Below are positions 1 through 39,036 of a stretch of DNA of 39,036 bases, piece after piece. Both the position numbers and the translations under genes were made by a program. The notes beneath the pieces were generated by a model, which saw only the letters and a program-made list of their open reading frames with translations, had not been told where the DNA came from and ran no database searches. The DNA lies in assembly GCA_002701385.1 (NCBI GenBank), contig NZVD01000030.1, forward strand, positions 1 through 39,036. Direction: 5' to 3'. Numbering within the stretch: the first letter of the stretch is position 1; every line of letters starts with the position of its first letter. This DNA is from Rhodopirellula sp. (GTDB taxonomy: Bacteria; Planctomycetota; Planctomycetia; Pirellulales; Pirellulaceae).

Positions 1-1
1 C

Positions 2-118
2 GGACTTATCAATGAAGATGGCTCTCTGCTGATGCCCGTCTATCAGGGCATTCCCGACATGAATCCTGATGATGCGATTCCGCTAGAGCAATTAACCAAA
101 GGAACGAGCGATGAGTGA
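2..118 (+). CDS. Trm112-like small protein, C-terminal fragment (5' end outside window)
   Basis: An open frame runs in from the left edge and ends at TGA 116-118, giving 38 residues. The visible part (NEDGSLLMPVYQGIPDM, then acidic residues and IPLEQL) resembles the end of Trm112/UPF0434 proteins, where a zinc-ribbon half is followed by a Y-x-I-x-x-GIP-x-M segment. The N-terminal cysteines that would confirm the family lie outside the window. The frame shares eight bases (ATGAGTGA) with the next gene, which suggests translational coupling. The family call rests on a short match and is tentative, but the reading frame itself is well supported by the coupling. Confidence 0.5.
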   Translation, partial: GLINEDGSLLMPVYQGIPDMNPDDAIPLEQLTKGTSDE

Positions 119-458
119 ACCGACGATATTTAAGCGTATCATTAATGGAGAAATCCCCGCCAATGTCGTTTACGAAGACGAACAGTGTCTGGCATTTCAT
201 GACGTAGCCCCTCAGGCGCCCGTCCACATTTTGGTAATCCCTAAAAAAGAAATTGCTTCCATCGACGATCTGTCAGCGGAAGACGAACAACTTGTTGGCC
301 ATCTATTCTTGGTGATCCAACAGATCGCCAGGGAACAAGGACTTGCGGAAAACGGATATCGTGTCATCTGTAATTGCGGCGAAGGTGGTGGGCAAACGGT
401 CTTCCACTTGCACTATCACTTAATGGGTGGCCGAAATTTGAAATGGCCTCCGGGGTAA
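111..458 (+). CDS. HIT (histidine triad) family nucleotide-binding protein, HINT branch
   Basis: This 115-residue protein has the length and layout of HINT/PKCI-type proteins. It starts with TIFKRIINGEIPA, has an internal HDVAPQAPVHILVIPK segment, and carries the histidine triad HLHYHLMGG, with H99, H101 and H103 as the triad. Family members are cytosolic homodimers that hydrolyse nucleoside phosphoramidates or acyl-adenylates; the physiological substrate is not evident here. The start is fixed by homology at residue 1 and by the eight-base overlap with the preceding Trm112-like frame. A 133-bp gap follows before the methyltransferase gene, so it is probably not part of the glycosylation operon downstream. 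Confidence 0.95.
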   Translation: MSEPTIFKRIINGEIPANVVYEDEQCLAFHDVAPQAPVHILVIPKKEIASIDDLSAEDEQLVGHLFLVIQQIAREQGLAENGYRVICNCGEGGGQTVFHLHYHLMGGRNLKWPPG

Positions 459-591
459 TGCCTCTCACGCCGAATCAATTCACCTCGTTATGATCCGTGT
501 ATTCGCTACGACTGACACTGGACAGGTAGCTTTTTACTCGCGGCAAGACTCCCCGCAGAAGCCTTGAAAAACCCGAAGCTATACTGCGTAT

Positions 592-1212
592 ATGAGTGGA
601 ATTCGTGACATTTTGTCCTTCCCTAAAGTCTATCAGTTATGGCAGGCTCCTTTTGCGCAGCGCAAAATGGCGTCCGTACTCAAACATAACGATTTATCTA
701 ACATTCAACGTGTGTTAGATGTAGGGTGTGGTCCGGGCACTAATGCACGTTTTTTCAAAAAACGCGATTATCTAGGACTCGACATCAACCCTCGTTACAT
801 CGAAAACGCATCACGACGGTTTTCCAAAAACCATGGAGCCTCGTGTGAGTTTCGTGTTCAGGACGTGTGTCAGTATCATCCGGAGGAATCCGAGCGAGCT
901 GACTTTGTGTTGCTCAATTCGTTTCTTCATCACATCGACGATGAGAATACGAACCAGATCTTGGATCGTCTGCATGACGTAATTTCAGAGGATGGCTGTA
1001 TCCACATTTTGGATTTAGTACTTCCTGACTCCATTGGTCTTCCGCGATTTTTGGCCCGGATGGATCGCGGTGATTACCCCCGCCCAGTGGAACATTGGAA
1101 CACACTTTTCAGTAACCACTTTACTCCTGTCCTGTTTGAACCATTCGATTTGAAAAGAATAGGTATTCCGTTTTGGAAAATGGTTTACTTCAAGGGAAAA
1201 AGGAAGACCTGA
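592..1212 (+). CDS. class I SAM-dependent methyltransferase
   Basis: This 206-residue protein carries the SAM-binding motif VLDVGCGPGT at about residues 41-50, a YLGLDINPRYI acidic-loop segment, and an FVLLNSFLHHIDD motif IV-like stretch. That is the usual order of a Rossmann-fold methyltransferase. The N-terminal DILSFPKVYQLWQ and the compact size suggest a small-molecule or lipid-linked substrate. The next gene, a glycosyltransferase, starts seven bases after the stop, so the two are probably co-transcribed in a surface-glycan or polyprenyl-sugar operon. No signal peptide or membrane segment is seen, so it should be cytosolic. The acceptor cannot be named. Confidence 0.88.
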   Translation: MSGIRDILSFPKVYQLWQAPFAQRKMASVLKHNDLSNIQRVLDVGCGPGTNARFFKKRDYLGLDINPRYIENASRRFSKNHGASCEFRVQDVCQYHPEESERADFVLLNSFLHHIDDENTNQILDRLHDVISEDGCIHILDLVLPDSIGLPRFLARMDRGDYPRPVEHWNTLFSNHFTPVLFEPFDLKRIGIPFWKMVYFKGKRKT

Positions 1213-1219
1213 TAAAACG

Positions 1220-2266
1220 ATGACCCACCACCCTAAGATATCTGTCGCGATTCCTGTCTTCAACGAACAGGCTGTCATTCCGGAACTGCTGAAACGCGTT
1301 TCGGAGGCGTTGGATGAATTGCCCGGTGGTCCGCATCAAGTCGTCTTAGTGGATGATGGAAGTAGTGATGACTCGCTTGCTCTCCTGCAGGAAGCCGCGC
1401 TAGCGGACGACCGATTGGTGATCGTTTCGTTCTCACGTAATTTTGGGCAACAGCCTGCCTATGCTGCCGCCCTTGAATATGCCGATGGAGACGCCGTGGT
1501 CTTAATGGATGGTGATCTTCAAGATCCGCCAGAACAGATCAAAGCCTTACTGGAAAAATTCAACGACGGCTATGATGTCGTTTATGCCATCAGAGTCAAT
1601 CGTAAGGAAAACGTTATCAAGCGATTGTGCTACAACGTTTTCTATCGAATGATCCAACGTTTATCCTCAACTCCACTCCCTCGCGATAGTGGTGATTTCT
1701 CAATGGTCAGCCGACGAGTGGCTCAACTACTTGCAGCCGACGCTGACCGCCACAGGTACCTACGAGGTATTCGAAGCTGGGTGGGATTTAAACAAGTTGG
1801 ATTGGAAATCGAACGGGATGAACGAAGTGCTGGAGCGACAAAGTATACGCTCAAAAAACTATTTAAACTCGCCTGTGATGGGATCTTTTCCTTTTCATTG
1901 ATTCCCTTGAGATTAGCAACGTTAATTGGCAGTTTGTCTGTGCTAGTTGCTCTCTTGCTAGCGATCTTCGCCGTCTATGCCAAATTTACTCCTGTGGACC
2001 AATTACCTCAGTTCATGCAAGAGATACCTCCAGGGTTCACGGCATTAATGGTTGCCATCTCCTTTTTTGCTGGAGTTCAACTAATGTTTTTGGGAGTGGT
2101 TGGAGAATATGTCGGTCGCGTATTTGAAGAAGTCAAAGGACGCCCTTCCTACATTGTGGATCAAGTCATTAGAAATAGAGCCAAGTGGACGCCCAATATG
2201 CCAACACATACCGGCAACTCTACCACCAACACTGGTGGTGGCAAAGCCGACGAACCTACATCCTGA
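1220..2266 (+). CDS. family 2 glycosyltransferase, polyprenyl-phosphate sugar transferase type
   Basis: This 348-residue protein opens with the GT-A domain: ISVAIPVFNEQ, VLVDDGSSDDS with DDG at 45-47, and VVLMDGDLQDPPE with DGD at 97-99. A RSAGATKYTLKKL segment near 202-213 follows, and then two membrane segments at about 232-254 and 273-296. This is the layout of DPM1/ArnC/GtrB-type enzymes, which move a sugar from a nucleotide donor to polyprenyl phosphate at the cytoplasmic face. Its product would suit a GT-C transferase such as the one two genes downstream. The last 28 codons are shared, in another frame, with the start of the next methyltransferase gene. The tail after residue 315 is Thr/Asn/Gly-rich and probably not structural. 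Confidence 0.93.
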   Translation: MTHHPKISVAIPVFNEQAVIPELLKRVSEALDELPGGPHQVVLVDDGSSDDSLALLQEAALADDRLVIVSFSRNFGQQPAYAAALEYADGDAVVLMDGDLQDPPEQIKALLEKFNDGYDVVYAIRVNRKENVIKRLCYNVFYRMIQRLSSTPLPRDSGDFSMVSRRVAQLLAADADRHRYLRGIRSWVGFKQVGLEIERDERSAGATKYTLKKLFKLACDGIFSFSLIPLRLATLIGSLSVLVALLLAIFAVYAKFTPVDQLPQFMQEIPPGFTALMVAISFFAGVQLMFLGVVGEYVGRVFEEVKGRPSYIVDQVIRNRAKWTPNMPTHTGNSTTNTGGGKADEPTS

Positions 2267-2925
2267 GCTTGCTTCGACGCTGGCAGCAACAGGAACGTAG
2301 TTTGGAATCCCGTCAAATCCTTGACGTCGGATGTGGTGACGGTTTGTTCTTTCCAGACCTCAGTCGATTCGGTGAAGTCCACGGCGTCGAAGCCGACGAT
2401 CGGATCGTAGACCCCTCCGGAGACTACTTTCATCGAATCCATGTTGGACTCTTTGATGACACCTATCAGCCTGATCAGCAATTCAATTGGATCGTAATGC
2501 TCGATGTACTTGAACATATCCCCGATGCTGTCGAAGCACTCAAGAAAGCCTATCATTTACTTCAACCTGGTGGACGTATGCTGCTGACTGTCCCTGCGTT
2601 TAATCTGCTGTGGACGACACATGATGATTACAATCACCACGTCACAAGATACACCAAAAAGCTAATGATAAAGCAAGCCAACCAGACAAGATTCATTGTC
2701 GAAAAACAGCATTATCTTTTTCATTGGACATTCCCAGCAAAATTACTTGTTCGCCTTAAAGAGATGCTGACCAATCGCGTGCCAACTCCAGCCAGTCTGC
2801 CGGCTAAGATTCCAAATGCGATACTCCGGTCTTTATGCTGCTTCGAACAATGCACATTGACCCAACTTCGACCACCATTTGGAAGCTCACTTGTGGTCAG
2901 CCTTCGGAAGGGAAGTGATGGATAG
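2185..2925 (+). CDS. class I SAM-dependent methyltransferase (GTG start, overlaps upstream gene)
   Basis: This 246-residue methyltransferase carries ILDVGCGDG at about 45-53, GEVHGVEADD, and WIVMLDVLEHIPDAVEALK followed by LQPGGRMLLTVPAF. That order is typical of enzymes of the UbiG/type 11 group. The N-terminal YRQLYHQHWWWQSRR is a conserved lead-in in bacterial relatives, so the GTG at 2185 is the likely start even though it lies inside the upstream glycosyltransferase, in a different frame, for 82 bp. The stop overlaps the start of the next gene by eight bases. Relatives are often found in glycan or glycolipid clusters, which fits this operon. The substrate is unknown. Confidence 0.88.
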   Translation: MDAQYANTYRQLYHQHWWWQSRRTYILSLLRRWQQQERSLESRQILDVGCGDGLFFPDLSRFGEVHGVEADDRIVDPSGDYFHRIHVGLFDDTYQPDQQFNWIVMLDVLEHIPDAVEALKKAYHLLQPGGRMLLTVPAFNLLWTTHDDYNHHVTRYTKKLMIKQANQTRFIVEKQHYLFHWTFPAKLLVRLKEMLTNRVPTPASLPAKIPNAILRSLCCFEQCTLTQLRPPFGSSLVVSLRKGSDG

Positions 2926-4810
2926 TCATCCACCGGCGAATCTCAAATTACCTTCACGTCGTGCCGTCAGTCTTGGTGGGATCGGAGTCGGACTTGTTAC
3001 GCTAGTCTACTTAGGGTGGCAATTTGCTAATGGCTGGATTGCTCACGACGAAGGACTGATTGGGCATACCGCTGAACGAACGCTCAAAGGCGAAATTCCG
3101 CATGTGCAATTTCAGGACGTCTATACAGGGCTTTTAAGCCATCTCAATGCAATTACATTCCGACTTTTGGGGATGAGTTTAGCCAGCCTCCGAATCCCGT
3201 TGCTGATCGGTGCGACCTTTACCGCGGTCGTCTGGTATTGGATTGCTCTACGATTTGTAGAACCGGTATTAGCAAGTTGTGCAACGTTGGCCTGCCTAGT
3301 CTGGAGTTTCCCGAATTACTTCGCCGCCCTGCCCTCATGGTACATTTTGATGCTTGCTAGCTGGGCGTTGTGGGCATTGCTTAAATTCCACGAAAGCAAA
3401 GCACGGCGGTATTTGTTACTGGCCGGAGTCCTCAGTGGATTATCATTACTCTTTAAAATCGTTGGGCTTTACCTTGTGGCAGCCTCGCTATTTGCTATTT
3501 GGATCGGCCGATTGACCTACCATTCCGATGAACGAACAAATTCTGATGCACCTAACAATCCCAACAAGCAGGCTGTGTTATTGACGATGGCTCTGGCGGC
3601 AGTTTTTATCCTGCTGGCTTGTATCCTGATTGGTAAGCATCTGTCGTTTTCTACGGCGATCTATTTTGTACTTCCCATTGCTTGCGCCATGGGTGCCGTC
3701 ATCACTATCTACCAACGATCAATCACGAAATTAACCACGAGTATTCACGACTGTACAATATTCCTGTTGTCTCTTAGTCTGCCGCTTACCATATTCGCGT
3801 TACCGTATGGCCTCCAGGGACAACTGGACTTACTCTGGCATGGGTTGTTCGAGTTACCAAGCCCACGGCTGGATCAAGCCGCAGCACTACCACCGTTGGG
3901 AATCTGGGCTTTGGGAAGTATTCCTCTAATCGCTCTGGTCTTGTTTAGTGGCCGGCTGCCCCAGTCTATGTCACTTCCGTTAACTGTGACTGTTGCCTTA
4001 GCAGGAGCATCTATCGTCATCCTGTCTTCCACACCAATCATATATCAGGCTGCCTTTCTCACGGTCCAGTCCTCACTGTCTGTCATATGCATACTGGTAT
4101 GGTTTCATTCCAAACGGGACAATGCTGACGTCTCTGTGGTGATCGTGGCAATCGTAGCTGCTTCAATCGGGCTTACCCAGTATCCGTATAGTTCAGGAAT
4201 CTATTTTTGTTACTGTGCTCCTTTAGCTGGCCTGACCCTAACGGCCGTGGTCGGTCGAACGATCAAATATGATAAACCCTTGTGGGCCAGCTTTTCATTG
4301 GTGCTGGTATTATTTGGTGTCTTGCACCTAAATTTTAAGAATCCCAGACGAATTGGTACGCTCGTACAACAACTTGATAATCAATTCGAACTAAACACCG
4401 CCCGCTCCGGACTCTATATAATGTCCACCGAACAGTTGGAATATAATTCCATCCTGCAGCAGATTGGGAATCACTCAAAACCTGACGACTATATCCTGGC
4501 AGGCCCAGACTGCCCACAGTTTTACTTTTTATCCGGCCGCCGGAATCCCACTCCGCAATGCTATGATCTCTTCAGAGCCCATCAGCTTGGTAGTCAGGAA
4601 GCATTAGAGGCCGAATTGAAAGAGTTGATACTGGAGCATGATATTCAGGTATTTATCCTAAACCAACTTCCGGAATTCTCATCTGGATATACGGATAGCT
4701 TCTTGAAATGGATCTATCAATGGGGAGTTGGCCTCCCGGTAAATGGGAGTGGACGCTTTGCAGTCATTCATAAGAAACCGGCAGATCATGAAGCTATTAA
4801 TCAACGCTAA
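2918..4810 (+). CDS. multi-spanning membrane protein, GT-C glycosyltransferase-like (dolichyl-P-mannose/ArnT type)
   Basis: From ATG 2918 this is a 630-residue protein with an N-terminal membrane segment, then HDEGLIGHTAERTLKGEIPH and FQDVYTGLLSHLNAI, about ten further hydrophobic segments to about residue 470, and a soluble C-terminal part of about 150 residues. An acidic pair in the first extracytoplasmic loop (here HDEG) is typical of GT-C enzymes that use polyprenyl-phosphate sugars, such as PMT, ArnT and Alg families. A GGAAGG at 2906-2911 lies six bases before this ATG. An in-frame TTG at 2879 would also be possible but is less likely. The ATG overlaps the previous stop as ATGGATAG. The upstream glycosyltransferase would make its donor. 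The exact transferred sugar and acceptor are unknown. Confidence 0.75.
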   Translation: MDSHPPANLKLPSRRAVSLGGIGVGLVTLVYLGWQFANGWIAHDEGLIGHTAERTLKGEIPHVQFQDVYTGLLSHLNAITFRLLGMSLASLRIPLLIGATFTAVVWYWIALRFVEPVLASCATLACLVWSFPNYFAALPSWYILMLASWALWALLKFHESKARRYLLLAGVLSGLSLLFKIVGLYLVAASLFAIWIGRLTYHSDERTNSDAPNNPNKQAVLLTMALAAVFILLACILIGKHLSFSTAIYFVLPIACAMGAVITIYQRSITKLTTSIHDCTIFLLSLSLPLTIFALPYGLQGQLDLLWHGLFELPSPRLDQAAALPPLGIWALGSIPLIALVLFSGRLPQSMSLPLTVTVALAGASIVILSSTPIIYQAAFLTVQSSLSVICILVWFHSKRDNADVSVVIVAIVAASIGLTQYPYSSGIYFCYCAPLAGLTLTAVVGRTIKYDKPLWASFSLVLVLFGVLHLNFKNPRRIGTLVQQLDNQFELNTARSGLYIMSTEQLEYNSILQQIGNHSKPDDYILAGPDCPQFYFLSGRRNPTPQCYDLFRAHQLGSQEALEAELKELILEHDIQVFILNQLPEFSSGYTDSFLKWIYQWGVGLPVNGSGRFAVIHKKPADHEAINQR

Positions 4811-4823
4811 TCTCGCGAGTTAC

Positions 4824-5957
4824 TCATGTATAGCGTCTTCTGATCGCATTTATCTCGCGTTGAATTTGTGACATCGAGGAATATCGCTCAGCCCGATTGA
4901 ATCTCAGACATCGGCGGATGAGCTTTAGCAGTCTCTTAGGCATTTCTGGGATTTTCGTCTCAAACAGTTTGGGAGCTCGGCGTTGCCTTTCAAGTACGAG
5001 CTGTGCCAACAGTTTGGGACGCATGGCCGGGCCCGCCGCATCAAAGGGACGATATCCATAGAACACCTCATAGAGCATCACTCCGAACGAGTAAATGTCG
5101 GAACGTTCATCTAACTCCCTCTCCTCGTGAAGGATGCAGCTGTGAAGTTGTTCTGGAGACATGTACGACAACGTACCGCCGGAAGTTTGTTTGCCAAGAA
5201 GAGTATCACGGGCAAGATTGAAATCCAGCAGAAGTGCGTTTCCGCAAAACCCTATAAGGATATTCGAAGGCTTCAGGTCTAAATGCAGAACGCACTGATC
5301 ATGTGCGTATTCAAGCGCCTGACAGACTTGCCCCAAAACAGAAAGCAAAACTGGAAACTCGGGTTGAGTTTTCCAATGCACTGGAAATTGAGATACCGAT
5401 CTACCATGAATCATGGGTCTTCGGGATACGCGGTTGGAAGCATGAAAGCGATAATCAAGTGCCTTCAATTTATCCGCCAAAGTAAATCGCCCTAAATACG
5501 GCATACAGATCGTGGTGATCCCTAATTCGTCTGTCATACAGGAATGGACGGGCATTATATGTTTGTGATTCAGTCGACCAGACGTCGCTGCTTCTTGGAT
5601 TCCCTGCTCTCCCCAACAGGCCAACTTACCAGTCTTTAAGACGACAAGGCGATTTCCTAATGCCTTATCCATTGCCTTGAAGACTCGGGAAAACGTCCCC
5701 TGCCCAATCTCTTCGAGTAGTTCAAACCGATCGAAATAGCCCGCCAACTCGGGCACTGATGCGATCTGTTGTTTAGCAGCCGCCGGAGCATCCGGAAATA
5801 GGTTTTCAAGCAGCTCGTCGACCTTTTGATCCAGATCCCCTGAAGTTAGAAGTTCTTCGAGTCGACGATGGTCGCCCTGATCCAAATCAGTTGATTGACG
5901 TAATGACCTAACGGATTCCTGATTGAATTTCAGCAAGTCCTTTTGTGCCGTTCCCAT
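4824..5957 (-). CDS. soluble Ser/Thr protein kinase with altered HRD and DFG motifs
   Basis: This 377-residue protein has an N-terminal helical part of about 75 residues and then a kinase domain. The glycine loop is EEIGQGTFSRVF (83-94), the ATP lysine is K108 (VVLK), and the alphaC glutamate is probably E122. The catalytic loop HLDLKPSN has D227, K229 and N232; the Mg motif is LLDFNLA with D245; SPE is at about 267-269 and DERSDIYSFGV follows. Catalytic K, D, N and D are all present. The arginine of HRD is leucine and the glycine of DFG is asparagine. The altered HRD marks a non-RD kinase, so regulation by activation-loop phosphorylation is unlikely. No membrane segment or sensor domain follows. 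It is convergent with the GT-C gene (13-bp gap). Confidence 0.92.
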   Translation of the reverse strand: MGTAQKDLLKFNQESVRSLRQSTDLDQGDHRRLEELLTSGDLDQKVDELLENLFPDAPAAAKQQIASVPELAGYFDRFELLEEIGQGTFSRVFKAMDKALGNRLVVLKTGKLACWGEQGIQEAATSGRLNHKHIMPVHSCMTDELGITTICMPYLGRFTLADKLKALDYRFHASNRVSRRPMIHGRSVSQFPVHWKTQPEFPVLLSVLGQVCQALEYAHDQCVLHLDLKPSNILIGFCGNALLLDFNLARDTLLGKQTSGGTLSYMSPEQLHSCILHEERELDERSDIYSFGVMLYEVFYGYRPFDAAGPAMRPKLLAQLVLERQRRAPKLFETKIPEMPKRLLKLIRRCLRFNRAERYSSMSQIQREINAIRRRYT

Positions 5958-6046
5958 CGCTAGCCCCAGAGTTTAGGAATCGGAATTATTTGAATACTTT
6001 CGATTATGGATGCCTGAAAGAATCGGCCTATCAAATGGCCAGTTTC

Positions 6047-6065
6047 TCTGTCAGAAACTGACAGA
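6047..6065. promoter_or_regulatory. perfect dyad, candidate operator upstream of the kinase gene
   Basis: TCTGTCAGAAACTGACAGA is an eight-base perfect inverted repeat around a three-base centre. It lies about 90 bp upstream of the kinase start and about 110 bp past the stop of the SGNH hydrolase gene. No T-run follows it on the minus strand, so it does not look like an intrinsic terminator. A protein-binding site is the simpler reading, but no regulator gene is adjacent. Confidence 0.4.
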
Positions 6066-6173
6066 ATGCCTTTCCCAAACTAGCTGTCCACCCTATTTTT
6101 CAATCTATATAAAGACTGGCAGAGCTAAGTTCAAACCGAGGCAAAAAGAAGATACAAGTAAATCAGTCTGATC

Positions 6174-7373
6174 TCAGGGAGGGCTGCCGGCCGGAGGTTG
6201 GAGAGAAATCGCGATCGTTTGAGACACGACCGTTGCACCTTCCGCGGTCAAATGAGTATCAAAATGGAGGTTATGGGATAAAAGTTTTGATTCATTCAAC
6301 TCCAGTAATGCCGCTGTCACATCGACAAATCGCATGCCATTTTTACGACATACCGTTTGTAACCAGTCTGGTAAGTCACTGGGGATCCACTTATTTCTTA
6401 AGTAGGCAGGAGCATCATCAGCAACTGTATACTGGTGCCCACTGAACGCTCGACGCTTGCAAGGCATATAGACACAAGTCAGTTGTAATTCATTCGCCTT
6501 GCAAAGTTCCGCCAACGTAACGATCCCAGATTCAACCCGAAGCAAATAGGGGGAAATATCATCTTGTCCCGGTGGAGCATAGTCGATCTTAAACTGAGTC
6601 GTTCCATCGGCCAGCGTCGCATTGACGGCGGGACCATAGATCTCCAGTCGAGATTTGGAAAACAGTTTACGCTGGATTGCTTCAATCAATGACGTCTGAG
6701 GAACATGGGTCTTCAATAAATCAACATGCTGCGTTGCCCCTGTTTGAATCGATGCTACACGATCTGACTCCATGATGTAATCCTGGATATCATTCCCCTC
6801 GAAGAAAACCCAAACCACTTCTTTGGTCTCCGGCGAAATACCAAACTCACGTAAATATTCCGTTTGGTTCACCAAACCGGTATGGGAAACCCCTAGATTC
6901 TTAACTGTCTGGCCCAGTAGTTTACCAAGCTTTGTAGAAACCAATTCTTCATCGGATAAGTTACCCAACTCAGTAAACGAATCTCCAAGCATCACAACAC
7001 GCCAGGATTTAAGATCTGCTGGGTTACGAAATCCATCCGCATCGTAGCTCAAGGTTATCACCTCTTCCTGAGGTAACCACTTGGCGTCATAACCAATTTT
7101 CTGCATCTGAGCGGATACTACCCTGCCCGTCCATTGTTGGTCTCCGGGGCGCTTATAGTGGGCCCTTCCAAACGGCTCTGTAGGAATGCGATAGAAGATC
7201 GGCGTCGCTTCTAGGTCTCGTCCTAACTTACTGAAATCAAATCCGATGGCCTTAAATGTAAATTCACAAACGCCTACGAACAGAATAAGCGACATCGTTG
7301 CAAACACAATTTTACGAGTCAACGATATTTTCGGGGGCCGAGTAGGCGTGGCCTGCGTTTGAGAGTTGTCCAT
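6174..7373 (-). CDS. membrane-anchored SGNH/GDSL-type hydrolase
   Basis: From ATG 7373 this is 399 residues. A cytoplasmic lead of about 20 residues is followed by a membrane segment (about 22-40) and an extracytoplasmic domain. That domain holds the block I motif VVMLGDSFTE with the candidate nucleophile S132, the block III-like FFEGNDI, and a C-terminal DTHLTAEG supplying the Asp/His pair. Members of this superfamily are esterases or acyl-glycan (de)acetylases. The start is chosen because it sits 11 bp after the stop of the dehydrogenase gene; an in-frame ATG at 7421 would instead overlap that gene by 38 bases. It is the last gene of the minus-strand catabolic operon, which suggests it removes an acyl group from the same extracellular substrate. 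Confidence 0.82.
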   Translation of the reverse strand: MDNSQTQATPTRPPKISLTRKIVFATMSLILFVGVCEFTFKAIGFDFSKLGRDLEATPIFYRIPTEPFGRAHYKRPGDQQWTGRVVSAQMQKIGYDAKWLPQEEVITLSYDADGFRNPADLKSWRVVMLGDSFTELGNLSDEELVSTKLGKLLGQTVKNLGVSHTGLVNQTEYLREFGISPETKEVVWVFFEGNDIQDYIMESDRVASIQTGATQHVDLLKTHVPQTSLIEAIQRKLFSKSRLEIYGPAVNATLADGTTQFKIDYAPPGQDDISPYLLRVESGIVTLAELCKANELQLTCVYMPCKRRAFSGHQYTVADDAPAYLRNKWIPSDLPDWLQTVCRKNGMRFVDVTAALLELNESKLLSHNLHFDTHLTAEGATVVSQTIAISLQPPAGSPP

Positions 7374-7383
7374 AAATGCTGAA

Positions 7384-10359
7384 TTATTCGTTGAGAGGTT
7401 TTGCCAGAGGCGTTCGGCCATCAAGATAACGCCAATTTTTAATAAACGAAATCAAATCTGCCATCTGCTGCTGAGTGATTTTCTTTTCTAGTCCTTCAGG
7501 CATTAAGGACACACCACGGGACTGAACTTCGTCTATTTCCGACCTCAAAACAGTGGCAACCTTTCTTTCTGGTTGCATCAAAGTAATCTGGTTCGACGTT
7601 TCTTCCGTAATAATGCCATCTAAAATCCGACCATCCTTAGTGACGACGGAGTAGTGCATATAGTTATTATCAATCGCCTTATTAGGTTGCAAAATATCGG
7701 TCAGTAGCTGGAGAGGCTGACGTGTTCGTGAGTCGGAAATATCCGGCGCGACCTGACTCCCGATCTCTCCGATCCGGTGACAAGTGGCACAATTCTGACG
7801 AAACACCTTTTCCCCTTCCTTCGGAATGCCTTTCAATTCCAACACGGACTTATATTCTTCCAAAATCGCCTGTCGATCGGCATTCACGGTTTTAGCTTGG
7901 AGTGCTTTGGAACGCTGAACAATATCTGGATCTCCTGAAGAGGTCAGTCGCTTCATTCGAACAGCATCGATTTCATTCACTGAAATCGTGTTCGCTTCCA
8001 ACTCATCAAGTAAGATCTTCACACGCAGGGAGTCTCGCAAAACCACGTCGATTAGAGCGCGTTTAACACTTGGGGCCATCGACGGAAAACGACTAATAAT
8101 ATCCTGCCAAATGGAAACGTCTTTTTCGAAATGAAGCAGTCCAAGGATGTCACTATGAAAGTGAGTAAATTCCGGGTTACTTAAAAGCTCTCTTAGCGTC
8201 TTGGAATCCCGAGCGAATGCAAGTAATGCCAATGCCTCTCGCTTCATTGTTTCCGACGTGTCTATGTGATTTATCCATTCCCGAGCTAGCATCCAGATCA
8301 CATCAAACTGGACTCTTTGATCTTCAGGCAAGCCCGCTACCTGGCCTCGCCAGTCAACTTGCAGAGATTCAAACGACTCCAGGATTGCTCGCACAGATCG
8401 AACATCCCCAAGGCTCACTACCTTTTCATTCACCCACTTGGGTAACTCTGCAATCCACTCCAGGGCAATCGCCTGTTGCTCGGCAGTCATCTTCTTCGCT
8501 GCACTATGAAATAGTCGGTAAGTATTTTCAGCTTGTCCCGAATCGGTAATTTCTGTCGATGCTTTGTTTACCAGAGTGGCAGCTAAGACCGTACCGATAT
8601 CGTCTCCCGAGGCCATCAGAAAAGCCTGAGTTGTATATTCATCTTTAAGCACCGTTCTGGCCAATGCTGTCCAGGTCGCGCTATCATGCTTCACTTTATC
8701 CCCCAGGGACAGGATTGCTTGAAGGCGAACTGCACTCTCCCGATCTGTCAAAAGTTTACGAGCGAGAGTTTGCTGTTCGGTCGTATCTTTCCAAGTATCT
8801 TCCAGCACAATACATGCATGGACACGTACACGACGATCATAATGATTGGCAACTGTGGTAACCTGCGCGACCTCCAGTTTTTCCCAACCATGCAATAGCC
8901 TCAGTGCTAAAACCCGGGCTACCGGTTCACGAGAGTAATTCAAGAGTCTCCCGAGTAGCATCACCGCTTCCTCTGGACGTTGTTCTGTCAACAGTCGGAA
9001 GGCGGTGTCTCGTTGCCAGGAATTCGGATGCTCGAGCAACAGCACCAACTCTTCGGTGGAATGATTGGCGATGCTCCAGTTCCACTTGGGCTCTAACCGA
9101 GCGTTAATCGGTTTAACCCGGTAGATTCTCCCTTTGTCATCACCACTACGTGCGTCCTTACGATCTTTCAATTCTTCAGGCACCCACTGGGGATGCTCGA
9201 TTACAGCACGATGCATATCAACTACATAGAGACAGCCATCCGGACCCGTACGCAGACTCACAGCGCGAAACCAATGATCTCGTGATGCCAGAAACTCACG
9301 TTCCGGCGTGGGTGTACCGTAATAGAATGGTCCATAATAGTTATAATGTGAATTCTCTGACGAAGTGGATTGCACTTTCTCAGCATGGACCAGGTTTCCA
9401 GTCGGGTCGCAAGTAAGAATGGCATCCTTCAACCACGCCAGTTGATTTCCTCGGTATACCATAACACCACAGGCCGCCGTAAACTGGCCTTCATGCAAGT
9501 TGGACGTTGTCCAAAAATTTGTTAGTGGGTAGATCGCCGAATCCTGTCCTGCTTTAACCACATCTTTTTTAACTGAGGAAACAGCTACAGATGGATATTT
9601 CCTGAGGTAGCGATCTTCAATCATAATCTGCATCGCAGGGTTTCGATTACTGCAAACATAGCGGTTACCAACATCATCAAACGTGAGGCCAAACTGACCA
9701 TTTCCCGTAACGGTTTGATATTCACCAGTCACCGGATCAAACATAAAATCCATGCCACTAATGTTGAGCGGCTTACTTTCTGTATCCCGGCTATTTTTTA
9801 CTAAACCACCTCGTAAACCGTTTGCGACGTAGATTTTCTGATCCAGCCCCAACCGTGGATGATTTGCTCTGAGTTGCTGATTGTCTTCCGAAAATCCCGT
9901 ATACCACACTTCATGAACATCCGCCCGATTATCTCGATCGGTGTCTTTTAGATAGACCACCTTACCGGCGAGCGTCACGATCACCCCCTGTTTCCAGGGT
10001 TGAATGCCGGTAGCAAACACCAGATTGTCGGCAAATACATGAGCTGTCTCGAACGTGCCATCACTATCCAGGTCTTCCAACAATTTAACCCGAGATGTTC
10101 CGTTACCAGACGGATAGTCGTTCATTTCCACGACCCACATTCGGCCTACGGCATCAAAACGAATGGCAACGGGATCGACCACCTGCGGCTCCGAGGCAAC
10201 CAGCTCAATTTCGAGACCCGTAGGAATATCAAAGTGCTTGATCGATTCTTCGGGCGTGGCAGAGTAAATCCCCTGCGACACTTCCTCTTCCTGTGCTACA
10301 ACAACAAACGGTAACCAGAGTAATAATAAGACGCAATTCCGGGAAGGTCGACAAAACAT
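7384..10359 (-). CDS. PVC-type membrane-bound dehydrogenase with HEAT-like repeats and cytochrome c domain
   Basis: From ATG 10359 this is 991 residues. A signal peptide (CVLLLLWLPFVVVAQ) is followed by a beta-propeller sugar-dehydrogenase-like part (IPTGLEIELVASEP, then VAIRFDAVGRMWVVEM). A long HEAT-like helical region lies from about 430 to 790. The C-terminal heme-binding domain contains CATCH with C857, C860 and H861, and then VAPDISDSR. This architecture is a hallmark of planctomycete and verrucomicrobial genomes, usually annotated as a PVC-type heme-binding/dehydrogenase protein; enzymatic data are scarce. Upstream ATG 10404 is rejected as start because the signal peptide begins at residue 16 of that frame. 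It lies in an operon with PhyH, PhoD-like and sulfatase genes, which points to oxidation of a sugar or polyol product outside the cytoplasm. Confidence 0.93.
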   Translation of the reverse strand: MFCRPSRNCVLLLLWLPFVVVAQEEEVSQGIYSATPEESIKHFDIPTGLEIELVASEPQVVDPVAIRFDAVGRMWVVEMNDYPSGNGTSRVKLLEDLDSDGTFETAHVFADNLVFATGIQPWKQGVIVTLAGKVVYLKDTDRDNRADVHEVWYTGFSEDNQQLRANHPRLGLDQKIYVANGLRGGLVKNSRDTESKPLNISGMDFMFDPVTGEYQTVTGNGQFGLTFDDVGNRYVCSNRNPAMQIMIEDRYLRKYPSVAVSSVKKDVVKAGQDSAIYPLTNFWTTSNLHEGQFTAACGVMVYRGNQLAWLKDAILTCDPTGNLVHAEKVQSTSSENSHYNYYGPFYYGTPTPEREFLASRDHWFRAVSLRTGPDGCLYVVDMHRAVIEHPQWVPEELKDRKDARSGDDKGRIYRVKPINARLEPKWNWSIANHSTEELVLLLEHPNSWQRDTAFRLLTEQRPEEAVMLLGRLLNYSREPVARVLALRLLHGWEKLEVAQVTTVANHYDRRVRVHACIVLEDTWKDTTEQQTLARKLLTDRESAVRLQAILSLGDKVKHDSATWTALARTVLKDEYTTQAFLMASGDDIGTVLAATLVNKASTEITDSGQAENTYRLFHSAAKKMTAEQQAIALEWIAELPKWVNEKVVSLGDVRSVRAILESFESLQVDWRGQVAGLPEDQRVQFDVIWMLAREWINHIDTSETMKREALALLAFARDSKTLRELLSNPEFTHFHSDILGLLHFEKDVSIWQDIISRFPSMAPSVKRALIDVVLRDSLRVKILLDELEANTISVNEIDAVRMKRLTSSGDPDIVQRSKALQAKTVNADRQAILEEYKSVLELKGIPKEGEKVFRQNCATCHRIGEIGSQVAPDISDSRTRQPLQLLTDILQPNKAIDNNYMHYSVVTKDGRILDGIITEETSNQITLMQPERKVATVLRSEIDEVQSRGVSLMPEGLEKKITQQQMADLISFIKNWRYLDGRTPLAKPLNE

Positions 10360-10398
10360 AGTAAGTTCTATTTTAATTAGTGAGCTGTGATATTCAGC

Positions 10399-10414
10399 CG
10401 GCATTTAAATGCCG
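10399..10414. promoter_or_regulatory. 16-bp perfect palindrome between dioxygenase and dehydrogenase genes
   Basis: CGGCATTTAAATGCCG is fully self-complementary. It abuts the stop codon of the PhyH-type gene (TAG at 10415-10417) and lies about 40 bp before the dehydrogenase start. In RNA it would form a six-base-pair stem with a UUAA loop. No T-run follows on the minus strand. It could be an intra-operon operator or an mRNA processing or stability hairpin. Confidence 0.45.
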
Positions 10415-11185
10415 CTAAGTAATTAAAACGTCGCGGACTTTATCATCCGGCCAGATTTCCAAAGGCGAGTAATTGGGATGCCGGCCATCCTGGATGTATG
10501 GATCATTGTGACGAGTATTGTAGCAATTGATCAATGACCACCGTGGGTGCTCACTGTGATTCTGATCCGAGCAGTGCAAAAGATTTCCGTGAAAGAACAG
10601 ACCATCGCCCGGCTCCAGTTCCACTGCCACCAATTCAAATCTTTGTCTTGCCGCTTCAACTCGCTCCGGATCTGCTCCTACCTGCTCTCCAATCCTGACA
10701 TGATCCACACGTCCCAGTTTGTGAGACCCCTTCAACACTTGCAGGCAGCCATTTTCCGTCGTCGCTTGATCGACTGCCACCATACAACTTCCCATATCCG
10801 GGAAGAGACACCCAAAGTTATACCAATAGCCATAATCCTGATGCCATTCCCAGGCTCCGCCAATCCGTGGCTGTTTAATCATCATCTTGTGATGGTAGTG
10901 ATATACTTCATCGCCAAGCAGAATCTGCATAGCTTGCACGATTCGCTGACTACGAACCACTGCGGTGTACGGCACTGTGTCGTCTAGATCATTCCTGAGT
11001 GCCAGTCGGGTTTCACCACCTCCGGAGTCCCGTCGCACATACGCTTCGTCAGCAAGCGCTGCGTCAGCCTTTGCAAAACTCAGTAAACCAGCAATTTCCT
11101 GCGGATCAAATAACTCTCTCACAATGAGATAGCCGTCTTGATGAAAGTCATCGATAAGCTGAGGTGTTAGTTCAAATGTCGTCAT
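10415..11185 (-). CDS. phytanoyl-CoA dioxygenase (PhyH) family Fe(II)/2-oxoglutarate oxygenase
   Basis: This 256-residue protein opens TTFELTPQLIDDFHQDGYLIVREL, the usual PhyH start. The metal facial triad is visible as EWHQDYGY with H115 and D117, and LLHCSDQN with H204; R215 in HPRWSL would bind 2-oxoglutarate. Family enzymes hydroxylate unactivated carbons of small molecules, and the substrate cannot be read from sequence. An AGAGGA at 11195-11200 (read on the minus strand) lies nine bases from ATG 11185 but directly abuts the upstream ATG 11194, so the second start is chosen. There is no signal peptide, so it is the only clearly cytosolic enzyme of the operon. A role in processing an imported breakdown product is an inference. 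Confidence 0.93.
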   Translation of the reverse strand: MTTFELTPQLIDDFHQDGYLIVRELFDPQEIAGLLSFAKADAALADEAYVRRDSGGGETRLALRNDLDDTVPYTAVVRSQRIVQAMQILLGDEVYHYHHKMMIKQPRIGGAWEWHQDYGYWYNFGCLFPDMGSCMVAVDQATTENGCLQVLKGSHKLGRVDHVRIGEQVGADPERVEAARQRFELVAVELEPGDGLFFHGNLLHCSDQNHSEHPRWSLINCYNTRHNDPYIQDGRHPNYSPLEIWPDDKVRDVLIT

Positions 11186-11194
11186 GATTCGCAT

Positions 11195-11200
11195 TCCTCT
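11195..11200 (-). promoter_or_regulatory. Shine-Dalgarno that decides the PhyH start
   Basis: AGAGGA read on the minus strand. The distance to ATG 11185 is nine bases and to ATG 11194 is zero, so only the shorter start is usable with it. Confidence 0.6.
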
Positions 11201-11216
11201 GGAACACTATCGAATT

Positions 11217-12974
11217 CTAATTCGGTTTGGTTGACTGAGCGTCGAACTGCAGTGCACTAAGGTTGACCGAGTGCGAAAGTTGTACCTTACCGGTTAGATC
11301 CACGATCCCGACTCGGATGACAGGATCGTCTTGATCCCAATCAATATCGATCGTTCCAAAATTTTCTTTATGGAATGTCTTTTCCAGAAAACGATGAGGA
11401 TTGTCTGTCGGCGTTCCCCGCGAGTGGAGTTGATTGATGCTGCTGGATGTAAAGTCGTATAGAGGATAGGCAAGTTCTTCTGTGATTCGCGAGAACTCGG
11501 ACCAATGTCGATCTCCGGAAACAATCATCACTCCCGATGCATTTGTCTTTGTCAGCAAATCCAGAAACCTCTGTTTTTCCTGAGGCAGGTTTGCCCAGGT
11601 TTCTTGTCCAGCAGCGGTAGGGGCGAATTGGATACTGGAGACAACAATCCTGATTTCTGCCGGCTGTTGCAATTGCTTTTCCAGCCATAGCCATTGTGCC
11701 GACCCCAACATGGTTAGGTCCGGATTATTGTCGGGGTAATAGGGTCCTCCGACCCGCCGTGGGCCTGTTTTAAGGTCGGAACGGAAGAATCTTGTGTCTA
11801 GTAGAATCACCTGCACACGTTTTCCTTTTGGGCCAAAGACGTGAGCATCATAGACACCGGGCCGTGCACGACGTGGCGAGTCCGGTACATCGTTCCAGAA
11901 TTCTGAAAACACTTGTTGAGAGGCTTCACGCTTAACAAATCCGGCACCTCCATCATTCAATCCATAATCGTGATCATCCCAGGTGGCCATGATCACAGCG
12001 CGTTCCCTCAATTTCTTAAATCCGTTCTTTTCGCCTAAGACCTTGTATTTGGCTTTGAGGACTGACATGTCTTCTGAATCACCATAAATGTTATCTCCCA
12101 TGAAAAGAAACAACTCAGACTGGTAATCCAAGATATTGGAGAACAGAGGGGCAGGATTTTGCTGTTTAACGCAGGAACCAAATCCGATTCGTGTTATCGG
12201 CTGCTGGAACTGGCTCGAGACGAGTTTCTGCGTTTGGCGTTTGGTGATCCAACCCGAACATCCTTCGTCGGCACTACAATTGCCACCCGCGGTTAACAAA
12301 CCTCCGCCCGGAGCCTGTGCAATTCCATAACCGCAGTCGAATCGATAACGCCCCAGTAATTCAAAGTCAGTAGATGCTTTAAGTAGAGAATTTCCATAAC
12401 AACCAAACCACCAGACCCCATCGGCAAAAGCAGCCGTCTGGATACCTAGACGAGTCCAACCACTCTTGAGCACATGTCGTTTCTGAAATCGAAAGGAATC
12501 GTCGTATTCATATAAGTAGTTCTCTGTGATTCCCTCTGGTAATCCACCCACAACAATGAATTTACCTTGATGATGGGCGATACCGCCGGCACCATGTTTA
12601 ACTTGAGGTACTTTATGCCGAGCCTTGAGCTGCAGCGTGTCGGCATGATAGGCCAGAATTTCATTGTCCGCGTTCCCTAAGGGATTATTGAATTGCCCGT
12701 AGTTCACCGCGACAAACAATTGCCCTTCTACATAACATAGGTCTCCATGGTGATTCTCAACGTCTACTTTTTTTAATAGCTTGCCTTGAGAATCTGTTTT
12801 GACGAGCGTCGTCGTGTAGGACCAGTACAGATTTCCCGCTGGATCCTGACAAACACCTTGTAAATGATGAGGATAAATGCCATCACAGCGTACCAACTCC
12901 ACTGCTTCGCTTACATCCATGGCGGATATCAGGCAGCCAAAAACCAATGCTATCAACTTCAATCGTAAATTCAT
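11217..12974 (-). CDS. PhoD-like phosphatase with N-terminal propeller-like domain, secreted
   Basis: From ATG 12974 this is 585 residues with a signal peptide (LIALVFGCLISAMDVSEA). Residues 27-245 form a repeat-rich beta part (LQGVCQDPAGNLYW, GAGGIAHHQGKFIVVGG, GYGIAQAPGGGLLTAGG) that looks like a beta-propeller. The PhoD-like metallophosphatase part follows, with IGFGSC (263-268), FMGDNIYGD (291-299), ATWDDHDYGLNDGG (330-343) and VSGDRHWSE near 475. PhoD-family enzymes hydrolyse phosphomono- or diesters outside the cytoplasm with Fe/Ca centres. The propeller fusion is not part of the textbook enzyme and may bind substrate. Its ATG shares one base with the sulfatase stop (TGATG). The ORF could also begin at GTG 12977. 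A phosphatase or sugar-phosphoester role in the operon is inferred. Confidence 0.88.
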   Translation of the reverse strand: MNLRLKLIALVFGCLISAMDVSEAVELVRCDGIYPHHLQGVCQDPAGNLYWSYTTTLVKTDSQGKLLKKVDVENHHGDLCYVEGQLFVAVNYGQFNNPLGNADNEILAYHADTLQLKARHKVPQVKHGAGGIAHHQGKFIVVGGLPEGITENYLYEYDDSFRFQKRHVLKSGWTRLGIQTAAFADGVWWFGCYGNSLLKASTDFELLGRYRFDCGYGIAQAPGGGLLTAGGNCSADEGCSGWITKRQTQKLVSSQFQQPITRIGFGSCVKQQNPAPLFSNILDYQSELFLFMGDNIYGDSEDMSVLKAKYKVLGEKNGFKKLRERAVIMATWDDHDYGLNDGGAGFVKREASQQVFSEFWNDVPDSPRRARPGVYDAHVFGPKGKRVQVILLDTRFFRSDLKTGPRRVGGPYYPDNNPDLTMLGSAQWLWLEKQLQQPAEIRIVVSSIQFAPTAAGQETWANLPQEKQRFLDLLTKTNASGVMIVSGDRHWSEFSRITEELAYPLYDFTSSSINQLHSRGTPTDNPHRFLEKTFHKENFGTIDIDWDQDDPVIRVGIVDLTGKVQLSHSVNLSALQFDAQSTKPN

Positions 12975-14860
12975 CACTTCCCAATGACCCCAATCTCGGC
13001 TGCTGACGCCCAGGGACCGCCGTTAACTTCGGTAAGACAAACAATTTTTATAAACCTTGCAGAAACCTCACTGAAAGTCTGTTGCTGATTACTCCGTTTA
13101 CGTTGGAACGTACCGGTTGCCACCGCTGTTTCAAATTTCATACCATCCTGACTTACATAGACTTCAAAGCGGGCGATGGCACCGTTGTAGCCACCATCCT
13201 GTCTGGCAAGATACCGAATCCCCGTCACTGAACGCGGCTTTCCCAAATCGATAATTAAGTGATGAGGTTGTTTCCGTAACTCCGGAACATATTGCGTATG
13301 CCAATGCGTACGAGGATTCCCATCCAATACATATTGAGCCAATCGATTCCCAGCCATGCTCTGGCTGCTGAAATCTACAATTTTACATTCGCTTTGCGGA
13401 ATCAGCCCCATCGTATCCAATTTCGAGACGTGCTGCGGTGATGAAGGCATTCGCGTCGAACCCCATTTTGCCTGCCGGTCTTTTTCATGATTAGCGCGGT
13501 CGGCAAACGTTCCCTCTCTTGCATCAATATGAGCGGAATCTGCAAGAATTTTCATCATATCAAGCAATTCCGGCTGCTGTTCAGCCACATTAATCGATTC
13601 ACTGATATCATCTGACAGATCATACAGTTCCCAATCACGCTGTGTACCGGGCTGGATGGCCTTCATCTCTTTAACTCGCAAAGCCCTCTGCCCTCCAATT
13701 TCCCAGTACAAATATTCATGCTGAGCCTGTTTTCTGCGCGAATATTTTCCCTGTAGCTCCGGCCAGAAAGAAATTCCATCGATATCCTTTGGTGGTTTTG
13801 CTCCTGTGATGTCTGCAAGAGTAGGAAGGATATCAGGAAAATACCAGAGGTGATCACTAACACGTCCTCCTTCGATTCTTCCGGGCCAGTAGGCCAAAGC
13901 TGGAATTCTCAGTCCCCCTTCATACAATGTTCCTTTCGTACCCCGAAACTCCTCACCGGTTTCCGGATTAACATTCGCTCCATGTAGTCCACGCGGGTAC
14001 TCATCCGATTTGAAATAGTCATTACCACCATTATCACCACTGAAAAATACAATCGTGTTTTCTGCCAGATCTAATTCCCGTAGCAGATCAATAATCTCGC
14101 CAACCTGACGATCGACCATGGTAACCATAGCTGCATAACGTCTGGCAGATTCAGGCCAATCCTTTTCACGATACTTTTCCCAGGCCGGATCCTGATCCGG
14201 GATATTGAACATCCCATGAGGTGGAGTAATAGGTAAATAACAAAAAAACGGCCCTGTCTGATTTTCACGAATAAACTGTTTTGCACGATCCATAATCACG
14301 TAGTGCGAATATGTCTCGCCCTGATCGCCTCCAAGGTTTCCAGGCAACCTCAACTCCTGACTATTTTGGATGAGATAGGGAGGATAATAACTGTGGGCAT
14401 GAACCTGATCATAATAACCAACAAACAAGTCAAAACCATGCTGCTCAGGGACTCCTGTGGAGCCGCGACCACCACACCCCCATTTCCCAAAACCTCCGGT
14501 AGTGTACCCTCTTTTCTTCAGGATGGTTCCAATCGTGACTTCCTCACTTCGAAGTGGTGTCCCACCCCCGTTCACCCTAACGGAGGTATGACCGGAGTGT
14601 TTTCCTGTCAAAAAACAACAACGTGTTGGAGCGCAAACTGAAGATCCTGCTAAGCCCTGAGTAAACCACACACCCTGCCGCGCCAACTCGTCAATACGTG
14701 GCGTCTGAATTGTCTTACTTCCCATAAAAGATGGTTCAAAATAACCAAGTTCATCAGCCATGATGTAAACCACGTTCGGTCTCTGGGTTGCAAAAACAGA
14801 ACTTGGGAAAAAACTAGAACTCTGCAGAATAATGAAAGCCAAAAAGTATTTGTAATACAT
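12974..14860 (-). CDS. secreted sulfatase (Cys-type, formylglycine) with C-terminal discoidin-like domain
   Basis: From ATG 14860 this is 628 residues. A signal peptide (YFLAFIILQSSSFFPSSVFA) precedes the sulfatase fold: RPNVVYIMADELGYFEPSFMG, SSVCAPTRCCFLTG, HGMFN, VFFSGDNGGND and KGTLYEGGLRIP. C76 in CAPTR is the cysteine converted to formylglycine in this family; the metal-binding pair is D-E (MADELGY) rather than the usual D-D. From about residue 495 a coagulation-factor 5/8 type C-like domain follows (WHTQYVPELRKQPHHLIIDL, RFEVYVSQDGMKF), which usually binds carbohydrate. A TTG at 14878 is a weaker start. It leads the minus-strand operon and probably desulfates an algal or animal glycan. 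Maturation needs a formylglycine-generating enzyme, not encoded here. Confidence 0.95.
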   Translation of the reverse strand: MYYKYFLAFIILQSSSFFPSSVFATQRPNVVYIMADELGYFEPSFMGSKTIQTPRIDELARQGVWFTQGLAGSSVCAPTRCCFLTGKHSGHTSVRVNGGGTPLRSEEVTIGTILKKRGYTTGGFGKWGCGGRGSTGVPEQHGFDLFVGYYDQVHAHSYYPPYLIQNSQELRLPGNLGGDQGETYSHYVIMDRAKQFIRENQTGPFFCYLPITPPHGMFNIPDQDPAWEKYREKDWPESARRYAAMVTMVDRQVGEIIDLLRELDLAENTIVFFSGDNGGNDYFKSDEYPRGLHGANVNPETGEEFRGTKGTLYEGGLRIPALAYWPGRIEGGRVSDHLWYFPDILPTLADITGAKPPKDIDGISFWPELQGKYSRRKQAQHEYLYWEIGGQRALRVKEMKAIQPGTQRDWELYDLSDDISESINVAEQQPELLDMMKILADSAHIDAREGTFADRANHEKDRQAKWGSTRMPSSPQHVSKLDTMGLIPQSECKIVDFSSQSMAGNRLAQYVLDGNPRTHWHTQYVPELRKQPHHLIIDLGKPRSVTGIRYLARQDGGYNGAIARFEVYVSQDGMKFETAVATGTFQRKRSNQQQTFSEVSARFIKIVCLTEVNGGPWASAAEIGVIGK

Positions 14861-14942
14861 CACGTCTCGCTTAATCAAAGGTTAACCACGAACTACGCTT
14901 TTTCAGGCAAGTCTATCGGACATAGGTGTGGCTTTAGTATAG

Positions 14943-15962
14943 ATGGTGGTTTACGATGCAACTTTCCGCTCATACTTCAAAGCAATGAACGATACCGGTA
15001 AGTTTACTCCAGTTCAGCCGACGTCCCAAGGCTCCAGCAGCCCTGCTCTCAATTTCAAGGCAGTCGCTTTAGTCGTACTTACCGCTGCCTGCTGGGGTGG
15101 TAATCCCGTTGCCGCAAAATATAGTCTCTTCTCCACAGATACGAATCTGGGGCTGCCACCGCTAACCGTGAGTGGATTACGCTTTGCGATGGCGACTGTC
15201 TTTATGGTCATTTGGTGTCTGGTTTCACGTTCATCAATCAAACTAACACGTAAGCAAATCCTACCTTGCTTCCTTGCTGGCACCTTGCTCTTTGCTCAAA
15301 TTGCCACCTTCACCATTGGAGTCCATCTCTCCAACTCCACCCACACGACGATTCTTATCAACACATTCATCATCTGGGTGCTGGTATTCGAGCACTTCTT
15401 CACCGGCAATCATCGAATTACCCAAATACAGCTATTCGGATGTTTGCTTGCTGGAGCAAGTGCGATTGTCACCTTGGTAATCAAATCGAATGCTACTGAG
15501 TCCATTTCCTCAGCTGACCAAGCCAGTATGCTGGGAGATTTCATTATGCTAGTGAGTGCTCTAATACTGGCAATCAAGATTCTGTTTATCAAGTCCAGTC
15601 TTAAACTGGTACCATCCGGAACCATTATTCTCTGGCATGATCTGATCGGCGTCCTATGGTTTATTCCAGTCGCCCTTCTTTTTGAGCGTTCTCAAATTTC
15701 AATGGAATACGTAGATAAATCCGTACTAGGCGGTCTGGCTTATCAGGGAATCATCGTGGGCGGGATGTGCTTTGCGATCCAAACCACACTGCTACAAAAA
15801 TACTCCGCCACTCGAATATCTGTCTTCAGCTTTTTAACTCCTTTGTTTGGTATCTCAGCTGCCGCCATATTCCGGGAAGACCCACTTTCTCCCTGGCTGT
15901 TCGTTTCGCTGGTTTTAGTGGCTAGCGGAATCTATTTGGTAAACCGGCAGGAATCTCACTAA
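14943..15962 (+). CDS. EamA/DMT family transporter
   Basis: This 339-residue protein has a cytoplasmic lead of about 38 residues and then ten predicted membrane segments arranged as two EamA repeats. Repeat one begins AVALVVLTAACWGGNPVAAK, and repeat two ends near LFVSLVLVASGIYLVN. ISVFSFLTPLFGISAAAIFRED is the conserved signature near the end of EamA proteins. Family members export or exchange metabolites such as amino acids. A later ATG at 14985 is an alternative start and would remove 14 residues. It diverges from the sulfatase operon over 64-82 bp and is followed after 41 bp by a D-amino-acid enzyme. A role in moving that enzyme's substrate or product is plausible but not shown. Confidence 0.93.
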   Translation: MVVYDATFRSYFKAMNDTGKFTPVQPTSQGSSSPALNFKAVALVVLTAACWGGNPVAAKYSLFSTDTNLGLPPLTVSGLRFAMATVFMVIWCLVSRSSIKLTRKQILPCFLAGTLLFAQIATFTIGVHLSNSTHTTILINTFIIWVLVFEHFFTGNHRITQIQLFGCLLAGASAIVTLVIKSNATESISSADQASMLGDFIMLVSALILAIKILFIKSSLKLVPSGTIILWHDLIGVLWFIPVALLFERSQISMEYVDKSVLGGLAYQGIIVGGMCFAIQTTLLQKYSATRISVFSFLTPLFGISAAAIFREDPLSPWLFVSLVLVASGIYLVNRQESH

Positions 15963-16003
15963 AATGCACTATGTTCACCTGTCCCAGTTCCCGAGAATGA
16001 CAA

Positions 16004-17122
16004 ATGACTGCCTGTAGTTTTAAAATCAAAGACACGTCCTCCATCGTTTCACCAGGCCTAGTGGTATTTCGTGATGTCATGGATGCCAATCTAAAAGAGA
16101 TGCTACGCGAAGCCGGAGACCTCTCCAGATTACGTCCACACTGTAAAACGCATAAGATGGCATCGGTTACTAAGATTCAGTTAGATTTAGGAATCACTAA
16201 GCATAAATGTGCTACTTTTGCTGAAGCGGAAATGTTAGCGTCTGCCGGCGTGAAGGACATCCTGCTTGGTTACAATCTTGTTGGACCTAATATTCAACGC
16301 GCAGTCGAATTCGTCCAACAATATAACGACGTTCAGTTCATAGCCACCGCAGATCATGAATCGCCGGTTCGATCTTTATCAGCAGCGATGCAAGCCAGCG
16401 GACAATCGATTGAATTACTGATCGATCTGGACTCGGGGCAACATCGCACAGGCATTGCCCCCGGAGATGCAGCCCACCAACTCTATCGTTTGTTTGAAGA
16501 ACTTCCGGGAATCGTACCCGGCGGAATCCACTTATATGATGGTCAAAATCATCAGACTGAATTAGAGGAACGACGTCAGGCAGTCATGGCATGCTGGCAA
16601 CTGGCATCAGATTTCAGAGACACGCTTGAAGCGGACGGACTGAGCGTACCACGCATTGTCGCCGGTGGGACAGGAAGTTTTCCAGTCTACGCTTCGATTT
16701 CAGATCCCGCCTTGGAATTGAGTCCAGGGACAAATACCTTTTTCGATAACAACTATGGCCTGATGTTTCCTGACCTTCAGTACACACCAGCGGCCAGAAT
16801 TTTGACGCGAGTGATTAGTCGTCCCACTGAAGATACGCTCACCGTTGACCTTGGGTACAAAGCATGTGCCTCGGACCCCGACGTTAAAAAGCGTGTCGTA
16901 TTTCCTGACTTACCAGATGCAGATCCTATTCTGCAAAATGAAGAGCATCTTGTCCTCAGGACACAGCATGCCGGAGATTACATTCCTGGTGACGAGTTGC
17001 TCGCCGTCCCAGGTCATATTTGTCCAACCAGCGCACTTCACAAGTCCGCTTATGTCATTGAAAACGAAGAAGTTACCGATAACTGGGTAGTTTCAAGTCG
17101 AGATCGCTGGTTGACCATATAG
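16004..17122 (+). CDS. D-threonine aldolase / D-serine dehydratase-like PLP enzyme (fold III)
   Basis: This 372-residue enzyme has the alanine-racemase-like N-terminal barrel with RPHCKTHKM at 44-52; K48 is the PLP lysine. Further markers are LLIDLDSGQHRTGI, GGIHLYDGQNHQ and VAGGTGSFPVYAS. The C-terminal D-serine-dehydratase-like domain holds VPGHICPTSALH with H338 and C340, the metal-ligand pair of this family. Products annotated this way cleave D-threonine to glycine and acetaldehyde or deaminate D-serine; sequence alone does not decide. It follows the EamA gene and ends seven bases before the convergent ATPase gene. A function in D-amino-acid breakdown or peptidoglycan-derived amino acid use is inferred. 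Confidence 0.92.
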   Translation: MTACSFKIKDTSSIVSPGLVVFRDVMDANLKEMLREAGDLSRLRPHCKTHKMASVTKIQLDLGITKHKCATFAEAEMLASAGVKDILLGYNLVGPNIQRAVEFVQQYNDVQFIATADHESPVRSLSAAMQASGQSIELLIDLDSGQHRTGIAPGDAAHQLYRLFEELPGIVPGGIHLYDGQNHQTELEERRQAVMACWQLASDFRDTLEADGLSVPRIVAGGTGSFPVYASISDPALELSPGTNTFFDNNYGLMFPDLQYTPAARILTRVISRPTEDTLTVDLGYKACASDPDVKKRVVFPDLPDADPILQNEEHLVLRTQHAGDYIPGDELLAVPGHICPTSALHKSAYVIENEEVTDNWVVSSRDRWLTI

Positions 17123-17129
17123 CCACGAA

Positions 17130-20100
17130 TTATTCTTCTGGATTGAGATCTTCTTTATCGTTTTTCAGAGCACTGATTAACGTATCGTACGATTCCAGAC
17201 ATTGAGTGACCGATTGGCTCAATTTCTCAACGGACTGTGTACTTGCCACCTGCGATTCCATCATTGGCCGCATCCACTCGTTCATAACCTGAAACTGATT
17301 TTCCAGTACGGTCAGAATGGATTTGGGGACCTTGTGCATTACGGCGACACGCTGAACCCCTTTGGATTCATCGACAGTAATTGCGCCGGTTGTATAAGCC
17401 CGGAGCTCTTCAGCCAAACTCATGAGTGCATCTGCCGTTTCACCACCCACTGTGGGTTCTGCGGTAGCAGTAGCTTCCTGAGTAGCTTCAGGCTGAATAG
17501 TCGCCAGACTCTTTACGCCATCACTAATGGTATCGCGAATCTCTTCCAGTCCATCACTGAAGCCCTGCATTTGTAGAACGACTTGACCAAATTGATCGTC
17601 GGACCCCACACCTTTTAGCTTCATATTCTTTACGAAGGCTTTTTTGATGTCGTCCCAGCGCGCTTGCTGTTCTTCATCAATCCAGCCACACATTTCGTAC
17701 AGTTTCAACAAGTTAGCTTCGGCATCACTGGTTAGAGTCTGAGCGTCATTTTCATAACTTCCCTTAATCAAAGTCTCCAATTCATCGTCATTCATGATCG
17801 GGAGTACTTTTTCGGCGATACGATTCATATTTCGATAGGATCCCTGAAGCTTGAATGGAGGTTCCGTTCGATACTCATCAGCCTGAGCGGCAGAGTTGAT
17901 ATATTCACGATTAACCATCAATACAACATCCCGGACTCGCATCAGCTTCTTCATCGTATTCACCATCTCGCTGACTTCTTCCATCGAGTAGTTCGCCTCG
18001 AATTCGATGCCTTCCTGTGAGCCCGTTTCGGCAATACGGATCACGCTGTATACGTCCTGTTGGCTACGACTTGCTAATTTATTGAGTACGGGATTGGAAG
18101 TCAGACAGTTTTCGAGATAACTCATCTCAAACGCGTCTTTGGTGTCGCCAATGATTTCACCGAGATTGTAAATATCGGCACGGTTTGCCAGCATGTCCGG
18201 AATCTGGAATTTATCTCCACTTTCCGTATATGGGTTCCCTGCCATAATCACACAAACTTTACGTCCGCGTAGATCGTATGTCTTGGTTTGGCCTTTATAG
18301 ACCCCTTCGATTTTTCGCTGAGCATCACAAAGTGAGATGAATTTTTGTAGAAACTCAGGGTTACAGTGCTGAATATCATCTAGATATATCATCACATTGT
18401 CACCCATTTCGAGTGACAGGTTGAGTTTTTCAACTTCTTCCCGAGCTCCGGCATTTGGAGCTTCTTCCGGATCCAGGGACGTCACTGCGTGGCCAATAGC
18501 TGGGCCATTGATCTTCATGAAGATAATTCCAAGACGATTAGCGATGTATTCCATCAACGTCGTCTTACCATACCCGGGAGGAGAGATCAGCAAGAGCAAG
18601 CCCATCAAGTCCGTACGTTTCTGGTCACCGACGACTCCAATTTGCTTGGCTAGATTATCACCGACCAATGGCAGGTACACTTCATCGATTAGGCGGCTTC
18701 GTACAAACGAGGTGAGAACACGAGGGCGATATTCATCCAGGCGCAGATCGTCCTTAGCCTGATCGATAACATCCTTCTTAACCTCAATGTAGTCACGATA
18801 CTTGGGCACGACGACGCGTTCGAATCGCTCCATCTTCGTGATGAACTCGTTGTAGTTGAAAGGATACGATTTATCTTCAATCACGGCATGATTACCAATC
18901 ATGTCATTGATAACTCGTTCGACCGTACCGTCGACGACTTTCTTTTTATTCACTGCCCCTTTCATGAGCATAACGGCAAGTTCATCGACATAGTCTTCCG
19001 CCGTTGCATCCTGGGATGTTTCACCCAGAAAGGCTTCGAGCCAGTCACGTAAGAGGATGAATCGTTCCAGTGGGCTCTTTGCTAACTTAGTCACACTGGA
19101 CTTAAATTTATCCACAAAGCTGTTTTGTTTTAGATGTCGTTCAAAGGCTTCATACAATTCGGCTGCCTTACGACTAATCACAAACTGATTACTTACGGTT
19201 AATTCTTCGAAAAGATAATTCGCAGCCTGACTAACATAATCCTCTGAAATAACTCCCGTTTGCTGAGCAAACTCTGCAAGCAACGGCTCAATCACCGCAA
19301 CATACTGTTGTTGTTCAGCACTACTTGGGAACAGTAGCGAAATAGTCCCCACCCCGCTCAATCGGGATTGAAGCAATGCCTTTTGAGCTGTATCTCCAAA
19401 GTGTTGCCAGTACAGTCTGGCTAATGCCCGGGACTTGGTATGGTACCGCAACAACCCAATGGATAATTCCATCTCTGCCAGAGTCTTCACAATCTTGGCC
19501 GCATCAAGATCATGGACCCCTTTTGCGTAGGCTTCGGTGTAGCGTGGCCCCATAAACTTCTGAAGTTCGGTGACACGTTGTTCATCGTCGAGCGTTGAAA
19601 ATGCTTCCAAAGACATTTCTGCATTGGCATGCAATTCTTCAAACATCTTATAAGCCAGGTATTCACCTCGATACACTTCCATGTTTTCCGAGATGACTTC
19701 CTGCTGCCAGACATCTCGCGTTGCCAACAGACGTTCATCTGTAATCTGTTCAAAGAAGTCGGTACCCGTGAGGTGATAGAACATTTCCCCGTCACGTAGA
19801 ACAGAAGTTAAATCGAGTGACTGGATGTTCACTGAGAAATTATGATTACCAAACTTGATGACATTTTCGCCATCGACGTACAAATCCTGACGATCCTTCA
19901 GCTGACGTACGGCATCTTCTCGTACCGTTTTCATACGACTTTGGATGTCATCTACTTTGACACTGTCGTCCAGTTCTTTCAGCTGATCGACAAGGTCACG
20001 AATTTTCTCGATCATCAAGTCAGAAGCAAAATACGCATTAATCTCGTTTACCGATTCGAGACTATCTACTCGCGACTTAACCCCTTTAAGAATTCGGTCG

Positions 20101-22430
20101 GCTGCATTCATTAATGCATTGGCACGCTTATTACGCTCTTCAACAAGCCCTACTTTTCTCGTTTCAAAGGCGTTGTATATTTCCTCTCGTTTGTCCGTCA
20201 ATTGAACAACGAATTCATCAAATTCGGCAAATCGACCTTCCAGCTCTTCTAACTGGATCATCATCTTCGTGAGGAATTCTTCACACTTCAATGGAGAGTC
20301 ACAAATATCGAGGTAGTTCACAACGGCCTGGTTGAGCAACTTCATCTGCGAATTAAATTCAGCCACCCCTTCTACACTCATCAGGTCTTTAACTTTACCT
20401 TTGAGTGATGCTCGGGCAGTATTCACTTTGCCAAAGATAGCCGAGATATTCTCGATGATCCGTGTTCGCTGAGTTGCATCTTCGATATCAAGATTACTGA
20501 CAATATCGATCAGCATCTCGAGTTCGGTAGCACTTGCGGAAATCTCTTCTTCCAATACTTTAGCATCGGTCACCTTGGCTAAATCCGGAATTGAATCAGC
20601 CTGACCATCCACACGCTTGGCATACGGTGCTAAAGCATCATCACGTAATAGAAACTCAACACAACGCTGACTTAAGCGGTCATTGCTTTCAGCCACCTGT
20701 TGTTCGAGTTCATTAATCAACGCACCGTCGTTGTAACGCAACTCACGTAGCGAAATAATCTCACCACGTACGGCTCGTAGCTCTGCCAATGCCTGGACAA
20801 ACTCATCGATGTTTTCGAAACGACTGTTTTGTACAACTCGCAGAATCTCTGTCACTCTCTCTTCAACGCGACGTGACTGTTCCAACGTATTTTGCTTAAC
20901 GCGAACTACCTTTTCGAATTCGTCGATCGCAGATTCTGCAGCCTGTCGAATTTCCAGAAGCGGTTCCGAAACTTTGAAACACTCTTCATTGGTAGACCAA
21001 AAATAAGCATCCACCACATCGCCGGCAGCTTTGGACAAATCGCTGTAAAGGCCGGAGTAGCTATCATCTTTTTCGATTAAGGAGATAACTTCATAGCATT
21101 CGGCCATCCCACGGACCAGATCCTTGTTTCCAATTTTATAGAGGAAGGAGTCTGTATTCGTCTCGGGTACATAATCATCTGAAACATACGGAGTTTGCCA
21201 AATCTGCAAAGCGTGATGTTTTTGAGGTTCTTCCTGAGCACGGAAGCAGACCATTTCCCCGGCATGGAAGAAGGATGTTCCATTACAGATAACAGGAGTA
21301 TCAACCTGTTGTTGGATTAGGTTGTATCTCAAAAGAACATAGGTGCCGGTATCTTCACAGTAGAAGATATAGAGGTAGTCTTCGCCGTTAGGAGCATCCA
21401 TACGGCGATCAAACTTCATGTGCTGCAGTTCAGTGTCAAAGACCTTGAACTCGCCCGTGGCCAATGCATACCCATTGGCAAAAATCACCCCGTGATCATC
21501 GGGAAGCAGCACACAGGATTCTTCAATGGAATCACAACGCCAAACTCTTTTAATTTTGTCATTGTAGATAAAGTAGCGGTAATTCTCTTCCTGGTAGGGA
21601 CGGATTTTGACCAGGATCAAACTTCCGTTAACCGCGTATAGGACTTCAGAGTCATCAAGCGTCTGATCAACATTCTCAACAGGTTCAGAGTAAATCCCTT
21701 CGCCTGTCTCGGTATTATTCTCGATTTTGATGGTCAGGTCGCCACCGGTCGATTCGACAAATAACCGATCGTCGATACTGATATGCGGGTGACGGCCTTC
21801 TTCAAATTGATCGCGAGTCGCTCGTCGCCACGGGAAATCATGCTGGGACGGAAACTTCACTTCGTGATCACTACGGTTGTCCACGTAGGTCAGTTTATCG
21901 CCATCAAGCTTCCATTTCAGACTCTTGTAGTCATTAGCGCCTTTACCAACTCGGAAAGTCATATAAAGGAATGGACCAATAACGAAGAACTTGGCAAATT
22001 CCGAGTCTTTATAGTATTTGTAGATTTCCTGGAAGTCACGCTCAAACTGAGGATCACTTAAGAGCGTGGACTCTTCACCATGAAATGAGCCGTCGCGGAA
22101 GGTGTAAACCGCGAAGACGTCAGCGGGGTGCGTGGTTTGACGCAAACCAAAGTGGATGTTGTAGCCAAAAATGAATTGCTCACCGATGGCAATCATATCG
22201 CGAGCGACACAATTGTGTTCAGTGGTTACACGCTCTGTTCCTAAAAGCGTGGTTTCAATTGCTCCAAAGACATCCTTCCGCGCTCCGTTCAGGCTGGTAA
22301 GCCGATCTCGTAACTCGCCGGCGAAGCTCTTGAGTCGGTTTCGTATGATCTCATACGTACCGCTCTCTAGCTGTGGCGAATTCTCCTCGGGAGTCTGCGT
22401 GTTGTCTGGCTGCTGTTCTTCTTGAGCCAT
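17130..22430 (-). CDS. giant AAA ATPase, DUF3686 ('DNA repair ATPase') family
   Basis: This 1766-residue protein starts with a helical lead, then a long beta-rich DUF3686-like region (about 60-430; NCVARDMIAIGEQFIFGYNI is the family entry). Long coiled coils run from about 480 to 880 and a mixed helical part to about 1250. An AAA+ module follows: Walker A SPPGYGKTTLM with K1289 and Walker B NVMIYLDDIQHC with D1351-D1352, then an AGNPYTESGDKFQIPDMLANRAD sensor-like stretch. The C-terminal 250 residues are helical and acidic. Databases often label such proteins DNA repair ATPase by weak similarity; direct evidence is lacking. It is the last gene behind flotillin and the OB-fold protein, separated by a 156-bp gap with a long hairpin. 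A MoxR-like or dynein-like remodelling role at membranes is an inference. Confidence 0.88.
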   Translation of the reverse strand: MAQEEQQPDNTQTPEENSPQLESGTYEIIRNRLKSFAGELRDRLTSLNGARKDVFGAIETTLLGTERVTTEHNCVARDMIAIGEQFIFGYNIHFGLRQTTHPADVFAVYTFRDGSFHGEESTLLSDPQFERDFQEIYKYYKDSEFAKFFVIGPFLYMTFRVGKGANDYKSLKWKLDGDKLTYVDNRSDHEVKFPSQHDFPWRRATRDQFEEGRHPHISIDDRLFVESTGGDLTIKIENNTETGEGIYSEPVENVDQTLDDSEVLYAVNGSLILVKIRPYQEENYRYFIYNDKIKRVWRCDSIEESCVLLPDDHGVIFANGYALATGEFKVFDTELQHMKFDRRMDAPNGEDYLYIFYCEDTGTYVLLRYNLIQQQVDTPVICNGTSFFHAGEMVCFRAQEEPQKHHALQIWQTPYVSDDYVPETNTDSFLYKIGNKDLVRGMAECYEVISLIEKDDSYSGLYSDLSKAAGDVVDAYFWSTNEECFKVSEPLLEIRQAAESAIDEFEKVVRVKQNTLEQSRRVEERVTEILRVVQNSRFENIDEFVQALAELRAVRGEIISLRELRYNDGALINELEQQVAESNDRLSQRCVEFLLRDDALAPYAKRVDGQADSIPDLAKVTDAKVLEEEISASATELEMLIDIVSNLDIEDATQRTRIIENISAIFGKVNTARASLKGKVKDLMSVEGVAEFNSQMKLLNQAVVNYLDICDSPLKCEEFLTKMMIQLEELEGRFAEFDEFVVQLTDKREEIYNAFETRKVGLVEERNKRANALMNAADRILKGVKSRVDSLESVNEINAYFASDLMIEKIRDLVDQLKELDDSVKVDDIQSRMKTVREDAVRQLKDRQDLYVDGENVIKFGNHNFSVNIQSLDLTSVLRDGEMFYHLTGTDFFEQITDERLLATRDVWQQEVISENMEVYRGEYLAYKMFEELHANAEMSLEAFSTLDDEQRVTELQKFMGPRYTEAYAKGVHDLDAAKIVKTLAEMELSIGLLRYHTKSRALARLYWQHFGDTAQKALLQSRLSGVGTISLLFPSSAEQQQYVAVIEPLLAEFAQQTGVISEDYVSQAANYLFEELTVSNQFVISRKAAELYEAFERHLKQNSFVDKFKSSVTKLAKSPLERFILLRDWLEAFLGETSQDATAEDYVDELAVMLMKGAVNKKKVVDGTVERVINDMIGNHAVIEDKSYPFNYNEFITKMERFERVVVPKYRDYIEVKKDVIDQAKDDLRLDEYRPRVLTSFVRSRLIDEVYLPLVGDNLAKQIGVVGDQKRTDLMGLLLLISPPGYGKTTLMEYIANRLGIIFMKINGPAIGHAVTSLDPEEAPNAGAREEVEKLNLSLEMGDNVMIYLDDIQHCNPEFLQKFISLCDAQRKIEGVYKGQTKTYDLRGRKVCVIMAGNPYTESGDKFQIPDMLANRADIYNLGEIIGDTKDAFEMSYLENCLTSNPVLNKLASRSQQDVYSVIRIAETGSQEGIEFEANYSMEEVSEMVNTMKKLMRVRDVVLMVNREYINSAAQADEYRTEPPFKLQGSYRNMNRIAEKVLPIMNDDELETLIKGSYENDAQTLTSDAEANLLKLYEMCGWIDEEQQARWDDIKKAFVKNMKLKGVGSDDQFGQVVLQMQGFSDGLEEIRDTISDGVKSLATIQPEATQEATATAEPTVGGETADALMSLAEELRAYTTGAITVDESKGVQRVAVMHKVPKSILTVLENQFQVMNEWMRPMMESQVASTQSVEKLSQSVTQCLESYDTLISALKNDKEDLNPEE

Positions 22431-22489
22431 GGTACGAACTCTCTAATGATTATCCCAACAAGGAATAGTTATCCGAAGTAAGTTTAGGG

Positions 22490-22572
22490 AGTACACCCAA
22501 GGAAAGGAGAGGCAGACCAACCTTCAGCATCCGAGAGTTGGAGGCTGGCCTGCCACATTCCGAAGGTGTACT
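22490..22572 (-). promoter_or_regulatory. long nested inverted repeat between flotillin and ATPase genes
   Basis: Three arms pair in order. AGTACACC (22490-22497) pairs with GGTGTACT (22565-22572), GGCAG (22511-22515) with CTGCC (22550-22554), and CCAAC (22517-22521) with GTTGG (22537-22541). The element fills half of the gap between the flotillin stop and the ATPase start. No T-run follows on the minus strand. It may be an mRNA processing, attenuation or stability element that adjusts ATPase output relative to flotillin. A mobile palindromic repeat is also possible. Confidence 0.5.
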
Positions 22573-22586
22573 AAGTAACTGATGCC

Positions 22587-24800
22587 TTATGCATCACCCT
22601 GAGCAGCCTTGGCTGTCACGATGGAGCTGGCCTGATTCCCGGCGATCCCGGTACTCTTTGCCATTCCTAACAGACCTTGCAGCTCATTTCGGATCGAGTC
22701 CGTTCGAGCCAGACCGATCATCTTGGCAATCAGAGCGGCGATCGAAAGATCTTTCACATCGTCCGTGCTGAGGTTGAACTGATCAACCATACCAAGGATT
22801 CGAGCCTGGAAGTACTCAGGGTCTCCGTTAAAGAACGTGTCTTTAACATCGCTGACTACTTCACTGTTATTTACAAATCGATCGACAACCTTACCGCCCT
22901 TCACAGCGTTGACCACCTGGTCGAAGAAGGTTGATTCACCGCCGACGATATCGATGCGAGCACTCTTCAGTGCTTCACCCATAATGTTCGACTGAGCTTC
23001 TGCGATTTGACGTTGAGCATCGATCGCAGCAATTTCGATTTCTTTATCTTTATTAAGCTGGAGTTTGTATTCTTCGTGTTCTTTACCCACATCGTCGAAG
23101 AGCTTCATCGCATTCGCTTTCTCTTCGATACCTTGAGCTTCTGAACTATATTTCAGCTTCATGACTTCTGCTTCGGCTGTACCTTCTTTCGAGATACCTT
23201 CTGCCTTGGCGACCATTCCGGTTGCTTCCGCTTCGGCGTGACGTTGAACAACTACTGCTTCTGCAGTTCCTTGTTTCTCGGTCGCGACAGCTTTCGCTTC
23301 CTGGCCTTTAGCTTCCGCTTCGGCTTTACGCTGGATCACAGCAGCTTCTGCATAACCATCTTTTTCTTTCGCATCTGCCTTCGCCGTAATGACGTTTGCT
23401 TCCGCTAACCCACTGGCTGCTTCATCAGCGGTTTTCGCTTCGGCTAACATCTTGGTAGCCTGAGTTTCTTTTTCCGCTCGCTGACGGTGAGCTTCTGCTT
23501 CGATCACGATTTGTTCGGCGTGACGTTCGGCAGCTTGTTTCTCAGCATCGGCTGCTTTGACTTCTTTCACCAAGGATTCTTCTGCTGTCATTTCAGCTTT
23601 GGTGACGGTAACTCGTTTGAGTCGGTCGGCAGTCGCGAATTGTTCGGTATCTTTGATACGTTCCTGTTCTTCGACGACTCCACGTTCAACGATGACTCGT
23701 TCACGAATGACTTCCTGAATATTTCGCTTTTCGACTTCGATCGCTTTGTCTTTATCGATGTCTGCCAAGGCAATCACACGTTCACGATCAGTTGCTTCCA
23801 ACCCTCGGTCACGTTCGACACGTTCGGTTTCAACCGCATCCGTACGTTCTTTGTTCTTACGAGCCACAATGATCTGACGATCTTTGTTCTCTTCAGCCAC
23901 CTGAAGTTCCTCTTCCGTTTGAATTCGGCGACCTTCGGCACGTAAGCGTTCTTCTTCGCGAACGACAGCGGCCTGAGCCTGTTCACGCGCGGTCACTTCT
24001 TCAATTTCACGACGTTGACGCTCTTCAGCTTCTACCTGCTGACGCTCCAGAGCCAGGATTGCTTCCCTAGCTTCCACGTCCTGCTTGGTAATCGCCTTTT
24101 CTTTTTCACGCTCAATATCGTTGGCCTGAATCGCTTCACGAGCAGTCAGATCCGTAATCTTCTTAATACCTTCCGCATCAAGAATGTTCTTAGGATTCAA
24201 CGCTTCAACTGGCGTTTGTTCCAGATAATCAATCGCAGTACTAACTAATTCGTAACCTTGCAAGTCCTCTGCGTCACCCAGAACTTCGGTAATAGCCACT
24301 TTGAATTGATCTCGTTCTGTATACAGATCGACGAAATCAAATTTCTTTCCGATCGTTTTCAAGGCCTCTGAAAACTGAGCGTCAAATAATTCGATCAACG
24401 CATCTCGGCTCGAAGCTCGTTTCGCACCCAGTTTGGCAGCAACCATTTCCATATTGTCAGCAGAGATTCGCAGATAGAAAGCAACTTCAATATCCGCTCG
24501 GATATTATCTTTACAAACTAATCCTTCAGATCCCTGACGTTTGATCTCAATCCGCTTGACGGACAAGTCCATACGCTCTGCCTGATGAGCCAGCGGAATG
24601 ACAAACATCCCGGAGCCTGAAGCAGCTCTGACGCCACCCACACCAGTACGAATCACAGCCTCATCAGGACCGACTTTGACATAGAATTTATTAAGGGCCA
24701 CTGCCACAATCAGCAGTAAGAACAGCCCTCCACCAATGGCGATACCGGTAATAGCTATACCGCTTAGTTCGCCTGCTGCGATTAGGAACTCGCTATACAT
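22587..24800 (-). CDS. flotillin-like SPFH/band 7 protein (YqiK-like)
   Basis: From ATG 24800 this is 737 residues. One membrane segment lies at about 13-35, then an SPFH domain (about 38-200; VKVGPDEAVIRTGVGGVR, GSGMFVIPLAHQAERMDLS). A very long charged coiled coil runs to about 610 and is rich in EREK and AEA-type repeats. A globular tail with KSARIDIVGGESTFFDQVV follows. Flotillins form large membrane scaffolds. The ORF could begin 28 codons earlier (24884), but that part is Arg-rich, overlaps the OB-fold gene, and lies upstream of the GAGGAA that sits seven bases before ATG 24800. ATG and the previous stop share ATGTATAG. Context with an OB-fold membrane protein matches the YqiJ-YqiK pair of proteobacteria. 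Confidence 0.94.
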   Translation of the reverse strand: MYSEFLIAAGELSGIAITGIAIGGGLFLLLIVAVALNKFYVKVGPDEAVIRTGVGGVRAASGSGMFVIPLAHQAERMDLSVKRIEIKRQGSEGLVCKDNIRADIEVAFYLRISADNMEMVAAKLGAKRASSRDALIELFDAQFSEALKTIGKKFDFVDLYTERDQFKVAITEVLGDAEDLQGYELVSTAIDYLEQTPVEALNPKNILDAEGIKKITDLTAREAIQANDIEREKEKAITKQDVEAREAILALERQQVEAEERQRREIEEVTAREQAQAAVVREEERLRAEGRRIQTEEELQVAEENKDRQIIVARKNKERTDAVETERVERDRGLEATDRERVIALADIDKDKAIEVEKRNIQEVIRERVIVERGVVEEQERIKDTEQFATADRLKRVTVTKAEMTAEESLVKEVKAADAEKQAAERHAEQIVIEAEAHRQRAEKETQATKMLAEAKTADEAASGLAEANVITAKADAKEKDGYAEAAVIQRKAEAEAKGQEAKAVATEKQGTAEAVVVQRHAEAEATGMVAKAEGISKEGTAEAEVMKLKYSSEAQGIEEKANAMKLFDDVGKEHEEYKLQLNKDKEIEIAAIDAQRQIAEAQSNIMGEALKSARIDIVGGESTFFDQVVNAVKGGKVVDRFVNNSEVVSDVKDTFFNGDPEYFQARILGMVDQFNLSTDDVKDLSIAALIAKMIGLARTDSIRNELQGLLGMAKSTGIAGNQASSIVTAKAAQGDA

Positions 24801-25476
24801 TTTCAGTTTCCTCGTTGTTGTCCGTTGTTTCCTCGCCCGTCGAACGCGATTCCGCAACAATGTACACCTTCTGAGCATTGTCATAGCTCACGACGGTTAC
24901 CCGAGTTCCATTCGGGATTTCTTCTCCAGCCGTCCTGGCTTCACTTATCAAATCCCCCTCTTTGCGAGCGATAAAAATCTTCCCGCGAGTCGAGTGGGTT
25001 GTAATTCTTGTCGTGGCCTGGCGTCCAACAAAGGAAGCCCGGTCCAATGTGTTTTCCTTAAACCAATTTCGCATTGGTTGGGTGACGGATTTCGTGGCAA
25101 TCGCACCGATTCCAGCTACCCAAAACAGACGAAAGGCGATAACACCTGACGCAACCTCTTCTGAAAGTGGCTTATATTTATCCACCCCTATTGAGGCAAA
25201 AAAGAAACAGATTGAAAAAATTGAAAACCATAACATCAATGGAATGGTTCCAATATTTAGCCATTTAAGCGGCATCAGGCCGATTCCCATGAATCCGTCT
25301 ATACCACCAACATCTGCATCCGTATCAAAGTCCAAATCGAAGTCAATCACATCCAATCCCAGACCGGTCAATACCGAGATGAGCCAGTAGGCAACTACAA
25401 ATAGAACCAACCCTGTTGATACAATCAGGGGAGCACTGAATAAGTAATCTACGGTTTGTGTTAACTGATCATTCAT
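24793..25476 (-). CDS. OB-fold membrane protein, YqiJ/NfeD-like
   Basis: This 227-residue protein has three membrane segments (about 18-38, 70-95, 110-130). An acidic loop between the first two (VIDFDLDFDTDADVGGID) is a known feature of YqiJ-like proteins. A cytosolic beta-rich OB-fold (about 145-208; GRQATTRITT, IPNGTRVTVVSYDNAQKVYIV) follows, and the end is an acidic tail. NfeD-type OB-fold partners bind flotillin/stomatin proteins and help place them in the membrane. It is the first gene of the block and overlaps flotillin by eight bases, which implies matched synthesis. No clear Shine-Dalgarno is seen before its ATG. The assignment is by architecture and neighbour. Confidence 0.88.
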   Translation of the reverse strand: MNDQLTQTVDYLFSAPLIVSTGLVLFVVAYWLISVLTGLGLDVIDFDLDFDTDADVGGIDGFMGIGLMPLKWLNIGTIPLMLWFSIFSICFFFASIGVDKYKPLSEEVASGVIAFRLFWVAGIGAIATKSVTQPMRNWFKENTLDRASFVGRQATTRITTHSTRGKIFIARKEGDLISEARTAGEEIPNGTRVTVVSYDNAQKVYIVAESRSTGEETTDNNEETENV

Positions 25477-26029
25477 GACTATTCGTATTAACCAATAACG
25501 GAAAAGTACATTCCAAGTATCGCCGACAGCATTAAAGCTGCATCATTACGTTCTCTCTAATGACTAGAAAAAACAGGAAACACAGCCAAGCTGTAACGGT
25601 TTTGCGGGTTATTCCGGCAAGACATGATTCAGCCCGCATGGATCTCTCCGCATCAACTACATTCAGGTATTCGTTTGTCACAGGGTTTTATTGGTGTTAA
25701 ACCAAAGGCATTTCACCGAAATTTCCGGTGTCTCACCTGATTTCATTCCCAGTGTGTAACTGAGCATCCTGTGCAATTCGAGTTTGCCCAGTTTGCCGAG
25801 CTTGAAAGGAACTCGATCCAACTACCCGGTTCAGGTAGATGGTTTCCTTGTCCAGAAAGCAGCCCAAAGGCTACTTGGTACCACGCATGAATCACGTCTT
25901 ACGACATAAAGTAATCGTGGTTTAGCTTACATTCCTAGCCGTTTCGTGCCTCAATAGCACAAAACTAGCTTCCTTCATATAACTCGAAATACTCCAATTT
26001 GACCGGAGCCGCTGCTCAGCCATCTTGGG
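25477..26029. other. 553-bp gene-free region with many short inverted repeats
   Basis: No credible ORF is present. Inverted repeats follow one another: TTGGT/ACCAA 25691-25705, CACCG/CGGTG 25714-25730, TCGAGTT/AACTCGA 25778-25816, CTACC/GGTAG 25822-25838, AAGCAGCC/GGCTACTT 25857-25876 and ACCACG/CGTGGT 25880-25921. The 25857-25876 pair is fully paired only as minus-strand RNA, where its single mismatch becomes a U-G pair. Near the OB-fold gene, ACAGC/GCTGT (25582-25594) is followed on the minus strand, after eight bases, by six T (25573-25568). The region could be a long operon leader, a small RNA of some 350-400 nt, or simply a promoter region. No known RNA family was recognised. Confidence 0.5.
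25568..25594 (-). terminator. weak intrinsic-terminator-like hairpin
   Basis: On the minus strand a five-base-pair stem (ACAGC-TTG-GCTGT) is followed by GTTTCCTG and then six T. The stem is short and the T-run is late, so this is a weak candidate. If real it would end transcripts coming from the structured gap before the OB-fold gene. Confidence 0.25.
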
Positions 26030-26713
26030 TTAATCGAGTGAGTCCCACAATTTCTCGAAGTGGCCGATAAACGGCCGAGTAATTGTCGGGTCATCAGTAA
26101 CAAGAAAATTCTCTTCATTATGATGGTCGGCACTACGTGTCCAGTTGTAACTGCCGGTCAATGTTGAAGTCTTGTCAAAGATAGCGTATTTGTGATGCAT
26201 ATGATGAGGTGACTGATCCACTCGAAGTGGGATCCCTAAATTATTCATCCGGTCTACATCAGAACCTGGGTCAAATGCTTTATCGTTATCAGTAATCACT
26301 CGAATGTTTACCCCACGCACATATGCATCCCGAACGGCCTGTGTAATCCGATCATCCGTAATCGTGAAGACGCAAATGTCCACCGTTTGTCTAGCTCTCT
26401 CGAACAGATTACAGATTACCTTTGGACAATCATCTCCAGGGCTGAAGAAGACATGTGAGTCCTTACCATCAGCTGCATCTTGTTTCTGAAACGACTTAAT
26501 GACGTCTTCCAGCCATTCCAAGACTCCTTTGGCTTCCGGACTAATAAGTTCTTCACGGGCAATTTCAAAAGCTCGGTGACGTAAAAACGCAAGTTGATGA
26601 TCCGCCGAGCCGTGTTCCCGTACGATTCCGTTAAGAATTTTTTTCTCACCTCGAGAGACTCTGGCATCATCCAAAGTACGTTTCAAGAGTTCATCAATTT
26701 GTTCTGTTTTCAT
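26030..26713 (-). CDS. phospholipase D-like protein with one HKD motif
   Basis: This 227-residue protein has an N-terminal helical domain (1-75; LDDARVSRGEKKILNGIV resembles small acidic TerB-type helical domains, a weak likeness). A single PLD domain follows, with VICNLFERARQTVDICVFTITDD and the HKD motif H173-x-K175-x4-D180 plus GSYNW (188-191). One HKD per chain implies a homodimer, as in Nuc and mitochondrial MitoPLD/Zucchini enzymes. Substrates in the family are DNA, RNA or phospholipid. No signal peptide or membrane segment is seen. It lies 65 bp after the symporter gene and 553 bp before the flotillin block, and could belong to either transcription unit. Whether it is a nuclease or a lipase cannot be told. 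Confidence 0.88.
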   Translation of the reverse strand: MKTEQIDELLKRTLDDARVSRGEKKILNGIVREHGSADHQLAFLRHRAFEIAREELISPEAKGVLEWLEDVIKSFQKQDAADGKDSHVFFSPGDDCPKVICNLFERARQTVDICVFTITDDRITQAVRDAYVRGVNIRVITDNDKAFDPGSDVDRMNNLGIPLRVDQSPHHMHHKYAIFDKTSTLTGSYNWTRSADHHNEENFLVTDDPTITRPFIGHFEKLWDSLD

Positions 26714-26778
26714 CGTGTTCTGCTCGATTCGTGTCTTTAGTATCCCAGGTGTCGCTTCAATCTCAAAAGTGCTCGAAC

Positions 26779-28329
26779 CTATGACGCAGCAGGTTCGGCA
26801 GTTGATTCCACGGAAGGTGGTGGTGCATCTTCTGAGCCCGTCTCGCTTTGTTGAAACTGTATATCCACTATAGCAGCCCCAATAGAATCCCCAAATGTAT
26901 TGGTTGCCGTTCTAAATCGGTCTAGCAACCAGTCAATCGCCAGTACTGACGAAATCAACTCCACAGGAAGATTGACAGCATTTAAGACAATCATCATGGT
27001 CACCAATCCGGCTTCAGGAATTCCTGCAGCGCCAATTGCTGCCAAGGTCGCTGTCACCGCCACAATCAACTGATCAGTGAATGTCAGTGGTGCCACATCA
27101 AAGCTACCGGAAGCGACGGCAATATTTGCAATAAAGATTGCAGCCGCTGCTTCGTAAAGGGCAGTACCGTCCATGTTGATCGTTGCACCTAAAGGCAAGA
27201 CGAAATTGGTTGATTTTTTGGACACTCCGGCCTTGTTGGCGCATTCCATGGTTAATGGCAAGGTTGCTGAACTGGACGCGGTCGAAAAGGCCGTTAGCAA
27301 CGCCTCAGACATCTGCTTCATATACACATACGGATTCTTCTTCGTGACTAACCAGTAGATAAGCGCAAGAGTAACAAAGGCATGGAATCCTAGTCCTACT
27401 AATACCGTGAGTACGAACATACCGCTCTGAGCGATCACCTGCCCTAGCTCCCCTTTGGCGTTGGCCTCTCCAAAGTTGGCTGCGATAAGGCAAAAAATCC
27501 CGATCGGAGCAATATTCATCAACAACATCACAAAGCTCATCATGGCATCGTTGATTTGGCCCACCATTTCCGTAATGGCTTCCACCTTTTCGCCCATCGT
27601 TGTGAGCATCCCTGCAAAAATAATTGCAAAGACAATCAACGGCAGTAAATTCATTGTGGCCGCTGCTTCAAACAGATTGTCGGCAAACAGCATCAAAATC
27701 AGATTCCCAAGGATCATCCCTATCCCAGGCTCTTCTTCTTCCAAGCCGGCACTCAAGCCTGGGAAGATTTTGGCTAACTCTCCCTCACTAAGACCTGTTT
27801 GAACATGTAAAATCCCCAGCACTTTTTGAACATCTTTTCTGGTAACAACAACTTCACCACCATGCTCTGCAGCTTCTTCGGTCTCAAGTCCTGCGTGTCC
27901 TGTTGCGCTTTCATGATCTTTTTCCGAGGTATCTTGAGCTACGACCTGTTCTGGTGCAGCGGGGCTACCATTAGAAGCTCCGGGATTGAAAATATTGACG
28001 ACGATCAACCCTATGGTCACGGCCAAAACAGTGGTAGCCAGATAGTATCCCACAGCAGTCGCACCAGGTTTTCCAAGTTTCCGCACATCACCAAGGCCTA
28101 AAATCCCGTTCATGACGGAAGCAACCACCAAGGGAACAACCATCATCATCAATGCCCGCAGGAAAACTTCCCCACCGATTCCGATTCCTTCAAAAATACT
28201 GAGCGTCGTCTGTTCTTTCTCAGCACCCATCACAGCCGGCAAGATCAGTGCGGTGAGGATCGCGAGCACGATCGAGATAATGATATAGAGAGTTAGGTTG
28301 CCGTGACCCTTTTTTCCTTCTTTTGACAT
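26779..28329 (-). CDS. dicarboxylate/amino acid:cation symporter (DAACS/SDF family) with long loop insertion
   Basis: This 516-residue transporter has the family core: FLRALMMMVVPLVVASV, the serine-rich hairpin TAFSTASSSATLPL, and the GATINMDGTALYEA substrate/cation motif near the end. Family proteins take up glutamate, aspartate, succinate or similar acids with Na+ or H+. At 115-215 the loop between early membrane helices is about 60 residues longer than usual and is rich in Glu, Asp and His (DTSEKDHESATGHAG, EEAAEHGGE). The C-terminal tail is acidic and disordered-looking. It lies 120 bp downstream of the kinase-TAXI gene in the same direction, so a regulatory link between receptor and transporter is plausible. 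Confidence 0.94.
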   Translation of the reverse strand: MSKEGKKGHGNLTLYIIISIVLAILTALILPAVMGAEKEQTTLSIFEGIGIGGEVFLRALMMMVVPLVVASVMNGILGLGDVRKLGKPGATAVGYYLATTVLAVTIGLIVVNIFNPGASNGSPAAPEQVVAQDTSEKDHESATGHAGLETEEAAEHGGEVVVTRKDVQKVLGILHVQTGLSEGELAKIFPGLSAGLEEEEPGIGMILGNLILMLFADNLFEAAATMNLLPLIVFAIIFAGMLTTMGEKVEAITEMVGQINDAMMSFVMLLMNIAPIGIFCLIAANFGEANAKGELGQVIAQSGMFVLTVLVGLGFHAFVTLALIYWLVTKKNPYVYMKQMSEALLTAFSTASSSATLPLTMECANKAGVSKKSTNFVLPLGATINMDGTALYEAAAAIFIANIAVASGSFDVAPLTFTDQLIVAVTATLAAIGAAGIPEAGLVTMMIVLNAVNLPVELISSVLAIDWLLDRFRTATNTFGDSIGAAIVDIQFQQSETGSEDAPPPSVESTAEPAAS

Positions 28330-28449
28330 GTACCCGATTCACTCCGGAGAATTGTTGCTAATGTAAAACTGACTGGCTAGTTTGAAAGATGCGAAACCAA
28401 AGATGAGCAGGGCGCATTTTTTGCGACTCTGACGACAATAATCTTATAT

Positions 28450-30669
28450 TTATAATTCTGAGTTCGCAAAGAATTCGAGTGCCGCGGGATGAAAATCTAC
28501 CGGATGTTGACTGGCTGCAGTACGAGAAAGCAAATTGAGCCGTCCTGCAATACTGCCGCTCTCACCAGGTACAAAGATAGCAGTCAGCATTCGCTTCACC
28601 AAAGCTTCACCTGCATTCGCATTACTAACAAGGAACGCCATCGTGGCAACCGTTGGAGTCAATTCAGCTTCCACTTGACTCAGGCCTTTCCCTGAAATGC
28701 GATCACGATGATATCCGATCTGCGTAAGGTCATTGATTTGCTGAGGTGTTAATCCAATCAATTCAAAGCGATTGTCATTCAGTAATTCCCGCAATACAGC
28801 ATTCTCTGTACGAGTGGTCACGATCCCTGCTTCGATGGCAGGATCTGTCAGCATGGCCTGGAATGGCTTATAAGATTGCTGAAGTTTCGTGTGATCAATA
28901 TTCAAGGTGGATAAAACTCGCTCCGAAGTAATTCTCATCCCCGAATCTCTCGGACCTAAAGACACAACACGATCTTCCAGGTCCTTCAAAGATTGAATTC
29001 CCTGCCCTTTGCGAATCACAATATGCACTTTATCAGCATATAAGGGCGTTAGTTTCGCGATGTCGTTATCATTGGCTAGTACTTCCAATTGAGCGATGGC
29101 AATGTGGACCTGCCCTGACTTGAGTAACTTCACGTTTTCTATGGAACCTGAAGTATTCAGAATATTCGTGGGTTGGTTGTAGTTGTTCGCTAACTCATCT
29201 TTCAGACTGGTCCCAACCTGATGGTAAAACTGGTCACTCATTCCTGTCCCAATGTTAATCGAGTCAGGAACGTAACTTTGTCGTACATTCTGCCAAAGAA
29301 CGAAAGAACAGAGAATCAGCAGCGGTAAGACCCACAATAGGTGATTTACCACCTTGTGCGTCTGACTCACATTCGGAAAGTGATTCCCCGATAATCGTGC
29401 AATGAACGGAACATTATTCAACCAGCGAATCGACTTCCCAAGTTTACTAATGGGCACAGCATTGACCGGACGACCATCAAGCATGCGTGCAAAATCCCCA
29501 GCAAGCTCTTTGGCTGACGAATATCGACTCAGAGGATTCTTCGCAAGACACTTAAGACAAATCGCCTCCAATTGACGATTCACATTGCTGGACATATCTG
29601 ATGGAGGGACGACCTCCCGGTGGAGCACTTCGACCACCGTGCTAGCTGCTGAGTCTGACTTGAATGGTGGTACGCCGGTGATCAACTCGTAGAGTATCGC
29701 TCCGATCGAGTAAACATCGGAATGGGCTCCCATACGGCCTTCATCAGCTCGGGCCTGTTCCGGCGACATATAACTTGGTGTACCGACCGTATCGCCACTG
29801 CGAGTGAGATCCAATTCATTGTCAATCTGCTTGGCCAGGCCAAAGTCAGTCACAATAGCTTTGCCGTCGGAGTTACGTATAAGAACATTTGCTGGCTTGA
29901 GATCACGATGCAGTATGCCATGCTCATGGGCGGCATGAACTCCATCCGCTACATCCTTCAGGATTTCAGCCATTCGCCGACTGCTCAGATGGCTTTCCCG
30001 ATTCAGAGAAGCCAAATCCGTACCTTCGACATATTGCATTGAGTAATAATGACGGCCACCAACTTCACCAATGTCAAACACGGTGACAATATTGGGATGC
30101 TGCGTGGAACCGGCGGTTTGAGCTTCTTTGTAGAAGCGAGCCACGTCTCGATCGAATCGAAATCGATCTGAGCGAATCATCTTAACGGCGACTTCGCGGT
30201 TTATCCCCGCCTGCCGAGCCCGATAGACGATCCCCATACCGCCCTGCCCTACGACTTCAAGCAATTGATAGTCACCAAAGGCAAAACCCTCCGGCATACT
30301 GGACGTTGTTCCTATCGGAGGAACTGCACCACTGGAGAGATAGAAATCCAGACTGTCGTTATTATCTGGATCTGTATCATCCAGATTTACAGGCCCTTTA
30401 GGCGTGGCGTCTTCGCCCGCCATCGATACGGGAAATTCATCCCCAGATGGCGGACCAGCCATCTTCTGTATCATGTTTGCCATTTCGAGCAGTACATTCA
30501 GGTCGTCGGCAACGTCTTCATTGGCAGCAAGAAACTCATCGCGACTAACAGCCGTTCCTTCATCTTCCTGCTTGAGAAATTCGGCTAGCAACTGACTGAT
30601 GCGCAGTTCGCGATCTGATGGTTCATCAGCAGCATCATAATTATCAATAGGTTTTTCAGACATAGTCAT
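28450..30669 (-). CDS. transmembrane Ser/Thr kinase fused to a TAXI-type solute-receptor domain
   Basis: This 739-residue protein has an N-terminal acidic part (1-130). The kinase domain (133-400) carries GQGGMGIVY (141-149), K163, HRDLKPAN (255-261), TDFGLA and GTPSYMSPEQA, so it should be active. A juxtamembrane part leads to one membrane segment (443-461). The outside part (470-739) resembles TAXI/TRAP solute receptors: INIGTGMSDQFYHQVG, then SGSIENVKLLKSGQVHIAIAQ and VHIVIRKGQGIQSLKDL. TAXI domains normally deliver ligands such as glutamate to TRAP permeases; none is encoded here, so this domain is probably the sensor. It lies downstream of an ECF sigma gene and upstream of an SDF symporter. 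Start choice is M1 or M3 (ATG 30663). Confidence 0.9.
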   Translation of the reverse strand: MTMSEKPIDNYDAADEPSDRELRISQLLAEFLKQEDEGTAVSRDEFLAANEDVADDLNVLLEMANMIQKMAGPPSGDEFPVSMAGEDATPKGPVNLDDTDPDNNDSLDFYLSSGAVPPIGTTSSMPEGFAFGDYQLLEVVGQGGMGIVYRARQAGINREVAVKMIRSDRFRFDRDVARFYKEAQTAGSTQHPNIVTVFDIGEVGGRHYYSMQYVEGTDLASLNRESHLSSRRMAEILKDVADGVHAAHEHGILHRDLKPANVLIRNSDGKAIVTDFGLAKQIDNELDLTRSGDTVGTPSYMSPEQARADEGRMGAHSDVYSIGAILYELITGVPPFKSDSAASTVVEVLHREVVPPSDMSSNVNRQLEAICLKCLAKNPLSRYSSAKELAGDFARMLDGRPVNAVPISKLGKSIRWLNNVPFIARLSGNHFPNVSQTHKVVNHLLWVLPLLILCSFVLWQNVRQSYVPDSINIGTGMSDQFYHQVGTSLKDELANNYNQPTNILNTSGSIENVKLLKSGQVHIAIAQLEVLANDNDIAKLTPLYADKVHIVIRKGQGIQSLKDLEDRVVSLGPRDSGMRITSERVLSTLNIDHTKLQQSYKPFQAMLTDPAIEAGIVTTRTENAVLRELLNDNRFELIGLTPQQINDLTQIGYHRDRISGKGLSQVEAELTPTVATMAFLVSNANAGEALVKRMLTAIFVPGESGSIAGRLNLLSRTAASQHPVDFHPAALEFFANSEL

Positions 30670-30701
30670 TCCGACTAGTTACTCGGTAAAAGTAACATGA
30701 C
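30665..30701 (-). promoter_or_regulatory. inverted repeat covering the start of the kinase-TAXI gene
   Basis: GTTACT (30678-30683) pairs with AGTAAC (30691-30696) across seven bases, and GTCAT (30665-30669) pairs with ATGAC (30697-30701) outside it. In minus-strand mRNA the first start codon of the kinase falls within the outer stem. This may mask translation initiation or be a binding site in the 39-bp gap after the sigma factor gene. Confidence 0.4.
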
Positions 30702-30708
30702 TAAGGAT

Positions 30709-31320
30709 TTAAAATCGACTTTCAGTACCGCCCAGGTCTCGCAAACTGCGAAGTCCTCGTTTAAGAAGACCTGCTACTGCCATTTCAGATCGATCGAGGC
30801 GTTCAGCGATTTCCAGCAAGGTCTTTCCCTCTAAATATCGCAGGCGTAACGCTTCTCGTTGATCTTGCGGCAGTTTGCCCAACAACATTGCAAGCCGGAC
30901 TGCTTGCTCGCCTCGCATCACTCGTTGACTAGGAGACGATTCATTCGATACCGGACCAGCATTTCGAATACGATGAGCTCTTGATGATTGATCAACAATT
31001 GCTTCCTTACGTATCGATCGCTTTTGAGTCTGGATGTGCCGACGAATTACCTGATTGACATTGTTTTCAAGTATTTTTCGTACCCAACCAATCCATTCAG
31101 CCTCGTGAGCCCCCCGAAATCCATCAATATCCCTGTGAATATCTAAACAGGTCTGTTGGATGACATCGGAAGGATCAACACGTGACCTTACTCCTGAATC
31201 TAGGTAGCGGAGAGCAAGAATTCGCAGATAAGGCCTGTAACGATTCAAGAGGTTGCCTAAAGCATCCCGATCCCCGCCTTTGGCACGCTTGAGTAAAGCG
31301 CTGTTCGTATCGTTGTTCAT
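30709..31320 (-). CDS. ECF-type RNA polymerase sigma factor
   Basis: From ATG 31320 this is 203 residues. Region 2 is seen as DPSDVIQQTCLDIHRDIDGF with WIGWVRKILENN, and region 4 as LPQDQREALRLRYLEGKTLLEIAERLDRSEMAVAGLLKRGLRSLR, so it is a short sigma-70 family protein without regions 1 or 3. The start at 31320 is favoured because AGGG (31326-31329 read on the minus strand) lies five bases upstream; a GTG at 31326 is the longer alternative. No anti-sigma gene is adjacent. Instead the kinase-TAXI gene starts 39 bp downstream, matching planctomycete ECF families that occur with Ser/Thr kinases, which are thought to control them. Its regulon is unknown. Confidence 0.93.
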   Translation of the reverse strand: MNNDTNSALLKRAKGGDRDALGNLLNRYRPYLRILALRYLDSGVRSRVDPSDVIQQTCLDIHRDIDGFRGAHEAEWIGWVRKILENNVNQVIRRHIQTQKRSIRKEAIVDQSSRAHRIRNAGPVSNESSPSQRVMRGEQAVRLAMLLGKLPQDQREALRLRYLEGKTLLEIAERLDRSEMAVAGLLKRGLRSLRDLGGTESRF

Positions 31321-31440
31321 TCTCACCCTATATATTCAATTGATGCTGTCGTCTGAGAGAGTGGGCGCTAAATCCCTAAAAATTCAGAATAACGGTTTGG
31401 GGCTTTTGATGCAAAACAAGGCAATCTCCTCTCAAAAGAC

Positions 31441-31476
31441 GAAGTGGCGGGAAAGCAAGGCCTTCCACACCACTTC
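31441..31476 (-). terminator. hairpin after the giant repeat-protein gene, candidate terminator
   Basis: GAAGTGG and CCACTTC form a seven-base-pair stem around an inner GGAA/TTCC pairing, 22 bases past the stop of the giant gene and 120 bp upstream of the sigma factor start. On the minus strand it is followed by GTCTTTTG, a poor T-run. Position favours termination; the tail makes the call moderate. Confidence 0.45.
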
Positions 31477-31498
31477 ATCAGAGACTTATTTTCAAGTT

Positions 31499-34400
31499 TT
31501 AGAATTGTCCGAAGAAGTCATCCAAAGAATTTTCTTCCGCCAACTCTTCGCTTACTTCTTCGACAATATCTGCAATCAGGTCTTCCATAACTTCACTGCG
31601 AACCTGCGATAACCCAGTCGTCTGTTGGTTAGCAAGTTTGAATCCATTGTTGACTGGACCTGCGAGAGCCTGAATGGCCTGTTCGGCGACTGCTGCAATA
31701 TCCATGCCTGATGATGGGACGAATTCACCTTCGCCTTCACCATTGGCGTTATCATTCAGATGATTAATCACCTGAACGGCATCACTCGGAGCAATATAGC
31801 CATCTGCATCCACATCATAGAACGGAGGAGGTGTAGCTCCGGTTACTGGCAGCAGATACGATCCCGATTCGTTCAGTTCGGAAATGATCAACAGTGCATC
31901 CAATGGTGAAATGAATCCGTCGTTGTTGACGTCCATACCATTACTTCGATTGTGCCATGGGTACGGATCTAACATCACGGTGATAGAGACCGTCGCGACA
32001 TTGGAGATAGCTCCGTCGTCATCGGCCACCGTGTAAGTGAGCGAGTCGGGTCCGAGATAAACATCGGGCACAATATTCGGCTGATAGATAATCGAACCAT
32101 CGGCAGCAACTGTAGCGTTACCATTGGAAGGTCCGGATTGAATCGTAACCGTGGCCGGATCCAAAGTGCCATCGGAATCCGAGTCATTATCCAGAACTGA
32201 GATTACCGTTGCAGTGTTAAAGACATCCTGATAAGCATCTGTGGAATCATCTTCAGCGAATGGTGCATCATTGATTTCAACAGTTACAGTGACTTCATTG
32301 GAGAAAGCCCCAAAGGCATCCTTCAACTGATACTTAAAGGTCGTCACTCCGCTGTAATCAACGGCAGGAGTAAACGTGACTTGGTTATCCAAAGGATTAA
32401 CCGATGCGTTACCGGTCGCCACATCTGGATTTTCGGTGATGATCACTTCCACGATGGCATCATCCACATCGTAATCATGCCCCGGATCGGTATCATCACT
32501 CGCCTTAATCACATCGATTACGAGTGGGTTATTCCTTGGCCCAAGAGCACTATCAGGATTCGCGACAGGAGCATCGTTCACACCAGTAACCTCAATGGTC
32601 ACCGTGCCTTGGCTGGTACCACCCTGACCATCACTTACTGTGTAGGTGAAGGTGTCAGTTGCATTCGCACCATCCGCTAATGCCTGAAGTGTATCGGCAT
32701 TTCTAGGATCGTAGAAGAATGAACCATCTGCGTTCATCGTGATTGAAGCACCACTAGTGCTTTGACCAGTCAGCTGGCCGGTACCATTGATACCTGAAAC
32801 GAATAGAGCTGAAGCGGGATCATCTGCATCCGTATCGTTTGCCAGTACACCTGCGGCGTCAACCAGCGTAGAATCTTCGTCTACACCATTGATACCCAGG
32901 AAGTCATCATCCACCGCGACAGGTGCTTTATTTTCACCTGTAACAACGACAGTCACCGTCGCGGTTGATATAGCACCATGAGAATCCTCTACCGTATAGG
33001 TAAAGGTATCATTCAAGGTGTCTCCACGTAGCAAAGCCGCCAAGGTTGCCGATGTCGTTGGGTCATAGCTAAATGAACCGTCGGCCTGAATAGCAACTGT
33101 GGCACCTTCCGAACTGCTGCCGGTCAATGTCGTGCTACCATTTAGCTCAGTCACCGTAATGGAGTCATCCGCATCTGCGTCTGAGTCATTACCCAATACG
33201 CCGGCGGGATCCACATCCAGAACCTGAGTTTGTCCGGTCGCATATTCATCATCCGCTGCCGTTGGGACATCATTCACACCATTGACCGTAAACGTGATTG
33301 TGGTCTGTGATGTCTGTCCGTGAGGGTCACTCATGGTATAGGTGAACTGATCGTCAGCGTTATCACCGGGATCCAGCGCCATTAATTCGGCTGATGTCGT
33401 CGGGTCATAGGTAAACGATCCATCGGCATGCAGTGTAAATTCAGCCCCTCTGGCTGAATTTACGGTTAGACTATTTGTCACACCATCCAAATCAGTACCA
33501 TTTAGTTTGGTAACTACCTTGGTGTCATTAGTATCTAGTTCGATATCATTTGCCAGAACGCCTGCGGCGGCCTGATTTGTGACAACGTCCTGATCGACAG
33601 TCAAGGCATCGGCAACCGCCGTCGGATCGTCATTCACTCCGGTAACCGTAATCGTTACCGTGGATACGTTACTATCTTCACCGTGTTGGTCAGTGGCTTT
33701 ATAGGTAAACGTTACATCGATGGTTTGATCCTGAGCTAACTCCTGGAAGTCTGAACCAGGTACGAAAGTAAAGGTTCCATCGCCATTATTCGCGACCGTC
33801 CCTTCACCAGACGCCAGGTTCTGCACGATGGAATAAGTAAGGCTATCCACATCGTCATCGTTATCAACATCTGATGCGATAAAGCTTGCTGTTACAGCCG
33901 TGCCGTCTTCCACTGCCGCGACCGGCAGATCCTGAGAAACAGGCGCGTCATTGACTCCTGTCAATGTAATACTAACGGTGGCAGCTGTCTGAGACTTGAA
34001 GCCAAAGCTATTCGGAGTCGTCGTATCTTCGATCAGTGTATAGGTAAACGTATCGGTGACAACTTCGCCAACATGCAGAGCCTGAATGTCTACTGCTGTG
34101 GTTGGGTCATATGTAAAGACACCACTGTTAGTATTCGGAGTAACCGGATTGGACCAATCCTGATTTACATCCACAATAGCTCCCATGGCACTAACAACAT
34201 CAAATTCGTCAACACGAATATCGTTGTTATTGGCGTCGGTATCGTTCGCAAGAAGGCTTGGTCCCGGTGCTGTAACCGGCAGAGCGGCGTCTTCTGTAGT
34301 TGCGTATCCTGCTGTAGGCAGAGATGGGTCGTGAATTGCTTCCGGTGGACGTCCATCAACGATTTCGATTTGATAATCTTCGATTTCGCCACTGGTCGTT

Positions 34401-37400
34401 AGACCGGTTGGTCGCAATCCCCCGACATCACTGATACGGAATCGAGCGTACGTCTGGCCAGGTACGGAATCTGGTTCCAGTGGTGCTTTAATGCTCAATT
34501 CATTCGCTCCAGCCGTCAATTGCATACTCGCAGCAATTTGCTCATTAGCATCATCCCAGTCGCCATCTCGGTTGTAGTCAATCCATGCATCGAGCAGAGC
34601 ATCTTCTGAAGCAGTAACAACTAATTCTGTGAAGACATAAGGATTGAAGAATCCAATCGCCGCTCCATTTGGCCCCGTAACACCATCGGCATCGTCACCT
34701 GTAATTTCCACTCGACCGTTAGCTCGAGCGATCGGGTTTAGATTCAGGCGAATATTGGCATCAATGAGTGCCTGTGTAATATTTGCGGCGACGGTATCAG
34801 CACCATCAGTCGCTGTGAAGCTAACTTGAATATTGCCATTGACGAATGAATCGTCACTATCCAGTTCAACAGTGTAGGTATCACCATCACCTGTGATTGT
34901 GAACGTTTCACCATCGGCAACGTGGGCTCGTTGATCCGCAGCATCAACGCCGACCGCATTATCAGCGTTAACGGTTGTGCCTTCCGTGGAAGTAATTAGC
35001 ACATCCGATCCATTGGCAATTGCTGTGACACCCAAGATACCCTGGCCTGTAATAGCAGTGGCAGTCTTGGCGGCAATATCAGCGGTCGTATCGCTACCTA
35101 GCACGTCAATGACAACGTTGCCGTTGGTTGGTGGAATACCCGATGTATCGTATTCAAATGTAATACCACCAACTTCAACCAGATCAGCATCCGTAAATCC
35201 AGCTCCGTCAATGGTGACTGATAGGATGTCGATGTTAGACACAACTAAATTGGTTGAAGTCTGGAGATCATCGGAGGTGATTCCTGCAGCGGCGGCCGTA
35301 TCGATTTGATAGCCTTCACCGTCCAGATCATCACTTACGATCGGTTGGCCGTCATTATCACGGTCAACACGTTCCCCTAGAGAAATAGTGGAACCGGACA
35401 TGTGAATCGCTGGGTTGTGCCCACTGATAGTTGGATAAGCATTCTGTGGTGCTATTCCATTGCCATCCGGTGCGTCTCCCATATCGTAGTCAACTAATCC
35501 CAACTGGATGGTGTACATCGTCTCGCCGGACAGTTGATTTGCCTTGAGTGGATTCGTTGCCAGGTCCTCGATTTCTTCAATTTTCCGAGGAGTCTGGACG
35601 TCCCAGTCATCGACGAGGAAAGCGTTGCTGAAGGTCGAAACGTTCAGTGCTCCGGTAACCCTTAATTCATCAGCACCTTGCGGTTGGGCAATCACGCCAT
35701 CAAGCTGATCCTGACTATTGATCGCCTTGATAATCTGTACCGCCGTTTGCGTTCCATCAAAGTTATCAAGTGGCAAAATATTCACTGGAATCGCAGCCGA
35801 CTTGGAGGGATCGCCTACTTTAATCAGGGCAGTATTCGATGTGTCAATTGTATGTTGCGGTCGAGCACCGAAGGAGATGATTGATGTGCCGGTGACGAGT
35901 TTCGGGTCTAAATTGAGTCCCGATCCCTTCAGGGCAACGATAATCTCCTGAGCCAATTGGTTCACAGTCGTTGAGTTATTAAAGTCAAGACGCGTGTTAC
36001 CCAGTGTAACGGATGGATCAACATCCAGATTATTTAACTCGAACGTAACAGGTGCTCCGGCACCATATTGAACGACGAATGTCTGACCGTCATCCAAACC
36101 AGCAATCTGTCCGGCGGCCGTTGGGATTCGCAAACCAAACTCTGGACGAACACCAGGAGATCCCTGTTGCAACAGATTGCTGTTAGCAGCGTTGAGCAGG
36201 TGATTCATCGTGCCACCGACATGGATAATACCACCGGAAAGCGTAGCCGTTTCCAAATCTAGATCTTCCGCGTTGATTGCATCCGAAATAATCTGTGCCA
36301 GCTCGATATGAGTCTTCGCCGTCGTAAAATTGATCACTACATCACCGACGAGTGGATCTGCGACCAACGGTCCATCTCCGACTTCGGTATTTTCAAATTC
36401 AAACGTAATCACTTTAGATCCATCATCGATCGTAAAGTAGTCGCCGTCGGCAATACCCCCGGCCAAGCCTGTTTGTGTGAGGCTGGTCAAACTAGTATCA
36501 AGGACATGGTTTACATTCGACCCAACATGAATGCGGCCTTCGCCCAGATTTACCGAGTTGGCTCCCAATCCAGCATTCGTAATAGCTGCGACAATCGCAT
36601 CAGCGATTTCATCCATCGTACTGTTGACGGTATACAGAATTGGTGTGCGGCCAACTGTCACATCGCCATCGCGATCAAATTCGAATACAACTGGAGCGTT
36701 TGTACCGACACGAAGTGAGAAGACTTCGCCATCGACGATTCCGCCTAATCCACCGGCTTCTTCAGGAATCTGTAATTCCAAAGTTTGTGGAACCGCTAAC
36801 GAATAACCTCTTTCGAATTCAAAATCAGCTTCATTCCCTTCGAGATCAAAAATCTTGAAGGTATCGCCATCATTGATATTACTCCCGGCTTCGGATACCA
36901 ATTTCCAATGATCCGTGTTGGCCAGTTCTATGGTGTAAATCCGGTCCGGTGTCCAAATCCCCGATAATGGTGTCAGACGGATCGTATCACTTGTTTCGTT
37001 GTAGCTAAACGAATAGTCAATACCGTCATAGAGGATTTCGCCGTTGCGTCGCAGGACAACAGTTTCTGTCGTCACTGTGTTATCTGCGACTCCAACCCCT
37101 TCATTAGGATCAGCTGGTTCTAGACCGTCATTCAAACGGATTTCAAAGCTGGAAACTACGGCATTGGAAGAAAGGTTTACGACGGTATGGCCTGAGTTTT
37201 CATCAACACCATCCGCATCATTGTCTTTAGGATTGATCAAGGCTGCCGTTGGACCTGAGAAATCTGCCCGGTCCAAGGCACCACGGTCGATGAAGACATT
37301 CGTACCAAGACCATTTGGAGGCTCGACTGAAGGATCATCGACACGCAACTGCCCTGTGACATCACGAATCGGAGCAATGATAGGTGAAGGAGCTATTCCA

Positions 37401-39036
37401 ATCGGCTCTTTCACTAAGTTAAATTCGAACCGTTCTCCAAGTGAACTGACCGAACTATCAATCGCCCGATTAGGATTTACCTGTGAACCTGGCTCCAGAT
37501 AGAAGTTATTAACTCCAAGACGAGGATCAACGAATAGTGGATCCGTATCGGCTAATGAGATAGCAAAATCTTCACCGCTATAGTTCGTATTGGACAGGTT
37601 GCCTTTATAAAGTGTTCCACCGATTACCGTTGTATTTGACGACGGGTCTACATTAATCCCTTGAGCCGTATTGGCAATGATATTATTCAACAAGGTTGGG
37701 CTGGCATTTTGGTCGACCTGAATCCCGACATCATTCCCACCAATGTCGGTCATAATCGTACCGCCGATACCCACGATCGTATTATTGATTATTCTCCCGA
37801 ACGGAACCGGTGCAGTCGGCAGTCCTGCTCCATTGTTATCGCCACTAAATCGGATCCCACCTAAACCACTATAAGTAATCAAGTTATTGGTAACGGTTAC
37901 ACCAGGTACTAACCCTTCATCATTTAGTTCATCTAGCTGACGTACTGAACCCTGATGTGGGGCGAAGCCATCAAGCGCGACTCGGTCTCCACCTTCGATA
38001 TGAATACCGTAGGTTTGGGAATTTGCTATTCGGTTTCCAAGCAACAGGATTTGACCTTGTTGACGGGGCAGGTTGGAGTCACCGCGTGTTGTACTCGCTG
38101 TATTGAGTGTTCCGTCAGCAAATTCCACAAACTGAAAGACTTCCGCTCCGGCATCTATGGATAATGCACCGGTGGAAATTTCAATACTGTAGAACCCGGT
38201 TTCAGCGGAGACAGCCGTATCGACACCATCATCTGTATCGATCAATGTCACAGCGGCTCCGAGTGGTTTTGATTCACTCTCTGGAAATCCAGATACACCG
38301 ATATAGAAAGTACCACCGGTTGGCGCGGTAAAGGTTGTAGTTTCGACACCTCCACCAGTTGTGATATCAACGCGAGCTCCGCCAATTTCATTGCCAGTTG
38401 CGTCATAGAAACTAACAACCGGATCAAGGAAGCTGCCTGTTGCTGCAGACACCTGGATGTCGATGGTATCACCGGTGTTGAGTTGCACTCGGAAAAGATC
38501 AGCATCTTTACCAGGAGTATCATTCAGATCCTGATTGTCTCCAATACTACCTGTAGCCTTGAAAGTATTAGACTGTGTGCCATTGATACCGGTTTCGACG
38601 GCCTGTACAAGTATATCGTTTGGTTCGGCGGCGGGTTGGAAGACCGGATTAAAGGTCCGCAGACTCACGTCACCGAGAATGTAAGCATCGCCGTGCAGGT
38701 CTACAATATTGGACGACAGAATTGTGTTGTTATCAAACGGGTCTGAATCGAAGCGAAGATCATCACGATCATCACCATCGCCGTCGTCCGGAAAGCGTGT
38801 CCCGTCCGTACCATCACTCAGGGCAGCCGTCACATCAAGTACGGCTCGTACTTCTGAGCGGTTAATCACATCTCGAATCGAGATGGCAACTTCCCAACTC
38901 AGCATTTCTGAATTGAAGGGTACTTCGAAGTTCCCTGGAGTTACTCCGTCACTGTTAATTTCATCATTGAATTCAAAGTTAATACTTTGCATTCCATCGG
39001 TCAGAGTGAAGATATCACCATCTGCGATATCCGCTC
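31499..39036 (-). CDS. giant secreted cadherin-like repeat protein with dockerin end (N-terminus outside window)
   Basis: At least 2,511 residues are visible and the frame is open to the right edge, so the true start lies beyond it. Numbering from Met at 38992, the order is an edge FEF-type repeat copy and a PPC-like domain (about 150-245; DADLFRVQLNTGDTIDIQVS). A right-handed beta-helix follows (about 305-455; LLLGNRIANSQTYGIHIEGG), then FEF-type repeats (about 710-1430) and a GEVED-like domain (about 1455-1545; DAWIDYNRDGDWDDANEQI). Seven cadherin/VCBS-type repeats come next (about 1550-2340), and two dockerin calcium loops (DVNNDGFISPLDAL, DVDADGYIAPSDAV) lie near 2350-2420. The end is acidic and helical. 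Such proteins are usually extracellular adhesins or surface scaffolds. Confidence 0.9.
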   Translation of the reverse strand, partial: ADIADGDIFTLTDGMQSINFEFNDEINSDGVTPGNFEVPFNSEMLSWEVAISIRDVINRSEVRAVLDVTAALSDGTDGTRFPDDGDGDDRDDLRFDSDPFDNNTILSSNIVDLHGDAYILGDVSLRTFNPVFQPAAEPNDILVQAVETGINGTQSNTFKATGSIGDNQDLNDTPGKDADLFRVQLNTGDTIDIQVSAATGSFLDPVVSFYDATGNEIGGARVDITTGGGVETTTFTAPTGGTFYIGVSGFPESESKPLGAAVTLIDTDDGVDTAVSAETGFYSIEISTGALSIDAGAEVFQFVEFADGTLNTASTTRGDSNLPRQQGQILLLGNRIANSQTYGIHIEGGDRVALDGFAPHQGSVRQLDELNDEGLVPGVTVTNNLITYSGLGGIRFSGDNNGAGLPTAPVPFGRIINNTIVGIGGTIMTDIGGNDVGIQVDQNASPTLLNNIIANTAQGINVDPSSNTTVIGGTLYKGNLSNTNYSGEDFAISLADTDPLFVDPRLGVNNFYLEPGSQVNPNRAIDSSVSSLGERFEFNLVKEPIGIAPSPIIAPIRDVTGQLRVDDPSVEPPNGLGTNVFIDRGALDRADFSGPTAALINPKDNDADGVDENSGHTVVNLSSNAVVSSFEIRLNDGLEPADPNEGVGVADNTVTTETVVLRRNGEILYDGIDYSFSYNETSDTIRLTPLSGIWTPDRIYTIELANTDHWKLVSEAGSNINDGDTFKIFDLEGNEADFEFERGYSLAVPQTLELQIPEEAGGLGGIVDGEVFSLRVGTNAPVVFEFDRDGDVTVGRTPILYTVNSTMDEIADAIVAAITNAGLGANSVNLGEGRIHVGSNVNHVLDTSLTSLTQTGLAGGIADGDYFTIDDGSKVITFEFENTEVGDGPLVADPLVGDVVINFTTAKTHIELAQIISDAINAEDLDLETATLSGGIIHVGGTMNHLLNAANSNLLQQGSPGVRPEFGLRIPTAAGQIAGLDDGQTFVVQYGAGAPVTFELNNLDVDPSVTLGNTRLDFNNSTTVNQLAQEIIVALKGSGLNLDPKLVTGTSIISFGARPQHTIDTSNTALIKVGDPSKSAAIPVNILPLDNFDGTQTAVQIIKAINSQDQLDGVIAQPQGADELRVTGALNVSTFSNAFLVDDWDVQTPRKIEEIEDLATNPLKANQLSGETMYTIQLGLVDYDMGDAPDGNGIAPQNAYPTISGHNPAIHMSGSTISLGERVDRDNDGQPIVSDDLDGEGYQIDTAAAAGITSDDLQTSTNLVVSNIDILSVTIDGAGFTDADLVEVGGITFEYDTSGIPPTNGNVVIDVLGSDTTADIAAKTATAITGQGILGVTAIANGSDVLITSTEGTTVNADNAVGVDAADQRAHVADGETFTITGDGDTYTVELDSDDSFVNGNIQVSFTATDGADTVAANITQALIDANIRLNLNPIARANGRVEITGDDADGVTGPNGAAIGFFNPYVFTELVVTASEDALLDAWIDYNRDGDWDDANEQIAASMQLTAGANELSIKAPLEPDSVPGQTYARFRISDVGGLRPTGLTTSGEIEDYQIEIVDGRPPEAIHDPSLPTAGYATTEDAALPVTAPGPSLLANDTDANNNDIRVDEFDVVSAMGAIVDVNQDWSNPVTPNTNSGVFTYDPTTAVDIQALHVGEVVTDTFTYTLIEDTTTPNSFGFKSQTAATVSITLTGVNDAPVSQDLPVAAVEDGTAVTASFIASDVDNDDDVDSLTYSIVQNLASGEGTVANNGDGTFTFVPGSDFQELAQDQTIDVTFTYKATDQHGEDSNVSTVTITVTGVNDDPTAVADALTVDQDVVTNQAAAGVLANDIELDTNDTKVVTKLNGTDLDGVTNSLTVNSARGAEFTLHADGSFTYDPTTSAELMALDPGDNADDQFTYTMSDPHGQTSQTTITFTVNGVNDVPTAADDEYATGQTQVLDVDPAGVLGNDSDADADDSITVTELNGSTTLTGSSSEGATVAIQADGSFSYDPTTSATLAALLRGDTLNDTFTYTVEDSHGAISTATVTVVVTGENKAPVAVDDDFLGINGVDEDSTLVDAAGVLANDTDADDPASALFVSGINGTGQLTGQSTSGASITMNADGSFFYDPRNADTLQALADGANATDTFTYTVSDGQGGTSQGTVTIEVTGVNDAPVANPDSALGPRNNPLVIDVIKASDDTDPGHDYDVDDAIVEVIITENPDVATGNASVNPLDNQVTFTPAVDYSGVTTFKYQLKDAFGAFSNEVTVTVEINDAPFAEDDSTDAYQDVFNTATVISVLDNDSDSDGTLDPATVTIQSGPSNGNATVAADGSIIYQPNIVPDVYLGPDSLTYTVADDDGAISNVATVSITVMLDPYPWHNRSNGMDVNNDGFISPLDALLIISELNESGSYLLPVTGATPPPFYDVDADGYIAPSDAVQVINHLNDNANGEGEGEFVPSSGMDIAAVAEQAIQALAGPVNNGFKLANQQTTGLSQVRSEVMEDLIADIVEEVSEELAEENSLDDFFGQF
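31970..34350 (-). repeat. seven cadherin/VCBS-type tandem repeats within the giant protein
   Basis: Each unit of about 90-115 residues opens NDAPVA-x-DD and holds VLANDTDAD, ADGSFTYDPTTSA, DTFTYTVSD-x-GG and ends VTGVNDAP. Copies 3, 4 and 5 are the most alike; copies 1, 2, 6 and 7 have drifted. This suggests recent duplications in the middle of the array. Confidence 0.85.
34700..36900 (-). repeat. FEF-type repeat array of about 110 residues per unit
   Basis: Units share ADGDYFTIDDG, then VITFEFEN, a variable stretch, a helix with IADAIVAAITNAGL and a beta end such as GRIHVGSNVNHVLDTS. Three or four good copies are seen between about 35760 and 36900, weaker copies at 34700-35250 and one at the right edge (about 38940-39036). 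I do not recognise a named family for this unit. Confidence 0.6.

Follow-up and report, generated by a model that had tools for sequence, protein, structure and literature searches.

A single reading frame in a Rhodopirellula genome joins a Ser/Thr kinase, one membrane helix, and a TAXI domain, the type of protein that serves TRAP transporters as substrate-binding subunit. Computation establishes the architecture and fold of this fusion, its conserved pocket and catalytic residues, the absence of a TRAP permease, and its linkage to an ECF sigma factor gene. We think it probable, though well short of certain, that the fusion is a one-protein receptor kinase that senses an extracytoplasmic glutamate-like ligand and signals through its ECF partner. 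The gene lies in a 39,036-nucleotide stretch of DNA, analysed in full and here called the window.

A kinase and a TAXI domain in one chain

The fusion gene and its parts are as follows.

28450..30669, minus strand: kinase-TAXI fusion gene, 739 aa, ATG start (open reading frame; Pfam and NCBIfam profiles; 57 fusions in 149 family genomes)
30445..30627, minus strand: N-terminal helical domain, residues 15-75, before the kinase (AF2 helices 19-36, 43-49, and 51-71)
29509..30270, minus strand: Ser/Thr kinase domain, residues 134-387 (Pkinase, PF00069, E 2.2e-51)
29275..29364, minus strand: membrane helix, residues 436-465 (hydrophobicity and AF2 helix; inferred topology)
28468..29250, minus strand: TAXI domain, residues 474-734 (PF16868, E 2.4e-26; TIGR02122, 98.3 bits; modelled fold)

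A sequence-only reading of this DNA had described a complete kinase domain, a single membrane segment at about 443-461, and a TAXI-like C-terminal part. All three hold up. By its catalytic Lys, HRD, and DFG residues (Lys163; His254-Arg255-Asp256; Asp275 and Gly277) the kinase is of the Hanks Ser/Thr type, with predicted activity. The same residues are kept in 57/57 fusions of the bacterial family, and Phe276 in 56, with one residue unread. The hydrophobic peak (19-residue windows beginning at 439-444) lies close to the modelled helix. The TAXI part exceeds the thresholds of both relevant profiles: 93.5 bits against a cut-off of 27 for NMT1_3 (PF16868), and above the cut-off of 84.35 for TRAP_TAXI (TIGR02122). 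Five other fusions were scored with TIGR02122; three lie above the cut-off, and two below it (L165, 78.3; L076, 82.3). The full-length AF2 model (pLDDT 81.9) has a pTM of 0.46, so that it does not fix the relative placement of the domains, and no signal path is visible in it.

The closest NCBIfam match of the kinase is to the PknB/PASTA type (NF033483, 298.4 bits), which shares the plan of kinase inside, helix, and sensor outside. However, this score is below the NF033483 cut-off of 450, the match spans the kinase part only, and the sensor of the fusion is TAXI. The window also contains a second, small protein kinase gene (4824-5957, 377 aa, PF00069 9.6e-35).

Distribution

A search with the TAXI part against 149 genomes of the same bacterial family found matches in 89 genomes, at 121 places. 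Frames of at least 600 aa account for 58 of these places, and 57 are kinase-TAXI fusions, each in a different genome; the 58th (L173, in G004) is without a kinase. The sequence-only reading had proposed looking for the same fusion in other genomes, and there it is, in 57/149. It is thus scarcely conceivable that two unrelated genes were joined by faulty assembly or annotation: the window does come from a draft assembly (100 contigs), and the related named records were assembled from metagenomes, but some of the 57 genomes are single contigs (G011, G036, G055, and G130), and orthologues on this scale refute a chimera.

Phylogeny sets the fusions apart. In a tree of 95 TAXI domains, 56 fusions and a fragment at a contig end (L174) form one clade (99/96), and 17 TRAP-paired TAXIs form a separate clade (100/99). 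Fusion L171, whose matched TAXI stretch is shorter than 200 residues, was omitted from this tree and from the pocket alignment below. A sample of the wider phylum yielded TAXI matches in 76/392 genomes; no kinase shares the TAXI frame at any of the 20 loci outside the family that were examined from these 76 genomes. Scanning named genomes with one protein found four close loci, in metagenome-assembled planctomycetes labelled Planctomycetaceae or Pirellulaceae.

Two copies of the gene are irregular. At L050:10042-12025 (G105), an IS66-type transposase ORF stands between a separate N-terminal-domain ORF and the remaining kinase-TAXI gene, an interrupted copy. On a named metagenome contig (L153:1630-4008), the TAXI part is 100% identical to that of the window whereas the kinase part scores far lower (8e-94 versus 3e-183), perhaps because of masked or misassembled DNA.

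The TAXI fold

The fold of the C-terminal part points the same way as the profiles. A PDB sequence search retrieved, as its top match, the Thermus 'GluR0 ligand binding core' (1.2e-9). The AF2 model of the TAXI part, built with 33 sequences from the family, has a pLDDT of 93.1. Foldseek ranks 1-7 for this model are all TAXI proteins, with TM-scores of 0.78-0.84 (by query length), and VIA-align gives Z-scores of 26.9-28.5 to six TAXI entries, with the next row at 15.0. The comparison of residues 470-739 with TAXI structures, suggested by the sequence-only reading, thus returns a two-lobed TAXI fold.

The fusion shares this fold, together with the Tyr/Gln/acidic core of the glutamate site, with VcGluP (8s4j, 9ibo) and TtGluBP (1us4, 8u79). 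These two are free periplasmic TRAP subunits, whereas the TAXI domain of the fusion is the outer half of a kinase without a TRAP partner.

The binding pocket

Tyr45 and Gln93 of VcGluP are reported as its main glutamate determinants, with mutations costing 213- and 990-fold, respectively, and Tyr200 as of little weight (PMC11574862). The equivalent residues of Bordetella pertussis BP0403, Tyr219 and Gln263, are reported with losses of 167- and 250-fold (PMC12344293). Three positions of the pocket core can be placed in the window.

29224..29226, minus strand: Tyr482, equivalent to VcGluP Tyr45 (alignment; Tyr in 55/56 fusions)
29089..29091, minus strand: Gln527, equivalent to VcGluP Gln93 (alignment; Gln in 56/56 fusions)
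29032..29034, minus strand: Asp546, equivalent to VcGluP Glu125 (alignment; Glu in 51/56 and Asp in 5/56 fusions)

The position of VcGluP Ser75 is Ser or Thr in 54/56 fusions, and that of Gly156 is Gly in 55/56. Moreover, Tyr482, Gly508, Asn512, Gln527, and Gly577 do not vary across 29 aligned sequences that are 31-81% identical to the window protein. The family's TRAP-paired TAXIs, by contrast, have Phe, Asn, and Asn at positions 45, 93, and 125 in 17/17 cases, so the glutamate-type core is better kept in the fusions than in these transport TAXIs. (The two solved glutamate binders nevertheless fall nearer to the TRAP-paired TAXIs than to the fusions, in the midpoint-rooted tree.) With these glutamate-pocket residues conserved, the domain is likely to be a working sensor.

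The ligand could be something other than glutamate, since positions 40, 46, 123, 157, 200, and 201 are mostly unlike VcGluP, and the window protein has Arg at 203. The outside domain might instead sense another ligand or a partner protein, for example a kinase-free membrane TAXI of the same genomes, one of which is encoded in the window genome (L079); bacterial receptor kinases do bind varied ligands. We judge this unlikely, though worth keeping in mind, in view of the near invariance of the two strongest glutamate determinants and of the acidic residue at position 125.

The loop after Gln93 is shorter in the fusions: 10-11 residues in 56 of them, against 21 in the 17 TRAP-paired TAXIs and 24-25 in the two solved TAXIs. 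A shortened loop is what one might see in a remnant that no longer binds and serves only to anchor or dimerise the kinase. In the 29-sequence alignment, however, few parts of the domain are as well conserved as its pocket residues, and we regard a remnant as very unlikely. That the shortened loop represents a lost TRAP docking loop is only an idea, as the modelling section of PMC11574862 names no TRAP contact residues.

Absence of a TRAP permease

The absence of a TRAP membrane subunit, noted for the window by the sequence-only reading, extends to the genome and to the family. Neither TIGR02123 nor PF06808 finds such a subunit in the window genome (100 contigs, 99% complete), although the two profiles are positive in 6/14 and 7/14 control genomes, respectively. 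TRAP_fused proteins above cut-off are present in 48/149 family genomes. A TRAP_fused permease lies within 2 kb of 13/13 TAXI places in frames of 300-419 aa, of 4/46 in frames of 420-599 aa, and of 0/58 in frames of at least 600 aa. The 13 TAXI genes of ordinary length, all with their permease, are an internal positive control for the argument from absence. The fusion is thus not a TRAP subunit: its genome and operon encode no TRAP membrane subunit, and its TAXI domain follows the kinase and membrane helix within one reading frame rather than forming a separate exported binding protein.

Kinase-free and other TAXI proteins

The family also encodes TAXI proteins without a kinase. One is in the window's own genome (L079:8567-10036, contig C36), 17 similar ones of 433-510 aa are in the family, and L147 and L148 lie outside it. 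In these proteins the domain is flanked at either end by a hydrophobic segment, and the C-terminal tail is charged and runs to about 100 residues or longer. They keep the pocket Tyr and Gln, and none has a TRAP partner within 2 kb among the loci examined. They look like membrane receptors with cytoplasmic output.

Further combinations are found. L131:5346-7256 encodes, in one chain, a TAXI domain (41-325) and the membrane region of a pentameric ligand-gated ion channel (PF02932, 528-607, 43.7 bits versus a cut-off of 28.1), possibly a TAXI-gated channel. L136 combines TAXI with a trypsin-like peptidase domain. Frames with two TAXI matches each occur in other planctomycete families (L133, L134, L135, L137, and L139).

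The upstream ECF sigma gene

The sequence-only reading was silent on both immediate neighbours of the fusion: an EAAT-like symporter gene downstream, and the following gene upstream.

30709..31326, minus strand: ECF sigma factor gene, 39 bp upstream of the fusion (TIGR02984, 193.7 bits versus a cut-off of 183.75)

This gene belongs to planctomycete subfamily 1 (TIGR02984). An ECF gene lies within 400 bp and on the same strand at 40/57 fusions, versus 0/24 other TAXI proteins. The remaining 17/57 fusions have no adjoining ECF gene of this type, and for one of the 17 the contig holds less than 600 bp of upstream sequence.

A membrane Ser/Thr kinase beside an ECF sigma gene has precedents in PknT-EcfP and PknS-EcfK (PMC8999054, PMC13147305), and a review predicts that several planctomycete ECF groups are kinase-run (PMC8999054). 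ECF43 factors are described as lacking the acidic residues of region 2.2, whereas 39/39 readable fusion-linked rows keep D/E-x-x-D there (one of the 40 rows is a fragment), and the sensor of the fusion is TAXI. Activation of the ECF43 type, with loss of the acidic DxxD, is thus unsupported; the one well-described kinase route to ECF activation does not fit. Phosphorylation elsewhere in the factor is possible by analogy with EcfK, for which phosphorylation at Thr106 has been reported (PMC13147305).

We are undecided on whether the N-terminal helical domain might be a general ECF-docking module of kinases. Its profile matches 56 fusions; beyond these it has only one weak match (E 0.0094), to the nearest ECF-linked kinase of the window genome.

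Directly upstream of the ECF gene, at 31499-38992, the window encodes a secreted-type protein of 2497 aa with cadherin-like and bacterial Ig domains and a dockerin match. Relatives of this protein are upstream in L039, L041, and L155.

The downstream symporter gene

Genes downstream of the fusion include the following.

26779..28329, minus strand: SDF-family (EAAT-like) symporter gene, 120 bp downstream of the fusion, genus-limited (PF00375, 4.2e-104)
26030..26713, minus strand: PLD-like domain gene (PF13091, 2.7e-28), near 6/57 fusions
24793..25476, minus strand: YqiJ/NfeD-like membrane protein gene (weak PF21001 and PF01957 matches, both below cut-off), relatives near 8/57 fusions

Among solved structures, the symporter matches EAAT1 constructs best (1.4e-83); EAAT3 and EAAT2 come next, with ASCT2 and GltPh behind them. 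Its NMDGT motif and LDRFRT..N stretch align with EAAT1, and the TM8 Asp and Arg are present. For GltPh, Asp394 and Arg397 are reported to bind the amino group and the side-chain carboxylate (PMC4900748); ASCT2, a neutral transporter, is reported to have Cys at the position of that Arg (PMC4596572). The NCBIfam scores for GltP (171.5) and DctA (165.7) are close together and both far below their cut-offs, so the profiles leave the substrate unsettled and glutamate is a guess from the residues. A long insert of roughly 85-130 residues separates two SDF matches in the symporter at 26779-28329 of the window, in L165:8658-10343, and in L093:6869-8533; perhaps it is an extracytoplasmic domain.

The symporter adjoins 3/57 fusions, as well as one that runs off the end of its contig. 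Within the window's genus it follows the fusion in the window, in L039 (which matches the named record L154), in the named L155, and in L080/L156 (the contig-end case); it follows the fusion in one other genus (L165). It also adjoins kinase-free TAXI genes in G024: L093, and L085, which has only a C-terminal fragment of the symporter. Altogether, TAXI and symporter genes adjoin at six of the 81 loci, spread over three genera; rough assumptions predict about 0.2, and loci within a genus are not independent. SDF genes are present in at least 144 of the 149 family genomes, nearly always away from the fusion locus, and in most genera the examined flanks of the fusions contain no SDF transporter. 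As a family-wide rule, then, linkage to the symporter is rejected. Because the symporter is missing from the locus in most genera, glutamate uptake serves as a clue to the ligand and not as a general part of the system.

A scan of 26500-31800 for promoters and terminators gave counts at the level of shuffled sequence. No terminator-like site was found on the coding strand in the gap between fusion and symporter, which says little.

The neighbouring symporter raises the question of whether the TAXI domain may serve transport besides, or instead of, sensing. As a tethered transport subunit, it would hand its ligand to the adjacent SDF/EAAT-like symporter, a mode of action that has been proposed for TAXI-GltS, while the kinase regulates the transporter or reports flux. 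The excess of adjacent loci over expectation favours this reading, as does a published precedent: TAXI-GltS, in which BP0403 of B. pertussis, a TAXI without TRAP that has the same two key pocket residues as the fusion, is described beside a secondary symporter gene (PMC12344293). However, that symporter is GltS, and the main text of the TAXI-GltS report names no kinase (PMC12344293). The neighbour of the fusion is SDF/EAAT (PF00375) and is linked in few genera, and the fusion falls outside the TAXI-GltS class. Given also that so few fusions have the symporter beside them, we find a transport subunit quite improbable.

A related idea applies only where the symporter gene follows the fusion. There, TAXI kinase and symporter might form one glutamate transceptor complex. 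The TAXI domain would capture glutamate and pass it on to the elevator symporter, and by closing the domain would drive the kinase as well. This is a long shot; if true, it would make SDF/EAAT a further secondary transporter family with a binding protein, here a binding protein that is coupled to a kinase within one chain.

A model for signalling by the fusion

The sequence-only reading had cast the binding protein as a receptor that switches a kinase. Neither of the two findings that it named as refuting was made: the C-terminal part models as a two-lobed TAXI fold, and no TRAP_fused permease lies within 2 kb of any of the 58 long frames. This supports the receptor half of the reading; we infer the ligand-driven switching of the kinase, the identity of the ligand, the ECF factor as target, and, in two genera, the symporter's place in the response. 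According to the receptor-kinase model, the TAXI domain, outside the cytoplasmic membrane, would close on a ligand that is a small carboxylated amino acid, with L-glutamate or a near analogue as the likeliest candidate. The closing movement would pass via the one membrane helix and alter how active the Ser/Thr kinase in the cytoplasm is. The kinase would in turn signal to a target, probably the ECF sigma factor whose gene lies immediately upstream, or another. Where the symporter gene adjoins the fusion, in two genera, its product would take part in the response.

Each element of this model is known separately: glutamate-binding TAXI proteins; TAXI next to a symporter that is not TRAP; a membrane kinase beside an ECF gene; and a glutamate binder that acts on a kinase via a third protein. 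The last is exemplified by GlnH-GlnX-PknG, in which an acidic-amino-acid-binding protein is reported to act on a Ser/Thr kinase, as proposed here; that system consists of three separate proteins, whereas the fusion is one chain (PMC9769921). The union of kinase and TAXI in one chain was not found in a limited, open-access literature search, and the terms 'TRAP', 'NMT1', and 'solute' are absent from the main text of a planctomycete kinase survey (PMC11032199).

For most bacterial receptor kinases, no ligand is known. The sensor of the fusion, however, has relatives with solved glutamate-bound structures and point-mutation data, which makes the ligand and two pocket mutants directly testable. 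The fusion gene usually has an ECF sigma gene next to it. Across a planctomycete family, a binding domain of transporters stands away from its transporter and is now the outer half of a kinase.
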